A stretch of 64,000 nucleotides of DNA, from contig MDLC01000004.1 in assembly GCA_001723645.1 (NCBI GenBank), positions 1-64,000 on the forward strand, in the 5' to 3' direction. This stretch comes from Candidatus Endobugula sertula (GTDB taxonomy: Bacteria > Pseudomonadota > Gammaproteobacteria > Pseudomonadales > Cellvibrionaceae). Positions 1 through 64,000 of this stretch are shown here, one piece after another (the first letter of the stretch is position 1; each line of letters starts with the position of its first letter). Made by a program: the position numbers and the translations under genes. A model generated the notes under the pieces. That model searched no databases and was not told the DNA's origin. It worked only from the letters and a program-made list of their open reading frames with translations.

Positions 1-598
1 GAAGGTACAAGTGGTCGTCATGGATATGTCGGATACGTATCGTCGTATTGCTCAACGCTACTTCCCCAATGCGATTATCGTGGCTGATCGATTTCATGTC
101 GTACGACTGATCAATCATCACTTTTTAAAGGTGTGGAAACAGTACGATGATGAGGGTAGAAAAAATCGAGGACTGATCAGTCTTATGCGTCGTCATCAAT
201 GGAAATTAAGTCCAGAACAACAGGCCAATCTGATGAATGACTTAAGCAACTTCCCTGTACTAAAAGCCATTTATGAGGCCAAGCAAACGCTCATGAAATT
301 TATCTTACTTAAAACACTGACAGCTCGACGTACACGTGAACAATTACCGCATTATTTTGAGCTATTAAAGCAACTTAAAAATAGCCCATTACGCACACTC
401 GCCAACACACTCACCTCTTGGATGGAACCGATTGTGGCTATGTGACGGTTTAGTAAAAGTAATGGCATTACGGAGGGGTTTCACAATAAGATGGAAATGA
501 TGTCGAGGCGAGCTTATGGCTTTAGAAACTTTGAGAATTATTGATTAAGAGTCCTCGCTCATTGTGGCTGGGATGGTATTATTAACCGAGTGAGATAA
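1..598 (+). pseudogene. ISL3-family transposase, C-terminal part, broken by two TGA stops
   Basis: The reading frame is open from the window edge (frame of base 2) and encodes the C-terminal part of an ISL3-type DDE transposase. The DMSDTYRRIAQRYFPNA segment is followed by VADRFHVVRLIN, which carries the second catalytic aspartate region. In the same frame, TGA at 443-445 replaces the tryptophan usual before RFSKSNGITEGFHNK, and TGA at 542-544 replaces the arginine usual in NYRLRV. The natural stop is TAA at 596-598. The N-terminal part lies outside the window. Two nonsense changes with no frameshift point to an inactive copy. The family call is from motif recognition. Confidence 0.85.
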
Positions 599-600
599 AT

Positions 601-628
601 GCCCATACCCCCTTTATTGGGTAGAGCC
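601..628 (-). repeat. Probable right terminal repeat of the ISL3-type insertion sequence
   Basis: Read on the minus strand, the sequence just beyond the transposase stop begins GGCTCTACCCAATAAAGG. A GGCTCT-like outer end about 30 bp past the transposase stop is what an ISL3-family terminus would look like. The left terminus and the 8-bp target duplication lie outside the window, so the boundary at 628 is inferred. Bases 629-716 hold no gene that I can see. Confidence 0.4.
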
Positions 629-716
629 GAGCCCCATAAAATCCCTTTTGAAAACAAGACTATAGATAATATTGAGGGCTGCTATGAAAGCAAAATATCA
701 CCTAAATCTATACAAA

Positions 717-732
717 TGGTAGCGGGGGCTGG
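717..732. repeat. Left attachment core (attL)
   Basis: TGGTAGCGGGGGCTGG, identical to 20895-20910. It equals the last 16 bases of the initiator tRNA gene on the minus strand, including the encoded CCA. No tRNA body adjoins this copy, so it is the duplicated end produced by integration; chromosome should lie at lower coordinates. Confidence 0.85.
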
Positions 733-853
733 CTGCCATCTTGACCTGTTATTTAAGAAAACAGGTCTATCTGAGCTAAAACCCGAATACTAACCCATTG
801 ATTTTACAGTTATTATTGGATTAGCACAGTTAGCCATAAGCAGGTGTAACACT
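733..853 (+). other. Left end of the element: alternative integrase tail and hairpin
   Basis: Directly inside attL the frame that follows the core stays open to TAA at 791-793. When the ends are joined as in a circle, this frame is continuous with the integrase gene and would give it a different C-terminus of about 19 residues. The tract also holds an 8-bp inverted repeat, GACCTGTT at 743-750 and AACAGGTC at 760-767, with a 9-nt loop. Bases 794-853 precede mobC. An origin of transfer could lie here or in another non-coding gap, but I see no nic consensus I can name. Confidence 0.55.
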
Positions 854-1264
854 ATGGCTGATATACGTAATTCTTTCAATTCTGGTAGTACAAGGCAGTA
901 CTACCCCACCTATCAAATTCGCTTTTCACCCGAAGAGCGAAACAAACTGGAAACATGGGCAAATGGGCGGCCTATCGCTGCTTATATCAAAGATGTGCTG
1001 TTTGTGGAGGAACGCAAGCCCCAACGCTCCACAGGCATGATATTGCAAGATCACAAGCTCTTTGCCAAAGCCCTTGGCGTATTAGGGCAATCGCGCCTTT
1101 CCAGCAATATCAATCAAATGGCAAAAGCGGTGCATACCGGCACATTAATGGTCGATGAAGACACCGAGCAAGCCATTATCAAAGCCATGCAAGCGGTGAT
1201 CTGGCAGCGTGAGATGTTTATCCGCGCAATGGGGCTAAAACCCGACCAAGGGGATAGCCAATGA
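854..1264 (+). CDS. mobC: MobC-like relaxosome accessory protein
   Basis: The 136-residue product has the MobC signature LGQSRLSSNINQMAKAVHTG in its middle third, preceded by an N-terminal region (RFSPEERNKLETWANG) like the ribbon-helix-helix part of plasmid mobilisation proteins. Such proteins bind the origin of transfer and help the relaxase open the DNA. The ATG at 854 follows a weak GCAGGTG ribosome site. The stop overlaps the relaxase start (ATGA at 1261-1264), so the two are translationally coupled. The family call is firm; the DNA target is unknown. Confidence 0.85.
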   Translation: MADIRNSFNSGSTRQYYPTYQIRFSPEERNKLETWANGRPIAAYIKDVLFVEERKPQRSTGMILQDHKLFAKALGVLGQSRLSSNINQMAKAVHTGTLMVDEDTEQAIIKAMQAVIWQREMFIRAMGLKPDQGDSQ

Positions 1265-2568
1265 TCCTTAAAGGTAATCAGCGTGGCGGTGGCAGACAAA
1301 TGGCACTACACCTGCTGAATACCCAGCAAAACGACCACGTAGAGGTACACCAAGTACGCGGTTTTATCGCAGATGACGTCTTAGGCGCATTAAATGAAAC
1401 CTACGCGCTTTCCAAAGGGACAAAGTGCAAACAGTATATGTACTCCCTTAGCCTGAACCCACCGGAAGAGGCTAAGACTGACTACCAGCTATTTGACCAA
1501 ACCATTGACCGCGCCGAAAAAACCTTGGGGCTGGAAAATCAGCCAAGGATTATTGTCTTCCACGAAAAAGAAGGCCGCCGTCATGCCCACTGTGTTTGGT
1601 CGCGGATTAATATTGAAGAAATGAAAGCCATTAATATGAGCTATGATCACGATAAACTGCATACCCTATCGAAAAAGCTATTTATCGAACACGACTGGAA
1701 GCTACCGCCGGGCTTTATTGATAAAAACCAAAAATCCCCCCTTAACTTTAGCCGTGAAGAATGGCAACAGGCACTACGCACCGGGCAAAAAGCCGCTGAT
1801 ATAAAAGCCCACCTGCAAGAATGCTGGGCGGCCTCAGATAGTAAACCTGCCTTTGAGCAAGCCCTGCGTGAAAAAGGCTATTTTCTGGCGCGAGGTGATA
1901 GACGCGGCTATGTCGCTGTAGACAGCTACGGCGAAGTTTACTCTCTGCCTCACAAACTGGAAAAAACCGCCAAAGACCTCACTGCACGCCTTGGCAACCC
2001 TAAACACCTAGCCACTGTGGCTGAACAAAAAGCCGAAATTGCCAAACGCTTTACCCCGAAAATTACCGAATACCAAACAGAATTACAAAATAAACACCAA
2101 GAGCAGAAAAATGCTCTACTCCAAGAAAAACAAACGCTAGTAAACCAACAACGCCAAGCCCGGCAAGAACAAGCTGAACACCACAAACAACGCCAACAGC
2201 AAGAGGGACAACAACGCGCCGAAAGACTACGCAAAGGTTTTAAAGGACTATGGGATAGACTCACCGGAAAACACAGCCGTACATGCCGCCAGAACGAACA
2301 CGAAACCCAGCAATGCCAACTGCGAGATCAGCAAGAAAAGCAAAAATTGATTACCGAACAATTACAGAAACGGCAAAAACTACAGACCACCATTAAACAA
2401 ACCCAAGAGCAGCATAATGATGAACGGCTAGAATTTTATCAGACAGTAGAAAAACACCATCAACAACTGGATAAACAAGAAGAACTTTCGCAGTTATTGG
2501 AGGAAGAACGGGATTATCAGCAGAGCATTCAATCTGATATGGAGCAAGATTTTAAGCCAGAAATGTAA
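1261..2568 (+). CDS. MobA/VirD2-type relaxase (MOBP-like)
   Basis: This 435-residue protein should nick the transfer origin and lead the single strand into the recipient. The N-terminal 120 residues have the relaxase fold signature: KGNQRGGGRQMALHLLN near the start, the YMYSLSLNPP strand around residues 59-68, and the metal-binding motif HEKEGRRHAHCVWSRIN at residues 101-117 with H101, H108 and H110. Residues from about 180 to 240 hold a second small domain (FEQALREKGYFLARGDRRGYV) seen in mobilisable-element relaxases. The last 180 residues are Gln/Lys/Glu-rich and should form a long coiled coil. It is coupled to mobC by a four-base overlap. There is no helicase or primase domain. Confidence 0.88.
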   Translation: MILKGNQRGGGRQMALHLLNTQQNDHVEVHQVRGFIADDVLGALNETYALSKGTKCKQYMYSLSLNPPEEAKTDYQLFDQTIDRAEKTLGLENQPRIIVFHEKEGRRHAHCVWSRINIEEMKAINMSYDHDKLHTLSKKLFIEHDWKLPPGFIDKNQKSPLNFSREEWQQALRTGQKAADIKAHLQECWAASDSKPAFEQALREKGYFLARGDRRGYVAVDSYGEVYSLPHKLEKTAKDLTARLGNPKHLATVAEQKAEIAKRFTPKITEYQTELQNKHQEQKNALLQEKQTLVNQQRQARQEQAEHHKQRQQQEGQQRAERLRKGFKGLWDRLTGKHSRTCRQNEHETQQCQLRDQQEKQKLITEQLQKRQKLQTTIKQTQEQHNDERLEFYQTVEKHHQQLDKQEELSQLLEEERDYQQSIQSDMEQDFKPEM

Positions 2569-2626
2569 CAGGCGAAGCTAACCAACTCACTGGTAATATA
2601 AGCGGTATACCCTTTAATATCGACAT

Positions 2627-3283
2627 TTAAGCGCTATATTCTTCTTCACCCTGTTCAGGTAAATATCCAGCCATAGCAGCTAATAGATTTTCAGTACATT
2701 GGTTTGTAGGGCTATCATCAAATGTCATAGTTGGGCTTTCTAATTTTGCCCCTAATTCAGAAATAGCTTCGCGTATTCTCAAATGGGTCTCAAAGTTTCT
2801 AGCCAAGCGGCTTACATCATCGACTAAGACAATATAATTCTCTGCTTTGTTGGTCTCCAAGAATGCCAGCATTTTTTGTAACGATGGTCTATCCATACTG
2901 ATACCAGAAACACCATAGTCATAAAAACAGTCTGTAACGGTGTAGCCTTTAGATTTAGCAAAATCCTGACAACGCTGTTTTTGAGAATCTACGGCATTGT
3001 CTTTTTCTTGTAGATGGAGAGCGCTGCGACAATAAATAACGGCTTTTTGAGTTGAGTGATCTAATGGCATTACAGGGCATCCCTCCGTCTTTACTACATA
3101 ATTATCATCTAGCGTTTGCTCGATAGTGCAACGAACAGCACTTAAGATCAAGCCAATATCATCCTCGTTACCGTGAATCATGTTTTGAATAGTCTCTTCG
3201 CTATCGGCTAAATCTTGTAACATAGAGCCATACATTTTCATGTAAGCTTGATACGCCTTTTTAAGTTCTGCTTGAGTTGTCAT
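2627..3283 (-). CDS. Serine-recombinase-like protein lacking the usual catalytic serine
   Basis: The 218-residue protein has about 75 residues of unrecognised, acidic N-terminal sequence, then a resolvase-fold domain: AVIYCRSALHLQEKDNAVDS, FYDYGVSGISMDRPSLQKML and VLVDDVSRLARN. In active serine recombinases the first motif reads YxRxS; here the aligned serine position is alanine (YCRSA), unless the neighbouring serine has taken over. The protein ends shortly after the domain, with no DNA-binding helix-turn-helix or zinc ribbon. Its start lies 23 bases inside the end of the upstream resolvase gene, so the two are coupled. It may be an inactive partner or regulator of the neighbouring recombinase; that is inference. 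Confidence 0.7.
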   Translation of the reverse strand: MTTQAELKKAYQAYMKMYGSMLQDLADSEETIQNMIHGNEDDIGLILSAVRCTIEQTLDDNYVVKTEGCPVMPLDHSTQKAVIYCRSALHLQEKDNAVDSQKQRCQDFAKSKGYTVTDCFYDYGVSGISMDRPSLQKMLAFLETNKAENYIVLVDDVSRLARNFETHLRIREAISELGAKLESPTMTFDDSPTNQCTENLLAAMAGYLPEQGEEEYSA

Positions 3284-3866
3284 TACTAAAAATCCTTTTC
3301 TGATCTGAGGTGTATTGATTTAGGGTACGACTGAGAGTACGCGGGGAAATACCAAACCATTCGGCAATTTCCGCATGTGTAATTCCCCCCTGTGCTTTCA
3401 TGGCAACTACCGTACAAATATCATCATCTGATAATTTACGGGGGCGGCCTAAATGCTTGCCGCGCTGCCTTGCTGCTGCCATTCCTGCTTTGGTACGTTG
3501 GCGAATAAGCTCACGCTCATATTCCGCAAATAGGGCAAGCTGCCCATAGAAAATACGCCCCTCTGGTGTGTCTGTATTGATGCCTTGGGTGATAGAAACA
3601 AAATCAATATTCTTACTGCGAAAATCATCCAGTAGTAACAATAAATGGATAGTAGAACGTCCCAAACGGTCAAATTTCCAGACGACAAAGGTATCATCAG
3701 GCTTAAGATCGGCAAGCACCTCATCTAGCCCTTTGCGTTGAACAATCGCGCCCGATGTTCCATGATCGCCATAGATTTTTTCGCAACCCGCTTCATTCAA
3801 GGCATCAATTTGTAATGCTTCGTCTTGGTCATCGTCAGACACGCGGTAATAACCAATCACTGCCAT
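3261..3866 (-). CDS. Small serine resolvase/invertase (Hin/Pin/TnpR type)
   Basis: The 201-residue protein has the complete resolvase/invertase layout. The catalytic serine lies in GYYRVSDDDQ near residue 10, followed by VVWKFDRLGRS, the GRIFYGQLALFAEYERELI E-helix region and GKHLGRPRKLSDDD. It ends in a helix-turn-helix (HAEIAEWFGISPRTLSRTL). Such enzymes invert or resolve DNA between two short sites. It is read towards lower coordinates and overlaps the start of the serine-recombinase-like gene. A perfect 16-bp inverted repeat lies immediately upstream and is a candidate site of action. The catalytic residues look intact. Confidence 0.88.
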   Translation of the reverse strand: MAVIGYYRVSDDDQDEALQIDALNEAGCEKIYGDHGTSGAIVQRKGLDEVLADLKPDDTFVVWKFDRLGRSTIHLLLLLDDFRSKNIDFVSITQGINTDTPEGRIFYGQLALFAEYERELIRQRTKAGMAAARQRGKHLGRPRKLSDDDICTVVAMKAQGGITHAEIAEWFGISPRTLSRTLNQYTSDQKRIFSNDNSSRT

Positions 3867-3904
3867 ATAAAATAATCCTCTAAAAAAGTAACAGCCCTAT
3901 GATA

Positions 3905-4049
3905 GACAAAAGGCTTCCCTTTTGTCGTACTGTCATATGGCCTCCAAATCAACCAAAAAATACGAATTAATGACAAAAATTAGCTTAAAAACGCCGTTCT
4001 CATAGAACAAAACAATCTTATGTAATTATGTCTAAAGGGAAGCCTTTTG
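3905..4049. repeat. 16-bp inverted repeat pair beside the resolvase gene
   Basis: CAAAAGGCTTCCCTTT at 3907-3922 is repeated in exact inverted orientation as AAAGGGAAGCCTTTTG at 4034-4049, with 111 bp between. Each arm is itself a hairpin: GACAAAAGG/CCTTTTGTC with a CTTC loop at 3905-3926, and AAAGG/CCTTT with a GAAG loop at 4034-4047. The segment lies between the divergent resolvase and secreted-protein genes and should hold their promoters. It could be an invertible promoter segment or a pair of recombinase-binding sites. Confidence 0.6.
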
Positions 4050-4205
4050 GCTTACCATAAGTTATTGATTTTAATAGATTTATTGGTGTTTTTATCTGGT
4101 CTTGCAGAGAGTATAAAAACCCATAAATGTATAAAAACTAGACAAAACCTCTCAAAACCTATACAAAAGAGGGGTAATTGGACGTTATTTTGTAAGGCAA
4201 GGGAA

Positions 4206-4730
4206 ATGCTGAGAGCGTTAAAAGATTTTCAGGAAAGTGCCACGGGGTATGTTATATCCACTGTTGCTGCTGCCACAACCATAGCCAGCCTAACTTTTTC
4301 TGACGCTGCTCAAGCTGAAAACCCTGTCACGGCTCAACCCGTAGCAGCAACACAATCTTTAAATGCTGGCGAACGTGGCCTTGATGCTGTGCAAGGTCGT
4401 CACGACATGGAAGATTATTCTAACGATACCTCAATTCGGGGAATTGGGATTTTTATTAATTTACAAGGCAATGCTTCTTTTACAGAAGGGCAAGCGCTGG
4501 GCGATAAACTTAAAAATGCATTCGCCTCTCGTGGTGTTCCTGTGGAATACAGAATTAACCATTCACGCGGCACAGCAACAGATTTGACCTTTTACGTGAA
4601 AGGCGTTGATTACAAAGTCAATGTTGCCAATATTCAGCGTGATCTTGGTACAATTTTAGCGAAACATAACGGCGCTTGGTTAGTAGAAAATGCTTCTCTG
4701 GATTCTACTATAGCCCCAGAACAAACATAA
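4206..4730 (+). CDS. Secreted protein of unknown function
   Basis: The frame is open from a TTG at 4047, but the likely start is the ATG at 4206, preceded by GGCAAGGG. This gives about 174 residues. The N-terminus has a hydrophobic stretch (YVISTVAAATTIASLTFSDA) ending in AAQA, a plausible signal peptide with cleavage before ENPV. The mature part has a glycine-rich segment (IRGIGIFINLQGN) and a C-terminal region with conserved-looking hydrophobic and charged spacing. I do not recognise a family. It lies just right of the inverted-repeat segment, so its promoter may be inside that segment. Confidence 0.65.
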   Translation: MLRALKDFQESATGYVISTVAAATTIASLTFSDAAQAENPVTAQPVAATQSLNAGERGLDAVQGRHDMEDYSNDTSIRGIGIFINLQGNASFTEGQALGDKLKNAFASRGVPVEYRINHSRGTATDLTFYVKGVDYKVNVANIQRDLGTILAKHNGAWLVENASLDSTIAPEQT

Positions 4731-4739
4731 CAATGTCGT

Positions 4740-5693
4740 TTATCCTATCGTTGGTGTAGGGGTTACAACAATATTAGGCTGCTCTTGATGTAATGTGAGT
4801 GCTTGCTGTGCATCTTGGGTGTTGCTAGATGCCAGATCAAAAGCGCCTTTAACATCTGGCGCACCAACAAATAAATCATCATTGCTCAATGAACCAATGC
4901 CGAACTTATCCGTTTTATCATTGACCTGTTCTACACTCCCTACATCATCACGCGCCTCTACACTATTTTCTACAATTAGCTGTCTAGGTGCATCAAGGCT
5001 TCTTGACACACTCGCGGAAGTTCCTGCACCAATGCTGTCAGCAATGGCTTTTACCTGTTCAGGTGTTTGCGCATTTTTCAGGTCTTGAATTTCCTGCTGT
5101 TTACTAAACTCTTTCTGTGACCAATCATCATACCAAGCTTGCCACGCATCATATTGGGCTTGGGTAATATCACCATTTTCCAGCTTTTCTTGCATTTTTT
5201 CGCGTATGGCCTGATCTTGTTGTTCGCGAGGCAACTCATTAATCATCTCTATTTCTGACTGAGATAAGTAATTGGCAAGCCCCTCATTCCGCTCTTCGTA
5301 AAGGTCAGCTAATTGTCCTTGCAACATAGCAAGTAGGTCAGTGTCATTTTTTCGTGCTTGTTGTTCTTTTTTCTTCTCTGCCAGTCTTCTCTTTTCATTT
5401 TGCTGTGTGCCGATAAATTGATTGCCAGTTTGTACACCGGAAGCAACGGCGATACGCTGTTCGTCTAAATTATCCGATTGAAGCCCCGCGGTAGCATTAC
5501 GAATTTCTGCTTCACTAGCACCACTTGAGACAGTTGTTTTATTTCCGTCCGCTTCAACAATCGTGTCATTGGCGGCATTCAACAGCGCTGTACCCACGCT
5601 TCCAGTAAAAGTAGGTTGAAGTGATAAATCATCGCTTGGCGGAAAATTCGCCGCAATAAGCTGCGCTAACTCTTGTTGTGATAATTGCCCCAT
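4740..5693 (-). CDS. Uncharacterised acidic coiled-coil protein
   Basis: The 317-residue product is strongly hydrophilic, with no signal peptide or membrane segment. The middle (about residues 95-205) is rich in Glu, Lys and Gln and should be helical, including EKRRLAEKKKEQQARKN. An Asp/Ser/Thr-rich tail follows and ends in Pro-Thr repeats (VVTPTPTIG). I recognise no family. It is convergent with the secreted-protein gene, with a 9-bp gap, and divergent from the five-repeat gene. Codon use looks like the rest of the element. A structural or regulatory role in the element is possible, but nothing in the sequence fixes it. Confidence 0.65.
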   Translation of the reverse strand: MGQLSQQELAQLIAANFPPSDDLSLQPTFTGSVGTALLNAANDTIVEADGNKTTVSSGASEAEIRNATAGLQSDNLDEQRIAVASGVQTGNQFIGTQQNEKRRLAEKKKEQQARKNDTDLLAMLQGQLADLYEERNEGLANYLSQSEIEMINELPREQQDQAIREKMQEKLENGDITQAQYDAWQAWYDDWSQKEFSKQQEIQDLKNAQTPEQVKAIADSIGAGTSASVSRSLDAPRQLIVENSVEARDDVGSVEQVNDKTDKFGIGSLSNDDLFVGAPDVKGAFDLASSNTQDAQQALTLHQEQPNIVVTPTPTIG

Positions 5694-5797
5694 TGTATCC
5701 TCTTACGGCGTAACCTTGTATTTACTTAAAAACGCTTTGCTGAATGGCTTTAGATTAAAAGCAGCCGTATCTTCCTCTAAATGTATTAACAATCCGT

Positions 5798-5817
5798 AAA
5801 GCGCTAACCGCTTTTTT
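5798..5817 (+). terminator. Possible intrinsic terminator or attenuator upstream of the five-repeat gene
   Basis: AAAGCG at 5798-5803 pairs with CGCTTT at 5809-5814 across a CTAAC loop and runs into Ts. It sits about 135 bp upstream of the start at 5953 on the same strand. It could stop read-through into the gene or act in its leader. The stem is short. Confidence 0.3.
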
Positions 5818-5952
5818 ATTCCTTTTTATCTTACAGATGGCCTGTTAATAATTAGTTTATTATGTAAACAACTTTTAAATAAATTGTATACGTATGTGAT
5901 TCACTTTTTAATTCTTTATTTACAATTAACTTTTATATGGCACGATCTAAGT

Positions 5953-7080
5953 ATGAGGGATCGTGAAGCATCAGAATTAGTAACGAAAGAGATTATTGAA
6001 GAACTGAATGAGTTACGCTTGCGTACAGGGATTGGTGCGTCTGCGTTGCTTCGGGGGCAGCGTCGCAATACGCCTTCTGGTCTACGTTCATGCACTATTA
6101 CACGGTGGTTAAATGGCAAGACTAAAACGGCGCGCAAAGATCATATTGATTTCGTTTTAACGCTCTGGCGTTCCAAACTGGACAATGACCATAAGCGTAT
6201 TGAATTAACGCCTGCATATAAAGAAAAATTAACATCTTGTCGTGATCGTAGCGGTGTTGGCTCAACAAAGCTATTTAAGCAGTTAAAACAACCACCCAAG
6301 GGACTCACAGCCGCCATGATTGAACGATGGTTGGCGGACGATGTGCTGACCGTGCGAGAAGATCACCTAAAGTGTGTACTTAATGAGTGGGAAAAATTAG
6401 CCTTATCACCTACGCATCATCAAATTACTGCCTCATTGAAGGAAGAACTCAACGACTATAAAGTACGCTGCTACCTCGGCACACAGAGCTTGTTTAATCT
6501 ATGTGAGGATATACCAGAAGGCTTAACGTTTCATATGGTATCGGGCTGGTTAGATGGCAGTATTCAATCAGCGCATATAGATCATATCGCGTTTATTAGA
6601 GAGGCTTGGAAAGGTATTTGTAAAAAGAGGCAAGAGCAATTTTTATCATTAGACGATAAGCCCACATTTTTTAAGACTATCGAAAAATATCGTCGCTTGA
6701 TGTTTTTGCCCGGTAAAATATTTTTACAGGCCAATCATATACCTGATGGCCTAAGCCCTCACACGATTAATCACTGGTTCAAAAAACCTGCTGGTGCTAT
6801 CAGACAAGATTATGTGGATTGGGTTATTGAACGATGCAAGGCATTGGAGCAAGACGACACCAGAGTGATTATATTGACTGATGACATGATCCAAGCGCTT
6901 GATATTGAGCGTGCCCGCAGCGGCTCAGGGGCAAGCAAGCTATTTAATCAGATTGATAATATACCGGATGGTATAAAAATGCCGACCATTTCACGCTGGA
7001 TCAACGGCTACGCAAAAACCATTCGTAAAGACCATTATGATTTTATCTTAGCGGCTTGGAAAACTTTACCGGATAAATAG
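5953..7080 (+). CDS. Five-repeat protein built from tandem HTH-like modules
   Basis: From the ATG at 5953 the product has 375 residues. A TTG at 5884 would add 23 hydrophobic residues and seems less likely. The whole protein is five imperfect repeats of 73-76 residues. Each repeat has a helix with a (S/T)GxGxxxLF-like motif, a loop PxGL, a WL-containing helix and a DH-containing helix. The helix tryptophans are W52, W126, W199, W275 and W349, followed 11 residues later by D63, D137, D210, D286 and D360. The motifs TITRWLNGKTK and TISRWINGYAK resemble the recognition helix of Cro/C1-type regulators, so the protein may be a chain of DNA-binding modules. I know no named family with this design. 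It converges on the J-domain gene. Confidence 0.8.
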   Translation: MRDREASELVTKEIIEELNELRLRTGIGASALLRGQRRNTPSGLRSCTITRWLNGKTKTARKDHIDFVLTLWRSKLDNDHKRIELTPAYKEKLTSCRDRSGVGSTKLFKQLKQPPKGLTAAMIERWLADDVLTVREDHLKCVLNEWEKLALSPTHHQITASLKEELNDYKVRCYLGTQSLFNLCEDIPEGLTFHMVSGWLDGSIQSAHIDHIAFIREAWKGICKKRQEQFLSLDDKPTFFKTIEKYRRLMFLPGKIFLQANHIPDGLSPHTINHWFKKPAGAIRQDYVDWVIERCKALEQDDTRVIILTDDMIQALDIERARSGSGASKLFNQIDNIPDGIKMPTISRWINGYAKTIRKDHYDFILAAWKTLPDK

Positions 7081-7126
7081 AATATCGCCTCAACCTCTGC
7101 GTTGGGCGATATTCCATAGATAAAAT

Positions 7127-7639
7127 TTATGAGTTAGACTTTTTAAGATACCTGTTTTTAACAGTAACGGGCTTACTGCTACCATATTTATCACGAATTT
7201 CATCCATTGAATACGCTCCACGGCTGGCACTGCGCCAATCACTAGGGCGAAAATACCAGCATTTCTTTTTAGAGGCATATTTAAACCCTGCGACTTTTAA
7301 TACCTCTCTATGAGTACGTGTATCACCAGACACCCAAACCCAAGCACCACAGATTTCTATATTCAGTCCGGCTAAATGAATAATAGCGTTTAGCGCAGTA
7401 TTAACAGCCTCAGAATAGTTTTCATTATTGGTCTCTGTTCCTTGCTCATTGGCAGAAACATTACCTGTATAATCTTTTAATACATCATAGGCCGCATTAA
7501 TAATCTTCATCATCTCTGCCCCTGCTGGGTTGCGGTCTGGATGGTATTCCATTGCTGCCTTTCTATAAGCAGCCTTGGCTATTTTAGGTGTAATCTCTCC
7601 AACTAACTGTAAAATCTTTGCTGCGTCTTGAATATTCAT
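7127..7639 (-). CDS. J-domain (DnaJ-like) protein
   Basis: The start chosen is the ATG at 7639, which has a good ribosome site (AGAGGAAC) and gives 170 residues; the longer open frame upstream runs into the hairpin tract and is not needed. Residues 1-60 form a J domain with the HPD motif in YHPDRNPAG, which stimulates Hsp70 ATPase. The C-terminal part has ICGAWVWVSGDTRTHREVL and KKKCWYFRPSDW, a small domain often seen in J proteins of plasmids and integrative elements. It is co-directional with the OLD gene but separated by about 250 bp of structured DNA. Its partner in the cell would be host DnaK. Confidence 0.85.
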   Translation of the reverse strand: MNIQDAAKILQLVGEITPKIAKAAYRKAAMEYHPDRNPAGAEMMKIINAAYDVLKDYTGNVSANEQGTETNNENYSEAVNTALNAIIHLAGLNIEICGAWVWVSGDTRTHREVLKVAGFKYASKKKCWYFRPSDWRSASRGAYSMDEIRDKYGSSKPVTVKNRYLKKSNS

Positions 7640-7670
7640 TTGCTGTTCCTCTTTTAAAAAAATTGATATT

Positions 7671-7880
7671 CCCCCGGAGGGCTGAAAGCCCGAATGGGAG
7701 CGAGGAACGAGCGACACGCATGTTCTTGTGTAAGACCAGAAAAAGTTATACCTCGGCGCGGGTAACACGGATAGAGGTATCAGTTTTTCTGGTCGTCACA
7801 AGGTTATGTGGCAAAATGAGGCGAAGCCTCCGGGGGATAAATAGAAATGGGGTAAAGTGCCAGCCAAAGAAATGGCTGGC
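7671..7880. other. Hairpin-rich non-coding tract between OLD and J-domain genes
   Basis: The gap holds several perfect inverted repeats. CCCCCGGAGG at 7671-7680 pairs with CCTCCGGGGG at 7827-7836. GGGCT-GAA-AGCCC is at 7679-7691. A long stem has GACCAGAAAAA at 7734-7744 and ATACCTC at 7748-7754, pairing with GAGGTAT at 7774-7780 and TTTTTCTGGTC at 7784-7794. GAGGC-GAA-GCCTC is at 7818-7830, and GCCAGCCA/TGGCTGGC is at 7859-7880. The last may terminate the upstream minus-strand genes. The tract could be an origin of transfer, a structured RNA or a regulatory leader; no known family is recognised. Confidence 0.6.
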
Positions 7881-7887
7881 GGCCTTA

Positions 7888-9807
7888 TTAATATAAGCTG
7901 TTCACTTCTTTAAACATAGCTTCAAACCTGTCTAAAGTTTCATCTGAAAAATAGTCAGAATCAAGCTGCATACTTAATAAACGTTGGGAAGGCTTATAAT
8001 GATTAAAATCGTTACCACTACGCATGGCCTTCAATTGAAGTAGTATTGTTGGCTTTTTCTTATCCAGATCGGAGACTTTTATCCCCTTATGATCAGGAAA
8101 CACTTCTTCAAATATTCCAAGGTATTCAGCTTTTTCAAATATATCTTCAATGTCTGCTTTATCATAATCATCTCCAGCAAATTCATCAAAAAATCTAACA
8201 TGCTTATCTTTGATAATTTTGGATTGAATCATACCATCTAAGCGTTGCTTACCCTTGGCATTATTGAAGCTATCTAACAGGCAAGAGATATTTAATTTCG
8301 ATCCACGCAGTAATGAAATAAACGAGGTCACCTTATCCAAACCACCAACAGGTACAATGGTAATATCATCCCGTAAACCTTCACGTCCTTTACCTTCTAG
8401 AAAATTAGACATAAAGGTTAAATAGTTAAGGTCTGATGGGCCTTCAACGAGAAGATTATTTTTTGATACAAACAAATTTTGCGCAATATCATACCCAAGC
8501 GCAGCTTGAAGTGGGAATAGTGTGTCAGGGTCTTTTTCCTGTATTGCTTCTGAAATAATACTTCCATCATCTGAATCATAAACAGTTCGAACTCGATGAA
8601 GAGCATCAGATTCAACCATAAAAGGTGAGTGTGTCGAATATATTATTTGGTAACTATCAGAAAGATCATTAATAAAACGTAACAAGTCAGCCTGTGCTGA
8701 CGCATGTAAATTCAAGCCAGGCTCGTCTAGCAATAGGATAAAATTTTTATCCTTTTCATCTTGAATCTTGCTAAACCAGACAATGAATGAAAAGAACCAA
8801 TTGAAGCCTTTACTTCTGTTTTTCAATGGTAATGTAATCCGATGACGCTTATTCTTAACTCGAATATCAAGAATTTTTTCCATCTGCTGATTATGACGAT
8901 GAATTGATTCAATCTTAAATTCAATTTCAAGATTATTATTCGTTGACCAGTATTCAAATATTTGATCCGTTATTTCATTTGAAGTAGCTTCAAGTTCTGC
9001 AATAAATGATTCGAAGCTGGATGCGTTTGCTAGTTCTTCTACATCAATTACAGCCAATTCGAAAAGCGCCTTTGCTGTTTCTAGTTGTTGCTTTGTTAAG
9101 CCGTCAGTAGTTGTGTTATTTCGAATAGCGTTAATACTAATTCTTGATGGAAGTTCGTGATATTCATCAAAATACCAAAAACGAGGCAAGCGCGGACTAA
9201 TATACTTCTTAGTCACATAGGCATCAACCAGCTTTCTTTCCCAGTCATAACCTTTGCTAACAATAGTGTCTTTTATGTGTTTAATAACAGAAGCAAATTG
9301 TTCGTCTTCACCCGGTTCAGAATCAATAACAGCTTTAACAGTATCAAATTTAATAATTTTGTTTCTTGTTGTATCGTCAAAATCAAGCTTGTTTTGAAGA
9401 CCTTCGAGGTATTTTTTTTCATTACAATTTATGTGATACCACGTTCGTCCACTACCATACTTCATTGCTACAGAAAAACTATCGGTAGTTAAAACACCTT
9501 CTCCAAGATCAGCTTCGATTTGATCAATAGTTTCTTGGTCAATTTGAAATGTACAGGTTACAGGCTCAAAATCATCGCCAGATCGTTTATACTTCTTAAG
9601 TTCATTTCTAGGGTAATCTTTGACCTCATCAAATTCAAAATCTTTATCATCAGTGAAATAATTCAGCTTTGCGAGTGACTCTAAAAAAGCCGTTTTACCA
9701 CTCTCATTTTTACCAACAAGGGTGGTTACGTCACTTTCAAGTTGAACAACTTGTTCACTGGTGTAGCTTTTATATTTGTTTACTACCGCTTTTTTCAGAA
9801 TGAACAT
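7888..9807 (-). CDS. OLD-family ATPase/TOPRIM nuclease
   Basis: The ATG at 9807 follows GAGAAGGG and gives 639 residues. The N-terminal half is an ABC-type ATPase of the RecF/OLD kind, with Walker A GKNESGKT at residues 32-39 and Walker B with D-loop LLLDEPGLNLHASAQ near residue 354, followed by IIYSTHSPFMV. The C-terminal part is a TOPRIM domain with LLVEGPSDLNYL near residue 452 and CLLDSFNNAKG near 507, the acidic pair that binds metal. OLD proteins are nucleases, and several act against phage, alone or with partners. The upstream DUF3892 gene is 45 bp away and probably co-transcribed. It is not next to a GajB-like helicase, so this is not a standard Gabija pair. Confidence 0.88.
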   Translation of the reverse strand: MFILKKAVVNKYKSYTSEQVVQLESDVTTLVGKNESGKTAFLESLAKLNYFTDDKDFEFDEVKDYPRNELKKYKRSGDDFEPVTCTFQIDQETIDQIEADLGEGVLTTDSFSVAMKYGSGRTWYHINCNEKKYLEGLQNKLDFDDTTRNKIIKFDTVKAVIDSEPGEDEQFASVIKHIKDTIVSKGYDWERKLVDAYVTKKYISPRLPRFWYFDEYHELPSRISINAIRNNTTTDGLTKQQLETAKALFELAVIDVEELANASSFESFIAELEATSNEITDQIFEYWSTNNNLEIEFKIESIHRHNQQMEKILDIRVKNKRHRITLPLKNRSKGFNWFFSFIVWFSKIQDEKDKNFILLLDEPGLNLHASAQADLLRFINDLSDSYQIIYSTHSPFMVESDALHRVRTVYDSDDGSIISEAIQEKDPDTLFPLQAALGYDIAQNLFVSKNNLLVEGPSDLNYLTFMSNFLEGKGREGLRDDITIVPVGGLDKVTSFISLLRGSKLNISCLLDSFNNAKGKQRLDGMIQSKIIKDKHVRFFDEFAGDDYDKADIEDIFEKAEYLGIFEEVFPDHKGIKVSDLDKKKPTILLQLKAMRSGNDFNHYKPSQRLLSMQLDSDYFSDETLDRFEAMFKEVNSLY

Positions 9808-9852
9808 AAAAACCCTTCTCAAATTGGATTGGCTTGTATTATTGGCATATTA

Positions 9853-10083
9853 TTAGTCCTTCGCCATTTCATCCAGATTGTTACCTTTTTGGTTATCCGG
9901 ATTAGTTCGTAAATGAGACTTAGTGCCATTTTTAGGACGAACAGAGTGAGCATTTTCAATTTGCCCTTTATCAGCCATTTTCATAGCCGTTTCAACTGGG
10001 GTATATGAACTGTTCCCAGACAACTTTACTGCCGTGATATTGCCTTTGCTGTCTTGCTTCGCGTCTACAACTTTTTTACTCAT
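9853..10083 (-). CDS. Small DUF3892-domain protein
   Basis: The 76-residue product has the DUF3892 layout: an N-terminal strand pair (KGNITAVKLSGNSSYTP), a helix (ETAMKMADKGQIENAHSV) and a C-terminal strand with SHLRTNPDNQKGNNLDEMA. It is fairly basic and has no membrane segment. The function of this family is not established, though members turn up in accessory regions. It precedes the OLD nuclease gene in the same direction and probably forms an operon with it, so it is the natural candidate for a regulator or sensor of that nuclease; this is inference. Confidence 0.75.
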   Translation of the reverse strand: MSKKVVDAKQDSKGNITAVKLSGNSSYTPVETAMKMADKGQIENAHSVRPKNGTKSHLRTNPDNQKGNNLDEMAKD

Positions 10084-10265
10084 AGTGCTTGTACCTTTGT
10101 TAATTAAACCGTTATCTGGTACAGCAAACCCAGACTTACCATTACTTATTGGGGATTATGAGAGAAATTCAAGCCCTTTGATCTATGCTTCCAGCACTTA
10201 CTTTATCATAAGATTAAACCTTCGATTCTTAACGTAGAATTTAGCGCCACCTCACTTCATAGTAT

Positions 10266-10842
10266 CCAAGAACTCTTCTTGGTCGTCTCCACTGGCGAAA
10301 CAGTGGTCACGATTAAACGCTGATACGTTTACGGCATCCAATCGGCGCACGGTTGGTTGAGGAGATTGCACAAGAGGGAGCTAACGTCTCTCTTTGCTGC
10401 ATGGTTCAGTCCAGATGGAGAGGCACGTCTCCTAGTTCTGGTCGCGCTCTTGTTGGCGGGAAATGGCGCAGGTGGAGAGCGAAGTCTCCAAGCCCTGCGA
10501 GTGGTCAAACGGCGATACGTTTGGCTGGCTGATCTGGCTCGATGCCTTGATCAGCCACTAAAGCACTTGCTGAAAGCATTAATCCGGTGAGGATTAATGT
10601 CTTGAGGTTAGTGCTTTCCCTAGGGATGGAACGGGCGGGGAAACGCCCTTCCCAAGAGGTACAGGTTCGGACAAATCGGAGATTTGTACGTACATGTACA
10701 CATCTTGCGGTCATCGCAAGCCTATACAGTGTTTCACTGCCGAGGCATTATGACTTGGCTCTTGATCAGTATTGATCACACAAGCCAGTGGCGATGACGG
10801 TTACGGGGGTTGAAGCCACTATTCTTACTATTCCATAATAGT
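10266..10842. repeat. Array of perfect short hairpins in a long non-coding gap
   Basis: The 890-bp gap from 10084 to 10970 has no convincing gene. From 10266 it is packed with perfect inverted repeats: 10266-10282 (7-bp stem, 3-nt loop), 10289-10306, 10314-10331, 10338-10356, 10417-10432, 10473-10490 nested in 10467-10499, 10506-10523, 10526-10557 (9-bp stem), 10577-10599 (9-bp stem) nested in 10560-10617, 10633-10648, 10671-10687, 10704-10720, 10727-10739, 10763-10778 and 10827-10842. Four have exactly a 6-bp stem and 6-nt loop (loops GCGAAA, CTGATA, GCGAAG and GCGATA). The arms differ while size and loop are similar, so the structure rather than the sequence seems to be kept. Confidence 0.7.
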
Positions 10843-10872
10843 CCGATTTAACGAATTTTCGCTCGACACAAT

Positions 10873-10935
10873 ATGCGAATAATGATACAACATAATTTGC
10901 GAATATTGGCACAACACCAGTAGCGAGTAATTGCA
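10873..10935 (+). promoter_or_regulatory. Three direct repeats upstream of the AbiEi-Fic gene
   Basis: TGCGAATAATGATACAACA at 10873 and TTGCGAATATTGGCACAACA at 10897 are close repeats with a 25-bp step, and a weaker third copy (AGCGAGTAATTGCACA) starts at 10922. They end about 35 bp before the start codon. Repeats in this place suit an operator bound by the gene's own AbiEi-like N-terminal domain. Confidence 0.5.
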
Positions 10936-10970
10936 CAGTTAAAGCAGATACATAGAGAATATAGAGAACA

Positions 10971-12497
10971 ATGGCTACCCCCTCAGATAAATTAGCAGAT
11001 TCACTCGAAGCTTTGCACCAGTTACAGGGTGCGGGGGCTGTGGCTATTCGCTCTGCGGATTTGTCCCGTACTCACCGAGAGCGGTTAGTACAGAACGGCT
11101 TTTTACAGGAAGTAATGAAGGGCTGGTATATTCCTGCCCGGCCTGACGAAACCCAAGGCGAAAGCACCGCATGGTATGCGGCATTTTGGCCGTTTTGTGT
11201 GGCGTATTTGAGCCACTATAAGGGTGATGAATGGTGTTTGTCACCGGAGCAATCTATTGCCCTGCATACTGAAAACTGGACAGTACCCCAACAATTATTG
11301 GTGCGTTCCAATAAAGCCAGAAACAACGTGACACCTCTGCCACACAATACCTCTTTACTGGATATTCGCGCTACGCTACCAGAAGCCGCACAACGAACAG
11401 AAAAGAACGGTGTACAGCTCTATAACCTTGCTGCGGCGCTGGTATATTGTGGCACACAAATTTACACCCAAAACCCAACTGATATTCGCGCCGCTTTAGC
11501 AATGATAAGCGATGCCTCTGAGGTATTGGCGCTGTTACTGGAAGGCGGACATAGTGCTATTGCTGGGCGTTTAGCGGGAGCATTTAGAAATATAGGGCGT
11601 CATCAAATTGCCGATGAAATCGTGCAGACCATGCGTGCCGCCAGTTACGATGTGCGTGAGAATGATCCGTTTGAAGCCCCTTCAAGTTTAATTTTTTCAC
11701 GAAGAGAGCCCTCACCCTACGTCAACCGCATTCGCTTAATGTGGCAAGATATGCGCGAGGTGGTTATTCAGCACTTCCCCACTGCACCATTGCAGCCGAT
11801 TGATGCATCTGCCTATCGTGAGCAAATGGAAGCCATTTATGTTACCGATGCTTATCACTCACTATCTATTGAGGGTTATCGGGTAACACCAGACCTCATT
11901 CAACAGGTTCGTTCTGGTGATTGGCACCCCGATTATAAGGAGGATGATAAAAACAAACTGGATGCCCTTGCCGCTCGTGGCTACTGGCAGGCCTATCAAG
12001 CGGTGCGCGATAGCGTAGAAAAAATACTGGCGGGAGAGAATGCAGGGCAAGTCGTCAGTGATGATCACCGCGTTTGGTATCGGGAGATGTTTGCGCCCGG
12101 CGTGACTGCGGGTATTCATCAACCCTCCGATTTAGCGGGCTATCGTAATGGGGCGGTATTTATACGGCGCTCCATGCACGTTCCTCCGAGTTGCGAATCT
12201 GTACGTGATGCCATGCCCGCTTTTTTTGAGTTGCTGGCAGAGGAAGACAATGCCGCTGTGCGCGTGGTGCTAGGGCATTTTATTTTTGTGTATATTCACC
12301 CCTATATGGATGGTAACGGGCGTATGGGGCGCTTTTTAATGAATGCCATGTTAGCCAGCGGTGGCTATCCTTGGACAATTGTGCCATTGGAGAAACGTAC
12401 TGAGTATATGGAGGCACTGGAGCAAGCCAGTGTTTATCAAAATATTGGAAACTTTGCGCAGTTTATAGGTGAGCAGGTGCAAGCAACAACGGCTTAA
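10971..12497 (+). CDS. Fic-domain AMP-transferase with AbiEi-like N-terminus
   Basis: This 508-residue protein combines two parts. Residues 1-200 resemble the AbiEi/antitoxin type of winged helix, with RLVQNGFLQEVMKGWYIP and a later ALVYCG segment. Residues 260-500 are a Fic domain with the full active-site motif HPYMDGNGRMGR near 443-454; the histidine and both arginines are present. An inhibitory helix motif SLSIEG near residue 296 has the glutamate that blocks ATP, as in class II Fic proteins. Fic enzymes transfer AMP or related groups to target proteins. The gene has three direct repeats upstream and ends exactly against the convergent NTPase gene. The target is unknown. Confidence 0.87.
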   Translation: MATPSDKLADSLEALHQLQGAGAVAIRSADLSRTHRERLVQNGFLQEVMKGWYIPARPDETQGESTAWYAAFWPFCVAYLSHYKGDEWCLSPEQSIALHTENWTVPQQLLVRSNKARNNVTPLPHNTSLLDIRATLPEAAQRTEKNGVQLYNLAAALVYCGTQIYTQNPTDIRAALAMISDASEVLALLLEGGHSAIAGRLAGAFRNIGRHQIADEIVQTMRAASYDVRENDPFEAPSSLIFSRREPSPYVNRIRLMWQDMREVVIQHFPTAPLQPIDASAYREQMEAIYVTDAYHSLSIEGYRVTPDLIQQVRSGDWHPDYKEDDKNKLDALAARGYWQAYQAVRDSVEKILAGENAGQVVSDDHRVWYREMFAPGVTAGIHQPSDLAGYRNGAVFIRRSMHVPPSCESVRDAMPAFFELLAEEDNAAVRVVLGHFIFVYIHPYMDGNGRMGRFLMNAMLASGGYPWTIVPLEKRTEYMEALEQASVYQNIGNFAQFIGEQVQATTA

Positions 12498-14285
12498 CTA
12501 CTTATCAACTTGCATATCAACTAAACAGTATTTTGCTCTCGACATGGCTAGAAAATGATGTGAAGCACGCGCCTTTCGTAATCTTTCAAGCAAGTGTTGT
12601 CGATGCGATAGGAAACCTTCTGAGCCATCGTGCGTATTACGCACATAGATTACGACATCAGATTCCAAGCCAATAAATAACGGCGCAGGATAAATTAAAA
12701 TGGCTTTGGCAATTTGCAATGGATCATGCAATACATCAGGCAAGAGCAATTTTTTAGCATCAATATAAGGCGACATCCATTGATCCATACCCGATATAAA
12801 ATCATTGGCACATGTAATATGATTAAATGCAGGTTGAGCCAATGCGCCTAATTCTTCTCCATCGGTATAAATAAAATAAGCCGGGCTGGATACTATTTGT
12901 GATGCCAACTCTTCTATTTGCTCCGGTTCGCATTCAAAGGTGGAATGTAAAAAATTATTGCTGAGTGATGCGAATAATACGGCTCTTGTCAGTGATGGCA
13001 TAGTGCCAAGTAGCGTTTGATACTCTTCGATACTTCCTGTCGGCAGGATTCGTTGAACGTCTGGGTGAATAAGGCTAGGATCAACGAGTATCTTTATTCT
13101 TTCAGGTGGAAATTGTTGCAATAATTCAGTACATAAGGTCAGTAAGTTATCGTCAAATTTTTCCCAGTCAGTACGTATCGTATCGACTTTCCCTGTTTCA
13201 CAAACCCCCGCTATACCATCCTGTTTTAATACTGTATTGGTGTAGTTAAGAATACCTTCTGCATTACGAATATTTTTACTTAGATCAACTTTAAAATAGT
13301 GATCAGGGGGTGATAATTTTTGGGTCACAATATCGGTGATATGATCATTGATAATTTCAGGGTCAGGCTCTTCGCTAAACTCAAACACAATATGATCAAT
13401 AATTTGCTCTGGCGCAGCTAAGAATATTTTTCGGCAAGCCAAGTCGTCAACATAGTTCATTAATGTTGGCATTTGTGTTTCATAAGTGCCGCAATCATCA
13501 ACGATAATCAAGTCGAATAAATAACCCTCTGTAGCAAGATCACTATCAGGCAATAGCTCTTCGGCGGTTTGTCTAAATACGCCACTATGAAGCCCATGTA
13601 ATTCTTGTTGTCGCAACAAATACATAAAATCAAGATGCAACAACAAGCTAGGTACTTGCCCTGCACTTTTTAATAGCTCTGCAAAAATTGTTTCAAATTG
13701 GCGAGAGCGGTAAACAATTAATACCGATAGGCCAGCTCGCAATGCACGGTAGGCTGCTTCTATGGCAAACAATGTCTTTCCCGTTCCTGCTGCCCCTTGC
13801 ACCCATAGGTGACGATATTGGCGCGTACTTTCTAACGCCTGTAATTGCTCAATAGTGAGATAGGTTAATTCGGCATTAAACTGTTTTAGCGCTTCCTTTA
13901 AGCCGTTAGAAAATGGAGTACTAGAAAAGGTATTTTCTTGATATTGCCTTGGTTGCTGCCCTTGAGTTGAAGACAAAGCGTCAGGATAATGCTGCTCTAA
14001 GAATAAGTGCAAGGCCTCATAGATTAAGCCGTAATCATAGCCCTTGATTTCACCACTACGAATTTTACGTAGGGTTTTACTGCGTACCGCCCAAAAACTA
14101 TCTAACTCTTGGTACTCTTGCCTAAGACTTTTTGACAAGCCCCATAATTCTCTAGCCAGCGATTTAGGCGACCACTGCTTATTAATAGATTCATCTTTTA
14201 GCAGGCCAAGCAAGACGATTTGAATATACTGCCGCTGGCTATGAGGTAGTTCAGAATTTTCATTATATTCATCATCAGTCGCCAT
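12498..14285 (-). CDS. SF1-type P-loop NTPase/helicase-like protein
   Basis: The 595-residue protein has an unrecognised N-terminal 110 residues. A P-loop GAAGTGKTLFAIEAA follows near 163, a Walker-B-like LIIVDDCG near 258, an Arg-finger-type segment (KNIRN), LFIGLESDVVIYV and a final motif VI, HFLAMSRAKYCLV. This is the order of UvrD/DUF2075-like superfamily 1 ATPases, although the second residue pair in motif II is DD rather than DE. No nuclease domain is visible. Its stop codon directly abuts the Fic gene stop, and its start is 108 bp from the divergent transfer cluster. A role in element maintenance or defence is possible. Confidence 0.75.
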   Translation of the reverse strand: MATDDEYNENSELPHSQRQYIQIVLLGLLKDESINKQWSPKSLARELWGLSKSLRQEYQELDSFWAVRSKTLRKIRSGEIKGYDYGLIYEALHLFLEQHYPDALSSTQGQQPRQYQENTFSSTPFSNGLKEALKQFNAELTYLTIEQLQALESTRQYRHLWVQGAAGTGKTLFAIEAAYRALRAGLSVLIVYRSRQFETIFAELLKSAGQVPSLLLHLDFMYLLRQQELHGLHSGVFRQTAEELLPDSDLATEGYLFDLIIVDDCGTYETQMPTLMNYVDDLACRKIFLAAPEQIIDHIVFEFSEEPDPEIINDHITDIVTQKLSPPDHYFKVDLSKNIRNAEGILNYTNTVLKQDGIAGVCETGKVDTIRTDWEKFDDNLLTLCTELLQQFPPERIKILVDPSLIHPDVQRILPTGSIEEYQTLLGTMPSLTRAVLFASLSNNFLHSTFECEPEQIEELASQIVSSPAYFIYTDGEELGALAQPAFNHITCANDFISGMDQWMSPYIDAKKLLLPDVLHDPLQIAKAILIYPAPLFIGLESDVVIYVRNTHDGSEGFLSHRQHLLERLRKARASHHFLAMSRAKYCLVDMQVDK

Positions 14286-14393
14286 AAATTTTCACTTTTT
14301 TTATTCTCAGGTCATTTACAGGTCAATATGGGGGAAAGTTCAGGCTATTTCATTTGATGTAATGCGCTCGTTTTTATTGATTGAGGCATTGCA

Positions 14394-14606
14394 ATGACCA
14401 CATCAGAAATCTTTTTTTACCCCGGCATTTTACTGACCAATTTACTGTTATCTATTTTTGAGTTTGCCCCTAGTGATGTTGATCCAGCACTGCATTGGGT
14501 ATTGAGCTTGATCATGTCGCTACTGGTATGGAATACCGTATTTAATGCCGCCGTTGCCATGATCAAAAAAGCGGCTGGTTTTGGCTCAAACCAAGGGCAT
14601 TATTAA
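14394..14606 (+). CDS. Small membrane protein opening the transfer cluster
   Basis: The 70-residue product has two hydrophobic stretches (FYPGILLTNLLLSIF and LHWVLSLIMSLLVWNTVF) and a short basic tail, so it should be an inner-membrane hairpin. The stop overlaps the start of the coupling-protein gene (TAATG at 14604-14608), which argues that it is a real, translationally coupled gene. I do not recognise a family. It may anchor or assist the coupling protein. Confidence 0.65.
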   Translation: MTTSEIFFYPGILLTNLLLSIFEFAPSDVDPALHWVLSLIMSLLVWNTVFNAAVAMIKKAAGFGSNQGHY

Positions 14607-16360
14607 TGCAAAATCTTGCTGAGTTACATGCCATGATCGACTCACTCTCCATAGAGCAAGTCGCGTTTATCATCGTATTTTATGGCAACCATATTGCAGC
14701 GGCACTCTTTGCACTACGCGGCATTACGGTGTTTTTAGGCCGCCATATTGGGTTTTACCACCCCGACCACTACCACCTATGGCCTCGCTTACCTTGGCGA
14801 ATTGTACTGCGTCTGTGGTTTGCACTCAAACAATGGAAAGAACGCACCTTTACCTTTGGTAAACGGGCTTCTGGCGGCTTTGCCTCGGTGCTGGCAACAC
14901 TGTGCATGATGTATAAGCCCGGTAATATTTTATTGGGTAGAGCCTATGCCTTTGGTATGCCGTTGATGCAGCCTATCGGCATCAACGTAAAGCGCCATTT
15001 GTTCATGTTCGCCATGACAGGGGGCGGTAAAACCTCGGCGCTGGTATCCATTATTTCTTGCTGGAGGGGATCGGTATTTTTAATTGATCCCAAAGCAACT
15101 ATCACCAATAGCTTACATGCGCGAGACAAGCGCCGTTGGTATGTGCTGGATTTATCCAATATCAGCACGACCGATAGTATCTGCATTAATATTTTTGATT
15201 GCCTGAAAGAAGCCATTGAACGTGATGGCATTGATGCTGCCGTATTGTGGGCATATCGAATTGCACAGTCATTAATTACCACCCCGGAGGGCGCACGCTC
15301 GCCGTACTTTTACGATATATCGCGAGGCTTTATTGCCGGATTAATTCTGCATGTGCTGACTACACATAAGGAGGATGATCATAACCTGCCTTTTCTCCGC
15401 GATTTAATTATTCAAGGCTATCGCGTCTTTAATGAGGATGGCAAAGAAGAAACCACTGCCCTTGAAGCACAAGCATTGTTACTGCGAAGTATGCGTAACA
15501 ATATGGCGTTTGATGGTGTCATTGCGGGTGCAGCAACCGCTGTAATGAATGCAGGAGGTGAAACCGGGGGCAATGTACGCTCTACTCTGCAAGAACAAAC
15601 CAAGTGGTTAGATATTCCCCTCGTTCGCTCTCGCCTCAAACACAGCGATTTATCACTATCTATTTTAAAAACAGAAAATGATTGTGTACTGAGTATTACC
15701 GCTACGGTTTTTTCTGTTCGTGAAGAACTCAGTGATTTTATTCGCCTACTAACCAATATGGTGTCGTACACCTTTGAAGCTGTCACCGAAAAGAAAGGGC
15801 AATGTTTAACCGTTGTCGATGAATTTCCCAGCCTTGGTTATAACGAGGCATTTGAAGTGCTACTTCCAGTAGCACGCTCTCATGGACAAACCTTTTTAGG
15901 CATTTCACAAGATACCGAATTACTCGAAAAATATTACCCCAAAAGTTGGGAAGGTTTTATCGGTAATGCCGATTGTGTGTATTGGATGGCAAGCAATCAT
16001 AAACGCACAAGAACCTATCTTTCCGACACACTCGGTAAAGTTTCACAAGTCGAAAAAGATAAACAATACGGTCGTAAAACTTATCGTGAAGTTGAGGTGA
16101 TGGATGCCGATCAAGTCGGTCGTTTTTTAAAACCTGAAAGTCAACGCATCATTATTACTCGTGCAGGAAAACGTGCACTCAAGTTAATCAATGATCCTTT
16201 TTTTAAAGCATTACCCGTATGGCGCTATGCCGCTGATCCTGAGTATGGCGATAGCTGGCTACGCCGCTTGGGGCGATGGCTCTTCGATAGAACACCGCTC
16301 ACAACTTCAAAACCTGTTTCATCACCCACAGAGGAAAACGACAATGACACAAGCCAATAA
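14606..16360 (+). CDS. Type IV coupling protein (VirD4/TraG/TraD-like)
   Basis: The 584-residue ATPase should dock the relaxase-DNA complex at the transfer channel. The N-terminus is membrane-associated (FIIVFYGNHIAAALFALRG). Walker A AMTGGGKTSA lies near residues 135-144 and Walker B CLTVVDEFPSLG near 400-410, followed by the conserved GISQDTELLEKYY and ITRAGKRALKL segments of VirD4/TraG ATPases. The C-terminal 25 residues are hydrophilic and unstructured. It overlaps the small membrane gene upstream and the small gene downstream, so it is the centre of a tightly packed operon. No other ATPase of a type IV secretion system is in the window. Confidence 0.88.
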   Translation: MQNLAELHAMIDSLSIEQVAFIIVFYGNHIAAALFALRGITVFLGRHIGFYHPDHYHLWPRLPWRIVLRLWFALKQWKERTFTFGKRASGGFASVLATLCMMYKPGNILLGRAYAFGMPLMQPIGINVKRHLFMFAMTGGGKTSALVSIISCWRGSVFLIDPKATITNSLHARDKRRWYVLDLSNISTTDSICINIFDCLKEAIERDGIDAAVLWAYRIAQSLITTPEGARSPYFYDISRGFIAGLILHVLTTHKEDDHNLPFLRDLIIQGYRVFNEDGKEETTALEAQALLLRSMRNNMAFDGVIAGAATAVMNAGGETGGNVRSTLQEQTKWLDIPLVRSRLKHSDLSLSILKTENDCVLSITATVFSVREELSDFIRLLTNMVSYTFEAVTEKKGQCLTVVDEFPSLGYNEAFEVLLPVARSHGQTFLGISQDTELLEKYYPKSWEGFIGNADCVYWMASNHKRTRTYLSDTLGKVSQVEKDKQYGRKTYREVEVMDADQVGRFLKPESQRIIITRAGKRALKLINDPFFKALPVWRYAADPEYGDSWLRRLGRWLFDRTPLTTSKPVSSPTEENDNDTSQ

Positions 16361-16637
16361 TGCACCACCTGATACTTTAGCAACGGTACTAGCACCTATT
16401 CGTGATGCGGTATCACGGCTGGATATACCTGCCCCTTATTTATATCGGCAGGTGTTTTTAGCGGAACAAAAACAACTGACCAAAGAACACGCGCAATTAT
16501 TACGCGAGCAAGCACGTATGAAAGACCAAGCTTATGCCGCTGCTATGCAGGTGTTACGTCATGGCTGCCAAGCATCCCCTGCGGCAACAGCAAAGCCGCG
16601 CATGTCTTACCTCCAGCATTTACGAGGGGGTGAATAA
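16344..16637 (+). CDS. Small cytoplasmic protein of the transfer operon
   Basis: The ATG at 16344 has a good ribosome site (GAGGAAAA) and lies inside the end of the coupling-protein gene. It gives 97 residues. The product is soluble and mostly helical, with a charged stretch (EQKQLTKEHAQLLREQARMK) and a short C-terminal MSYLQHLRGGE. I recognise no family. The overlap with its neighbours suggests co-translation with the coupling protein and a role beside it. Confidence 0.6.
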   Translation: MTQANNAPPDTLATVLAPIRDAVSRLDIPAPYLYRQVFLAEQKQLTKEHAQLLREQARMKDQAYAAAMQVLRHGCQASPAATAKPRMSYLQHLRGGE

Positions 16638-16638
16638 T

Positions 16639-17577
16639 ATGTTGTTTGATGAAAAAACCAAACTTCAAATGGGTGACAAGATACGTGCTGCGGAAAACGC
16701 TGCCAAAAAAGCCCGCTTTTTATTGCTGTATTGTGCATTAACCGCCTTTTTATTTTTCGGCGTGAGCATATTGGAAGGTCATATTCTCTACGCCATGTTT
16801 GATCAATTGAATGCTGGGGAAGCAAGCAGTTGGTCGCCGCTGTTAATGTCATTAACGGCAATGGTAATGATTATTGGTTTTCATGTATTAGCGAAAGAAA
16901 ACCCTAATGCCTTTGCCGTACAGTTTGTTCACCGCTGCACACAATGGATTATTCCACTGTATTTATTAGGTGTGGGCTTAATTATTGCCGCATTGATTGT
17001 AGGTGGGGGCATTAGCGATTTATTAGAAGGTGATGCCATTACTCTGAGTTTTGATAGCGCAGATAACGCAGCACCTTACGCATGGCTGGAAACGCTATTT
17101 ACTCATATCTCTCACCCACTAGCGACTATTTTATTTTCTTTGGGGATGGGCGGTTTAGCCATTATCAATATTTTTGTTGCGGAAAAATTACTGCACTCAT
17201 TAGACAAAAATTTGCCGAAACATATCGGTGCTATTCAAGTAGGAAAGTCATTACGAAAACACTATATGGATGCTCTGCATTTTGAAGAGCAACACGAAAG
17301 CCTCTCTCAAGATATAGCCGACTTAACACTCAACCGTGAAGAGGCGGTGATCGCTGAAACTACCAGCCTGAAAGTGCTATCGGTTATTAACGATGCACTA
17401 ACACCTCACGAGTTACATATCAAAGATGCACAACTCACCCCCAAATCCGGGTTATTCGATATTGATGAACCTGTGAAAAATATCGACTTAAAGCAACTCG
17501 AAAAAATGATTAGCCGCATCAAGGCTATTGATGCCAACACGATTATTTCAGCCATGACACTAACGGAGAAAAAATGA
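16639..17577 (+). CDS. Multi-span membrane protein of the transfer operon
   Basis: Starting at the ATG at 16639, after AGGGGG, the product has 312 residues. It has about four membrane segments: FLLLYCALTAFLFFGVSIL, LMSLTAMVMIIGFHVLA, IIPLYLLGVGLIIAALIVGG and ATILFSLGMGGLAIINIFV. A cytoplasmic, partly helical tail of about 110 residues (HFEEQHESLSQDIADL) follows. It has no known signature that I can name. It lies between the coupling protein and the vWA protein, and its stop overlaps the next start. It may form part of the membrane interface used by the coupling protein. Confidence 0.65.
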   Translation: MLFDEKTKLQMGDKIRAAENAAKKARFLLLYCALTAFLFFGVSILEGHILYAMFDQLNAGEASSWSPLLMSLTAMVMIIGFHVLAKENPNAFAVQFVHRCTQWIIPLYLLGVGLIIAALIVGGGISDLLEGDAITLSFDSADNAAPYAWLETLFTHISHPLATILFSLGMGGLAIINIFVAEKLLHSLDKNLPKHIGAIQVGKSLRKHYMDALHFEEQHESLSQDIADLTLNREEAVIAETTSLKVLSVINDALTPHELHIKDAQLTPKSGLFDIDEPVKNIDLKQLEKMISRIKAIDANTIISAMTLTEKK

Positions 17578-18224
17578 TGAAAATCGCTAAAACACTCTCA
17601 AAAACGTTTGCCGTTTCTTTTACATCGGCATTACTCATCACTGCGCCTACCTATGCCAAAACCTTAACCATTGGCATTGATTTATCGGGCAGCAACCCCT
17701 TACTCAGCGATCCCGCTTTTGCGGTCAATGCTGCGCGGTTTGCTGCGGATAAAGTCAGTGCATTAAAAAACGGCGATGTTTTACAGCTTATGCGTTTTGG
17801 TGCGCGCACCTCTACCGAGAATTTACAAACACAACGTATCGTAATCTCTGGCAGAAATCGCCCTAAGAAAATGGCAAAGCAAGTTGAAGCCTATATTCGC
17901 ACTTTACCTAAGCAACTGAACAAAGGCCAGCCCTCAACCAATTTAGTGACGTGGCTGGAATTTACCAACGACTTTAACTGCAACGAACAATCAACGGTAT
18001 TAGCTATTACTGATGGGCTGGAGTCTTCCAGTGTTATTTCTGCGAAAGCCTTTATCACTGGCAGTAAGTCCTTGCCTACGCCCGATGTAGATTTAACAGG
18101 CTGCAAAGTGATTTTTTACGGCTTGGGTGCAGGGTTGGAATTTACAGCCATTAAACATATTCGCAAAGGCTGGACAGATTACTTGGGCAAAAGCGGCGCT
18201 GAGTTCAGCTATATCGCGCCTTAA
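17574..18224 (+). CDS. Exported von Willebrand A-like protein
   Basis: The 216-residue product has a clear signal peptide, with a basic start (MMKIAKTLSK), a hydrophobic core and cleavage after TYAK or near it. The mature part begins LTIGIDLSGSNP, which matches the metal-ion-dependent adhesion site DxSxS of vWA domains. It continues with TVLAITDGLES, a second metal-site element, and VIFYGLGAG. Such domains bind protein partners, so this one may act in the periplasm in cell contact or channel assembly. The start overlaps the stop of the membrane-protein gene (ATGA). Confidence 0.75.
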   Translation: MMKIAKTLSKTFAVSFTSALLITAPTYAKTLTIGIDLSGSNPLLSDPAFAVNAARFAADKVSALKNGDVLQLMRFGARTSTENLQTQRIVISGRNRPKKMAKQVEAYIRTLPKQLNKGQPSTNLVTWLEFTNDFNCNEQSTVLAITDGLESSSVISAKAFITGSKSLPTPDVDLTGCKVIFYGLGAGLEFTAIKHIRKGWTDYLGKSGAEFSYIAP

Positions 18225-18242
18225 TACTTATCAAGGTTATTT

Positions 18243-18506
18243 ATGGTTACGCAAAAAATGCTCGACCAGCTTCGTGCTGAACGCAGCAAACCTGATATGC
18301 GTTTGGACTACACCATGGATAGTCCAATTCATACGCATGTGGTTTCCAGCCTAAGTGCGGAGCGGGAGAAACAAATTGTGCAGGGAGAACACTGTTTAGA
18401 AAGCGCATTAGAGGACTTTCGGCGTGAGCAAGCGCTTTCAAGCTCACACGGTATTGCCACAGTCCAATTTAATCAATCAACAACAAACGAAGAGGTCACA
18501 CCATGA
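18243..18506 (+). CDS. Small uncharacterised protein of the transfer operon
   Basis: The 87-residue product is soluble and charged, with helical stretches (KMLDQLRAERSKPD and ESALEDFRREQAL). The ATG at 18243 follows AAGGTTATTT at 18 bases from the vWA stop. Its stop overlaps the next start (ATGA at 18503-18506). I recognise no family. Confidence 0.55.
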   Translation: MVTQKMLDQLRAERSKPDMRLDYTMDSPIHTHVVSSLSAEREKQIVQGEHCLESALEDFRREQALSSSHGIATVQFNQSTTNEEVTP

Positions 18507-18799
18507 CAGACAATACACCGACTACAGCCAACACACCAACTCAGGCAGAACCAACCGAAAGCCAGAATGATCGACACCGCAAGCCGGATTACTACGTGCA
18601 ACTGGCGCAAGAAGGGCGACACGGTAGAGAAAAAATTACCGATGTTGGCGTGCTATGGAGCGGCAAAGACGGTTATTTAACCGGGGATACGATTGCCGGG
18701 CGGGTGATCGTTCAACCGCGAGAAAAGCGCGAAGAACTGCAAAGAATACGTGCCGAGCGGCAGCAAGGTATTCAACACAACCAACAACTTAAACATTAA
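18503..18799 (+). CDS. Small uncharacterised protein of the transfer operon
   Basis: The 98-residue product has a Thr/Pro/Gln-rich N-terminal 30 residues and then a compact segment with DYYVQLAQEGRHGREKITDV and LWSGKDGYLTGDTIAGRV, followed by a charged helix. The middle resembles small proteins of unknown function found near mobilisation genes, but I cannot name a family. It is coupled to the gene before it. Confidence 0.6.
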   Translation: MTDNTPTTANTPTQAEPTESQNDRHRKPDYYVQLAQEGRHGREKITDVGVLWSGKDGYLTGDTIAGRVIVQPREKREELQRIRAERQQGIQHNQQLKH

Positions 18800-18811
18800 C
18801 CCCTAACCTTT

Positions 18812-18848
18812 AGCGGTATAACTTATGGATAGTGTTTACCGCTTTTTA
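18812..18848 (+). terminator. Possible terminator of the transfer operon
   Basis: AGCGGTA at 18812-18818 pairs with TACCGCT at 18837-18843 and is followed by TTTT. The loop is long (18 nt), so it is weaker than a standard terminator. It lies 12 bases after the last gene of the cluster, where a terminator would be expected. Confidence 0.4.
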
Positions 18849-18939
18849 ATACTTATGGTTGTATTATGGAAAATAACACATTGTTTCTGTTCAGGTTTTT
18901 TTAATGCACAGATTTAATGGGGAAAATTGAGGCAAAACA

Positions 18940-19140
18940 TTGAGTGATAAGCATATTTTTGATCCACTAAAAGAATGGAAAACTGCTCAACAATCGAGTC
19001 ATACTACAGACTCGCGTATTGTTGATGTGGTGCGCTTTTTAGCTCGTCGTTCTGCCGAAGCAGACTATCAACAGCATTTATTAAGCACCACGTTTCTGAC
19101 TCAAACGCAGCAAAATAAACATTCAGAGAAGGAGCGTTAA
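18940..19140 (+). CDS. Small protein preceding the integrase
   Basis: The 66-residue frame starts at TTG 18940, after TTGAGGCAAAACA, and ends one base before the integrase start. It reads SDKHIFDPLKEWKTAQQSSH, then VVDVVRFLARRSAEADYQQHL-like helical sequence. The size and place suit an excision factor or integrase regulator, but there is no helix-turn-helix that I can point to. I would treat the role as open. Confidence 0.5.
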   Translation: MSDKHIFDPLKEWKTAQQSSHTTDSRIVDVVRFLARRSAEADYQQHLLSTTFLTQTQQNKHSEKER

Positions 19141-19141
19141 T

Positions 19142-20971
<1,830 letters not shown>

Positions 20972-21080
20972 CTAATATCAACGGTATCCTGACATCATAT
21001 AAGGTCAGGCGATAGCGCAAAGGTCGCTGAACCCCTTTGGCCGTGCTTTCGAATGGGCTATTGCCCAATCGAGGCAACGC

Positions 21081-21109
21081 ATTATAGGGAGACTGCTACT
21101 ATTGGTCAA
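21081..21109 (-). promoter_or_regulatory. Sigma-70 promoter of the initiator tRNA
   Basis: On the minus strand TTGACC (21104-21109) and TATAAT (21081-21086) are separated by 17 bp. Transcription would start near 21073 and give a leader of about 100 nt before the tRNA, containing a CCTGAC/GTCAGG hairpin. Read-through would run antisense into the integrase gene. Confidence 0.75.
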
Positions 21110-21215
21110 GGCAAAATTTGGGGATGCTATTAATCACTATTTAACACCTGAAATAACAACGTCTTGTGGTAAGATCAGAGCTATACTATGATCCTATTTA
21201 TCAATCAGTCAATTT

Positions 21216-22472
21216 ATGAGCAACGAGATCTCTCCTAACCATCAAACACCCACTATTATCTATGTTGTCAGTCAGTACCCTGCTATCTCCCATACCTTTA
21301 TTCTCAGTGAGGTAAATGGGCTTCAGTCTGGGGGCATCAGGGTCCAAGTGGCATCAATCAATCAGCCAGATCGTCCCTTTGAACACTTAACCAATATTGA
21401 GCAGCAAGCCTATAAAGAGACGGTATTCGTTAAAGTCGCGTTAAAAACACGGTTTCTTTTCTATATCTTCAAGTCGTTAATTATTTCCCCCAAAGGCTTT
21501 TTTAAATCTTTGGGAACGACATTAAAGGCTGCTGCGCGCTACCCTCATACCTTACTTCATCAGCTTGCCTATTGGCTTGAGGCAATGGTGGTTGCAGATA
21601 TGGTCCACAGTAACGGCTGTCAGCAACTCCATGCCCACTTTTCTACTCAGGGTTGTACAGTTGCCATGCTCGCAGCAGAATTAACGGGTATTGAGTTTTC
21701 ATTCACTGTTCATGGCCCTGATGAATTTTATCATGTGGATACACAACAACTACCGCAAAAATTCGCCGCTGCCAATTTTATTATATGTATTAGCGACTTT
21801 GCCAAAAGCCAGGTAATGAAATATACCCACTTTAATGATTGGGATAAGCTCTACATTAATAATCTGGGAGTGGATTCTTCTCTCTTTCACCCTACTGAAA
21901 AAAATAATACCATTCCCAAATTATTGTGCGTTGGTCGCCTAGTTAATGCAAAAGGGCAAGGGGTTTTGGTTCAGGCTGCCAAGAAGCTGGTGGAACGTAA
22001 AATTGAATTTGAAGTTAACTTCGTCGGTGATGGTCCTGATCTTGAGAATTTGCAAGCGTTTGTTAAACAAAATGCTCTAAACAACCAAGTGAAGTTTTCG
22101 GGCAAAGTTAATCACGATCAAGTTCAACAGTTACAGCGCCAAGCAGATATTTTTGTATTACCCAGCTTTGCGGAGGGAATCCCCATTGTATTGATGGAAG
22201 CCATGGCCTCTGGCACTCCCTGTGTAACCACTCACATTACGGGGATACCCGAACTATTTACCCACGACGTCAATGGCTTATTAGTGCGTCCAGGAAATAG
22301 CACAATGCTAGCTGATGCTTTAGAATTATTAATTAACGATAAACAGCGCGCCTCGCAACTTGCTGAACAGGCTCTGCATACCGTTAGACATCAATGGTGT
22401 CTCCATAAAAGCAACCAACGACTGACACAATTGTTTAAAAGATTATTAGCCACCCCCAGCACACTGCCCTAA
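21216..22472 (+). CDS. GT4-family glycosyltransferase
   Basis: The 418-residue protein has the GT-B fold of family 4. The N-terminal half has a substrate-binding segment (LHAHFSTQGCTVAMLAAEL, FTVHGPDEFY) and the C-terminal half carries GRLVNAKGQGVLVQAAKKL, VGDGPDLENL and the nucleotide-sugar motif FAEGIPIVLMEAMASGTP with the conserved EGxPxxxxE pattern. It resembles exopolysaccharide or colanic-acid-type transferases. It is followed after three bases by a GT2 gene, so the two likely act on the same cell-surface glycan. The acceptor and sugar cannot be read from the sequence. Confidence 0.85.
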   Translation: MSNEISPNHQTPTIIYVVSQYPAISHTFILSEVNGLQSGGIRVQVASINQPDRPFEHLTNIEQQAYKETVFVKVALKTRFLFYIFKSLIISPKGFFKSLGTTLKAAARYPHTLLHQLAYWLEAMVVADMVHSNGCQQLHAHFSTQGCTVAMLAAELTGIEFSFTVHGPDEFYHVDTQQLPQKFAAANFIICISDFAKSQVMKYTHFNDWDKLYINNLGVDSSLFHPTEKNNTIPKLLCVGRLVNAKGQGVLVQAAKKLVERKIEFEVNFVGDGPDLENLQAFVKQNALNNQVKFSGKVNHDQVQQLQRQADIFVLPSFAEGIPIVLMEAMASGTPCVTTHITGIPELFTHDVNGLLVRPGNSTMLADALELLINDKQRASQLAEQALHTVRHQWCLHKSNQRLTQLFKRLLATPSTLP

Positions 22473-22475
22473 CTT

Positions 22476-23636
22476 ATGTTCTATATCATCGCTTTTATTT
22501 ATTCTCTCCTAGTCTTACCGCCCACCCTCTACCTGTTGCTCATTAGCCTTGCAGGCATAAAGCAGCCAAAGCGTCATGCACCAGCAATCCCAATATCAGG
22601 AACCATCGGTATATTAATTCCTGCACATAATGAGGCACTCAATATTCAACGCACGATAGAAAGTATTTCACAAGCAGCACAAAAAAATGGTGCAGTAGAA
22701 ATTAATGTGATTGCTGATAATTGCTCAGATAATACTGCGGAGCTTGCCCGGGCAACAGGAGTCAATGTACTGGAACGCCATAACAAAACCATTCGTGGCA
22801 AAGGAGCCGCTCTTCAATGGGCAATGGCTGAGCTGGCCAACCAGAACTATGATTTTACGATGATTATTGACGCGGATAGTATTGTGAATGAAGCTTTTTT
22901 CCATGAACTCCGTTGTAAGCTGAATGAGCCAGGGTGCGAGGTTGTACAAACACGCTACGAAGCTATGGTAAATGAACATTCGAGTATTAAACGTTTAGCC
23001 ATGCTGGGCTTCAATATATTGCGCGCACGGGGCCGTATGGCTCTGGGGGGATCGGCAGGTATTATGGGCAATGGTTTTGTTCTGAGTAAAGCGACATTGG
23101 AAAAAGTGCCTTTTCAATCTAATTCTATTGTCGAAGATCTTGAATATCATATGCGTTTGGTTGAAGCGAATATCCGGGTAACGTTCTGTAATGAAGCTAG
23201 AATTTACGGTGAAATGCCAACCAGTCATGCAGCAAGTGATATCCAATCCTCTCGCTGGGAAGGAGGAAGAATCCGTGTTCTGAAAGCCATGTGGTGGCCT
23301 TTATTAAAACAGTTTTGCTTGGGTCTTACCAAAGGCCAATGGCATGCTTTAGAGGCTTTACTAGACCTGATGTTGTTACCTATTGGCTATATGGTCATGG
23401 TACTATTTGCCGCTTTGCTATTTCCTTATACCAGAGGAATTGGGCTGTTTGGCTTTATGGTTATTGGCATTTACATTCTCGGGGCGGCCTATTGCGGACG
23501 AGGCATCAGTGAGTTAGTGGTTCTTAAACGAGTACCTGAATTTCTATTCCGTAAACTATGTCGTTTACCTCACCTATTTCATTCTTGCTCAGGTAAAGCG
23601 GCTTGGCAACGAACCCCCAGAGATCAGAAAAAATAA
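22476..23636 (+). CDS. GT2-family membrane glycosyltransferase
   Basis: The 386-residue protein has an N-terminal membrane segment, a GT-A domain beginning GILIPAHNEALNIQRTI, the DxD-type IIDADS, the acceptor-side EDLEYHMR and a QSSRWEGGR element like the QxxRW motif of processive GT2 enzymes. Two or three membrane segments follow (LLPIGYMVMVLFAALLFPY, IVILGAAYC-like). This arrangement suits a polymerising enzyme such as hyaluronan- or N-acetylglucosamine-type synthases. It is coupled to the GT4 gene upstream and probably makes a surface polysaccharide with it. The product is not predictable. Confidence 0.83.
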   Translation: MFYIIAFIYSLLVLPPTLYLLLISLAGIKQPKRHAPAIPISGTIGILIPAHNEALNIQRTIESISQAAQKNGAVEINVIADNCSDNTAELARATGVNVLERHNKTIRGKGAALQWAMAELANQNYDFTMIIDADSIVNEAFFHELRCKLNEPGCEVVQTRYEAMVNEHSSIKRLAMLGFNILRARGRMALGGSAGIMGNGFVLSKATLEKVPFQSNSIVEDLEYHMRLVEANIRVTFCNEARIYGEMPTSHAASDIQSSRWEGGRIRVLKAMWWPLLKQFCLGLTKGQWHALEALLDLMLLPIGYMVMVLFAALLFPYTRGIGLFGFMVIGIYILGAAYCGRGISELVVLKRVPEFLFRKLCRLPHLFHSCSGKAAWQRTPRDQKK

Positions 23637-23772
23637 ATGTCAGCAATGTTAATAAGCATAGTTCGAATACGACTCAATAACCCCAGTATCATCGCCATTC
23701 AAACAGACTTAGGATTGGTGTTAATTCGGTAACAGAAAAATAGGCATAATATCTAGTGCCTCACAAAATTTC

Positions 23773-24798
23773 TTACGCTTTATAGCCTTCTGGATTCCTT
23801 GATTGCCAACGCCAAGTATCTTCTACCATCGTTTTTAAATCGTACTCTGCTTTCCATCCTAGCTCCCGCAATACCAGACTCGCATCGGCATAGTAGCTAG
23901 CCAGGTCACCCTCACGGCGAGATGCTATTTTATAAGGAATCGTTTTACCACACACCTGCTCAAAGGCCTTAACGACGTCCAATACACTATACCCTTTACC
24001 CGTACCCAAATTATATACACGGCAACCTACCTCTGCCTGCAATATATGATCGACAGCCTTGACATGGCCACGAGCAAGATCAACCACATGAATATAATCA
24101 CGGATACCTGTACCATCCGGCGTCGGATAGTCACCCCCAAAAACCAGCAATTGTTCTAATCGACCAATGGCTACTTGTGCGACATAAGGTAATAGATTAT
24201 TAGGGATACCTTGAGGATCTTCACCAATTAAACCTGAGCTATGTGCACCAATAGGATTGAAGTAACGCAACAAGCTAACCCTCCAATGGCTTTCTGGCTT
24301 ATTACAGTGGTCTCGTAAAATATCTTCCACCATCAACTTGGTTCGTCCATACACATTACAAGCCGCAGTTGGTAATGTTTCCACATAAGGCGTCTCAGCA
24401 TCAGCACCGTATACCGTTGCTGAAGAACTAAATACAAGGTTCTGGCACTGAAACTCTTCCATCACCTCAACTAAAGCAATACTGCCTGCTACATTAACAT
24501 CATAATAATGGAGCGGAATCTGCGCAGACTCTCCCACGGCTTTTAAACCAGCAAAATGAATGACAGCACTCACTGTAAATTGCGAAAATACTACTCTTAA
24601 GTCATCACGATTACGCACATCACCGCTTACAAATGGCAGCGATTTACCCGTAATTTTTTTTACCCGTTCAAGCGACTCCAAGCGGCTGTTACACAGATTA
24701 TCAAAAACGACAACCTGATAACCCGCATTCAATAATTCCACACAAGCATGGCTACCAATATAACCTGCACCACCAGTGACTAAAACTGTTAAGGACAT
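23773..24798 (-). CDS. galE: UDP-glucose 4-epimerase
   Basis: The ATG at 24798 gives 341 residues, the normal length for GalE; an in-frame TTG two codons earlier is less likely. The NAD-binding VTGGAGYIGSHACVELL opens the protein, SSSATVYG gives the catalytic serine/threonine region, and YGRTKLMVE the catalytic tyrosine and lysine. SLLRYFNPIGAH and RDYIHVVDLARGH are typical of the family. It interconverts UDP-glucose and UDP-galactose and would supply precursors for the glycosyltransferases that converge on it. It is the last gene of the minus-strand run. Confidence 0.95.
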   Translation of the reverse strand: MSLTVLVTGGAGYIGSHACVELLNAGYQVVVFDNLCNSRLESLERVKKITGKSLPFVSGDVRNRDDLRVVFSQFTVSAVIHFAGLKAVGESAQIPLHYYDVNVAGSIALVEVMEEFQCQNLVFSSSATVYGADAETPYVETLPTAACNVYGRTKLMVEDILRDHCNKPESHWRVSLLRYFNPIGAHSSGLIGEDPQGIPNNLLPYVAQVAIGRLEQLLVFGGDYPTPDGTGIRDYIHVVDLARGHVKAVDHILQAEVGCRVYNLGTGKGYSVLDVVKAFEQVCGKTIPYKIASRREGDLASYYADASLVLRELGWKAEYDLKTMVEDTWRWQSRNPEGYKA

Positions 24799-24932
24799 AA
24801 ACAACTCTTTCTATAGCTTAGAAGTCTGAACGCACAACCAATAACATGCTCGGTCATTTATGACCGATGCACTTGAATGCTATTGCTATAGTATATCTAA
24901 ACCAGCTAAACACCAACTGACCATTATGACAA

Positions 24933-25580
24933 TCAAAACATTCTTTTTAAAGCTTCAACCAATTTGATAATACCACTTCGTGCCTGATTAATATTTTCTG
25001 CCAACATATAACAGGATGTCGTTACTACTCTGTTAGTTTCATCAATAATAACTTCATTAACAGCAGTATCGTGATGCGTACCTCCATTTTTTTCAATTAT
25101 GGTAGCTGTATTTGGATCATTACCTATTGTACAATGAATGCTTTCGTAAATCTTTCCAAGCAACGCAGGTGCAATACACATATAACCCGCTGGCTTTTTT
25201 AGTTCCTTAAAAGCAAGACATACGGTTAAGAATTCGTTGTTAACCGTAAATGCACTACCTTCAAAGGCTACATTAGAAAGATTTTTTGCGACTCCAAAAC
25301 CGCCTGGAACCAACAAGCCATCAAAGTCAGCGGCATTCAGTTCCTTTAATGGCTTACAATTACCGCGCACAATTCTTGATGCTTCTTGCAAAACATTACG
25401 CTTTCCATTGGTTTCTTCGCCAGTTAAATGGTTGATAACATGATACTGCTCAATATCTGGAGCAAAACATTGATACTGGATACCGTTTTCTTCTAATGAT
25501 AAAAGTGTTAACACTGTCTCATTTATCTCTGCACCATCATAAACCCCACAACCTGATAAAACTACGGCCACTTTACACAT
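24933..25580 (-). CDS. elbB: ElbB-type DJ-1/PfpI family glyoxalase
   Basis: The 215-residue protein starts MCKVAVVLSGCGVYDGAEI after a strong ribosome site (AAGGAGGGAAG). It keeps the class I amidotransferase-like fold with LLVPGGFGVAKNLS and the nucleophile region GYMCIAPAL. These features match ElbB/YhbL, which has glyoxalase III activity in Escherichia coli and was linked to isoprenoid synthesis. It lies between the DUF302 gene and galE on the same strand, with about 130-200 bp gaps, so it probably has its own promoter. Confidence 0.9.
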   Translation of the reverse strand: MCKVAVVLSGCGVYDGAEINETVLTLLSLEENGIQYQCFAPDIEQYHVINHLTGEETNGKRNVLQEASRIVRGNCKPLKELNAADFDGLLVPGGFGVAKNLSNVAFEGSAFTVNNEFLTVCLAFKELKKPAGYMCIAPALLGKIYESIHCTIGNDPNTATIIEKNGGTHHDTAVNEVIIDETNRVVTTSCYMLAENINQARSGIIKLVEALKRMF

Positions 25581-25779
25581 AAACTTCCCTCCTTACTTTT
25601 CAATTGGTTATTTAACTTTTACGTTTTTTTATTTTGATACTGTCCCATACTGTTAGAACGCTATCACAATACAGTCTTGACAACACTTTCAAAATAAAAG
25701 CGGATTGCAAATCAATTTCCTTATTGAAAAGTTAGAACTCTTGGGCCATTAAATGCACAAATAAAAGAATTGTTAAGCT

Positions 25780-26208
25780 TTATCTCGCCGCCGCATTAGC
25801 CAATGTATTTAATGCATCAGAAATTTTCTTAAGCACATCTTCACAGCCTATAATATTATGACGCTTAACTAAATACTGCGGGTCGTTGTAGGTCAACCAT
25901 ACACTGCCTATATTATCCTCCCAAACCAATATTTTTTGTGGCAAATCCAAGGCTACCGATTGATCACACTGCATTAGAGGTGTCCCTACTTTTGGATTAC
26001 CAAAAATCACCAGTTCGGTAGGTCTAAGCTCTTTATCTATTTTCTTAGCTGCGGCACTATGGTCAATGCGCTTAAAAATTACCATCCCTTTAGCGCCAAG
26101 AATTATCTCCAGTTTATCTGTCGTATTTTTTACATTGTGCGAACTTTTAACATGAACCATACCACTCTTATCTTCTTGAGCATGTGCCACATTGAAATGT
26201 GCTATCAC
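25780..26208 (-). CDS. DUF302-domain protein, signal peptide split by a T-run frameshift
   Basis: The frame is open from a GTG at 26208 and gives 142 residues. Residues 15-140 are a DUF302 (TT1751-like) domain with AKGMVIFKRIDHSAAA, TELVIFGNPKVGTPLMQ and LPQKILVWED. The start cuts a signal peptide in half. An ATG at 26257 in another frame gives MQCNKLFLGLLVFFIF, and removal of one T from either six-T tract between 26207 and 26221 would join it to VIAHFNVAHAQ, making a complete exported protein. Either the gene is broken, or the run is a sequencing or slippage site. Confidence 0.75.
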   Translation of the reverse strand: MIAHFNVAHAQEDKSGMVHVKSSHNVKNTTDKLEIILGAKGMVIFKRIDHSAAAKKIDKELRPTELVIFGNPKVGTPLMQCDQSVALDLPQKILVWEDNIGSVWLTYNDPQYLVKRHNIIGCEDVLKKISDALNTLANAAAR

Positions 26209-26394
26209 AAAAAATAAAAAATACCAACAAGCCTAAAAACAATTTATTACATTGCATAATATGTTGCCTAAGTGGTGAAAATTAGCTACCTAAAAAATCA
26301 GTGAAACAATAACGATGTTCTAAGAACCTGAAAAAAATAAGTCGACGGTATCAAACCTAGTTTAAGTTTATCTAAAGCTAAAAACCGTGGGCTA

Positions 26395-27426
26395 TTAGAT
26401 ATTTTTACCCAAAGAAGTTCCCGTAGAACGTAACTCATCACAAGCACGCATGATACGGTCGGCCATATTGCGTTCTGCTTTTTTACCATAGGAACGTGGA
26501 TCGTAAACTTTTTTGTTACCGACTTCACCTTCAATTTTCAATACACCGTCGTAGTTAGTCATAATATGGTCAACTACCGGACGGGTATAGGCATATTGAG
26601 TGTCAGTATCAATGTTCATTTTAACCACACCATAGTCCAGAGTCTCATGGATTTCATGTAATTCAGAACCAGATCCACCATGAAAAACCAAATCCAGATA
26701 ACTATCCTGTCCGAGTGCTTCAACAACTGCATTCTGACCATCTTTTAAAATAACCGGGGTCAACTTAACATTACCAGGCTTATAAACGCCATGCACATTA
26801 CCAAAAGTCGCTGCCAACATAAAGCGCCCCATGGAGCCCAGTTCTTTAGCCGCCAATACCATATCTTCTGGTGTCGTATATAGCTTATCTGCCGTAACAC
26901 CTGACGTATCATGGCCATCTTCTTCTCCACCAACAATGCCAGTCTCAATTTCCAAAATAATATCATTAGCTACACATTCCACCATAATACGTTTTGACTC
27001 TGCCATGTTTTCATCCATAGGTAATGCAGAACCATCATACATATGCGAACTAAACAAATTAGGTAACCCAGCCGCGCGACGATTTTTGGTTTCTTCGATA
27101 AGCGGCATGAGGAATGGCTCAACAAATTCGGGGAGGCAATGATCTGTATGCAGGGCGATATTGACATCGTATTCTTCTGCCATAATGTGCGTATATACAG
27201 CTAGGGCAATAGCCCCTTTCACCATGGAACCCACACCCTGACCGGAGGCAAATTTACCACCACCAGTAGAAACTTGGATAATACCGTCCGACTTCGCCTC
27301 TTTAAAAGCCAATAAGGCTGCGTTAATAGTTTCACTAGAAGTAATATTAATAGCTGGGTAAGCAAACTTATTTTGCTTGGCATTATCCAGCATATGGCAG
27401 TATTGTTGGTAGTTCACTACTGGCAT
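26395..27426 (-). CDS. fba: Class II fructose-1,6-bisphosphate aldolase
   Basis: The 343-residue enzyme cleaves fructose 1,6-bisphosphate to two triose phosphates. The zinc-site motif IALHTDHC, the LEIETGIVGGEEDG segment, the second metal-site histidine region (GNVHGVY) and FHGGSGS for phosphate binding mark it as a class II enzyme of the longer type. It follows pgk after 36 bp on the same strand. Together with tkt and epd it forms a central-carbon run (tkt-epd-pgk-fba) known from gammaproteobacteria. Confidence 0.95.
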   Translation of the reverse strand: MPVVNYQQYCHMLDNAKQNKFAYPAINITSSETINAALLAFKEAKSDGIIQVSTGGGKFASGQGVGSMVKGAIALAVYTHIMAEEYDVNIALHTDHCLPEFVEPFLMPLIEETKNRRAAGLPNLFSSHMYDGSALPMDENMAESKRIMVECVANDIILEIETGIVGGEEDGHDTSGVTADKLYTTPEDMVLAAKELGSMGRFMLAATFGNVHGVYKPGNVKLTPVILKDGQNAVVEALGQDSYLDLVFHGGSGSELHEIHETLDYGVVKMNIDTDTQYAYTRPVVDHIMTNYDGVLKIEGEVGNKKVYDPRSYGKKAERNMADRIMRACDELRSTGTSLGKNI

Positions 27427-27462
27427 GATAATCCTCTTTTGTTATATGTTAAGTATCAACGG

Positions 27463-28626
27463 TTAAACTTTTGCTCTTGCTTCCAGAATAGCGACTGCTG
27501 GCAAGGTTTTACCTTCAACATATTCTAGAAATGCACCACCACCGGTAGAAATATAGGATACTTTTTCAGTGATATCATATTTGTCAACAGCGGCCAGTGT
27601 ATCACCACCTCCAGCAATAGAAAATGCAGTACTTTCTGCAATAGCCTTAGATAGAGCTTCTGTTCCAGCACCAAACTGCTCAAATTCAAACACACCTACT
27701 GGTCCATTCCATAAAATGGTTTTGGCTTCTTTAAGAATGGTTTCCAACGCTGCTGCAGATGCTGGCCCAATATCAAAAATCATATCCCCATCACTCACAG
27801 CAGATACCTCTTTGAGAGTCGCTTCTGCTGATTCAGAAAATTCAGATCCTACCACCACATCACTGGGCAAAGGGATATTGGTCTTTTCCATTAATGCTTT
27901 CGCATTAGGAATCAAATCCTTTTCACACAACGATTGGCCCACGGGTAAGCCACTAGCCGCCAGGAAGGTATTGGCAATACCACCCCCAACAATAATTTGG
28001 TCCGCTTTATCCGCTAAAGACTCTAGTACAGTTAATTTGGTAGAGACCTTTGAGCCACCCACTATGGCCACCATCGGTCGTGCAGGATTCGCCAAGACTT
28101 GCTCCAATGCCGTCAGTTCATCCATTAATAATGGGCCTGCACAAGCCACCGGAGCAAACTTGGCAACACCATGAGTAGAAGCCTGTGCACGGTGCGCTGT
28201 ACCAAAGGCATCCATCACAAAAATATCACATAAACTGGCGTAGGCTTTCGCCAGCTCTTCTGTATTTTTTTTCTCTCCCACATTAAAACGCACATTCTCC
28301 AAAAGCACAATTTCACCATCGCTTAACTCAACACCCGTTTGCCACTCTTTAATAACGGGAACCTGTGTCGATAATAATTCACCCAGATGATCGGCTACAG
28401 GTTGCATAGAAAACTCATCGATAAACTCACCCTCCGTAGGACGCCCTAAATGTGACATAAGTATCACTTTGGCACCCGCTTCACGAGCGGCATTAATAGT
28501 AGGGAGTGCAGCACGAATACGTGCATCAGAAGTGATTTTACCTTCTTTCATAGGGACATTAAGATCTTCTCGGATCAAGACCCGCTGACCGGATAAATCG
28601 AGTTGGCTCATTGATAGAACATTCAT
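27463..28626 (-). CDS. pgk: Phosphoglycerate kinase
   Basis: The 387-residue product matches full-length PGK. It has [15 protein letters not shown] at the start, HLGRPTEG, the GGSKVSTKL hinge region, and GGGDTLAAV with the nucleotide-binding end. It transfers phosphate from 1,3-bisphosphoglycerate to ADP in glycolysis and runs in reverse in gluconeogenesis. It sits between epd (110 bp upstream) and fba (36 bp downstream) on the minus strand. Confidence 0.97.
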
Positions 28627-28736
28627 TTTTTTACCTATTGAACTCTGAAAATCAATTTTTTGTGAGTGAGTGAAATAGGGACAGAGTAAAATTTTATTGC
28701 CACTGAGATAACATAATACTATGCCATGACAAAACT

Positions 28737-29765
28737 TTATCCTGGCCCTTTCGTTATGCTTTTCAACTGTCTAACCACATCCAACATCCTATTCGCAAAG
28801 CCCCACTCATTATCAAACCAAGTTAACACCTTAACCAACTGCGTTCCCGCTACACGAGTCTGACTAGCATCAACAATACTGGAGCGGGTATCATGATTAA
28901 AATCACAGGACGCTAATGGTTCTTCGGTATAACCGAGGATATGAGGAATTTTTTCTGATGCTGCTTTTAGTGTTGCGTTAACCTCAGCCGTTGTCACACA
29001 CTGTTGAGTCGTTATTGATAAATCCATCGCTGAAACATTAATAGTAGGTACCCGCATAGCTTGAGCCTGAAAACGTCCTGCCAGTGCTGGCAAGACACGA
29101 TCAATGCCTTTAGCCAGACCTGTATCCACAGGAATAATCGATTGCATCACAGAGCGGGTTTTACGCAGGTCCGTATGGTGGTAGGCATCAATAACAGGCT
29201 GATCGTTCATCGCAGAATGAATCGTGGTAATCACACCACTTTCAACACCAAAGGCTTTATCAAGCGCATCAATGACCGGGACGATACAATTGGTTGTACA
29301 GGATGCATTAGAAATAATCTTGTGCTCTGGCAGCAACAATGAATCATTAATACCATAGACAATGGTCACATCTACATCACTTTCTGCGGGTTGCGAAAAC
29401 AAGACTTTTTTGGCTCCCCCCACTAAATGTTTTTCTGCCGTCTTACGATCCGTAAAAGACCCTGTGCACTCCAGAACCACATCCACACCTAATGGCCCCC
29501 AGAACAATTGCTCAATCCGTTTTTCATGAAAGATTCGGATAACATCATTGTTAACCGTTAACACACCGCCATCAAGAGAGACCTCTCCTGCAAATTTTCC
29601 ATGGGTGGAATCATACTTGGTTAAATAAGCAATGGTCTTACTATCCGCTAACTCATTAATCGCCACAATAGAAATATCATCATCACATAAAGATGATTCG
29701 TAGAATGCACGCAATACACAACGTCCGATACGACCATAACCATTGATAGCAATGTTTAAGGACAT
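28737..29765 (-). CDS. epd: Erythrose-4-phosphate/glyceraldehyde-3-phosphate dehydrogenase
   Basis: The 342-residue protein has the GAPDH fold with [15 protein letters not shown], the catalytic SNASCTTNC and [12 protein letters not shown]. The segment [20 protein letters not shown] replaces the usual INDPF of glycolytic GAPDH and is characteristic of Epd, which makes 4-phosphoerythronate for vitamin B6. Its place between tkt and pgk is also the standard Epd position. A dual role as the only GAPDH of this segment cannot be excluded. Confidence 0.88.
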
Positions 29766-29813
29766 GAAAAAGTGCCTTTATTACACATGTGTTAGATACA
29801 ACCAATGGGATGC

Positions 29814-31826
29814 TTAATACGATGACTCAGCTAATAAGTCTTCCGCTACTGCCAGCACATTCTCAACGGCAAAACCAAAATGCTCCATTAATGGGCCAAT
29901 CGGTGCGGATTCACCAAAGGTGGTCATACCAATGACTCGGCCTTCCAAACCAACAAACTTGTACCAATAATCTTCATGTGCTGCTTCAATCGCAATACGC
30001 GCACCCACTTCAACAGGCAAAACAGACTGACGGTATTCAGCATCTTGGGCACAAAAAATTTCAGCACAAGGCATAGAAACAACGCGGATACGCTTGCCTT
30101 GTGCCGTTAACTGCTCTGCGGCACTCATAGCCAGTTGCACCTCTGAACCCGTGGCAATCAGAATCAAGTCAGGCTCGCCATTGTTGTCTTTCAGAATGTA
30201 GGCGCCTTTACTGATATTAGCCAGTTGCTCATCATCACGCACCATTGGCGACAGGCTCTGGCGGGAAAAGATCAATGCACTGGGGCCATCACGACGTTCA
30301 ATAGCCGATTTCCAACAAACGGCCGATTCGACCGTATCGCAAGGGCGCCACGTGTGTAAATTAGGGGTAGCACGCAAACAGGTCAGTTGCTCAACCGGCT
30401 GGTGGGTTGGACCGTCTTCACCCAGACCGATTGAATCATGGGTATAAACAAAAATACTTTGTTGCCCCATTAATGCGGCCATACGTACTGCATTGCGGGC
30501 GTATTCCATAAACATCAAAAAGGTAGCACCGTAATTAATAAAGCCACCGTGCAAGGCAATACCATTCATCATAGCACTCATCCCAAACTCACGCACACCG
30601 TAGTACAGGTAATTACCACCAGCATCTCCAGCACCGATACCCTTGGCACCAGACCATAAGGTCAGGTTAGAGCCGGCTAGGTCAGCAGACCCTCCGAATA
30701 GCTCAGGAAGCAATGGGCCAAAGGCATTTAAGCAGTTTTGCGAGGCCTTACGTGAAGCAATTTTTTCTGCTTTTTCCTGGCATTCACGAATGTAAACATC
30801 TGCTTGATCACTAAAGCTTTCGGGTAATTCGCCATTAACGACTCGACGAGTAAATTCTGCAGCCAACTCCGGATATTCTGTAGCATAAGCGTCAAAAATA
30901 ATGCCCCACTCTTTTTCTGCCATATTACCCGTAACTTTAGCATCCCAACCTTTGTAAATGGATGTAGGAATGACAAAGGGTTCATGACGCCAATTTAGCG
31001 CTTCACGTGTTAGGGCCACTTCATCGACCCCCAGAACCGCACCATGACAGGACTCAGTACCCTGTTTATTAGGAGAACCAAATCCAATAATGGTTTTACA
31101 ACAAATCAATGTAGGCTTAGCTGTTTCTGTACGGGCAGCCTCAATAGCGGCTTTAATGGCTTTACTATCATGTCCATCGATATTAGGGATAACCTGCCAA
31201 CCGTAAGCTTCAAAGCGTTTAGGGGTATCGTCGCTAAACCAGCCTTCCACTTCGCCATCAATAGAAATGCCATTATCATCATAGAAGGCGATCAGCTTAC
31301 CCAGGCCTAAAGTCCCGGCCAGGGAACAAACCTCGTGGGAGATTCCTTCCATTAAACACCCATCACCCAAAAAGGTGTAAGTATAATGATCAACCACCTC
31401 ATACCCATCGCGATTAAATTGTGCAGCCAGCACTTTTTCAGCCACCGCCATACCAATGGCATTACTAATACCCTGACCTAATGGACCCGTTGTGGTTTCC
31501 ACACCTGGCGCATAGCCATATTCTGGATGACCCGGTGTTTTAGAATGTAACTGACGGAAACGCTTTAACTCTTGAATAGGCAAATCGTAACCTGTCAAAT
31601 GCAATAGCGAATAAATCAACATTGAACCATGACCATTGGACAATACAAAACGATCACGATCCACCCACTGAGGGTTAGCGGGATTGTGCTTCAGATAATC
31701 ATTCCATAGGACTTCGGCAATATCTGCCATTCCCATGGGCGCTCCAGGGTGGCCAGAGTTGGCTTGTTGTACGGCATCCATACTGAGTGCGCGAATAGCA
31801 TTAGCAAGTTCGTTACGAGAAGGCAT
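29814..31826 (-). CDS. tkt: Transketolase
   Basis: The 670-residue enzyme has the full thiamine-diphosphate transketolase layout: [32 protein letters not shown], the cofactor motif [26 protein letters not shown], and [16 protein letters not shown] in the pyrimidine domain. It moves two-carbon units in the pentose phosphate pathway and feeds erythrose 4-phosphate to the neighbouring epd product. It is the first gene of the minus-strand run; its promoter should lie in 31827-32000. Confidence 0.97.
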
Positions 31827-32339
31827 AAGGGGTAATTCCTAATAAAAATTGGGCACTGCTTAAAAGGGGCGCTATTTTCGCATATTTAACGGGCAGGTAA
31901 TAGCAGTTTGATATGCCATATTAGGGTCATATCATCAAATTTTTCTCAACAATAGCCTCTAAAAAACAATTTTCCCAGCCAACCAATTTGCGCATTGCTT
32001 TATCACTCACCCCTTACCATAAGATAAACCCTCCGCATCACCTACCTCAGCAGAAGTAACAGCCACCTTATTTTTTTAGGGAGGGCAGGATCACCCATTC
32101 ACGGACCAGATTGTAGAGTAAATCATTTTCTTGAGTGAGCCCTTTAACCTAAACCCATCAATGAAGCTTGCCATTAAGAGTCACTTGATGTGCGCTTTTT
32201 TAGAAGCCAACAGGTGCGATAATGCAACTTAAAAAAAACTTGAGGCTGCGGTGGCAGCATAGCTATGACACACTTGGAAGTAGAATCTGCAATTCAATCA
32301 TATTGCGATACTACAAAACCAGATGGAAATAGCTAAACA
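31827..32339. other. Long intergenic stretch between tkt and the glycosyltransferase remnant
   Basis: About 510 bp without a convincing gene. The left part must hold the tkt promoter. I see no tRNA, riboswitch or long repeat. The right part may be worn upstream coding sequence of the neighbouring remnant, but no frame can be followed. Confidence 0.5.
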
Positions 32340-33021
32340 ATGCAAAAAAAAGTCAATGTAATATGTATGAAATGGGGAAACAAGTTTTCATCTGAATATG
32401 TCAACAAGCTTTACGGAATGATAGCAAGAAATTTAACTATCCCTTTTCGTTTTATCTGTTTTACAGAAGTGAGCGTGGAAATTAAATCTGAAGTTGAAAT
32501 TCAACACCTACCGGAAATAAACCTACCTGCCAATATATCAGAAAGAGGCTGGAAAAAACTTTCCGTCTTATCCGAAAATTTTGGCAACCTGACAGGAAAG
32601 ACACTTTTTTTAAATTTAGATGTGGTCATTATTCAAAACATTGACTGTTTTTTTCTTACCCAGGAAACGTTCTAATTGCTCACGACAAAAAAAGACCAAC
32701 AAGACTTGAAGGCAACTCTTCTGTTTTTCGCTTTATTATTGGTAAGCATAAAGACATACTGGAAAACTTCAAAAAAAATTTTCCGACATCCTAGAAGAAG
32801 TACGCCATGAACAAGCTTATCTATCACGCGAGGTGCGCAAAAAGAGGATTGGCCGAAAGCGACTGGTTATGTTCGAGTTCTGGTTTGCAATGGTCTGGCA
32901 GATTGCCCGCTTTAAGGATTTAACCGAAGAGCAAAAGGCTATACTGCTGGCGGCGAATAAGGCGTCAGGCAAATATACCGACAAGTGTAAGCACGAACAG
33001 CTTGAAGCTCTTTTGAAATAA
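32340..33021 (+). pseudogene. Glycosyltransferase remnant with homopolymer frameshifts
   Basis: The first 111 codons read like the start of a capsule-type glycosyltransferase: VNVICMKWGNKFSSEYVNKL, RGWKKLSVLSENFGNL and TLFLNLDVVIIQNID, the last being a DxD-like metal site. After a seven-T run at 32648-32654 the match continues in another frame (YPGNVLIAHDKKRPTRLEG). After an A8T4 run near 32771-32782 it moves again (SDILEEVRHEQAYLSREV). The final 60 codons (32833-33021) do not resemble the family and may be unrelated sequence. Two shifts at base runs make a complete product impossible as written. Confidence 0.65.
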
Positions 33022-33078
33022 TGTCACACTAAAGTACAGTTCTTATCACTCTGCTAAACTAATATAAGAGAAAATATA

Positions 33079-33489
33079 ATGGCATCGAGGTTTCAGTTTT
33101 CTAGCTTTTTTATTCGCTTTTTATTTGCATTGGTCCTGATGTTTTTAACCTTTAACCCTTCAGGCTATTCATTTTTTCATGGGGTGACCCAACAATTATT
33201 TGCTTTACCAATATTGGTGTTATTCGGGGTTATCCTAACGATTGGCTGGGTTATTTTTCTACGTGCCACCCTGCGTTCGCTGGGAGCGATTGGTATCTGT
33301 TTAGTGATTGCCTTATTTGCTTGTATGGCCTGGGTAGCGATTTATTATGAGTTATTGACCGTTGGCACAACAATGTTTACCTATTTAGTATTAGTTATTG
33401 TTGCTACTGTGCTGGGCATTGGGATGTCATGGTCGCATATTCGACGCCGTATGTCAGGGCAAGCAGATATGGACGATGTCGATCAATAA
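33079..33489 (+). CDS. DUF6524-type four-span membrane protein
   Basis: The 136-residue protein has four membrane segments, with SSFFIRFLFALVLMFLTFNP at the start, then a short loop with SGYSFFHGV, IGWVIFLRATLRSLGAIG across spans two and three, and a basic-acidic tail (RRRMSGQADMDDVDQ). These features match a conserved family of unknown function (DUF6524). It stands alone, converging on the acetyltransferase gene with a four-base gap. Confidence 0.75.
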   Translation: MASRFQFSSFFIRFLFALVLMFLTFNPSGYSFFHGVTQQLFALPILVLFGVILTIGWVIFLRATLRSLGAIGICLVIALFACMAWVAIYYELLTVGTTMFTYLVLVIVATVLGIGMSWSHIRRRMSGQADMDDVDQ

Positions 33490-33493
33490 GGCT

Positions 33494-34033
33494 CTAGATA
33501 GGCCGGGCTGGAATACCCACAACCGTTACACCTTCCTCTATATCCTTAGTCACTACTGCATTGGCCCCCACACGTGCATGACTGCTTATTTTTACTGGCC
33601 CAATAATTTTAGCACCTGCACCAATGTCAACATGAGTGCCTAAAACGACGATACCTGCAAGCGTAACTTGCTGAAAAATTAGACAATTGGGGCCAATAAC
33701 CGCATCTGGATGAATCACAATACCATTTGGATGAGGCAATAACAGCCCCCCTCCTATCTGACAAGATAAGTCAATATCAGCCCCACTAATTGCGCTCCAA
33801 AATTTATGCCGTATGACACACACTTTTCTTCGAATCATCAATAACGGGCTTTTTGAATTTTTGAGAGCTTGGTATTGCCGAATTGATTTTAGTAGTTTAC
33901 GACTTGGATCCCAGAAACCTCTTGGCTTTTCTCTTTCCCAAATGGGGGTATCCCAGTCAGTGCTGGTTTTATTAATCATAGCCATTGATACGCTGATGTA
34001 TTGAATATTTATGACGTGATAGAATTTTGGCAT
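33494..34033 (-). CDS. Serine O-acetyltransferase-like hexapeptide protein
   Basis: The 179-residue product has a left-handed beta-helix acetyltransferase domain in its second half. ADIDLSCQIGGGLLLPHPNG contains the catalytic histidine region, followed by IVIHPDAVIGPNC and VDIGAGAKIIG hexapeptide repeats. It resembles CysE/EpsC but is shorter, lacking most of the N-terminal helical domain, so it may acetylate a sugar or a serine in surface-polymer synthesis. ATG codons at 34033 and 33985 are both possible; the first is kept because the frame is open and the usual length is reached. Confidence 0.75.
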   Translation of the reverse strand: MPKFYHVINIQYISVSMAMINKTSTDWDTPIWEREKPRGFWDPSRKLLKSIRQYQALKNSKSPLLMIRRKVCVIRHKFWSAISGADIDLSCQIGGGLLLPHPNGIVIHPDAVIGPNCLIFQQVTLAGIVVLGTHVDIGAGAKIIGPVKISSHARVGANAVVTKDIEEGVTVVGIPARPI

Positions 34034-34410
34034 TTTTGGTAGAGTATTTCTATAGTTTGATGTCTCGTACTACTGAATAATGATATGTGCTTACCACACT
34101 TTTTAACTGTCTTTCTTAATTATGGGGGCTGGGGTAGATTTCGTCGTGATTCGGTGTAGGGTGTAGCATGAACAAAAACGTCACCAAGAACCAAAGCAAG
34201 CGACGCCGGAAGCCCATTGTTTCAGACGCTAGGTAGCGGGTGGCTGGGTGTTTAATCTCAGCCGATACTATTTTTATTTAATTTTGTACATTGACTCCTT
34301 GAAAACTCCTCAATCGCCTCTATATCTATTAACAGGCGGGCTAAGTGATTTAGCGCGCTAACGAGATGTCTCGAAGAGAATCTCAATAATTTTTATGAAT
34401 GTGACTTTAG
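34034..34410. other. Intergenic stretch before the heat-shock gene
   Basis: About 380 bp without a supported gene. A 22-codon frame from an ATG at 34168 (basic, NQSKRRRKPIVSD) looks like the start of something now lost, but I cannot name it. The region must hold promoters for the divergent neighbours. Confidence 0.4.
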
Positions 34411-34440
34411 TTTATATTGCTTCATTGCGAGGATATAATC
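34411..34440 (+). promoter_or_regulatory. Possible ROSE-like RNA thermometer of the hsp20 gene
   Basis: The ribosome site GAGGA (34429-34433) lies in an imperfect hairpin with the upstream TTATATTGCTTC. The latter contains TTGCT (34417-34421), the UYGCU-type element that faces the ribosome site in ROSE thermometers, including a possible G-G contact. ROSE elements are known upstream of small heat-shock genes. The fold has not been calculated here. Confidence 0.4.
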
Positions 34441-34896
34441 ATGACTAGAATAGACCTGACTCCCCTTTACCGTTCCAGTGTTGGCTTCGACCGTCTTGGC
34501 TCATTACTAGACGCCACTTTTCAGTCCGAGAAAAGTGCCTTAGGCTATCCACCTTATGATATCGAAATACTGGAAGAGAACAATTATGCTATTACTCTGG
34601 CCATTGCAGGCTTTAAAGAAAGCGAGCTTGAGATAAAAACCGAAAGTGGTGTACTCACCATTTGTGGTAAGCAAGGACAGGATGAAAACAAAAGGTATCT
34701 GCATCAAGGCATTGCTAAGCGTTCGTTTGAGCGTAAATTTAATTTAGCAGACCATGTAGAGGTGACTAATGCAAAACTGACTGACGGTTTGCTCACGATT
34801 GAATTGGTACGAAAGATCCCTGAGGCAATGAAACCTAAAGCAATTGCTATTAACGGCAAGGCTAGTGTCATTGATCACAAGGAAAAAGTCGCCTAA
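34441..34896 (+). CDS. Small heat-shock protein (Hsp20/IbpA family)
   Basis: The 151-residue protein from the ATG at 34441 has the alpha-crystallin domain at about residues 35-130: PPYDIEILEENNYAITLAI, GFKESELEIK, the RSFERKFNLADHV strand and ATGLL-like LTDGLLTIEL near the end. The IxI-type tail follows as KPKAIAI. It should hold unfolding proteins in the cytoplasm. The start follows GAGGATATAATC and has a thermometer-like hairpin, and the gene is closed by a good terminator. Confidence 0.92.
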   Translation: MTRIDLTPLYRSSVGFDRLGSLLDATFQSEKSALGYPPYDIEILEENNYAITLAIAGFKESELEIKTESGVLTICGKQGQDENKRYLHQGIAKRSFERKFNLADHVEVTNAKLTDGLLTIELVRKIPEAMKPKAIAINGKASVIDHKEKVA

Positions 34897-34917
34897 TAGC
34901 TGGTATGACTCCCACTT

Positions 34918-34948
34918 AAAAAGTCGATGTTAGAACATCGGCTTTTTT
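34918..34948 (+). terminator. Intrinsic terminator after hsp20
   Basis: AAAAAGTCGATGTT pairs with AACATCGGCTTTTT (one T-G pair inside) across a very short loop and ends in six Ts at 34943-34948. It starts 22 bases after the hsp20 stop. The A-run on the other strand lets it work for the opposite direction too. Confidence 0.85.
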
Positions 34949-35172
34949 ATATATTAAAGCGAATTATCTTTATATCCTCAACTTCTTAAGCTACTTTTAG
35001 GATACCTGAGCGTTAGACTGGCAACGAAGTAACAATATATTTCCATAGAGTTCGATGACTATAAAGCAACACGACTAATCACCCCACCATCACTATGCTG
35101 AATACTAACTAGATGGGTGCTTTAGCTGTCATGGACTTTAGAATAAACACATGGAGTATTAATCTAGCTATT

Positions 35173-37548
35173 TCAGGCTTTTTTGGTTTTAAGAGCAGGC
35201 TCAGCAACCGTAATCAAAGCAGGCAACACCCACAGGGTGACAAAACCAGCCAGCAATAAAATAGCGGCAATTAAAATACCTACGGTATTATAAGGCACCA
35301 GCGGTGATAGCAATAAAGGTAAAAAACCCAAACCAACGATAAATATATTTCTCAAGATGGCACGGGCAGGCTCTGCATACATAATAGGCCAGACGTCTTT
35401 CCACCCGGCTTGAGTAGACAGTAAATACCATCGCGACCGACTGACAAAATGAATAGCGTAATCAATCGCCAAACCCAAGCTTAAGGACGAAAGTACAGCA
35501 ATGGGCATATCATAATCTCTCCCCATCCAACCAATGACACCGTAAATCACCAGTATAGTCAGGCTTAATGGAACGATAGCTAAAACACTCCATAAAACGG
35601 AACGAAACAGTAGTAAAATAATGAGGAATACCACGATAAAACTACTGAGCAAAGCCGTTAACATACCGCTCACCATTTTGTCCTGCCACACACTGTTAAT
35701 ATAAGTTAAACCAAACCAAGCATGTTCCATGACTAATGGTGGTGGATTTTTTTGAAGGTAATTATTCGCCGCCATCATCACTGCATCCATGTGCTGATTA
35801 TCACCTTTATTCATTTGTAACCAAAGATTCATACGATCGAAGTCTCGATTTACCAACTTCCATAAATCATGGGCTCGGTGACTGTTTTCATAAATCAATA
35901 ATAGTTGTGCAACAGCCTCCTGGCTGTCAGGGACCACAAAGCTATCTGCTTCATCAATAAACCATTCTCGATGTACTGTTTTAACAATATCGGTGACCGA
36001 ATTCACTTTACCGACAACATCCATGGCTAACAAATGACGTTGCAAGCCCTCCATATAACGCAGTACTTCAGGGTCTTTAAAAGTATTCTTATCGGCTGCC
36101 TGAAAAGTCAGATACGCCATGTAGGTGCCACCAATATGTTGATTTAAACCTGTATCAGCTACTCGAATCGGATGCTCACTATTGAACCATTTAATGGGGT
36201 TATCATTAACACGAATATCCTTTAACCCTATAGCTGCTATACAGCTAATAGTGACCATAATTATCAACACTATTCTGGACCGAGAGAAGGCTTGTCTGCC
36301 CAACTGCATCAGCCCCAGATTAAGCCAAGTATTCATAAAAGCATTCTGGCCATTCTTCGCACCAAAATGCGCCAGTGTTTTTTCACTGAGCATGAGCAAA
36401 TAGGCAGGAACCAGAGTAATTGTCACCAACCAAGCAACCAACACACCCAAGGCAACAAAAAGACCAAACACCTGAATAGGCGGGATAGGTGTAAGCCATA
36501 GCGAAGCAAAGCCCACAGCTGTTGTTAATGTCGTAAACAACATCGGCGTATGCAGCTCAGACATAATATCTTGCAGTATGGCTTTTCTATCTTTAGAAAC
36601 GTGATAACGGTCAAAAAACTCTGAATGAATATGCACTGAATCCAGCACCGCAATGGGCATAATAAAAATAGGAATCATAGAACTCATAATATGAATAGTT
36701 TGCCCTGAAACCACCAGAGAGCCCATAGTCCAGATCACCGCAACTAACGCAACTAATAATGCAGAAGCTGCCACTGCCACATTACGAAAAAAGAAAAATA
36801 ACAAGACAAAAATTAACAACATGGCAATCGGAGCGATAATAGCCATTTGAATAAACATCTCAACACCAAAGACGTCTTCAGCAACGGGCAAACCAGTGAT
36901 ATGAAATTGGTCATCTACATCTTTCGGTAGTGTCGCAATAACATCTTGTAATTTTCGGTAGATAGCGTAACTTTTTTCTTTACTGCTAATGGGCAAATAT
37001 ATAGCCAGAGCTTGTCCATTATCAGACGCTAGTGAATTATTTAGAAAAGGAATTCTCAGTGTTCGTTCCTTGATTGATAAAGCCTCTTCCTGAGTAACTG
37101 GAGGGGAAGTCATTAGCCAGTCAAAAACTACTTCCTGTTCTTGATTTTGAATATCATCAACAGTAGATAACGACAGCACATCCAGAGAAATAACGCCATC
37201 TATTGATTGAGCAGCGTCACTGAGATGATGAATATTCTTTAATGTTTGAGGATTAAATACACCGTCAGGATGGCTTTCATTAATCACCCCCACAACGATG
37301 ATATCCGATAATTCAAAAACCTTTTTCATTTGCCGATGGAAAGCACGAGCTTCATCATCATAAGGCAGCATATTTTCAGGGTCAGTATCGATAGTGAGTG
37401 GGCTGATCCAGGGGTGTAACGCCTTAAAAAGATTCGGAGTTACCGCAAGCAACAGCACCATCACAGTTAATAAACCAATGATATAGAAAATACGCTTGGG
37501 GTAATCAAGTGCATACAGGGAAAGGGCCGGATATTTAACAGTCAACAT
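35173..37548 (-). CDS. RND-superfamily (MMPL-type) exporter
   Basis: The 791-residue protein has the duplicated RND layout. One membrane segment near residue 25 is followed by a large periplasmic domain (to about 230), then five or six clustered segments with PIFIMPIAVLDSVHIHSEFF, and a second copy with LSSLSLGLAIDYAIHFVSRS. The conserved acidic residues in the D/E-rich fourth spans suit proton coupling. It belongs with the lipid- or hopanoid-exporting MMPL/HpnN-like proteins rather than with tripartite drug pumps. It lies nine bases after the aminotransferase gene in the same direction, so the two form an operon. The cargo is unknown. Confidence 0.85.
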   Translation of the reverse strand: MLTVKYPALSLYALDYPKRIFYIIGLLTVMVLLLAVTPNLFKALHPWISPLTIDTDPENMLPYDDEARAFHRQMKKVFELSDIIVVGVINESHPDGVFNPQTLKNIHHLSDAAQSIDGVISLDVLSLSTVDDIQNQEQEVVFDWLMTSPPVTQEEALSIKERTLRIPFLNNSLASDNGQALAIYLPISSKEKSYAIYRKLQDVIATLPKDVDDQFHITGLPVAEDVFGVEMFIQMAIIAPIAMLLIFVLLFFFFRNVAVAASALLVALVAVIWTMGSLVVSGQTIHIMSSMIPIFIMPIAVLDSVHIHSEFFDRYHVSKDRKAILQDIMSELHTPMLFTTLTTAVGFASLWLTPIPPIQVFGLFVALGVLVAWLVTITLVPAYLLMLSEKTLAHFGAKNGQNAFMNTWLNLGLMQLGRQAFSRSRIVLIIMVTISCIAAIGLKDIRVNDNPIKWFNSEHPIRVADTGLNQHIGGTYMAYLTFQAADKNTFKDPEVLRYMEGLQRHLLAMDVVGKVNSVTDIVKTVHREWFIDEADSFVVPDSQEAVAQLLLIYENSHRAHDLWKLVNRDFDRMNLWLQMNKGDNQHMDAVMMAANNYLQKNPPPLVMEHAWFGLTYINSVWQDKMVSGMLTALLSSFIVVFLIILLLFRSVLWSVLAIVPLSLTILVIYGVIGWMGRDYDMPIAVLSSLSLGLAIDYAIHFVSRSRWYLLSTQAGWKDVWPIMYAEPARAILRNIFIVGLGFLPLLLSPLVPYNTVGILIAAILLLAGFVTLWVLPALITVAEPALKTKKA

Positions 37549-37557
37549 TAGCGCTCT

Positions 37558-39024
37558 CTACTTAATAACATTGAAACTATGTTTGATATCGATGTATTGA
37601 TCAACATTCGATAGGGGTTCAAACTCACCCGTGCAGCTATTAAACTGATAATCTTTAGCCCACGTCTGATGATGCTCAACGACAGCATTAATACCCTCAA
37701 CAATTCTATCAATTTCCTGATCAGACATCACCGGGTGCAAGCTTATACGAACCCATCCAGGTTTATCCGCTAAATTTCCAAGATCAATTTTGTCGGTAAT
37801 AGATTTGGATTGGTTTTTATCCACATTCAACAATATGTGGCCATAAGTGCCCGCACAGGAACAACCACCACGAGATTGAATACCAAAATAGTCATTCAAT
37901 AATTTAACAAATAAATTGTAGTGAACATCTTTTGCGTAAAAAGAAATAAAACCCAAACGCTGCATTTGATGTGATTCTAATATCTCAATCTGTTGCTGAT
38001 GTTTAATACCGTCTAATAGGCGGCACACCAGCTCCTTCTCTCGAGCTATTATTTTATCCACACCCATTCTTTCTTTCAATAAGATAGCCAAGGACGCTTT
38101 CGTGGCTTGCAAAAACCCGGGAGTACCACCATCCTCTCGAGTTTCTATATCCTCATAATAGCGGTGCTCACCCCAAGGGTTTGTCCACTTAACCGTACCA
38201 CCGCCAGGATTATCAGGTACGTTGTGTTGGTAGAGCTTTTTGTTAAAAGCCAGAACCCCTGAGCTTCCCGGCCCTCCCAGAAATTTATGGGGCGAGAAAA
38301 AAATCACATCCAAGGATTCTTCAGGATTTTCAGGGTGCATATCAATCTTAACATAAGGTGCTGAACCTGAAAAATCAACACAAACATAACCGCCATACCG
38401 ATGCATCAATTCGGCTATCTTATAATAATTGGTGGAGATGCCTGTTACATTAGAACAAGCAGAAACCGAAGCCATTAATAGAGGGCGGCTAGAGTTGCTT
38501 TGTAGAATGTGCTCCAAGTGGTCGAGGCTAGGCCGACCATCTATACCCGGCTCTATAATTTCTACATCCACATCACATTCTATCCAGGAAGTTTGATTAG
38601 AATGATGCTCCATATGTGTGATAATAATCAGCGGCTTCTCATGGCTTGTTGTCAGATTTTTTGTTGTAGCCTTTACAGTACGAAGCCCCATAAGACGCTG
38701 GAACTTATTCACAGCCCCTGTCATACCAAAACCTTCGAACAGTAGAACATCTCCATCACCAGCGCCCACATGTTGTTTAATAATATCTCGCGCTTCCTTA
38801 TAAAGGTGAGTCATCGTACAGCCTGTCAGACTGGTTTCAGTATGTGTATTGGCAACGTAAGGCCCCAATGTATGGCTTATATACTCCTCAATAGGTTCAT
38901 AAAGCCGGCCACTAGCAGCCCAGTCTGCATAAATAATAGGTAACATACCTGCTTTAAAAGGGTGAAGCTTATCAATCCCGATCACGTTTTTACGAAAAGA
39001 ATTGAAATAATTTTCTAAAGACAT
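37558..39024 (-). CDS. Class V aminotransferase (cysteine-desulfurase-like fold)
   Basis: The 488-residue PLP enzyme has YADWAASGRLYEPIEEYI near the start, LLFEGFGMTGAVNKFQRL and the PLP-lysine region VIFFSPHKFLGGPGSSGVL. SRGGCSCAGTYGH follows in the C-terminal part, with cysteines reminiscent of SufS-type enzymes. It is about 80 residues longer than typical NifS/SufS proteins. No isc, suf or tus gene is nearby. The next gene is the RND exporter, which suggests that the enzyme may modify the exported product. The substrate is open. Confidence 0.8.
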   Translation of the reverse strand: MSLENYFNSFRKNVIGIDKLHPFKAGMLPIIYADWAASGRLYEPIEEYISHTLGPYVANTHTETSLTGCTMTHLYKEARDIIKQHVGAGDGDVLLFEGFGMTGAVNKFQRLMGLRTVKATTKNLTTSHEKPLIIITHMEHHSNQTSWIECDVDVEIIEPGIDGRPSLDHLEHILQSNSSRPLLMASVSACSNVTGISTNYYKIAELMHRYGGYVCVDFSGSAPYVKIDMHPENPEESLDVIFFSPHKFLGGPGSSGVLAFNKKLYQHNVPDNPGGGTVKWTNPWGEHRYYEDIETREDGGTPGFLQATKASLAILLKERMGVDKIIAREKELVCRLLDGIKHQQQIEILESHQMQRLGFISFYAKDVHYNLFVKLLNDYFGIQSRGGCSCAGTYGHILLNVDKNQSKSITDKIDLGNLADKPGWVRISLHPVMSDQEIDRIVEGINAVVEHHQTWAKDYQFNSCTGEFEPLSNVDQYIDIKHSFNVIK

Positions 39025-39045
39025 GAAAAATTAAACCTTGGTTTC

Positions 39046-39706
39046 AAGTAACAATTGCAATTGACCACGCAGTAAGTAAATCTACTCGCCGCCCCAAAAA
39101 TAACTCATTCGGCGATCACCCAACTCGTGTCGCTCTTAGCCGATTATTCAATCGGTCAGCAACACGTTCGCTCATCCCATTCGTAAAGCGCTGTGGCAAT
39201 TCTTAGTGATAATCGTACCACCTACCCAACCACCCACACGTTGACGTGAATCAACAAGCGCAGGCCGCTCTTTTATATTCACACGACTTTCCAGCTTTCC
39301 ACGACAGTCATAGTGGCCATACTGCTTACGACAGGGCTTTACCGCCGGGTATATCAATCACCACCTTGGTCCTTATCCGCATACATCGGCTGATAAATGG
39401 TCTCATAATGCAATGACTATCTTTTACCATCGTTTTAAATACGCAGCGACTGATTGAGGGCTTAGCTCTTGACGTAGCATGATCGTATACTTCAGGAGTC
39501 ACTTTCCTATATTTAGCCGCTGCTACGCGTACGCGGAGATTGTTACTCAACCTTTAGGCTTGTGCCAAACGATAACCTTGTAAACCTCTATGGTGCTTGA
39601 GTTCCCTGCTGATGGTGGATGGACTCTCCCCCAACCATAACGCTATCTCTTTTGTTACGCTGTAAACCTGATATCGTTCGTCATCGGTCAACCGTGTATA
39701 GCTCAT
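39046..39706 (-). pseudogene. IS30-family transposase remnant
   Basis: From an ATG at 39706 the minus strand reads SYTRLTDDERYQVYSVTKE, then GESPSTISRELKHHRG, the N-terminal DNA-binding part of IS30 transposases, and stops. Later frames give QYGHYDCRGKLESRVNIKER, VDSRQRVGGWVGGTII (first catalytic region) and, near 39050-39165, RLNNRLRATRVG followed by SPNELFLGRR, the normal C-terminus. The centre is missing and there are several stops and shifts, so this is an old internally deleted copy. Confidence 0.8.
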
Positions 39707-40136
39707 TACGCATTTTGCTTTGGCAAGAAAAATGGCTGGCTATACCCACTGGCTTCTTCATCTAGAAAATTGTACTTATTATGCGAAACTACGTAGTCTT
39801 TTTTATTTTAAATACACCTTATAAACGACACTTCGCTTCAACTATGGTTGTATTATTTCGAAACAGAATAAAAAACTCTAACCGAACCTCAAAACCCACT
39901 AATCGACCGGCGTTAGTCTTTTCTCCAAAGATAGGTTTGACAAGTTTATACTTAATTATACTATTTTTTCACTCTTAGGATATTATAAATAGGGAGAATA
40001 AAATATACAACCTGTAAAACATAAACATGAGATTTAAGGAACATACTCAATGTATCGATACTGTTAAAAAACACCTCGACTTACGAATGTTTCCTTATCA
40101 AAAGGAAATTATCGAGCCTCATAAACCAATGCTAAA
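39707..40136. other. Intergenic stretch between IS30 remnant and lapD remnant
   Basis: About 430 bp of very AT-rich DNA without a supported gene. A 65-codon frame at 39781 is basic and has no recognisable features, so I do not call it. An outer IS30 end may lie near 39720-39780. Confidence 0.4.
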
Positions 40137-42078
40137 CTACCCCTCTATGGCATTAGACATAGGCTCACCCAGCCAATAACCCTGCCCACCCTGTACACCC
40201 AAATCTATTAACATCTGCCATTGCGTTTCTGTTTCAACACCTTCGGCCAGTACGGTCACATCACAGCTCCGAGCAATACCCACTAGAGAACAAATGAAGA
40301 AGCGTGCATCATTATCATGTTCAATATTTTGAACAAAACAACGATCAATTTTCAAATAATCTAACGACAGTGTTTGCAAGTAATCAAACTCAGAAGACCC
40401 CTTACCAAAATGATGTAACGAAAATCCAGCCCCTTTACTCTTTACCATGGTCACAAAACGCCGAACAGATTTTTTAGCAAACGACAACGCACTGGCAGGC
40501 AACTCAAAAGTCACTCTGGGGGCCAAAGAAGAGTTGTCAAGAAACTGCTCCAGTATCGCCAGAAAATTAACATCCTCAATCGAAGCGATTGACAAATTTA
40601 TACAAAGATATTCAGGCAGTTCATTTTGATTATTAACCAATTGTTTTAGCACCAAACAGTCAATAGCAGGCAACATGTTAAACCGTGTCGCCATTGGCAT
40701 AAAATGGCCCGCAGGATATTCAGTACCATCAACATTCATCCGCACCATCGCTTCATTAAACAATAGTCTTTTTTCTCCATGAATTAATCGCCATACGGGT
40801 TGAAAATGGAACGAAACAGATTTTTCTTCAATACCTCTTTGTATCAACTCAGACCATTCACGAGCTGATAATGAACGCTCCGACTTATCCACTTTATGCC
40901 AATAGCAACCCGTCTTCTGTTCGTTTTGAGCATGGCTCAAGGCTACATCAGCCAAGGCCATGAAATTATCTGAATCACGCAATTTGGGAATAAACAAAGC
41001 CCCCACATAAACTGACTGCATTTCATCACCAGACCTGTCGGTTTCATGCAAACGTGAGTAGACAAATTCCATCAGCTCCTGACTTTCTATTTCCGCAATT
41101 GCCGGAACAAAAATTGCGAAGTCAGCCCCCGAGTGTCGGGAAAGCATATGATCAGGAAATGAGTGTAATGCTTGAGTCAAACGCTCAGCAATACCATTTA
41201 GATAATCATCGCCTCTTTGACGCCCTCCCTCCCTATTAATCAATGGTAAATCGCCCACCTGCACTAACATCAACAGCCCCGATTCTGCAGCACGTTCGGA
41301 TGTTAAATACGGAAAAATAATTATCGAAGCTCTGGCGATTGGCAAGGCCCGTAATTGGGTCCGTATTTAACTGTGCATAGAGTCGATCATTTAAATCGAT
41401 ATGATACTGAAACATGTCTTTTACTTTATACACCATTTGATTCATCGCAACGACCACCCGGCGAAGTTCAGGGATAGTCGGCAAAGGCTACTGCACAGGA
41501 AACTCCCGACGACAAATCGCTTCTGCCTGTTCTTCTACCTCTCTTATCGGCTTAAGAACATAGCGGAGCCCCATCCCCACCAGTCCATAGCACATCACAG
41601 CTGTTACCAAAAACAACCAGACCTGCTCTTTAAAAGCACGCCACAGATCGCGGTAGGCAAACCCGGGGTGACTCACCACTTCAATTTCACCCAGCTGATA
41701 CCAACCAGAAACAACTAGCGCAGTACCTGATGGTTCTGGCAGCGGTAACCAATTCATAAACCACTGGGGCACTGCCGCTGCCTGCAAAGATAACTGTCGC
41801 TTTACTTGTTCTTTCCCTTCCAAATCACGAAAAATAATTTGACGATAGTAGCCTCTATCAAAGAGTGCATCAATCATGAGTGAAGTTTGTACATCGTCTT
41901 TATCTTCCACTGACTGGGACAAAGTAAAACCGAGAGACGTGGCCGTATCCTGTGCATGAACTTTGAGTTGTTCGTAAATATTCAAACGGGCATTATGCAG
42001 TGTGATCACCAGATTAGTCACCAGTAAAAATAAAATCAGGATAGTCACTGCCAACATTAAGCGGCGGTGTAATGTCAT
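40137..42078 (-). pseudogene. lapD: LapD-like c-di-GMP receptor, broken by one stop and one frameshift
   Basis: Read from 42078, the N-terminal 197 codons are a LapD/MoxY-type periplasmic sensor: a membrane segment, HAQDTATSLGFTLSQS, LFDRGYYRQIIF and VVSHPGFAYRDLW, then a second membrane segment. An in-frame TAG at 41488-41490 follows EFPVQ. The HAMP and GGDEF start continue in the same frame (LPTIPELRRV, TDPITGLANRQSF). At a five-T run near 41311-41315 the match moves to another frame (YLTSERAAESGLLML) and continues through degenerate GGDEF and EAL domains. The EAL motif reads NEAM, as expected for a binding-only LapD. As written no full-length protein is made. Confidence 0.82.
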
Positions 42079-42278
42079 TGATAAACCTACTATAAAAAGC
42101 GTGAGATCAATTTAAATATAGCAGAGGATCAATAATTCACATCGAAAGCAAACCTCTTGATAATTACTGGTTTATAAAGGATCATCACCTGACAAAGAAC
42201 AAAGACAGAAGTATGATGTCGTAGCATGATTACAAAGAAAAACCCGTTATTATCATTATTGGTTCTATATACTCACTT

Positions 42279-44126
42279 ATGAATACATCCGTTTTACCGC
42301 CCCATATAAACCTGCGTCTTTTTCTTTTTTGCATACTATTCACGCTATTACCAGGAACAACCTCTATCGCAGACTCAGAGTCAATAGCGAGTCAACCAAA
42401 TAGCTCAGACCTGTCTTTAACAACAAACGCACTATCTTCTTCCCGGAACGAATTGCCCTATAACGACCTTTCCCAAAACGCATTCAGTCGCTTTAATAAT
42501 GAAAAAGAATTTTTACCTGTTGATGAAGCCTACAAACTGTCTGTGCGCCAAACAGAGAGCCATTTAATCGCTGAATGGGTGATTGCCGAGCAATACTTCT
42601 TATATGGAGAACAATTCCACTTTTCTATCGATGGCAAAACCGTCACAGCCACCCGTCCCAAGGGTAAGATTACCTATGATGCCGTCTTTGAAAAAGACGT
42701 TGAAAAATACTATGTATATGTACAGGCACAGATAGACAAAAGCCAATTACCCGCCTCACCCTCGACAAACAGCACATTCACACTATCCATCACTTATCAA
42801 GGTTGTGCCGATGCGGGTTTATGCTACCCACCAGAAACCAAACAGTATCGAATTAATCTGGAACAAAATGTTTTTATTCCTGCCACCTCCCCACCCAAAA
42901 AAACCTACCCAACACCGCCATCCTCTACTAATACTTCGTTATCTTTACTCTTTATTATGCTGGGCTCAGCATTCGTGGGCGGCTTGATTCTCAATTTAAT
43001 GCCTTGTGTATTCCCTATTCTTTCCATTAAAGCGCTATCAATAGCGAATAATCACCACTACTCTCTACGTATCAGACATGGTTGGAGCTATACCATTGGC
43101 TGCCTACTCACCTTTGTCATCATCGCCGGTTTATTGTTGATAGTGCGCGACGCAGGCAAAGCCGTTGGCTGGGGGTTTCAACTACAATCCCCCGCTATTG
43201 TTACTTTGCTGGCCTTCTTGTTTTTTATCATGGGCCTTAGCCTCTCAGGCTTAATCACTCTAAGTACTCGCTGGATGAACAGCGGACAGTCACTCACTGA
43301 AGGCAATGGCATTAGCCAATCATTTTTTACTGGCATGCTATCGACTATCGTCGCCAGCCCCTGTACCGCTCCGTTTATGGCAAGCGCTTTAGGCTATGCC
43401 CTAGTGCAACCCACTGCCATTGCTCTCAGTATATTTGCCACACTAGGCTTCGGCATGGCATTTCCCTTTTTATTATTAAGCTATCTGCCTCAGTTAGAAA
43501 AATATTTACCCAAACCCGGGGTATGGATGGATACATTTAAGCAAGCACTGGCTTTCCCACCGTATTTAACCAGTATCTGGCTACTATGGGTACTTGGTCA
43601 TCAGGTTGGGCATGATGGCGTTATCCTTGTTATTATTGGAGCGACCAGCATACTATTCGCGGTATGGCTAAACCATAAAAAACCTTCCTGGTCACTACCT
43701 ATTCTAGCCATAACCACGATCCTGATACTGAGTATTACCTGGAATAATCAACAACAATTCTCACTCAAAAACCCAAGCAATCATAGTGCATGGCGCCCTT
43801 ATACACAAAGCAAACTCAATGCACTCCGCCAACAGGGCAAACCCGTGTTTGTTAATTTAACAGCCGACTGGTGCCTTACCTGTAAAGTGAATGAAGAACT
43901 GGTCTTTACCCAGAACACACTGGAATGGATGCAATCTCAAGGCATTCATTTACTGGAAGGGGACTGGACAAATTACAACGCGGAAATTACCGAGTTACTT
44001 GATCATTATGGTCGAGGTGGAGTCCCTTTGTATTTGCTTTTTCCTGCCAATCCCAATGGGCCGGCAAAAGTATTACCTCAAATCCTGAACCCAATCACTT
44101 TTAAAGAGCTCGTTAATGACATTTAG
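42279..44126 (+). CDS. dsbD: Thiol:disulfide interchange protein DsbD
   Basis: The 615-residue protein carries electrons from cytoplasmic thioredoxin to periplasmic thiol proteins. After a signal peptide the periplasmic N-domain has its cysteine pair in CADAGLCYPP. The membrane domain has the two channel cysteines in NLMPCVFPILSIK and VASPCTAPFMA. The C-terminal thioredoxin-like domain has WCLTCK. All six cysteines expected are present, so the protein looks functional. It is divergent from the lapD remnant and begins the aroQ-accBC-prmA neighbourhood usual in gammaproteobacteria. Confidence 0.95.
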   Translation: MNTSVLPPHINLRLFLFCILFTLLPGTTSIADSESIASQPNSSDLSLTTNALSSSRNELPYNDLSQNAFSRFNNEKEFLPVDEAYKLSVRQTESHLIAEWVIAEQYFLYGEQFHFSIDGKTVTATRPKGKITYDAVFEKDVEKYYVYVQAQIDKSQLPASPSTNSTFTLSITYQGCADAGLCYPPETKQYRINLEQNVFIPATSPPKKTYPTPPSSTNTSLSLLFIMLGSAFVGGLILNLMPCVFPILSIKALSIANNHHYSLRIRHGWSYTIGCLLTFVIIAGLLLIVRDAGKAVGWGFQLQSPAIVTLLAFLFFIMGLSLSGLITLSTRWMNSGQSLTEGNGISQSFFTGMLSTIVASPCTAPFMASALGYALVQPTAIALSIFATLGFGMAFPFLLLSYLPQLEKYLPKPGVWMDTFKQALAFPPYLTSIWLLWVLGHQVGHDGVILVIIGATSILFAVWLNHKKPSWSLPILAITTILILSITWNNQQQFSLKNPSNHSAWRPYTQSKLNALRQQGKPVFVNLTADWCLTCKVNEELVFTQNTLEWMQSQGIHLLEGDWTNYNAEITELLDHYGRGGVPLYLLFPANPNGPAKVLPQILNPITFKELVNDI

Positions 44127-44429
44127 CAGCAAAGTATTGCATAGTGTGAAAAAAACAGACTAAAACTCATTAAAAGTCGCAAACTTGCCTCTAACATCGA
44201 AGAAATGTTTTTTATACAACATTAAAAATATAAAACTTGAGTTTAACTTCTGCTAAAATCGTCGAAAATACTGCCAAAATAACAAAAATAAAGGTTCCCA
44301 TAGACAAGACTCTTTTTTTAAGTCACACTCTGGATGACTTGTCCCTTAGAGTACTATCTCATGATGGCAACACGATTAAAATGGATATCTCTAACGGCAT
44401 CGTACTACTGACTGAAAAGAGAGAAGGCT
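44127..44429 (+). other. Gap upstream of aroQ
   Basis: About 300 bp. A 74-codon frame from a TTG at 44237 overlaps the aroQ start and has no recognised motif, so I leave it uncalled. The stretch should hold the aroQ-accBC promoter. Confidence 0.4.
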
Positions 44430-44912
44430 ATGGCAACTATTCTTGTTTTACACGGCCCTAATTTAAATTTACTGGGTACTCGTGAACCGGAAATTTATGG
44501 TTCTACCACTCTGGATAATATTAACCTCACATTAAATAAAGTCTGCAAGCAGCATGATCATCATTTAATGAGCCTGCAAAGTAATGCTGAATATGAATTG
44601 ATTGACCGTATTCATGATGCCAAGCAGGAAGGGGTCAATTTTATTATTTTCAACCCAGCCGCTTTCACACACACTAGTGTTGCCTTACGAGATGCCTTGG
44701 TTGCCATTGACATACCTTTTATTGAAGTTCATCTGTCCAACGTACATAAACGCGAAAACTTTCGTCAGCATTCATTTTTCTCGAGTATCGCCGAGGGCGT
44801 CATTTGTGGCCTCGGCCCCAAAGGCTATGAGCTAGCCTTGCAAGCAGCAATAACCACTTTAGACGCTTGCGAACAAAATACAGCACCCAAAGCAAGTACA
44901 AATGCCCGGTAG
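44430..44912 (+). CDS. aroQ: 3-Dehydroquinate dehydratase, type II
   Basis: The 160-residue enzyme of the shikimate pathway has the type II signatures [17 protein letters not shown] (catalytic tyrosine and arginine region), [17 protein letters not shown] and [13 protein letters not shown]. It is the usual neighbour of accB. The start ATG at 44430 follows GAGAGAAGG. Confidence 0.96.
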
Positions 44913-44966
44913 TTAACCACCCTTACATGACTATTTAAGTAAAACACTTTTTAAGAGAAAACACCC

Positions 44967-45419
44967 ATGGATATTCGTAAAATTAAAAAACTCATCGAGT
45001 TATTAGAAGAATCAGATATTGGTGAATTAGAAATTAAAGAAGGCGAAGAGTCTGTTCGCATTAGCCGCAACAGCCACCATATCAACGCCCAACCACCTTT
45101 CGTCGCAGCACCTATCCCCGCTAACCCGGCAGCGGCAGCAACACCAACATCTGAGATGGGCAACCACACAGAATCAACCCCAGCCGGCCATATTGTAAAA
45201 TCACCTATGGTAGGCACTTTTTACCGCTCACCAAACCCTGATTCTCCAGCCTTCGTTGAAGTCGGCCAACACGTTAAAGTCGGCGATGTCATCTGCATTA
45301 TTGAAGCTATGAAAATGATGAATCAAATCGAAGCTGACACAACGGGGGTTGTAGAAGCCATTCTGGTTGACGATACAGAAGCCGTAGAATTTGACCAACC
45401 GTTAATCACTATCGTATAA
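44967..45419 (+). CDS. accB: Biotin carboxyl carrier protein of acetyl-CoA carboxylase
   Basis: The 150-residue protein has an N-terminal helix ([20 protein letters not shown]), an Ala/Pro-rich linker and a C-terminal biotinyl domain with the biotin-lysine motif [10 protein letters not shown] near residues 112-121. It carries carboxybiotin between AccC and the carboxyltransferase in fatty-acid synthesis. accC follows after 58 bp. Confidence 0.97.
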
Positions 45420-45477
45420 GCACAGTCGATTTAATGCACAATCAACTAATGACAGTTCCCACTATAGGATTGGATTC

Positions 45478-46818
45478 ATGATTGAAAAAATGGTTATCGC
45501 CAATCGCGGTGAAATTGCCTTACGCATATTGCGAGCCTGTAAGGAGCTCGATATTAAAACCGTCGCCATTCACTCTAAAATTGATCGCGACCTTAAGCAC
45601 GTTAGGCTAGCAGATGAAACGGTGTGTATCGGCCCCAACCCATCAACTGACAGTTATCTCAATATTCCCGCTATTATCAGCGCTATGGAAGTCACAGACT
45701 CTATAGCAGTACATCCTGGCTACGGATTCTTAGCAGAAAATGCTGACTTTGCAGAGCAAGTACAAAAAAGCGGCTTTATCTTTATTGGTCCAGACGCGGA
45801 TGTGATTCGCCTGATGGGAGATAAGGTGTCTGCTATTGAGGCAATGAAAAAAGCAGGTGTACCCACCGTACCTGGTTCTGATGGCCCTCTTCCAGAAAAC
45901 AAAGAAAACTGCCTGGAGATTGCCCGCCACATTGGCTATCCGGTCATTATTAAAGCCGCCTCAGGTGGGGGCGGACGAGGTATGCGTGTTGTACATACTG
46001 AGTCAGCGTTGATCAATTCAATCCATGTAACAAAAGCAGAAGCAGGTGCTGCTTTTGGCGACGATACGGTATATATGGAAAAATTCCTGCAAAACCCACG
46101 TCACGTTGAAGTTCAGGTTTTGTCGGATGGTCAAAACAACGCTATTCATCTGGGAGATCGCGATTGCTCACTGCAAAGACGTCACCAAAAAGTCATCGAA
46201 GAAGCTCCAGCCCCTCATATTCCTGATAATATTCGTCAGGAAGTTTATGATGCCTGCATTAAAGCCTGTATTGATATCAACTATCGCGGAGCGGGTACCT
46301 TTGAGTTCCTCTACGAAGATGGTCGTTTCTACTTTATTGAAATGAATACCCGTATTCAAGTGGAACACCCCGTTTCAGAAATGGTGACTGGCGTTGATCT
46401 CATTAAAGAGCAAATCCGTGTATGTGTGGGTGAGAAACTCAATATTCGTCAAAACGATATCAAGATAACAGGACACGCTTTTGAATGTCGAATTAATGCC
46501 GAAGATCCGAAAACATTTATGCCTTGTTCAGGAATAGTAAAGACTTACCATCCACCAGGCGGCCTGGGGATACGTGTTGATTCTCACTTATATTGTGGCT
46601 ATCAAGTCCCCCCTAACTATGACTCTATGATTGCCAAAGTTATTACTTACGGTGAAGACCGGGAAACCGCGTTACGCCGTATGCGTAGCGCTCTGGATGA
46701 GATGGTGATTCACGGTATTCGCACCAATATTGAGTTACAACAGGAGCTTGTCCGTGATCCGGTCTTTACCAAAGGCGGAATGAATATTCATTACCTTGAG
46801 AAAAAGTTGGAGCTATAA
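45478..46818 (+). CDS. accC: Biotin carboxylase of acetyl-CoA carboxylase
   Basis: The 446-residue ATP-grasp enzyme carboxylates biotin on AccB. It has [20 protein letters not shown] at the start, the glycine-rich loop [14 protein letters not shown], and the active-site segment [15 protein letters not shown]. The length equals the usual form. It is co-directional with accB and precedes prmA. Confidence 0.97.
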
Positions 46819-46947
46819 GCTCTGATGGTTATTTTATCATTGGATTAAGAGGTGGCGCAGGGCCTGTCCTACGGCACCATCTGTTGGTGATATTTGTGAA
46901 CAATTGAGGCATAGTATGCACACTGCAATGTAAAGGTTACATATTAG

Positions 46948-47838
46948 ATGCCCTGGTTACAGCTATCCATAAATACCAACAAATCTCATACACTGGCTAT
47001 CGAAGACGCCCTGCTTAATGCAGGTGCAGCTTCCATTACCTTCAAAGAACATATTCCTTTTGGTGAAAGTGAAAAGCCCATCCTCGAACCCGGGGTACAT
47101 GAAACACCTTTGTGGAACAATACTCGGATCATCGGTCTGTTTAATACCAATATTAATATCCAATCTGTTAACTGGATATTGGATCAACACCTTAACAAAA
47201 ACCACCACTACCATTGGGAACCATTAGAAGATAAGGATTGGGAACGTGAATGGATAAAAAATTACCAGCCTATTCAATGTGCTGACACACTCTGGGTCTG
47301 CCCCAGTTGGATAGAACCTCCTGATCCTGAAGCCACTAATGTCCTGCTGGACCCAGGTCTGGCATTCGGCACAGGCACACACCCCACTACCTTTTTGTGC
47401 ATGCAATGGTTAGCAACTCAAGCATGCTCTGATATAAGGGTTGTGGATTACGGCTGCGGCTCAGGCATTTTAGGTATCGCGGCCTTATTGCTTGGAGCAA
47501 AACAGGCTGTCGGTATCGATATAGACCCCCAGGCGCTACTCGCCACTCAAAATAATTTACAGCGCAATCATTTATCAACCGATAAATTTACAGTGTATCC
47601 GCCTGAAAACTGCCCTCAAACAACGGCAGATATCGTGCTGGCCAATATACTGGCAGGCCCTCTGGTTGAGCTGGCAGAGACCATCATTAATCTAGTCTCT
47701 CCCAATGGTAAGATCTGTCTTTCTGGCATTCTCTCTGAACAGGCACAGAGCGTGATCAACGCATATTCCCACGTCATTCACTTTGATCCAATAGCATACA
47801 AAGAGGAATGGGTAAGACTCAGTGGTCGCAGGCTATAA
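46948..47838 (+). CDS. prmA: Ribosomal protein L11 methyltransferase
   Basis: The 296-residue methyltransferase has the PrmA N-terminal substrate domain followed by LAFGTGTHPTTFLCMQWL, the SAM-binding VVDYGCGSGILGIAALL, GIDIDPQAL and DIVLANILAGPL. These are the standard motifs of the enzyme that trimethylates L11. Position after accC is conserved among gammaproteobacteria. Confidence 0.96.
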   Translation: MPWLQLSINTNKSHTLAIEDALLNAGAASITFKEHIPFGESEKPILEPGVHETPLWNNTRIIGLFNTNINIQSVNWILDQHLNKNHHYHWEPLEDKDWEREWIKNYQPIQCADTLWVCPSWIEPPDPEATNVLLDPGLAFGTGTHPTTFLCMQWLATQACSDIRVVDYGCGSGILGIAALLLGAKQAVGIDIDPQALLATQNNLQRNHLSTDKFTVYPPENCPQTTADIVLANILAGPLVELAETIINLVSPNGKICLSGILSEQAQSVINAYSHVIHFDPIAYKEEWVRLSGRRL

Positions 47839-47876
47839 TAGCCTTAGCTCACTCCTGATAAGTAAAACATAACACT

Positions 47877-48860
47877 ATGGTCTCTAGCACTCACATCATT
47901 ACCCGCTGTCCACAATGTAATATGGCATTTCGTGTGACCCAAGAAGTGCTTAAGGTCGCTGCGGGCACCGTTCGTTGCGGCTCATGCTTAAACATATTCG
48001 ATGCCCACAACGCTATCGTTGACAAGAAATCCAACATCCCCGTTAACAAACCAAAATCAGTCACATCCCAGTCAAAGCGAATAGACGCCAATGACGAAAG
48101 TTGGGCACTGGATTTATTAAAGGAGCCAGATCATCCAACGCCTACCACTCATAAAAATCAACCACAAAAAAAAATAGACGCAAAACAAACCAAGCAGACG
48201 TCAACAAGCCAACAAACACCCAAAACTGCTGTAATCGAAAAGACGAATACGAAAATAGACGTATCCAGCGATGAGCAAGCCTCTCAAGCAAAACAACTGA
48301 GTGATACCAACACCTTGCTGAATAACATAGAGCTTGATCCCATAGAATTTCATGAAGAATATCAATCATCAAATTGGCCCTGGATGATTGGTGTTACCTT
48401 AATGTCACTATTGTTAATAGCACAAGTTGCCTGGATACGCTTCGATGAACTCAGTCTTCGTCGTCCCTACCGCAGTCATTATGCTAATGCTTGCTATGTC
48501 TTAGGCTGTCAGCTACCACCTCTGGTTAGCATTAAACACATACAAGCTCAACATGTGGTTGTTAGGAGCCATCCGGAAATAAGCCATGCTCTCATAGCTG
48601 ATGCCACTATCATCAACAGAGCAGACTTTGAGCAACCCTATCCGGGATTACAACTGAGGTTTCTAAACATTCACGGAAAAACCGTAGCCAGCCGTAGCTT
48701 TCAGCCTGATGACTATCTCAGAGGGGATTTGATGAATGCGTCAATTATGCCCGTTGCTCAACCGATACAACTTTCACTAGCGATCGTTGACCCCGGTGAA
48801 AGTGCGGTTAATTACGAAATGAACATTGTGCCTACTTTGGCTCAAAGTAATAAAAAGTGA
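47877..48860 (+). CDS. MJ0042-type zinc ribbon and DUF3426 membrane protein
   Basis: The 327-residue protein opens with a zinc ribbon, CPQCNMAFRV...CGSCLNIFDA, with two CxxC pairs. A Lys/Gln/Thr-rich linker follows to about residue 155, then one membrane segment (WPWMIGVTLMSLLLIAQVAW), and a C-terminal DUF3426 domain with ACYVLGCQLPPL and VASRSFQPDDYL. The function of the family is not established. The place between prmA and dusB is conserved in related bacteria. Confidence 0.88.
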   Translation: MVSSTHIITRCPQCNMAFRVTQEVLKVAAGTVRCGSCLNIFDAHNAIVDKKSNIPVNKPKSVTSQSKRIDANDESWALDLLKEPDHPTPTTHKNQPQKKIDAKQTKQTSTSQQTPKTAVIEKTNTKIDVSSDEQASQAKQLSDTNTLLNNIELDPIEFHEEYQSSNWPWMIGVTLMSLLLIAQVAWIRFDELSLRRPYRSHYANACYVLGCQLPPLVSIKHIQAQHVVVRSHPEISHALIADATIINRADFEQPYPGLQLRFLNIHGKTVASRSFQPDDYLRGDLMNASIMPVAQPIQLSLAIVDPGESAVNYEMNIVPTLAQSNKK

Positions 48861-49054
48861 GATTTTTTGCTTCCATCAATACTACGGTGACGGTATTATA
48901 ACCACCCTTTGTAAAAACCGATCTTGCAGTTTCATTGACTCAAAAAATGCGACTGGGGGGTACGTTACTGTTTGTGAAAACAATAAAAACGATATGTAGG
49001 ACCGGTTTGCGCAGCAATCTGTAAAAAGTAACCTGTAAAAGTACTATTATTTTC

Positions 49055-50187
49055 ATGTTTCAAATAGGTAACTGGGATATCCAACATCCAACGATACTAG
49101 CACCTATGGCAGGTATAACAGATGCTCCCTTTCGACACGTGTGTCGTCAGTTAGGCGTCGGTATGACCGTATCGGAAATGATTACCTCTGATGAGCGTTT
49201 ATGGTCCAGACGTAAAAGTCAACAACGATTATCTTTGCAACACCGGGATCATAACAACAAACAACAGGAGCTTGAATCTAACATTACAATAACAGAACCT
49301 CGATCCGTGCAGTTAGCAGTTAGCAGTTAGCAGGTAGTGATCCACAGATGATGGCCGATGCCGCCATATCAAACGAAGCCATGGGAGCACAGATTATTGA
49401 TATTAATATGGGTTGTCCAGCTAAAAAAGTCTGTAAAAAAGCCGCGGGGTCCGCTTTATTAAAAGATGAAATTTTAGTCAAAAATATTCTTACCGCTGTC
49501 GTGAATGCTGTGTCCATTCCGGTAACGTTAAAAATTCGCACAGGTTGGAGCAAAGAGCAACGTAATGGTGTAACGATTGCGCGTATCGCCGAAGAGTCTG
49601 GTATTCGCGCACTGGCAGTACATGGCCGCACCAGAGCCTGTGCGTTTAAAGGCAATGCAGAATACGATACCATGGCTGAAATAGTACATCGTACTCGTAT
49701 TCCCGTTTTTGCCAACGGTGACATCAATTCACCAGAAAAGGCCAAACAGGTATTAGATTATACGGGAGCTACCGCCGTCATGATTGGTCGTGCTGCACAA
49801 GGGAACCCTTGGATATTTCGCGAAATTGATCATTATTTGTCAACCGGAAATCATCTGGCCAAACCGACGACAACAGAGTGGTATTCAATATTGAAAACAC
49901 ACTTAACAAAGTTACACCATTTCTATGGTGACTTAATGGGTGTTAAAATTGCGCGTAAACACGTTGGCTGGTATTTAAAACGGCAGGCTATTAACAGTCG
50001 CGTCAAACAGGAGGTTAATGCCAATACTAATAATGACGCTGGTGATCATTCGAGCCGTCATTATGAAAGGTTCAGACAATATTTTAATCGCATCGAATCA
50101 CCACAAGAGCAACACGATGCTGTACAAGATTTCTTTTTGCAGTACCTATTAATAACAGAAGAATTAAACGAGGAAATATCCGTATGA
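49055..50187 (+). pseudogene. dusB: tRNA-dihydrouridine synthase B, interrupted by a 7-bp repeat expansion
   Basis: Codons 1-89 read as a normal DusB N-terminus (ILAPMAGITDAPFRHVCRQL, VSEMITSDERLW). At 49311 the unit AGTTAGC is present three times, where one copy would give VQLAGSDPQMM. The 14 extra bases cause a TAG stop at 49328-49330 and shift the frame. From 49335 the rest of DusB is intact, with AQIIDINMGCPAKKVCKKAAGS carrying the catalytic cysteine and TLKIRTGW and VHGRTR. The second part could start at 49348 but would lack the FMN-site N-terminus. fis overlaps the end by four bases. Confidence 0.85.
49311..49331 (+). repeat. Three tandem copies of AGTTAGC inside dusB
   Basis: Three perfect 7-bp units are followed by AGGTAGTGATCC. 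A single copy restores the DusB frame. Such units can change copy number by slippage. Confidence 0.85.
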
Positions 50188-50486
50188 GTACCGCCGAACC
50201 CACACTATTAGATCAACAAGCAACTGCCTCAGTAACCAATATCAATAAAACAGCACAAGAGCAATCTCTTCGCGCTTGTGTTGAAACCACGATGGAAAAT
50301 TATTTTAGACATCTTGATGGGCAACCAGTTAACGATGTTTACAATATGGTACTGGCTGAAATTGAGACACCTTTATTGGAAGTCATCATGAAACACACGC
50401 GTCAAAACCAAACTAAAGCATCTGAAATACTCGGTCTTAATCGCGGTACTCTGCGTAAAAAATTGAAGCAATACGGCTTACTATAA
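50184..50486 (+). CDS. fis: DNA-binding protein Fis
   Basis: The 100-residue nucleoid protein has the conserved Fis C-terminus with DVYNMVLAEIETPLLEVIMK and the helix-turn-helix TKASEILGLNRGTLRKKLKQYG. The N-terminus is the variable arm. It overlaps the dusB end by four bases (ATGA), the classic dusB-fis operon, so it may normally be translated after dusB. The stop inside dusB could therefore lower fis expression through polarity. Confidence 0.95.
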   Translation: MSTAEPTLLDQQATASVTNINKTAQEQSLRACVETTMENYFRHLDGQPVNDVYNMVLAEIETPLLEVIMKHTRQNQTKASEILGLNRGTLRKKLKQYGLL

Positions 50487-50506
50487 ACTCAGTGCTATTA
50501 TCCCTC

Positions 50507-50538
50507 AAGGGGTGAGTGTAATCACTTATCCCCTTTTA
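50507..50538 (+). terminator. Terminator after fis
   Basis: AAGGGGTGAGTG pairs with CACTTATCCCCTT (one bulge and one G-T pair) across TAAT and runs into TTATTT. It begins 20 bases after the fis stop. Confidence 0.75.
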
Positions 50539-50724
50539 TTTGTATGGCAAATCTTTTTAATACAAAGCAAGATTGTTACCATTATTGTATAAACGCCATA
50601 CAGCAATACTCAATCTCTAAATATCGGTCCCAGGGTTCTGGTTTCTAAAACTAGGCCACCAAAAACACATGGCTAATGCGAAACCAGTCTTCCACACACT
50701 CTTTTTTTACTTAGGATTTTTCAC

Positions 50725-52299
50725 ATGTCTAATACAGACCTTGTTCCCATTAAACGCGCACTGATCAGCGTTTCCGATAAATCGGGCATTGTTGAATTTG
50801 CTCAGGCACTACATCAACAACAGGTAGACATTTTGTCAACGGGTGGCACTTACCGCTTACTCTGTGACAATCATATTCCAGCTATCGAAGTCTCCGATTA
50901 CACGGGTTTTCCTGAGATGATGGATGGCCGAGTCAAAACACTTCACCCCAAAATTCACGGTGGCATCCTAGCAAGACGGGGTATCGACTCTCAAATAATG
51001 AATGAGCACGATATTCATGATATTGACATGGTTGTTGTGAACCTTTACCCATTTGAACAAACCATTACCAAAGAAGACTGCTCTTTGGAGCAGGCCATTG
51101 AAAATATCGACATTGGCGGTCCCACCATGGTGCGCGCAGCCGCTAAAAATCATGCTTACGTTAACATTATTGTCAATTCGAGTGATTACAGCCAGATACT
51201 CTCAGAAATGGAAAACAACCATGGCTGTACAAGCTATGCAACGCGTTTTGATCTGGCTGCCAAAGCCTACGAACACACCGCAGCATACGACGGTATGATT
51301 GCCAATTACTTTGGCCGTTTGGTTCCTGGAGGTAATGAGAATTTTCCACGAACATTTAACTCACAGTTTGTCAAAAGCCAAGACATGCGCTATGGAGAAA
51401 ACCCTCATCAAAAAAGTGCTTTTTATGTAAAATCTCACGCAAAAGAAGCTAGCATTTCAACCGCTAAGCAACTACAAGGCAAAGCTTTATCCTTCAACAA
51501 TATTGCCGATACCGATGCAGCATTGGAAACTGTCAAACTCTTTGATGAGCCCGCTTGTGTTATTGTTAAACATGCAAACCCTTGTGGTGTTGCAATTGAT
51601 AATAACTTACTGGATGCCTATGAAAAAGCATTTGCCACTGACCCAGAATCCGCCTTTGGCGGTATTATCGCCTTTAATCGCGAACTTGATGGCACGACAG
51701 CAAAAACTATTGTCGACAAACAATTTGTTGAAGTTATCATTGCACCCACAATTAGCGATGAAGCCATTGCAGCAGTCGCAGCAAAACACAATGTTCGTCT
51801 CCTCGCTTGTGGTCAATGGCAAGAGGCCACCGACATACTGGATGTCAAACGCGTTAATGGTGGCCTACTGGTACAGGAACGTGATCTCGGCACGATCAGT
51901 CGTAGCAATTTAACCATCGTCACCAAACGTCAACCCACCGAAGACGAAATCCGCGATATGCTCTTCACCTGGAAAGTCGCTAAAATGGTGAAATCCAATG
52001 CTATTGTATACGCAAAAGGTGGACGCACTATCGGTGTTGGTGCAGGACAAATGAGCCGTGTCAATTCAGCGAGAATAGCTGCGATTAAGGCAGAACAGGC
52101 AGGGTTGGAAGTACAAGGCTCTGTCATGGCGAGTGACGCCTTTTTTCCATTCCGTGACGGGATGGATAATGCCGCCAATGTTGGCATCAGCTGCGTCATT
52201 CAACCAGGAGGCTCTATCAAAGACGACGAAGTGATTGCAGCTGCCAATGAACATGACATAGCAATGGTATATACAGGAATGAGACATTTTAGACATTGA
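50725..52299 (+). CDS. purH: AICAR transformylase/IMP cyclohydrolase
   Basis: The 524-residue bifunctional enzyme performs the last two steps of IMP synthesis. The N-terminal MGS-type domain has [24 protein letters not shown] and [16 protein letters not shown]. The C-terminal transformylase has [12 protein letters not shown], the catalytic lysine-histidine region, and [21 protein letters not shown]. It is followed by purD, as in many gammaproteobacteria. Confidence 0.97.
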
Positions 52300-52376
52300 T
52301 TGCCACCTGAGTCCTCAGATATCAACGGTTTAAAAAAACAAGGGATCTTACGTCTTACAAAAAACAGGTAATTACT

Positions 52377-53657
52377 ATGAATATTCTTATCGTGGGCTCT
52401 GGTGGTCGCGAACATGCACTGGCCTGGAAAGCCGCCCAAGGAGAAGGGGTTAATAAAGTATTTGTTGCCCCTGGTAATGCCGGTATAGAGCTGGAAGATA
52501 AGCTAGAAAATGTCGCTATCGATGTGATGGCCTTTGAAGCTCTGGCTGATTTTGCAGACGCCAATAATGTTGAATTAACCATCATTGGGCCTGAAATGCC
52601 ATTGGTTAACGGCATCGTTGATTATTTTCAATCACGCCATTTAAAATGTTTTGGCCCTAGCCAAGGCGCCGCACAACTGGAAGGTTCTAAATCATTTACC
52701 AAAGACTTTTTAGCTCGCCACCATATTCCCACCGCAGATTATAAAACCTTTACGGAAGTAGAACCCGCGTTAGCTTATTTGCAACAACAAGGCGCACCGA
52801 TTGTTGTAAAAGCCGATGGTCTTGCTGCCGGCAAAGGCGTGATTGTTGCGGAAACATTAGCTCAAGCAGAAGATGCTGTGCGTAATATCTTATCAGGCAA
52901 TGCTTTTGGTGATGCGGGCTGCAAAGTTATTATCGAAGAGTTTTTAGTGGGCGAGGAAGCTAGCTTTATTGTCATGGTCGACGGCAAAAACAGCTTAACC
53001 ATGGCAACCAGTCAGGACCATAAACGGGTAGGCAACGGCGATACCGGACCGAATACAGGTGGTATGGGTGCGTATTCCCCAGCCCCGGTTGTCACAGCTG
53101 AAGTCCATCAACGCATTATGGATGAGGTGATCAATCCAACCGTTACTGGTATGGCCAGTGAAGGTAATGATTACGTTGGCTTTCTATACGCAGGATTAAT
53201 GATTACCAAAGAAGGCATACCAAAAGTGATTGAATATAACTGCCGCTTTGGTGACCCTGAAACACAACCCATTATGCTGCGTTTACAATCAGACCTTCCA
53301 GCTCTTTGCCTCAGTGCATTAAATGGCGAACTTGACCAGTGCAACATTCAGTGGGACCCTCGCCCATCCGTTGGCGTTGTCTTGGCGGCAAGCGGTTACC
53401 CGGCAGATTATAACAAGGGCGATGTTATTCAAGGTTTATCCGGTGATACATCGAATAGTAAAGTTTTTCACGCTGGAACCAAAATGAACGATGGACAGAT
53501 AGTAACCAATGGTGGCAGAGTACTTTGTGCTACAGCCGTTGGTCATACCGTAACAGAAGCACAGATTAACGCTTACCAACTCGCGGCAACCATTAGTTGG
53601 GATGGCATGTTTTATCGAGATGATATTGCTTATCGCGCTATAGCACGTGAGTCATAA
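52377..53657 (+). CDS. purD: Phosphoribosylamine-glycine ligase
   Basis: The 426-residue ATP-grasp enzyme makes glycinamide ribonucleotide early in purine synthesis. It has [16 protein letters not shown] at the start, [14 protein letters not shown] in the ATP-grasp domain, and [14 protein letters not shown] near the active site. It lies 77 bp after purH on the same strand and probably shares its transcript. Confidence 0.97.
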
Positions 53658-53765
53658 ATGCTAAACAACATGATGGTGTCCAAGTTTTATTGTTAGTACA
53701 ATATCATCCAGAAAAAGCGTTCGGCATCAAGGATCGGACGTTAAACAACCCTCGCAGAGGCTGAC

Positions 53766-54410
53766 ATGAATACTCGCCACTACTCGTTCTTCGACCGCCT
53801 GATTACCCAAGGAGACAATGCCTTACGCACCCTTAGCACTGGCAATAAAGCGTATGGTGTTCCTTCTCCTGCATCTACCGTCAGTGAAGGTGAGCTTAGC
53901 GCCAAAGAACGTCGACACGCAGCAAGCCTAATGCGTGTTAATCATACAGGAGAAGTCTGTGCACAAGCCCTCTACCAAGGACAATCATTAACCGCCCAAT
54001 TACCCCATGTACGCCAGGAAATGGAACAGGCCGCTAAGGAAGAAGTAGATCACCTCAACTGGTGTGATGAAAGGCTAAAGCAATTAGATAGTCACACCAG
54101 CGTTCTCAACCCACTTTTTTATGGCTTGTCATTTGGTATGGGAGCATTAGCGGGTATCATTGGAGATCAAATCAGTCTTGGTTTTGTCGCTGCTACAGAA
54201 GAAAAAGTCTGTCAGCATTTGGAAACGCATATACAACAACTCCCCGACGACGATAATAAAAGCCGTGCCATTGTTAAACAAATGTTAAAAGATGAAGCCC
54301 GCCATCAACAGGCAGCCATTGACGCTGGCGGGAGTGAATTTCCCATCCCGGTAAAATTGGGTATGACGTTAATGTCTAAAATAATGACCAAGACCACGTA
54401 TCATATATAA
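53766..54410 (+). CDS. coq7: Demethoxyubiquinone hydroxylase
   Basis: The 214-residue di-iron enzyme catalyses the last hydroxylation in aerobic ubiquinone synthesis. The ligands appear in [35 protein letters not shown] and [10 protein letters not shown], the EXXH pattern of the Coq7/UbiF-replacing family. Its presence shows an aerobic, ubiquinone-using bacterium. The ATG at 53766 follows GCAGAGG. Confidence 0.96.
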
Positions 54411-54438
54411 AGTGCGCCTCACGCAAGGAGTTTTCTTT

Positions 54439-55092
54439 ATGCCTCAACTTAAGTCTATCGAAGTGGAAACCGCTCCTGAACCTACTGCATCGGTTATCTG
54501 GCTTCATGGCCTCGGTGCTAATGGACACGACTTTGAGCCCATTGTCCCAGATTTACAATTACCTCTGGCCGTACGATTTATTTTTCCACATGCTCCCAAT
54601 ATTCCAGTAACGGTTAATGGTGGTATGGTGATGCCTGCTTGGTACGATATTCTGGCAATAGATATTGATCGATGTATCGATACAGAACAAATCATAGCAT
54701 CATCACAAGCGATTGGAGAATTCATCGAACAGGAAATTGACCGAGGCATTGATAGCCAGCAAATTATTCTTGCTGGCTTTTCTCAAGGAGGAGCAGTAGC
54801 TTACCAAACAGCTTTCAGCTATCCTAAACCACTAGCAGGTATTATGGCGTTATCCACTTATTTTGCGACTAAAGACAGTATCAATATTAGCCAGGCCAAC
54901 CGTAGGCTACCGGTGTTTATTGGTCATGGTTCGATGGACAACGTAGTACCTGAAGTACTAGGCCAACAGGCAAACACTATTCTGGAAGAGATGGGACCCC
55001 CAATAGACTACTTTACTTACCCAATACCTCACAGTATTTGTCAGGAAGAAATTCAGGATATTTCAGTTTGGTTACAAAAATGTTTGTGCTAA
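54439..55092 (+). CDS. Alpha/beta-hydrolase carboxylesterase
   Basis: The ATG at 54439 has a strong AAGGAG site and gives 217 residues; an earlier codon at 54412 is less likely. The family is phospholipase/carboxylesterase-like (EstB, acyl-protein-thioesterase type): WLHGLGANGHDFEP for the oxyanion region, the serine nucleophile in LAGFSQGGAV, the aspartate in HGSMDNVVP and the histidine in IPHSIC. It follows coq7 closely. The natural ester is unknown. Confidence 0.92.
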   Translation: MPQLKSIEVETAPEPTASVIWLHGLGANGHDFEPIVPDLQLPLAVRFIFPHAPNIPVTVNGGMVMPAWYDILAIDIDRCIDTEQIIASSQAIGEFIEQEIDRGIDSQQIILAGFSQGGAVAYQTAFSYPKPLAGIMALSTYFATKDSINISQANRRLPVFIGHGSMDNVVPEVLGQQANTILEEMGPPIDYFTYPIPHSICQEEIQDISVWLQKCLC

Positions 55093-55178
55093 ACGTTCGT
55101 CCAACCTAGCGACTTAAGCTAACCCAAGCCATGTCCTAATAACACAAAAAGCTATACTGGATTTTTTAATATCTTGGG

Positions 55179-55946
55179 TTATCGCCCAAATAGTCTACAA
55201 CTGTTAGCCGTAGTAGCCTCTGTTATCGTCTCCAGTGATTGCTGTCGTAGTTCAGCCAAAGTGGCAGCTATTTCAATAATGCGGAGTGGACTATTAGGCT
55301 GCCCTTGATAACCTGACAAAGGCATATCTGGAGAATCTGTTTCTATTAATAAAGACGCTAATGGCATTGCCTTTACCATTTTACGTGTTTTATGTGCTCG
55401 GGGATAAGTGATGCTGCCGCCGATTCCAAGGTGAAAACCCTGATTCCAATATTGTTTCGCCAATTCAATGCTACCACTAAAACCATGGATAACGCCTCCC
55501 CTGGGAGGCTGGTATCTTTTCAGTAGCTGTAGGGTTTCATTATGAGCCTGACGTACATGAATAATTAATGGCATAGAAACCTCAACCGCCATTTGCAAGT
55601 GAGCCTCAAAGACCACTTGCTGTTTTTCCAATGGCAGATCAATCACAGCGTCTAAACCACACTCCCCCAACGCTACACACTGTGGAAACTTAAGTGCAGC
55701 CAACCATTGCTCAGTCTCAGGTAGTACTGCCGATGCCAACCACCATGGGTGGATGCCCGCGGCCATGAGTATTCCTGGATACTGCTCGGTTATTGCCTGA
55801 GCACGCAACCATTGTTTAGGATGAATCCCAGGAATAAGGAGTTGCTGAATATTTTTTTCAAGACAGGCTGACCATAAGGATCTACGAGTATCATCAAATA
55901 CCTCAAAATCAAAATGGCAATGGCTATCAAAAAAGTGGGGAGACAT
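55179..55946 (-). CDS. TatD-family metal-dependent deoxyribonuclease
   Basis: The 255-residue protein has the metal-binding motifs in order: DSHCHFDFEVF, AAGIHPWW, GECGLDAVI, PLIIHVRQAHNE, VIHGFSGS and LIETDSPDMP. TatD enzymes degrade DNA and may act in repair or in removal of 3' blocked ends. It points towards the esterase gene and stands alone. Which TatD paralogue it is (TatD, YcfH, YjjV) I cannot say; the sequence is closest in style to YjjV. Confidence 0.9.
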   Translation of the reverse strand: MSPHFFDSHCHFDFEVFDDTRRSLWSACLEKNIQQLLIPGIHPKQWLRAQAITEQYPGILMAAGIHPWWLASAVLPETEQWLAALKFPQCVALGECGLDAVIDLPLEKQQVVFEAHLQMAVEVSMPLIIHVRQAHNETLQLLKRYQPPRGGVIHGFSGSIELAKQYWNQGFHLGIGGSITYPRAHKTRKMVKAMPLASLLIETDSPDMPLSGYQGQPNSPLRIIEIAATLAELRQQSLETITEATTANSCRLFGR

Positions 55947-56175
55947 AAATATCTATTAAGTTAGCGTATGATGATTAACAAGCCACGGTATTCTAACAAA
56001 CAGTCCTTACAATACTTGCTCTTACTTTAACCTGGGTTATGCATTGCGCACGAAAAAGATAGATGACGGTGCAGAGTGAAAATACTCCCCCTGCTCTTCA
56101 TCCCTTCACTAATACTCACTACGATCATCATCATTCTACCCCTATTTCAGCACACTCATCTCGAGCATTATTAAA

Positions 56176-56194
56176 AATGATAACTATTATCATT
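56176..56194 (+). promoter_or_regulatory. Fur box
   Basis: AATGATAACTATTATCATT is a perfect 19-bp palindrome (8-bp arms, 3-bp centre) matching the Fur box. It lies 162 bp before the imelysin gene in a 409-bp gap (55947-56355) and is the only strong element I see in it. It predicts iron-repressed expression of the imelysin and di-haem genes. Confidence 0.8.
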
Positions 56195-56355
56195 TACATT
56201 ATTATTTAAAAGCTGTATTCTGCTGCCACGCTAATCGTATCTGACCTACGCTAAAAGCCGTGTATTCAGCATCTTGCAAAAACTATGTTGCTCAGGTAAC
56301 GATATGCCTCTAATGCACTATTTTCACTTAAAAACACCCACTTAAAGGCATTAAA

Positions 56356-57613
56356 ATGAAATACATAGTGTTACTTTTTATTTGTTTTCTGCCCGCTTCG
56401 CAAGCTTATGCCACCAGCAAGATACAAGTATTAAACCATTATGCCGACTTGGCTCAAGCCATGTATCAAGACTCGTTGACAACTGCCGAGGCGTTACAAC
56501 AATCATTACAAATACTGACTCAACAACCAACCGCTACACACCTGAAAGCAGCCCGCCAAGCCTGGAAAACAGCTCGTATTCCTTATCAACAAACGGAAGT
56601 GTATCGCTTTGGTAATGCCATTGTTGATGACTGGGAAGGCAAGGTCAATGCCTGGCCACTGGATGAAGGTTTAATCGACTATGTGGCGCCCAGTTATGGT
56701 TCAAAATCGGAAGATAATCCGCTGTATACGACCAATATTATTGCTAACAAACAGATCAAACTATCTGGTGAAACGATTAATACTAGCGAGATTACCAAAC
56801 AACTGTTAAGTAATACCTTGCATGAAATAGACGGCATCGAAGCTAATGTAGCAACGGGCTACCACGCCATCGAATTCCTGTTATGGGGACAGGATTTAAA
56901 CGGTACTAACGCTGGTTCGGGTAACCGTTCAGCCAGTGACTTTGATATTTATAACTGTTCTTGGGGAAACTGTAAACGCCGTTCACAATACCTCTTGACC
57001 GCTGGCAAGTTACTACTGGATGACCTACGCTGGATGGTGTCACAATGGGATACCAACGGTGCAGCTAGAACGGCTCTACTAAAAGGCCAAAACACCGGCA
57101 TTCGTAGTATCTTTATCGGCATGGGCAGCCTGTCTTATGGTGAATTGGCAGGGGAACGTATCAAGCTCGGTATTTTACTGCATGACCCGGAAGAAGAACA
57201 CGACTGCTTTAGTGATAATACCCACTACTCTCATTACTACAATATTTTAGGCATTCAAAATGTTTACACGGGCACCTATAAAACCATAAATGGGGAAATA
57301 TTATCCGGTCCTAGCATTGCCTCCCTAGTAGCAGATAAAAACAAAACGGCTGACCAACAACTACGTAATAGCATTGCTGCATCACTAGCAGCAGCTCAAG
57401 TGATTGTTGACAGTGCGGAAAAAAAAAGGCGTTGCTTATGATCAACTACTGGCCGAAGGTAATGAGGTTGGTAATGCAAAAGTTATGGACATTGTTGATG
57501 CTTTATTAACACAGACAAAAGCCATAGAGAGTGCTGTTTCCTCATTGGGGCTGACCGCTATCGCATTTGAAGGGTCGGAACTTCTGGACTCTCCTGTTGC
57601 TGTTTTTAAATAA
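56356..57613 (+). CDS. Imelysin-family (peptidase M75-like) iron-related protein, frameshifted at an A-run
   Basis: The first 361 codons (56356-57441) encode a signal peptide (MKYIVLLFICFLPASQAYA) and an imelysin domain with the family signature GYHAIEFLLWGQDLNG. At nine As (57419-57427) the frame goes out after SAEKK. With eight As it would continue in the frame of 57433-57613 (GVAYDQLLAEGNEVGNAK...SPVAVFK), the normal C-terminus. The truncated form would end RRCL. The family includes periplasmic iron-binding proteins of the EfeO/IrpA kind. A Fur box lies upstream and a di-haem cytochrome follows. Confidence 0.82.
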
Positions 57614-57692
57614 CAATAACCACCATATGACTTGCCTAAAAAAGCGACGACAATATTACCATTGCAGTCGTTTGACTATACAGCGTTATATC

Positions 57693-59180
57693 ATGATGAT
57701 TGCGAAAAAAAATTTTTTACAACTTACCATCCTGTTTTCATTCAGTATTGGCTTACCCTCAACCAATATGGCTGATGATGCCGCTATTCTTGCACCAACA
57801 AAAGACTTTTCAAAAGCCGAAAAATATGAAGCACTCCCAGCAGGGAGCTTGACCCACCATAAAATCTTAAACCAACATACATTTTCTCATGCTTCTGCCA
57901 ATATGAGTTTCGAACGTGAACTGGATTTTAAACTGGGCAATGCTATTTTTAAACGAATTTGGATCACAGCACCTGCGTCCACACAAAGCAGCGACGGACT
58001 AGGACCACTATTTAATAGCCGCTCCTGCCAAAGTTGCCATATTAAAGATGGACGAGGGCACCCACCGCAAAATGCACAAGACAATCGAGTATCTATGCTC
58101 ATACGTCTAGCCATCCCGCCTCAAAATGATCAACAAAAAAGACTGCTTGCGGCTGGAAAAATGAATAGCATTGGCGACCCGACCTATGGTAGTCAACTAC
58201 AAGACCACTCTATAACAGGTCTCCACGCAGAGGGGAAATTCAACATTCATTATACAGAATCACTGGTCACTTTAAGCGATGGAGAAACTGTCCGTCTCCG
58301 AAAACCTAAGTACACAATCAAGCCATTATTCAATGGTCCACTACATCCGCAGATCATGATATCGCCTCGTATCGCTCCACAAATGATTGGTTTGGGTTTA
58401 CTGGAAGCGATCAGTGCCGATGATATTGAGCGGCAAGCCGACCCTGACGATCAAAATCAGGATGGTATTTCAGGGAAAGCACAAAAAGTATGGAGCATCG
58501 AGTCTCAAACACTTATGTTGGGACGCTTTGGCCACAAGGCGGGAATGCCCAACTTAAATCAACAAAATCAGGGGGCATTTAACAATGATATTGGCCTTTC
58601 TGTACCCCTGTTTCCATCAGCAACAGGAGATTGTACTTCCAAACAGGCTGAATGTTTACAACAAACAAATGGCAACTCCGCTCAATTCGACCATCTTGAA
58701 GTCAGCCGACAAATGACAGACTTAGTCCTACACTATACCCGTAATCTTGCCGTCCCTGCACGCAGAGAGGTAAACCACCCGGATGTACTGGCAGGAAAAG
58801 CGTTATTTTATCACAGTGGCTGTATAGACTGTCACACACCCAAATATATTACGCCACGCGATACTGCACACGTGGAGCAATCCCGCCAACTCATATGGCC
58901 CTATACCGATTTATTACTCCATGATATGGGTGAAGGACTGGCAGATAATTTAACAGAAGCACAAGCTAATGGTCGCGAGTGGAAAACACCACCATTATGG
59001 GGAATAGGTTTAACACCACGGGTCAATGGACACAGTTTCTATTTACACGATGGCCGTGCACGTAATTTACTGGAAGCTATTTTATGGCATAGTGGTGAAG
59101 CAGAACCCGCCAAACAACATGTAATATCCATGAGCAAAAAAGAACGTCAACAGCTTATTCGGTTCGTAAAATCCTTATAA
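57693..59180 (+). CDS. Di-haem oxidoreductase (DUF1111 family)
   Basis: From the ATG at 57693 the product has 495 residues with a basic N-terminus and a hydrophobic stretch (FLQLTILFSFSIGLPSTNMA), a plausible export signal. Two c-type haem motifs are present: SCQSCH near residue 110 and GCIDCH near residue 375. The segment LGRFGHKAGMPNLNQQ and the C-terminal NGHSFYLHDGRARNLLEAI are typical of the family. Genes of this kind commonly accompany imelysin genes and respond to iron. A redox step in periplasmic iron uptake is likely; the substrate is not proven. Confidence 0.85.
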   Translation: MMIAKKNFLQLTILFSFSIGLPSTNMADDAAILAPTKDFSKAEKYEALPAGSLTHHKILNQHTFSHASANMSFERELDFKLGNAIFKRIWITAPASTQSSDGLGPLFNSRSCQSCHIKDGRGHPPQNAQDNRVSMLIRLAIPPQNDQQKRLLAAGKMNSIGDPTYGSQLQDHSITGLHAEGKFNIHYTESLVTLSDGETVRLRKPKYTIKPLFNGPLHPQIMISPRIAPQMIGLGLLEAISADDIERQADPDDQNQDGISGKAQKVWSIESQTLMLGRFGHKAGMPNLNQQNQGAFNNDIGLSVPLFPSATGDCTSKQAECLQQTNGNSAQFDHLEVSRQMTDLVLHYTRNLAVPARREVNHPDVLAGKALFYHSGCIDCHTPKYITPRDTAHVEQSRQLIWPYTDLLLHDMGEGLADNLTEAQANGREWKTPPLWGIGLTPRVNGHSFYLHDGRARNLLEAILWHSGEAEPAKQHVISMSKKERQQLIRFVKSL

Positions 59181-59410
59181 TAAAATGATTATCAATACCG
59201 CATTTATCTATCAGTTTACTCTTCTGTTTTCTACTCACCAATAGTACTCACAGTAGCAACGACCAACCACCCTATTATTCTTCGCGATAACACAGAGGTT
59301 GTCAGTACCCAGCAAAAACACACTCCCCATACTATACAACTAGATCATATCTGTCTTATAGGCTATATTTAATGTAAGACCCCCTCCTACTTAAATAAAG
59401 TAATCGGTGA

Positions 59411-61360
59411 ATGGCACTACAGTTGGAAGACCTCACGATTCCTATTTGGATTTATGATATTGACCATTATCGTATCCATTGGGCCAATCAGGCGGCACTT
59501 GCTCTTTGGGAAAGTGACTCTGATGAAGAGTTATATTCCCGAAATTTTCAATTACCCATGTCCGATGCCCTCCAGGAAAGCCTGATAGAGTTTCAAAACA
59601 CGTTTAAGCAAGGATATAGCCTATCACATAGCTGGCACTATTCACCAAAAGGTATTGATAAACATGCATTTTGCAAACTCTCCGGCTACCAGTTTGAAGA
59701 TGGCCGTATTGGCATGCTAGTCGAAGCATTACCTATCGATAAATTAAACTACGATATGCAAGTAGGGCTCACTGTCATGATATCTGACTATACAGAGGAC
59801 GGCACCTTTATCAGCGGCAATACACCATTTTTACAAACCATGGGAAATAACATTGACACACTGGATGATATTATTAAAGACCCTTCAGCACTGAAAACCC
59901 TATACCGTAGTTTATCTCAATCCGGTCGTATTGAAACAGACCTTCTCATGCAAGGCGTTAGAAAAACCCGCTGGTATCACGTAATTGCTATCAACTCACA
60001 ACGAGACGCCAATAAAAAGAAAATAATACTTCACCAATACGATATTCATCAACGTAAAGTCAGCGAATTAACCCTGGCTCGGGAATCCTTATCTGATGCT
60101 CTTACCGGACTACTCAATCGGTGGGGGCTGGACCAACGCTTGGAGGAATTATGTCACCAAAAACGGCCATTCGTTCTCTATTACATTGATCTAGATGGTT
60201 TTAAATTAATCAATGATTCTTTTGGTCACACAGCAGGAGACCAAGTACTACAAACTGTCGCAGATCGTTTGCTCAACTATCTCCCTGACGATAGTCTGAT
60301 ATGTCGGTTTGGTGGTGATGAGTTCGTCACCGCAGTACCTCTGGAAAACATCAGCACAACTCAGGGAGATCTGGCCAGCACCCTCATCAATGTACTGTCT
60401 GATAGTTACCACGATTACAAACCACATACCATGACATTATCAGCTAGTGTTGGTTTTGCGCAATACCCGGCAGATTCCCATCAAATACACGATATTATTC
60501 TATACGCCGATGCGGCCATGTATCAGGCCAAGCATCAGGGAAAGCGTCGATATATTCAATACCAGACAGGTATGGAGCAAACCATACGCCGACAAAGTAT
60601 TCTATCGCAACACTTATACTATGCGGAGAGTAATAAAGAACTCTCCCTCCACTATCAGCCTATCTGGGATTTTTCGGTAAATAGCGCCGGGCGTATTGTT
60701 TCCTTTGAAGCATTATTGCGTTGGCATCATCACGAGTTAGGCTGGGTACCTCCAGAAGAAATTATTCAGGTCGCAGAAGAAATTGGTATTATTGCGGATA
60801 TTGAACGTTGGGTAGCCCGTCAGGCGCTCTCCGACCTATCGATTTTGCGCCAACATGTCACGGCTGAAGCTAGCATGGCTATCAATATTTCTGCAGTTCA
60901 TCTATTAGAAACCAGCCTCCCTGATTTTTTACTTAAACTGTTACAGGAAAAAAACCTTTATCCTGATGACCTGACGGTTGAATTAACAGAAAGCACTCTG
61001 ATAGAAGACATTGACAAGGAAAATAGTACTGTACGGAACTTAGTAAAAGCGGGTGTCAAAATCAGTATTGATGACTTCGGTACAGGATACTCTTCCCTAG
61101 CTTATTTGCACCACATACCGGCCACCACGGTAAAAATTGACCGTTCATTTGTCGAACAGATTGAAGACAGCAGCAAAACTATCCAGCATATTTATCAACT
61201 CATAAAAACCCACAATATGCAGACGATCATTGAAGGGGTTGAAACTCAACAACAAAAAGACAAGTTAATTGAGTGTGGCATTCACTTTCATCAAGGATAC
61301 CTCTTGGGAAAACCAAAACCACTATCATTCTATATTAAACATCAAGATAAGTTTAATTGA
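59411..61360 (+). CDS. PAS-GGDEF-EAL cyclic-di-GMP enzyme
   Basis: The 649-residue cytoplasmic protein has a PAS-like sensor region (about 1-90, WIYDIDHYRIHWANQAALAL), a second PAS-like segment (to 220), a GGDEF domain with CRFGGDEFVTAV near residue 300, and an EAL domain with SFEALLRWHHHE near 430. ELTESTLIEDI, SIDDFGTGYSSLAYL and KIDRSFV follow. Both signature motifs are intact, so it could make or degrade cyclic di-GMP. The signal is unknown. The gene stands alone. Confidence 0.92.
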   Translation: MALQLEDLTIPIWIYDIDHYRIHWANQAALALWESDSDEELYSRNFQLPMSDALQESLIEFQNTFKQGYSLSHSWHYSPKGIDKHAFCKLSGYQFEDGRIGMLVEALPIDKLNYDMQVGLTVMISDYTEDGTFISGNTPFLQTMGNNIDTLDDIIKDPSALKTLYRSLSQSGRIETDLLMQGVRKTRWYHVIAINSQRDANKKKIILHQYDIHQRKVSELTLARESLSDALTGLLNRWGLDQRLEELCHQKRPFVLYYIDLDGFKLINDSFGHTAGDQVLQTVADRLLNYLPDDSLICRFGGDEFVTAVPLENISTTQGDLASTLINVLSDSYHDYKPHTMTLSASVGFAQYPADSHQIHDIILYADAAMYQAKHQGKRRYIQYQTGMEQTIRRQSILSQHLYYAESNKELSLHYQPIWDFSVNSAGRIVSFEALLRWHHHELGWVPPEEIIQVAEEIGIIADIERWVARQALSDLSILRQHVTAEASMAINISAVHLLETSLPDFLLKLLQEKNLYPDDLTVELTESTLIEDIDKENSTVRNLVKAGVKISIDDFGTGYSSLAYLHHIPATTVKIDRSFVEQIEDSSKTIQHIYQLIKTHNMQTIIEGVETQQQKDKLIECGIHFHQGYLLGKPKPLSFYIKHQDKFN

Positions 61361-61524
61361 TTCCTGTCTTAGTAGTAAATGATTCAAGGCCGAATACATT
61401 AACCTTCTTAGGCAAGACATTTAAGCACCCAAACGGGTTATTTTGCTGATCTGCCCTTGTGTTATGCTTTAACTTTCGCTAACGTGCGACAGACTTTCCC
61501 AAGCACTATTATCGAGGTATCCTT

Positions 61525-63189
61525 ATGGCCCAATACGTTTTTACCATGAACCGTGTCAGCAAAGTTGTCCCCCCAAAGCGTGAGATTTTAAAAGATATTT
61601 CTCTCTCATTTTTTCCTGGCGCAAAGATTGGCGTACTCGGTTTAAACGGCTCGGGTAAATCCTCACTATTACGAATTATGGCTGGCATCGATCAAGACTA
61701 TAATGGCGAAGCCCGCCCAATGCCCAATATCAAAGTAGGCTACCTGCCACAAGAACCGGAGCTTGACGAACATAAAGACGTCCGGGGCAATGTAGAAGAT
61801 GGAGTACGCGAAGCGCTTGATGCCCTTTTAGGTCTGGAAGATGTCTATGCAGCCTACTCAGAACCTGATGCAGACTTTGATGAGCTGGCTAAAAAACAGG
61901 AGCATTTTGAGAATGTCATCCAGACCTGGGATGCCTATAACCTGGATAATAAATTAGAACAGGCTGCCGATGCTCTGCGCCTACCACCCTGGAATGCTGA
62001 TATCAGCAAACTATCAGGTGGAGAAAAACGTCGAATTGCTCTGTGTCGCTTACTCTTGTCCAGGCCTGACATGCTGTTGTTAGACGAACCCACCAATCAC
62101 CTGGATGCTGAATCTGTCTTTTGGTTGGAGCGCTTCCTTCAAGAATTTAATGGAACGGTAGTGGCTATTACCCATGACCGCTATTTCCTTGATAATGCAG
62201 CAGGATGGATTTTAGAATTGGATAGAGGCCACGGCATCCCTTATGAAGGAAACTATTCTGCTTGGCTTGAAGCCAAAGAAGCCCGATTAGTACAGGAAGC
62301 CCGCACCGAAGCTTCACACCAAAAAGCCATTAAAGCAGAATTGGAGTGGGTACGCCAAAACCCGAAGGGTCGCCAAGCAAAAAACAAAGCCCGTTTACAA
62401 CGTTTTGATGAGCTGCAATCCCAAGAGTTTCAAACCCGTAATGAAACTAACGAAATCTATATTCCACCAGGTGAACGTTTAGGCGACAAAGTGATTGAAT
62501 TTCATAATGTCAGCAAAAGTTATGATAATCGCCTGTTAATTGACAACCTCAGTTTAAATATCCCGAAAGGGGCTATCGTTGGGATCGTTGGCGGTAATGG
62601 AGCGGGCAAATCAACTCTGTTTAGCATGATTAATGGCACGGAAACACCAGATAATGGTGAAATTATCATAGGGGAAACCGTCAAAGTTGCCTACATTGAA
62701 CAAGGCCGCGAAAACCTGAACAATGATCAAAATGTTTGGCAAGCCGTTTCTGGTGGTGCAGATATTCTGACGATTGGCAGCTACGAAGTCAGTTCTCGCT
62801 CCTATGTAGGCCGTTTTAATTTTAAGGGCTCAGACCAACAAAAACGCGTGGGTGATTTATCAGGTGGTGAGCGTGGCCGTCTACATCTAGCCAACACCCT
62901 TAAACAGGGAGCGAACGTTTTACTACTCGATGAACCCTCTAATGACCTTGACGTTGAAACTTTACGGGCACTAGAAGACGCTCTACTAAACTTCCCAGGC
63001 TGCGCACTAGTTGTCTCGCATGACCGCTGGTTCCTTGATCGCATCGCGACACATATACTGGCTTATGAAGGTAACAGTGAAATTGTATTCTTTGAAGGCA
63101 ACTACACAGAATACCATGAAGACTTATTACAGCGTAAAGGAGATAAATCACAGCCACAAAGAATGAAATATAAGCCACTTAGACGTTAA
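61525..63189 (+). CDS. ettA: Energy-dependent translational throttle protein EttA (ABC-F)
   Basis: The 554-residue protein has two ABC domains without membrane segments. Walker A motifs are GLNGSGKSSLL and GGNGAGKSTLF, signatures LSGGEKRRIAL and LSGGERGRLHL, and Walker B LLLDEPTNHLDAES and LLLDEPSNDLDVET. The arm between the domains (KEARLVQEARTEASHQ, RQNPKGRQAKNKARLQRF) is that of EttA, which binds the ribosomal E site and gates translation by ATP level. The start follows CGAGGTATCCTT. Confidence 0.96.
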   Translation: MAQYVFTMNRVSKVVPPKREILKDISLSFFPGAKIGVLGLNGSGKSSLLRIMAGIDQDYNGEARPMPNIKVGYLPQEPELDEHKDVRGNVEDGVREALDALLGLEDVYAAYSEPDADFDELAKKQEHFENVIQTWDAYNLDNKLEQAADALRLPPWNADISKLSGGEKRRIALCRLLLSRPDMLLLDEPTNHLDAESVFWLERFLQEFNGTVVAITHDRYFLDNAAGWILELDRGHGIPYEGNYSAWLEAKEARLVQEARTEASHQKAIKAELEWVRQNPKGRQAKNKARLQRFDELQSQEFQTRNETNEIYIPPGERLGDKVIEFHNVSKSYDNRLLIDNLSLNIPKGAIVGIVGGNGAGKSTLFSMINGTETPDNGEIIIGETVKVAYIEQGRENLNNDQNVWQAVSGGADILTIGSYEVSSRSYVGRFNFKGSDQQKRVGDLSGGERGRLHLANTLKQGANVLLLDEPSNDLDVETLRALEDALLNFPGCALVVSHDRWFLDRIATHILAYEGNSEIVFFEGNYTEYHEDLLQRKGDKSQPQRMKYKPLRR

Positions 63190-63479
63190 TGTTCTGCGCG
63201 CTGTTGGAGATCCAACACTAAACCAAGAATCGCTTCATGCACATTCAATAGGTTGCTCATTATGGGGAGCTATATCGCTAAAGCACTATAAAACGATATC
63301 CTTCATATCCTCAGAAAATCACTGATCAACAGGGAGGGGCCTATTAGTCACTCCCATTAACTGATAACGATAAAACAGACAACACCTACTGAGATGAAAG
63401 ACTGACTTAATCAACCTGTGTGTAAAAGAGGTCTTACTCACTACCGACTAACCTTACAGCACTGACATCAATATCCTTC

Positions 63480-64000
63480 TCAACAACAACTTTTCTCTCT
63501 CTCTTGTAATAAATAACCCCCTAATGCTTTAACGGATAAGTGGCTAATATCGATATCGGCCTTCAACGCAACAGGCTTTTCATCTAAATATAATAGGTCT
63601 TCTCCAACGGAGCTTAACGATAAATTATCTACATTAGGGAATTTAAATACTGGGGCTTGCACAGGCTTTTCTGCTGCATTAACAATATTTCCCTCCTGTG
63701 GGGCAAGAGTGAGCTGGCAATCAACAATAGACAGCGGATTTTGCTTTATAGAGCTAGAGAGGCGCACACCAGGTTCTGCCAATTTCCACTGCTCCCATGC
63801 TACTGGAGGCATATTAGATTGCATACCTGATAATTGCTGATTACTCGTTTGCAAAAAATTCTCAGGTGATTTTTTGGCGGACACCTGCGCTTTTATTTGT
63901 ACTACCATACCAATGTGAGTAAGAATTTTTTGATATTTCTCTGCTGTGATTTGGTCAAGATTTTTTTTAAGTTTTACCGCTTTGGGTTGAAACAACTGAT
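63480..64000 (-). CDS. Partial uncharacterised protein running off the right edge
   Basis: The minus-strand frame is open from the window edge to the stop at 63480 and shows about 173 C-terminal residues; the N-terminus lies outside. The sequence is hydrophilic, with KLKKNLDQITAEKYQKIL, a Pro-rich segment and SSVGEDLLYLDEKPVALK. I recognise no family. Bases 63190-63479, between ettA and this gene, hold no further gene that I can see. Confidence 0.55.
   Translation of the reverse strand, partial: QLFQPKAVKLKKNLDQITAEKYQKILTHIGMVVQIKAQVSAKKSPENFLQTSNQQLSGMQSNMPPVAWEQWKLAEPGVRLSSSIKQNPLSIVDCQLTLAPQEGNIVNAAEKPVQAPVFKFPNVDNLSLSSVGEDLLYLDEKPVALKADIDISHLSVKALGGYLLQEREKSCC

Follow-up and report, generated by a model that had tools for sequence, protein, structure and literature searches.

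Genomic setting of the array

The window analysed here is a 64,000-nucleotide stretch of contig MDLC01000004.1 of Candidatus Endobugula sertula (GenBank assembly GCA_001723645.1), and its positions 717-20910 apparently form a complete integrative mobilizable element (IME) of 20.2 kb. The features that point to such an element are a serine recombinase, a PF03432 relaxase and 16-bp att repeats at 717 and 20895, located at a tRNA-Met. The left repeat, TGGTAGCGGGGGCTGG (717-732, + strand), is an exact copy of the right one (20895-20910), which lies at the 3' end of the tRNA-Met gene that marks the integration site (20895-20971, - strand; ARAGORN and Rfam). A MobC-like accessory gene (854-1264, + strand), which has no Pfam match, was assigned by its operon position directly 5' of the relaxase and by homologues that precede the relaxase in other elements. 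It is followed by the relaxase itself, with a MobA/VirD2-like nuclease domain (1261-2568, + strand; PF03432, E 9e-15). The cargo includes an OLD-like AAA ATPase with a TOPRIM domain (7888-9822, - strand; PF13175, PF20469), which is a probable phage-defence protein, and a DUF3892 protein (9853-10083, - strand; PF13031). On the other side of the hairpin array lie a Fic-domain protein (10971-12497, + strand; PF02661), a homologue of which is also found 3' of the element at locus L018, the conjugative coupling protein T4CP of the TraG/VirD4 type (14606-16360, + strand; PF02534, PF12696) and a large serine recombinase, the integrase, which overlaps the tRNA (19142-20938, + strand; PF00239, PF07508, PF13408). 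Since a search for mating-pore (T4SS) genes between the repeats identified only the coupling protein, with two ORFs of 347 and 216 aa having no Pfam match, the island was called an integrative mobilizable element. Besides the large serine recombinase, two overlapping resolvase-type reading frames are present on the - strand at 2630-3866 of the window.

The same setting recurs around related copies of the array, where the arrangement usually runs MobC-relaxase, defence cargo, element, T4CP, large serine recombinase and tRNA. In 40-kb maps of six further copies, MobC-relaxase was found upstream in all, and T4CP and the recombinase downstream in five. Across 71 loci, T4CP is on the strand of the element in 24 of 25 cases, while upstream of the element ArdA (9/9) and HsdM (9/10) are encoded on the opposite strand. 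The relaxase shares the strand of the element in 19 of 21 cases, the two exceptions being inverted and directly beside it. Upstream neighbours are enriched in restriction and other defence genes and in ArdA, and downstream neighbours in RadC, T4CP, resolvase and NikA-like genes. A DnaJ-like gene (7130-7768 in the window, also present at L014 and L017) keeps its position, whereas the genes that separate it from the element are exchanged among related islands. Rearranged islands were seen at L076 and L134 (also L190 and L198), where MobC and the relaxase are inverted and adjoin the element; the origin of transfer may abut the element there.

Architecture of the hairpin array

The preliminary description of this DNA had reported a dense succession of perfect inverted repeats in an 890-bp gap, which lies between the DUF3892 and Fic genes, and every hairpin that it named was found where it had been placed. 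The interval 10250-10850 is by far the densest hairpin region of the window: per 600 nt it has 10 perfect hairpins (stem of 6 or more, loop of 3-9), where the window averages 1.18 and nowhere else exceeds 5, and 9 hexaloop hairpins (stem of 5 or more), where the window averages 0.56. The folding comparison suggested in that description revealed an energy excess over shuffled controls on both strands. For the + strand, the RNA minimum free energy was -252.8 kcal/mol, compared with -201.5 +/- 7.6 for dinucleotide shuffles (only 20 were used; z -6.8), and the - strand reached z -5.8 against dinucleotide shuffles. With DNA parameters, the + strand had a z of -8.6. Most stems fold locally and are arranged as a chain. 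Across 57 copies the hairpin density is 17.5 per kb, in comparison with 5.9 in the flanks and 5.5 in mono-shuffles, and the array is thus confirmed as real and not a product of chance.

The family-defining part of the window copy spans 10264-10711 on the + strand, with both ends approximate, as delimited from about 60 other copies that Blast and covariance models matched, and all of the hairpins below are given on that strand. It opens with the first conserved hairpin, CCAAGAA(CTC)TTCTTGG (10266-10282), whose family form is GCATCCAAGG..CCTTGGTCGTC (alignments A1 and A7). Two hexaloop hairpins follow, CCACTG(GCGAAA)CAGTGG (10289-10306) and TAAACG(CTGATA)CGTTTA (10314-10331), and then CCAATCG(GCGCA)CGGTTGG (10338-10356), with a pentaloop conserved in most copies, AAGAGGGA(GCTAACG)TCTCTCTT (10372-10394) and the hexaloop hairpin GGAGA(GGCACG)TCTCC (10417-10432). 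The conserved 3' core, where model R1 matches positions 10471-10711 (E 3e-20), is opened by TGGAGA(GCGAAG)TCTCCA (10473-10490), which sits within the conserved GGTGGAGAG..TCTCCAAGCCCTGCGAGTG module, and is continued by CAAACG(GCGATA)CGTTTG (10506-10523), carrying the commonest hexaloop of the family (47/190), and by a two-part hairpin, TGGCTGATC..GGCTCGATGCC..GATCAGCCA (10526-10559), with the family form TGGCTC..GGGTTCAATGCCC..GAGCCA. A 9-bp hairpin, CATTAATCC(GGTGA)GGATTAATG (10577-10599), is an extra domain missing from most other copies. The core helix GGGATGGAACGGGCG(GGGAAA)CGCCCTTCCC (10616-10656; family form GATGCAACGGGGGC(GCGCAGCGG)GCCCCCTTGC) encloses a hexaloop hairpin at 10633 with the loop GGGAAA, and the terminal hairpin CCAAGAGGTACAGG..GTACACATCTTGC (10655-10708) is where almost every copy ends on its 3' side. 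Beyond it, the window copy has an added hairpin domain closed by GTCATCG..CGATGAC (10704 to about 10800), which is common to the L018 copy and missing from most others; the hairpin CAGTG(TTT)CACTG is found at 10727.

Protein coding in the gap was considered and rejected, as the short ORFs (67-77 aa) have no Pfam-style support and the copies differ by indels. In the window copy, neither a promoter above chance nor an intrinsic terminator was found.

A family of related copies

The segment matches four further places in its own genome assembly, on three contigs, and also matches in 4 of 58 other genomes sampled as relatives. By using a conserved 20-mer of the 3' part, 27 contigs were matched in a collection of 84,980 species, mostly Rhodobacterales and Hyphomicrobiales, and all of them carry the array except L030, a chance match in a Sulfurimonas gene. 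A covariance model of the 3' core found 4 copies in the genome of the window, and detected the element in 14 of 398 sampled Pseudomonadota genomes and in 22 of 149 Rhodobacteraceae genomes, mostly as a single copy each. Among cultured Rhodobacteraceae strains, Tritonibacter mobilis A3R06 is one that carries a copy. Five or fewer of the plasmid records searched carried it, and the phage records and viral contigs searched gave no match.

Full copies share a common anatomy. They start with GCATCCAAGG(n)CCTTGGTCGTC, and their 3' part is ordered as GGTGGAGAG..TCTCCAAGCCCTGCGAGTG, GACCG(GCGATA)CGGTC, TGGCTC..GGGTTCAATGCCC..GAGCCA, GATGCAACGGGGGC(GCGCAGCGG)GCCCCCTTGCC and the terminal hairpin, which in the family reads AAGATGTG..TACTAC..CACACATCTT, followed by GCGG. 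The interior holds a variable number of hairpins, some modules being duplicated, with fixed loop types: GCGCA, GCAG, AGGAAC, CATGA(AATGG)TCATG, GCGATA and GCGAAG. Hairpin order is conserved across about 60 copies, and order, linkers and loops are conserved across genera. The family contains 190 hexaloop hairpins, at 6.6 per kb compared with 0.7 in the flanks, built on 40 distinct stems. Their loops have the consensus GNNANR: of the 190, 143 begin with G, 164 have A as the fourth base and 160 end in a purine. The loops stay while the stems vary, so that the earlier suggestion of a shape kept under changing sequence is borne out by the related copies, which place loops of the same type on many different stems.

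The preliminary description also knew of no family that would fit, and Rfam agrees: in release 15 (4227 models), nothing was found in the element at gathering score and nothing meaningful at E values up to 10, and a scan of four other loci holding copies gave nothing meaningful either. Searches of open-access papers on hairpin arrays in ICE/IMEs, on large RNAs of Rhodobacterales and on roseobacter islands found no description of it, which is weak evidence. The element family is apparently undescribed so far.

Several sequence features at and around the copies were noted. The 3' end, ...ACATCTTG|CGG, was likened to the relaxase nic consensus, YATCYTG|Y. A nic site at this position was rejected, because about one fifth of the copies read AGCTTG and are compensated in the other arm; this compensated change indicates that structure, and not sequence, is kept at the 3' end. 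Upstream of the element at L013, L026, L027, L047 and L127, perfect DnaA boxes (TTATCCACA) lie at a distance of 340-600 nt from its 3' end, the sequences of the first three being alike, and a DnaA-box origin was discarded since the boxes occur in only about 6 of 60 copies. At L025, L029, L034 and L043, the TGTAGTACA/GTACTAC palindrome of the terminal hairpin recurs in the next 60-100 bp, before the coupling-protein gene, and it may be the operator of a regulator. Upstream, the motif ACTTTATCATAA(A)G(A)TTAA is common to 10182-10240 of the window and to L014 upstream of 5548, the flanks differing otherwise; it is a possible promoter or operator. At L019, two copies in direct orientation (6232-6576 and 11183-11284), about 4.6 kb apart and one of them consisting of the 5' part only, flank four genes, as if this block had been inserted or duplicated along with the element.

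Covariation and strand preference

The covariation in related elements that the preliminary description had proposed to look for was found. In an alignment of 25 sequences and 40 pairs, 93.8% of the cells pair and 19 of the pairs changed on both sides in a compensatory manner. The covariation score was 0.263, compared with 0.098 for shuffled alignments and at most 0.076 when partners were slid, and the observed values of five covariation measures were reached by none of 500 shuffles.

The mismatches left in the stems are informative about the strand. In a loop-anchored, alignment-free count, G-T mismatches numbered 48 and A-C mismatches 5, in related copies and with kinship uncorrected, while base composition predicts about 1.5:1. 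The alignment itself, with kinship among its related copies equally uncorrected, gave 49 G-T and 11 A-C for the + strand, versus 22:31 for the - strand. Such a ratio is RNA-like, as RNase P RNA from the same bacterial family, used as a control, showed G-T:A-C mismatches of 115:11. An early hand count on 25 rows had given 13 G-T and 12 A-C, resembling double-stranded palindromes. The larger alignment and the loop-anchored count overturned this, and the loop-anchored count is preferred because it does not depend on an alignment. Folding energies favour the + strand as well: the consensus fold reaches -43.5 kcal/mol on this strand versus -32.7 kcal/mol on the - strand, and the + strand is the more stable one in 34 of 37 copies with RNA parameters (28 of 30 for the RNase P control) and in 55 of 57 copies with DNA parameters.

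The large excess of G-T over A-C and the more stable + strand thus suggest that it is most likely the + strand, in single-stranded form, that functions, as RNA or as single-stranded DNA (ssDNA). The earlier proposal of a structured RNA or a protein-recognised DNA array is in this way narrowed: a single-stranded + strand of either kind stands, while a double-stranded DNA array is disfavoured by the asymmetry between G-T and A-C.

Association with the transfer module

Among Rhodobacteraceae genomes, the element was found in 17 of the 28 with a strong match to the recombinase of the island, versus 5 of the 121 others. In six recombinase islands without the element, T4CP and relaxase were also not found in the roughly 20 kb looked at, which argues that the element is tied to the transfer module and not to integration. 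L229 is an exception, having T4CP and the recombinase in a locus where the element was not detected. Within related islands the neighbours change and the element stays, as at L014 and L017, where a 280-bp element block of 92% identity has unrelated genes on both sides.

Comparison with known systems

Closest in kind are the large ornate RNAs of phages and other bacteria, from which the element is set apart by its sequence, its architecture and the kind of element that hosts it. Phages and prophages, mobile elements as well, encode GOLLD and ROOL, two RNAs of unknown function (PMC12286853). Like these and OLE, the element extends over hundreds of nucleotides with an elaborate, covarying secondary structure; unlike them, it strings short hairpins into an open chain whose loops repeat and whose modules vary in number, resides in mobilizable islands, and has no Rfam, phage-record or viral-contig match. 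Models of all three families are part of Rfam.

In logic, though not in membership, the closest systems are CsrB, CsrC and RsmZ, which also carry many short hairpins with the same loop motif on one RNA. CsrB displays many hairpin loops that bind CsrA and is a multivalent protein platform (PMC7652899). The element differs from this group in being carried by mobile islands and in being present in Alphaproteobacteria. Sites of the CsrA family require GGA, for instance in an ANGGAN hexaloop, whereas the loops of the element read GNNANR and its sole GGA loop type, AGGAAC (9/190), does not fit ANGGAN.

With Frpo and ssi sites the element shares a single strand that folds close to genes for transfer and anti-defence, ardA among them. 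However, Frpo is a double-strand promoter mimic, the element consists of 10-15 short hairpins, and its better-folding strand would by analogy not be the expected transferred one. Integron attC sites are likewise imperfect palindromes recognised by shape beside variable cargo, but the element has a dozen hairpins with conserved loops and is accompanied by serine recombinases, no integron integrase having been seen among the neighbours scanned. The recombinases recurring near it are of the serine type, with one phage-integrase-family match among 45 downstream neighbours. As for REP, BOX and MITE-type repeats, these are also dispersed, noncoding and palindromic, BOX being modular too, yet a genome has 1-4 copies of the element, which are not scattered but keep to a set position within a single type of mobile island.

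Interpretation and alternative explanations

The explanation that we put first, tentatively and at slightly less than even confidence, is that the array encodes a large structured noncoding RNA of the IME transfer module, which would act as a multivalent platform of loops. The element is probably made as a structured RNA. The + strand would be read into an RNA of 300-600 nt belonging to the transfer module of this IME family, in which 10-15 short hairpins follow one another in a set order and a few loop types recur, the main one being the GNNANR hexaloop (GCGATA, GCGAAG, GCGAAA, GGCACG). Either one protein or the RNA itself would dock at these loops, and the resulting platform could either sequester a regulator, as CsrB does with CsrA, or scaffold a complex that times excision or transfer of the island. 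We infer transcription, a binding partner and an effect on transfer as parts of this proposal. Several points count against this explanation: the window copy shows no promoter above chance and no intrinsic terminator, the number of interior hairpins differs among copies, which is unusual for a precisely folded RNA, ssDNA tolerates some G-T pairs too, and the island at L229 has T4CP and the recombinase while the element was not detected there. Read in this way, the element would be a large RNA of mobile elements whose architecture of repeated loops is unusual. The bolder claim, namely a new class of such RNA in Alpha- and Gammaproteobacteria whose dozen near-identical GNNANR hexaloops form a docking array and a component of the conjugative transfer machinery, with an RNA thereby sharing in the mobilization of defence-island DNA, seems to us doubtful.

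The main rival, which we regard as rather unlikely but serious, places the function in DNA during conjugation, with the hairpins folding on the transferred strand and serving as priming or loading sites for the complementary strand (of the ssi or primosome type) or as a Frpo-type promoter for early genes of the leading region. The fixed orientation relative to relaxase and T4CP would fit such a role, as would the failure to find the element in recombinase islands without transfer genes, the strong DNA fold (z -8.6) and the opposite-strand ArdA (9/9) and HsdM (9/10) genes upstream, which look as if they were expressed from a site of this kind. In a few copies, perfect DnaA boxes close to the 5' end were also counted in its favour, although their presence in only about 6 of 60 copies weighs the other way. 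In RP4, the relaxase operon enters the recipient last (PMC7314908). By this analogy the transferred strand would be the - strand, whereas it is the + strand that folds better and has the G-T pairs; moreover, at L076 and L134 the MobC and relaxase genes run opposite to their usual direction with respect to the element. For the Frpo form in particular, the known structure holds the -35 and -10 in a double-strand mimic (PMC11541004), while stems of 5-9 bp are too short for a -35/-10 and the window copy has no promoter above chance. Against a role as ssDNA in general, the RP4 analogy and the two inverted relaxases are the only evidence.

The other three explanations are less probable. A cis-acting leader RNA, in which the hairpins would form a long 5' UTR of a rightward mobility transcript (T4CP or other) and control attenuation or translation, is improbable, but it agrees with several distances: T4CP starts 84-141 bp past the element at L025, L029 and L041, RadC 166-255 bp past it in three copies, and the Fic gene of the window 121 bp beyond the hairpin region. 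Many copies, however, have the next gene on the opposite strand or unrelated cargo in between, and the genes 3' of the element are of several unrelated kinds. Slightly more improbable is a DNA junction for recombination, attC-like or a block of homology, at which cargo modules would be swapped. A homology block would keep its sequence and not covarying stems, a double-stranded palindrome would show no strand preference, and the nearby recombinases are of the serine type, with no integron integrase identified among the neighbours scanned; these points stand against the variation of 5'-side cargo between related islands, the 280-bp element (92%) shared by L014 and L017 amid unrelated neighbours, and the two direct copies flanking four genes at L019. 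Finally, correction by template switching during replication can yield paired changes without selection, and the duplicated interior modules of varying number would suit a functionless repeat whose palindromes are kept perfect in this way. Such a passive origin is nevertheless very hard to credit, as different genera keep the same hairpin order, linkers and loops, G-T pairs are kept where A-C are not, and the genomic place is fixed.

Biological significance

Large structured RNAs of bacteria are few, and most have no function assigned. The element occupies a constant position next to the transfer genes, in islands whose cargo includes restriction and other systems of phage defence, and it is an easily searched marker for such islands. 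The repeated loop should ease the fishing out of a binding partner. Should the element have a role in transfer, the movement of these islands would involve an RNA or a folded single strand of DNA. Either outcome, RNA or ssDNA, would give a handle on widespread and little-studied mobile elements.
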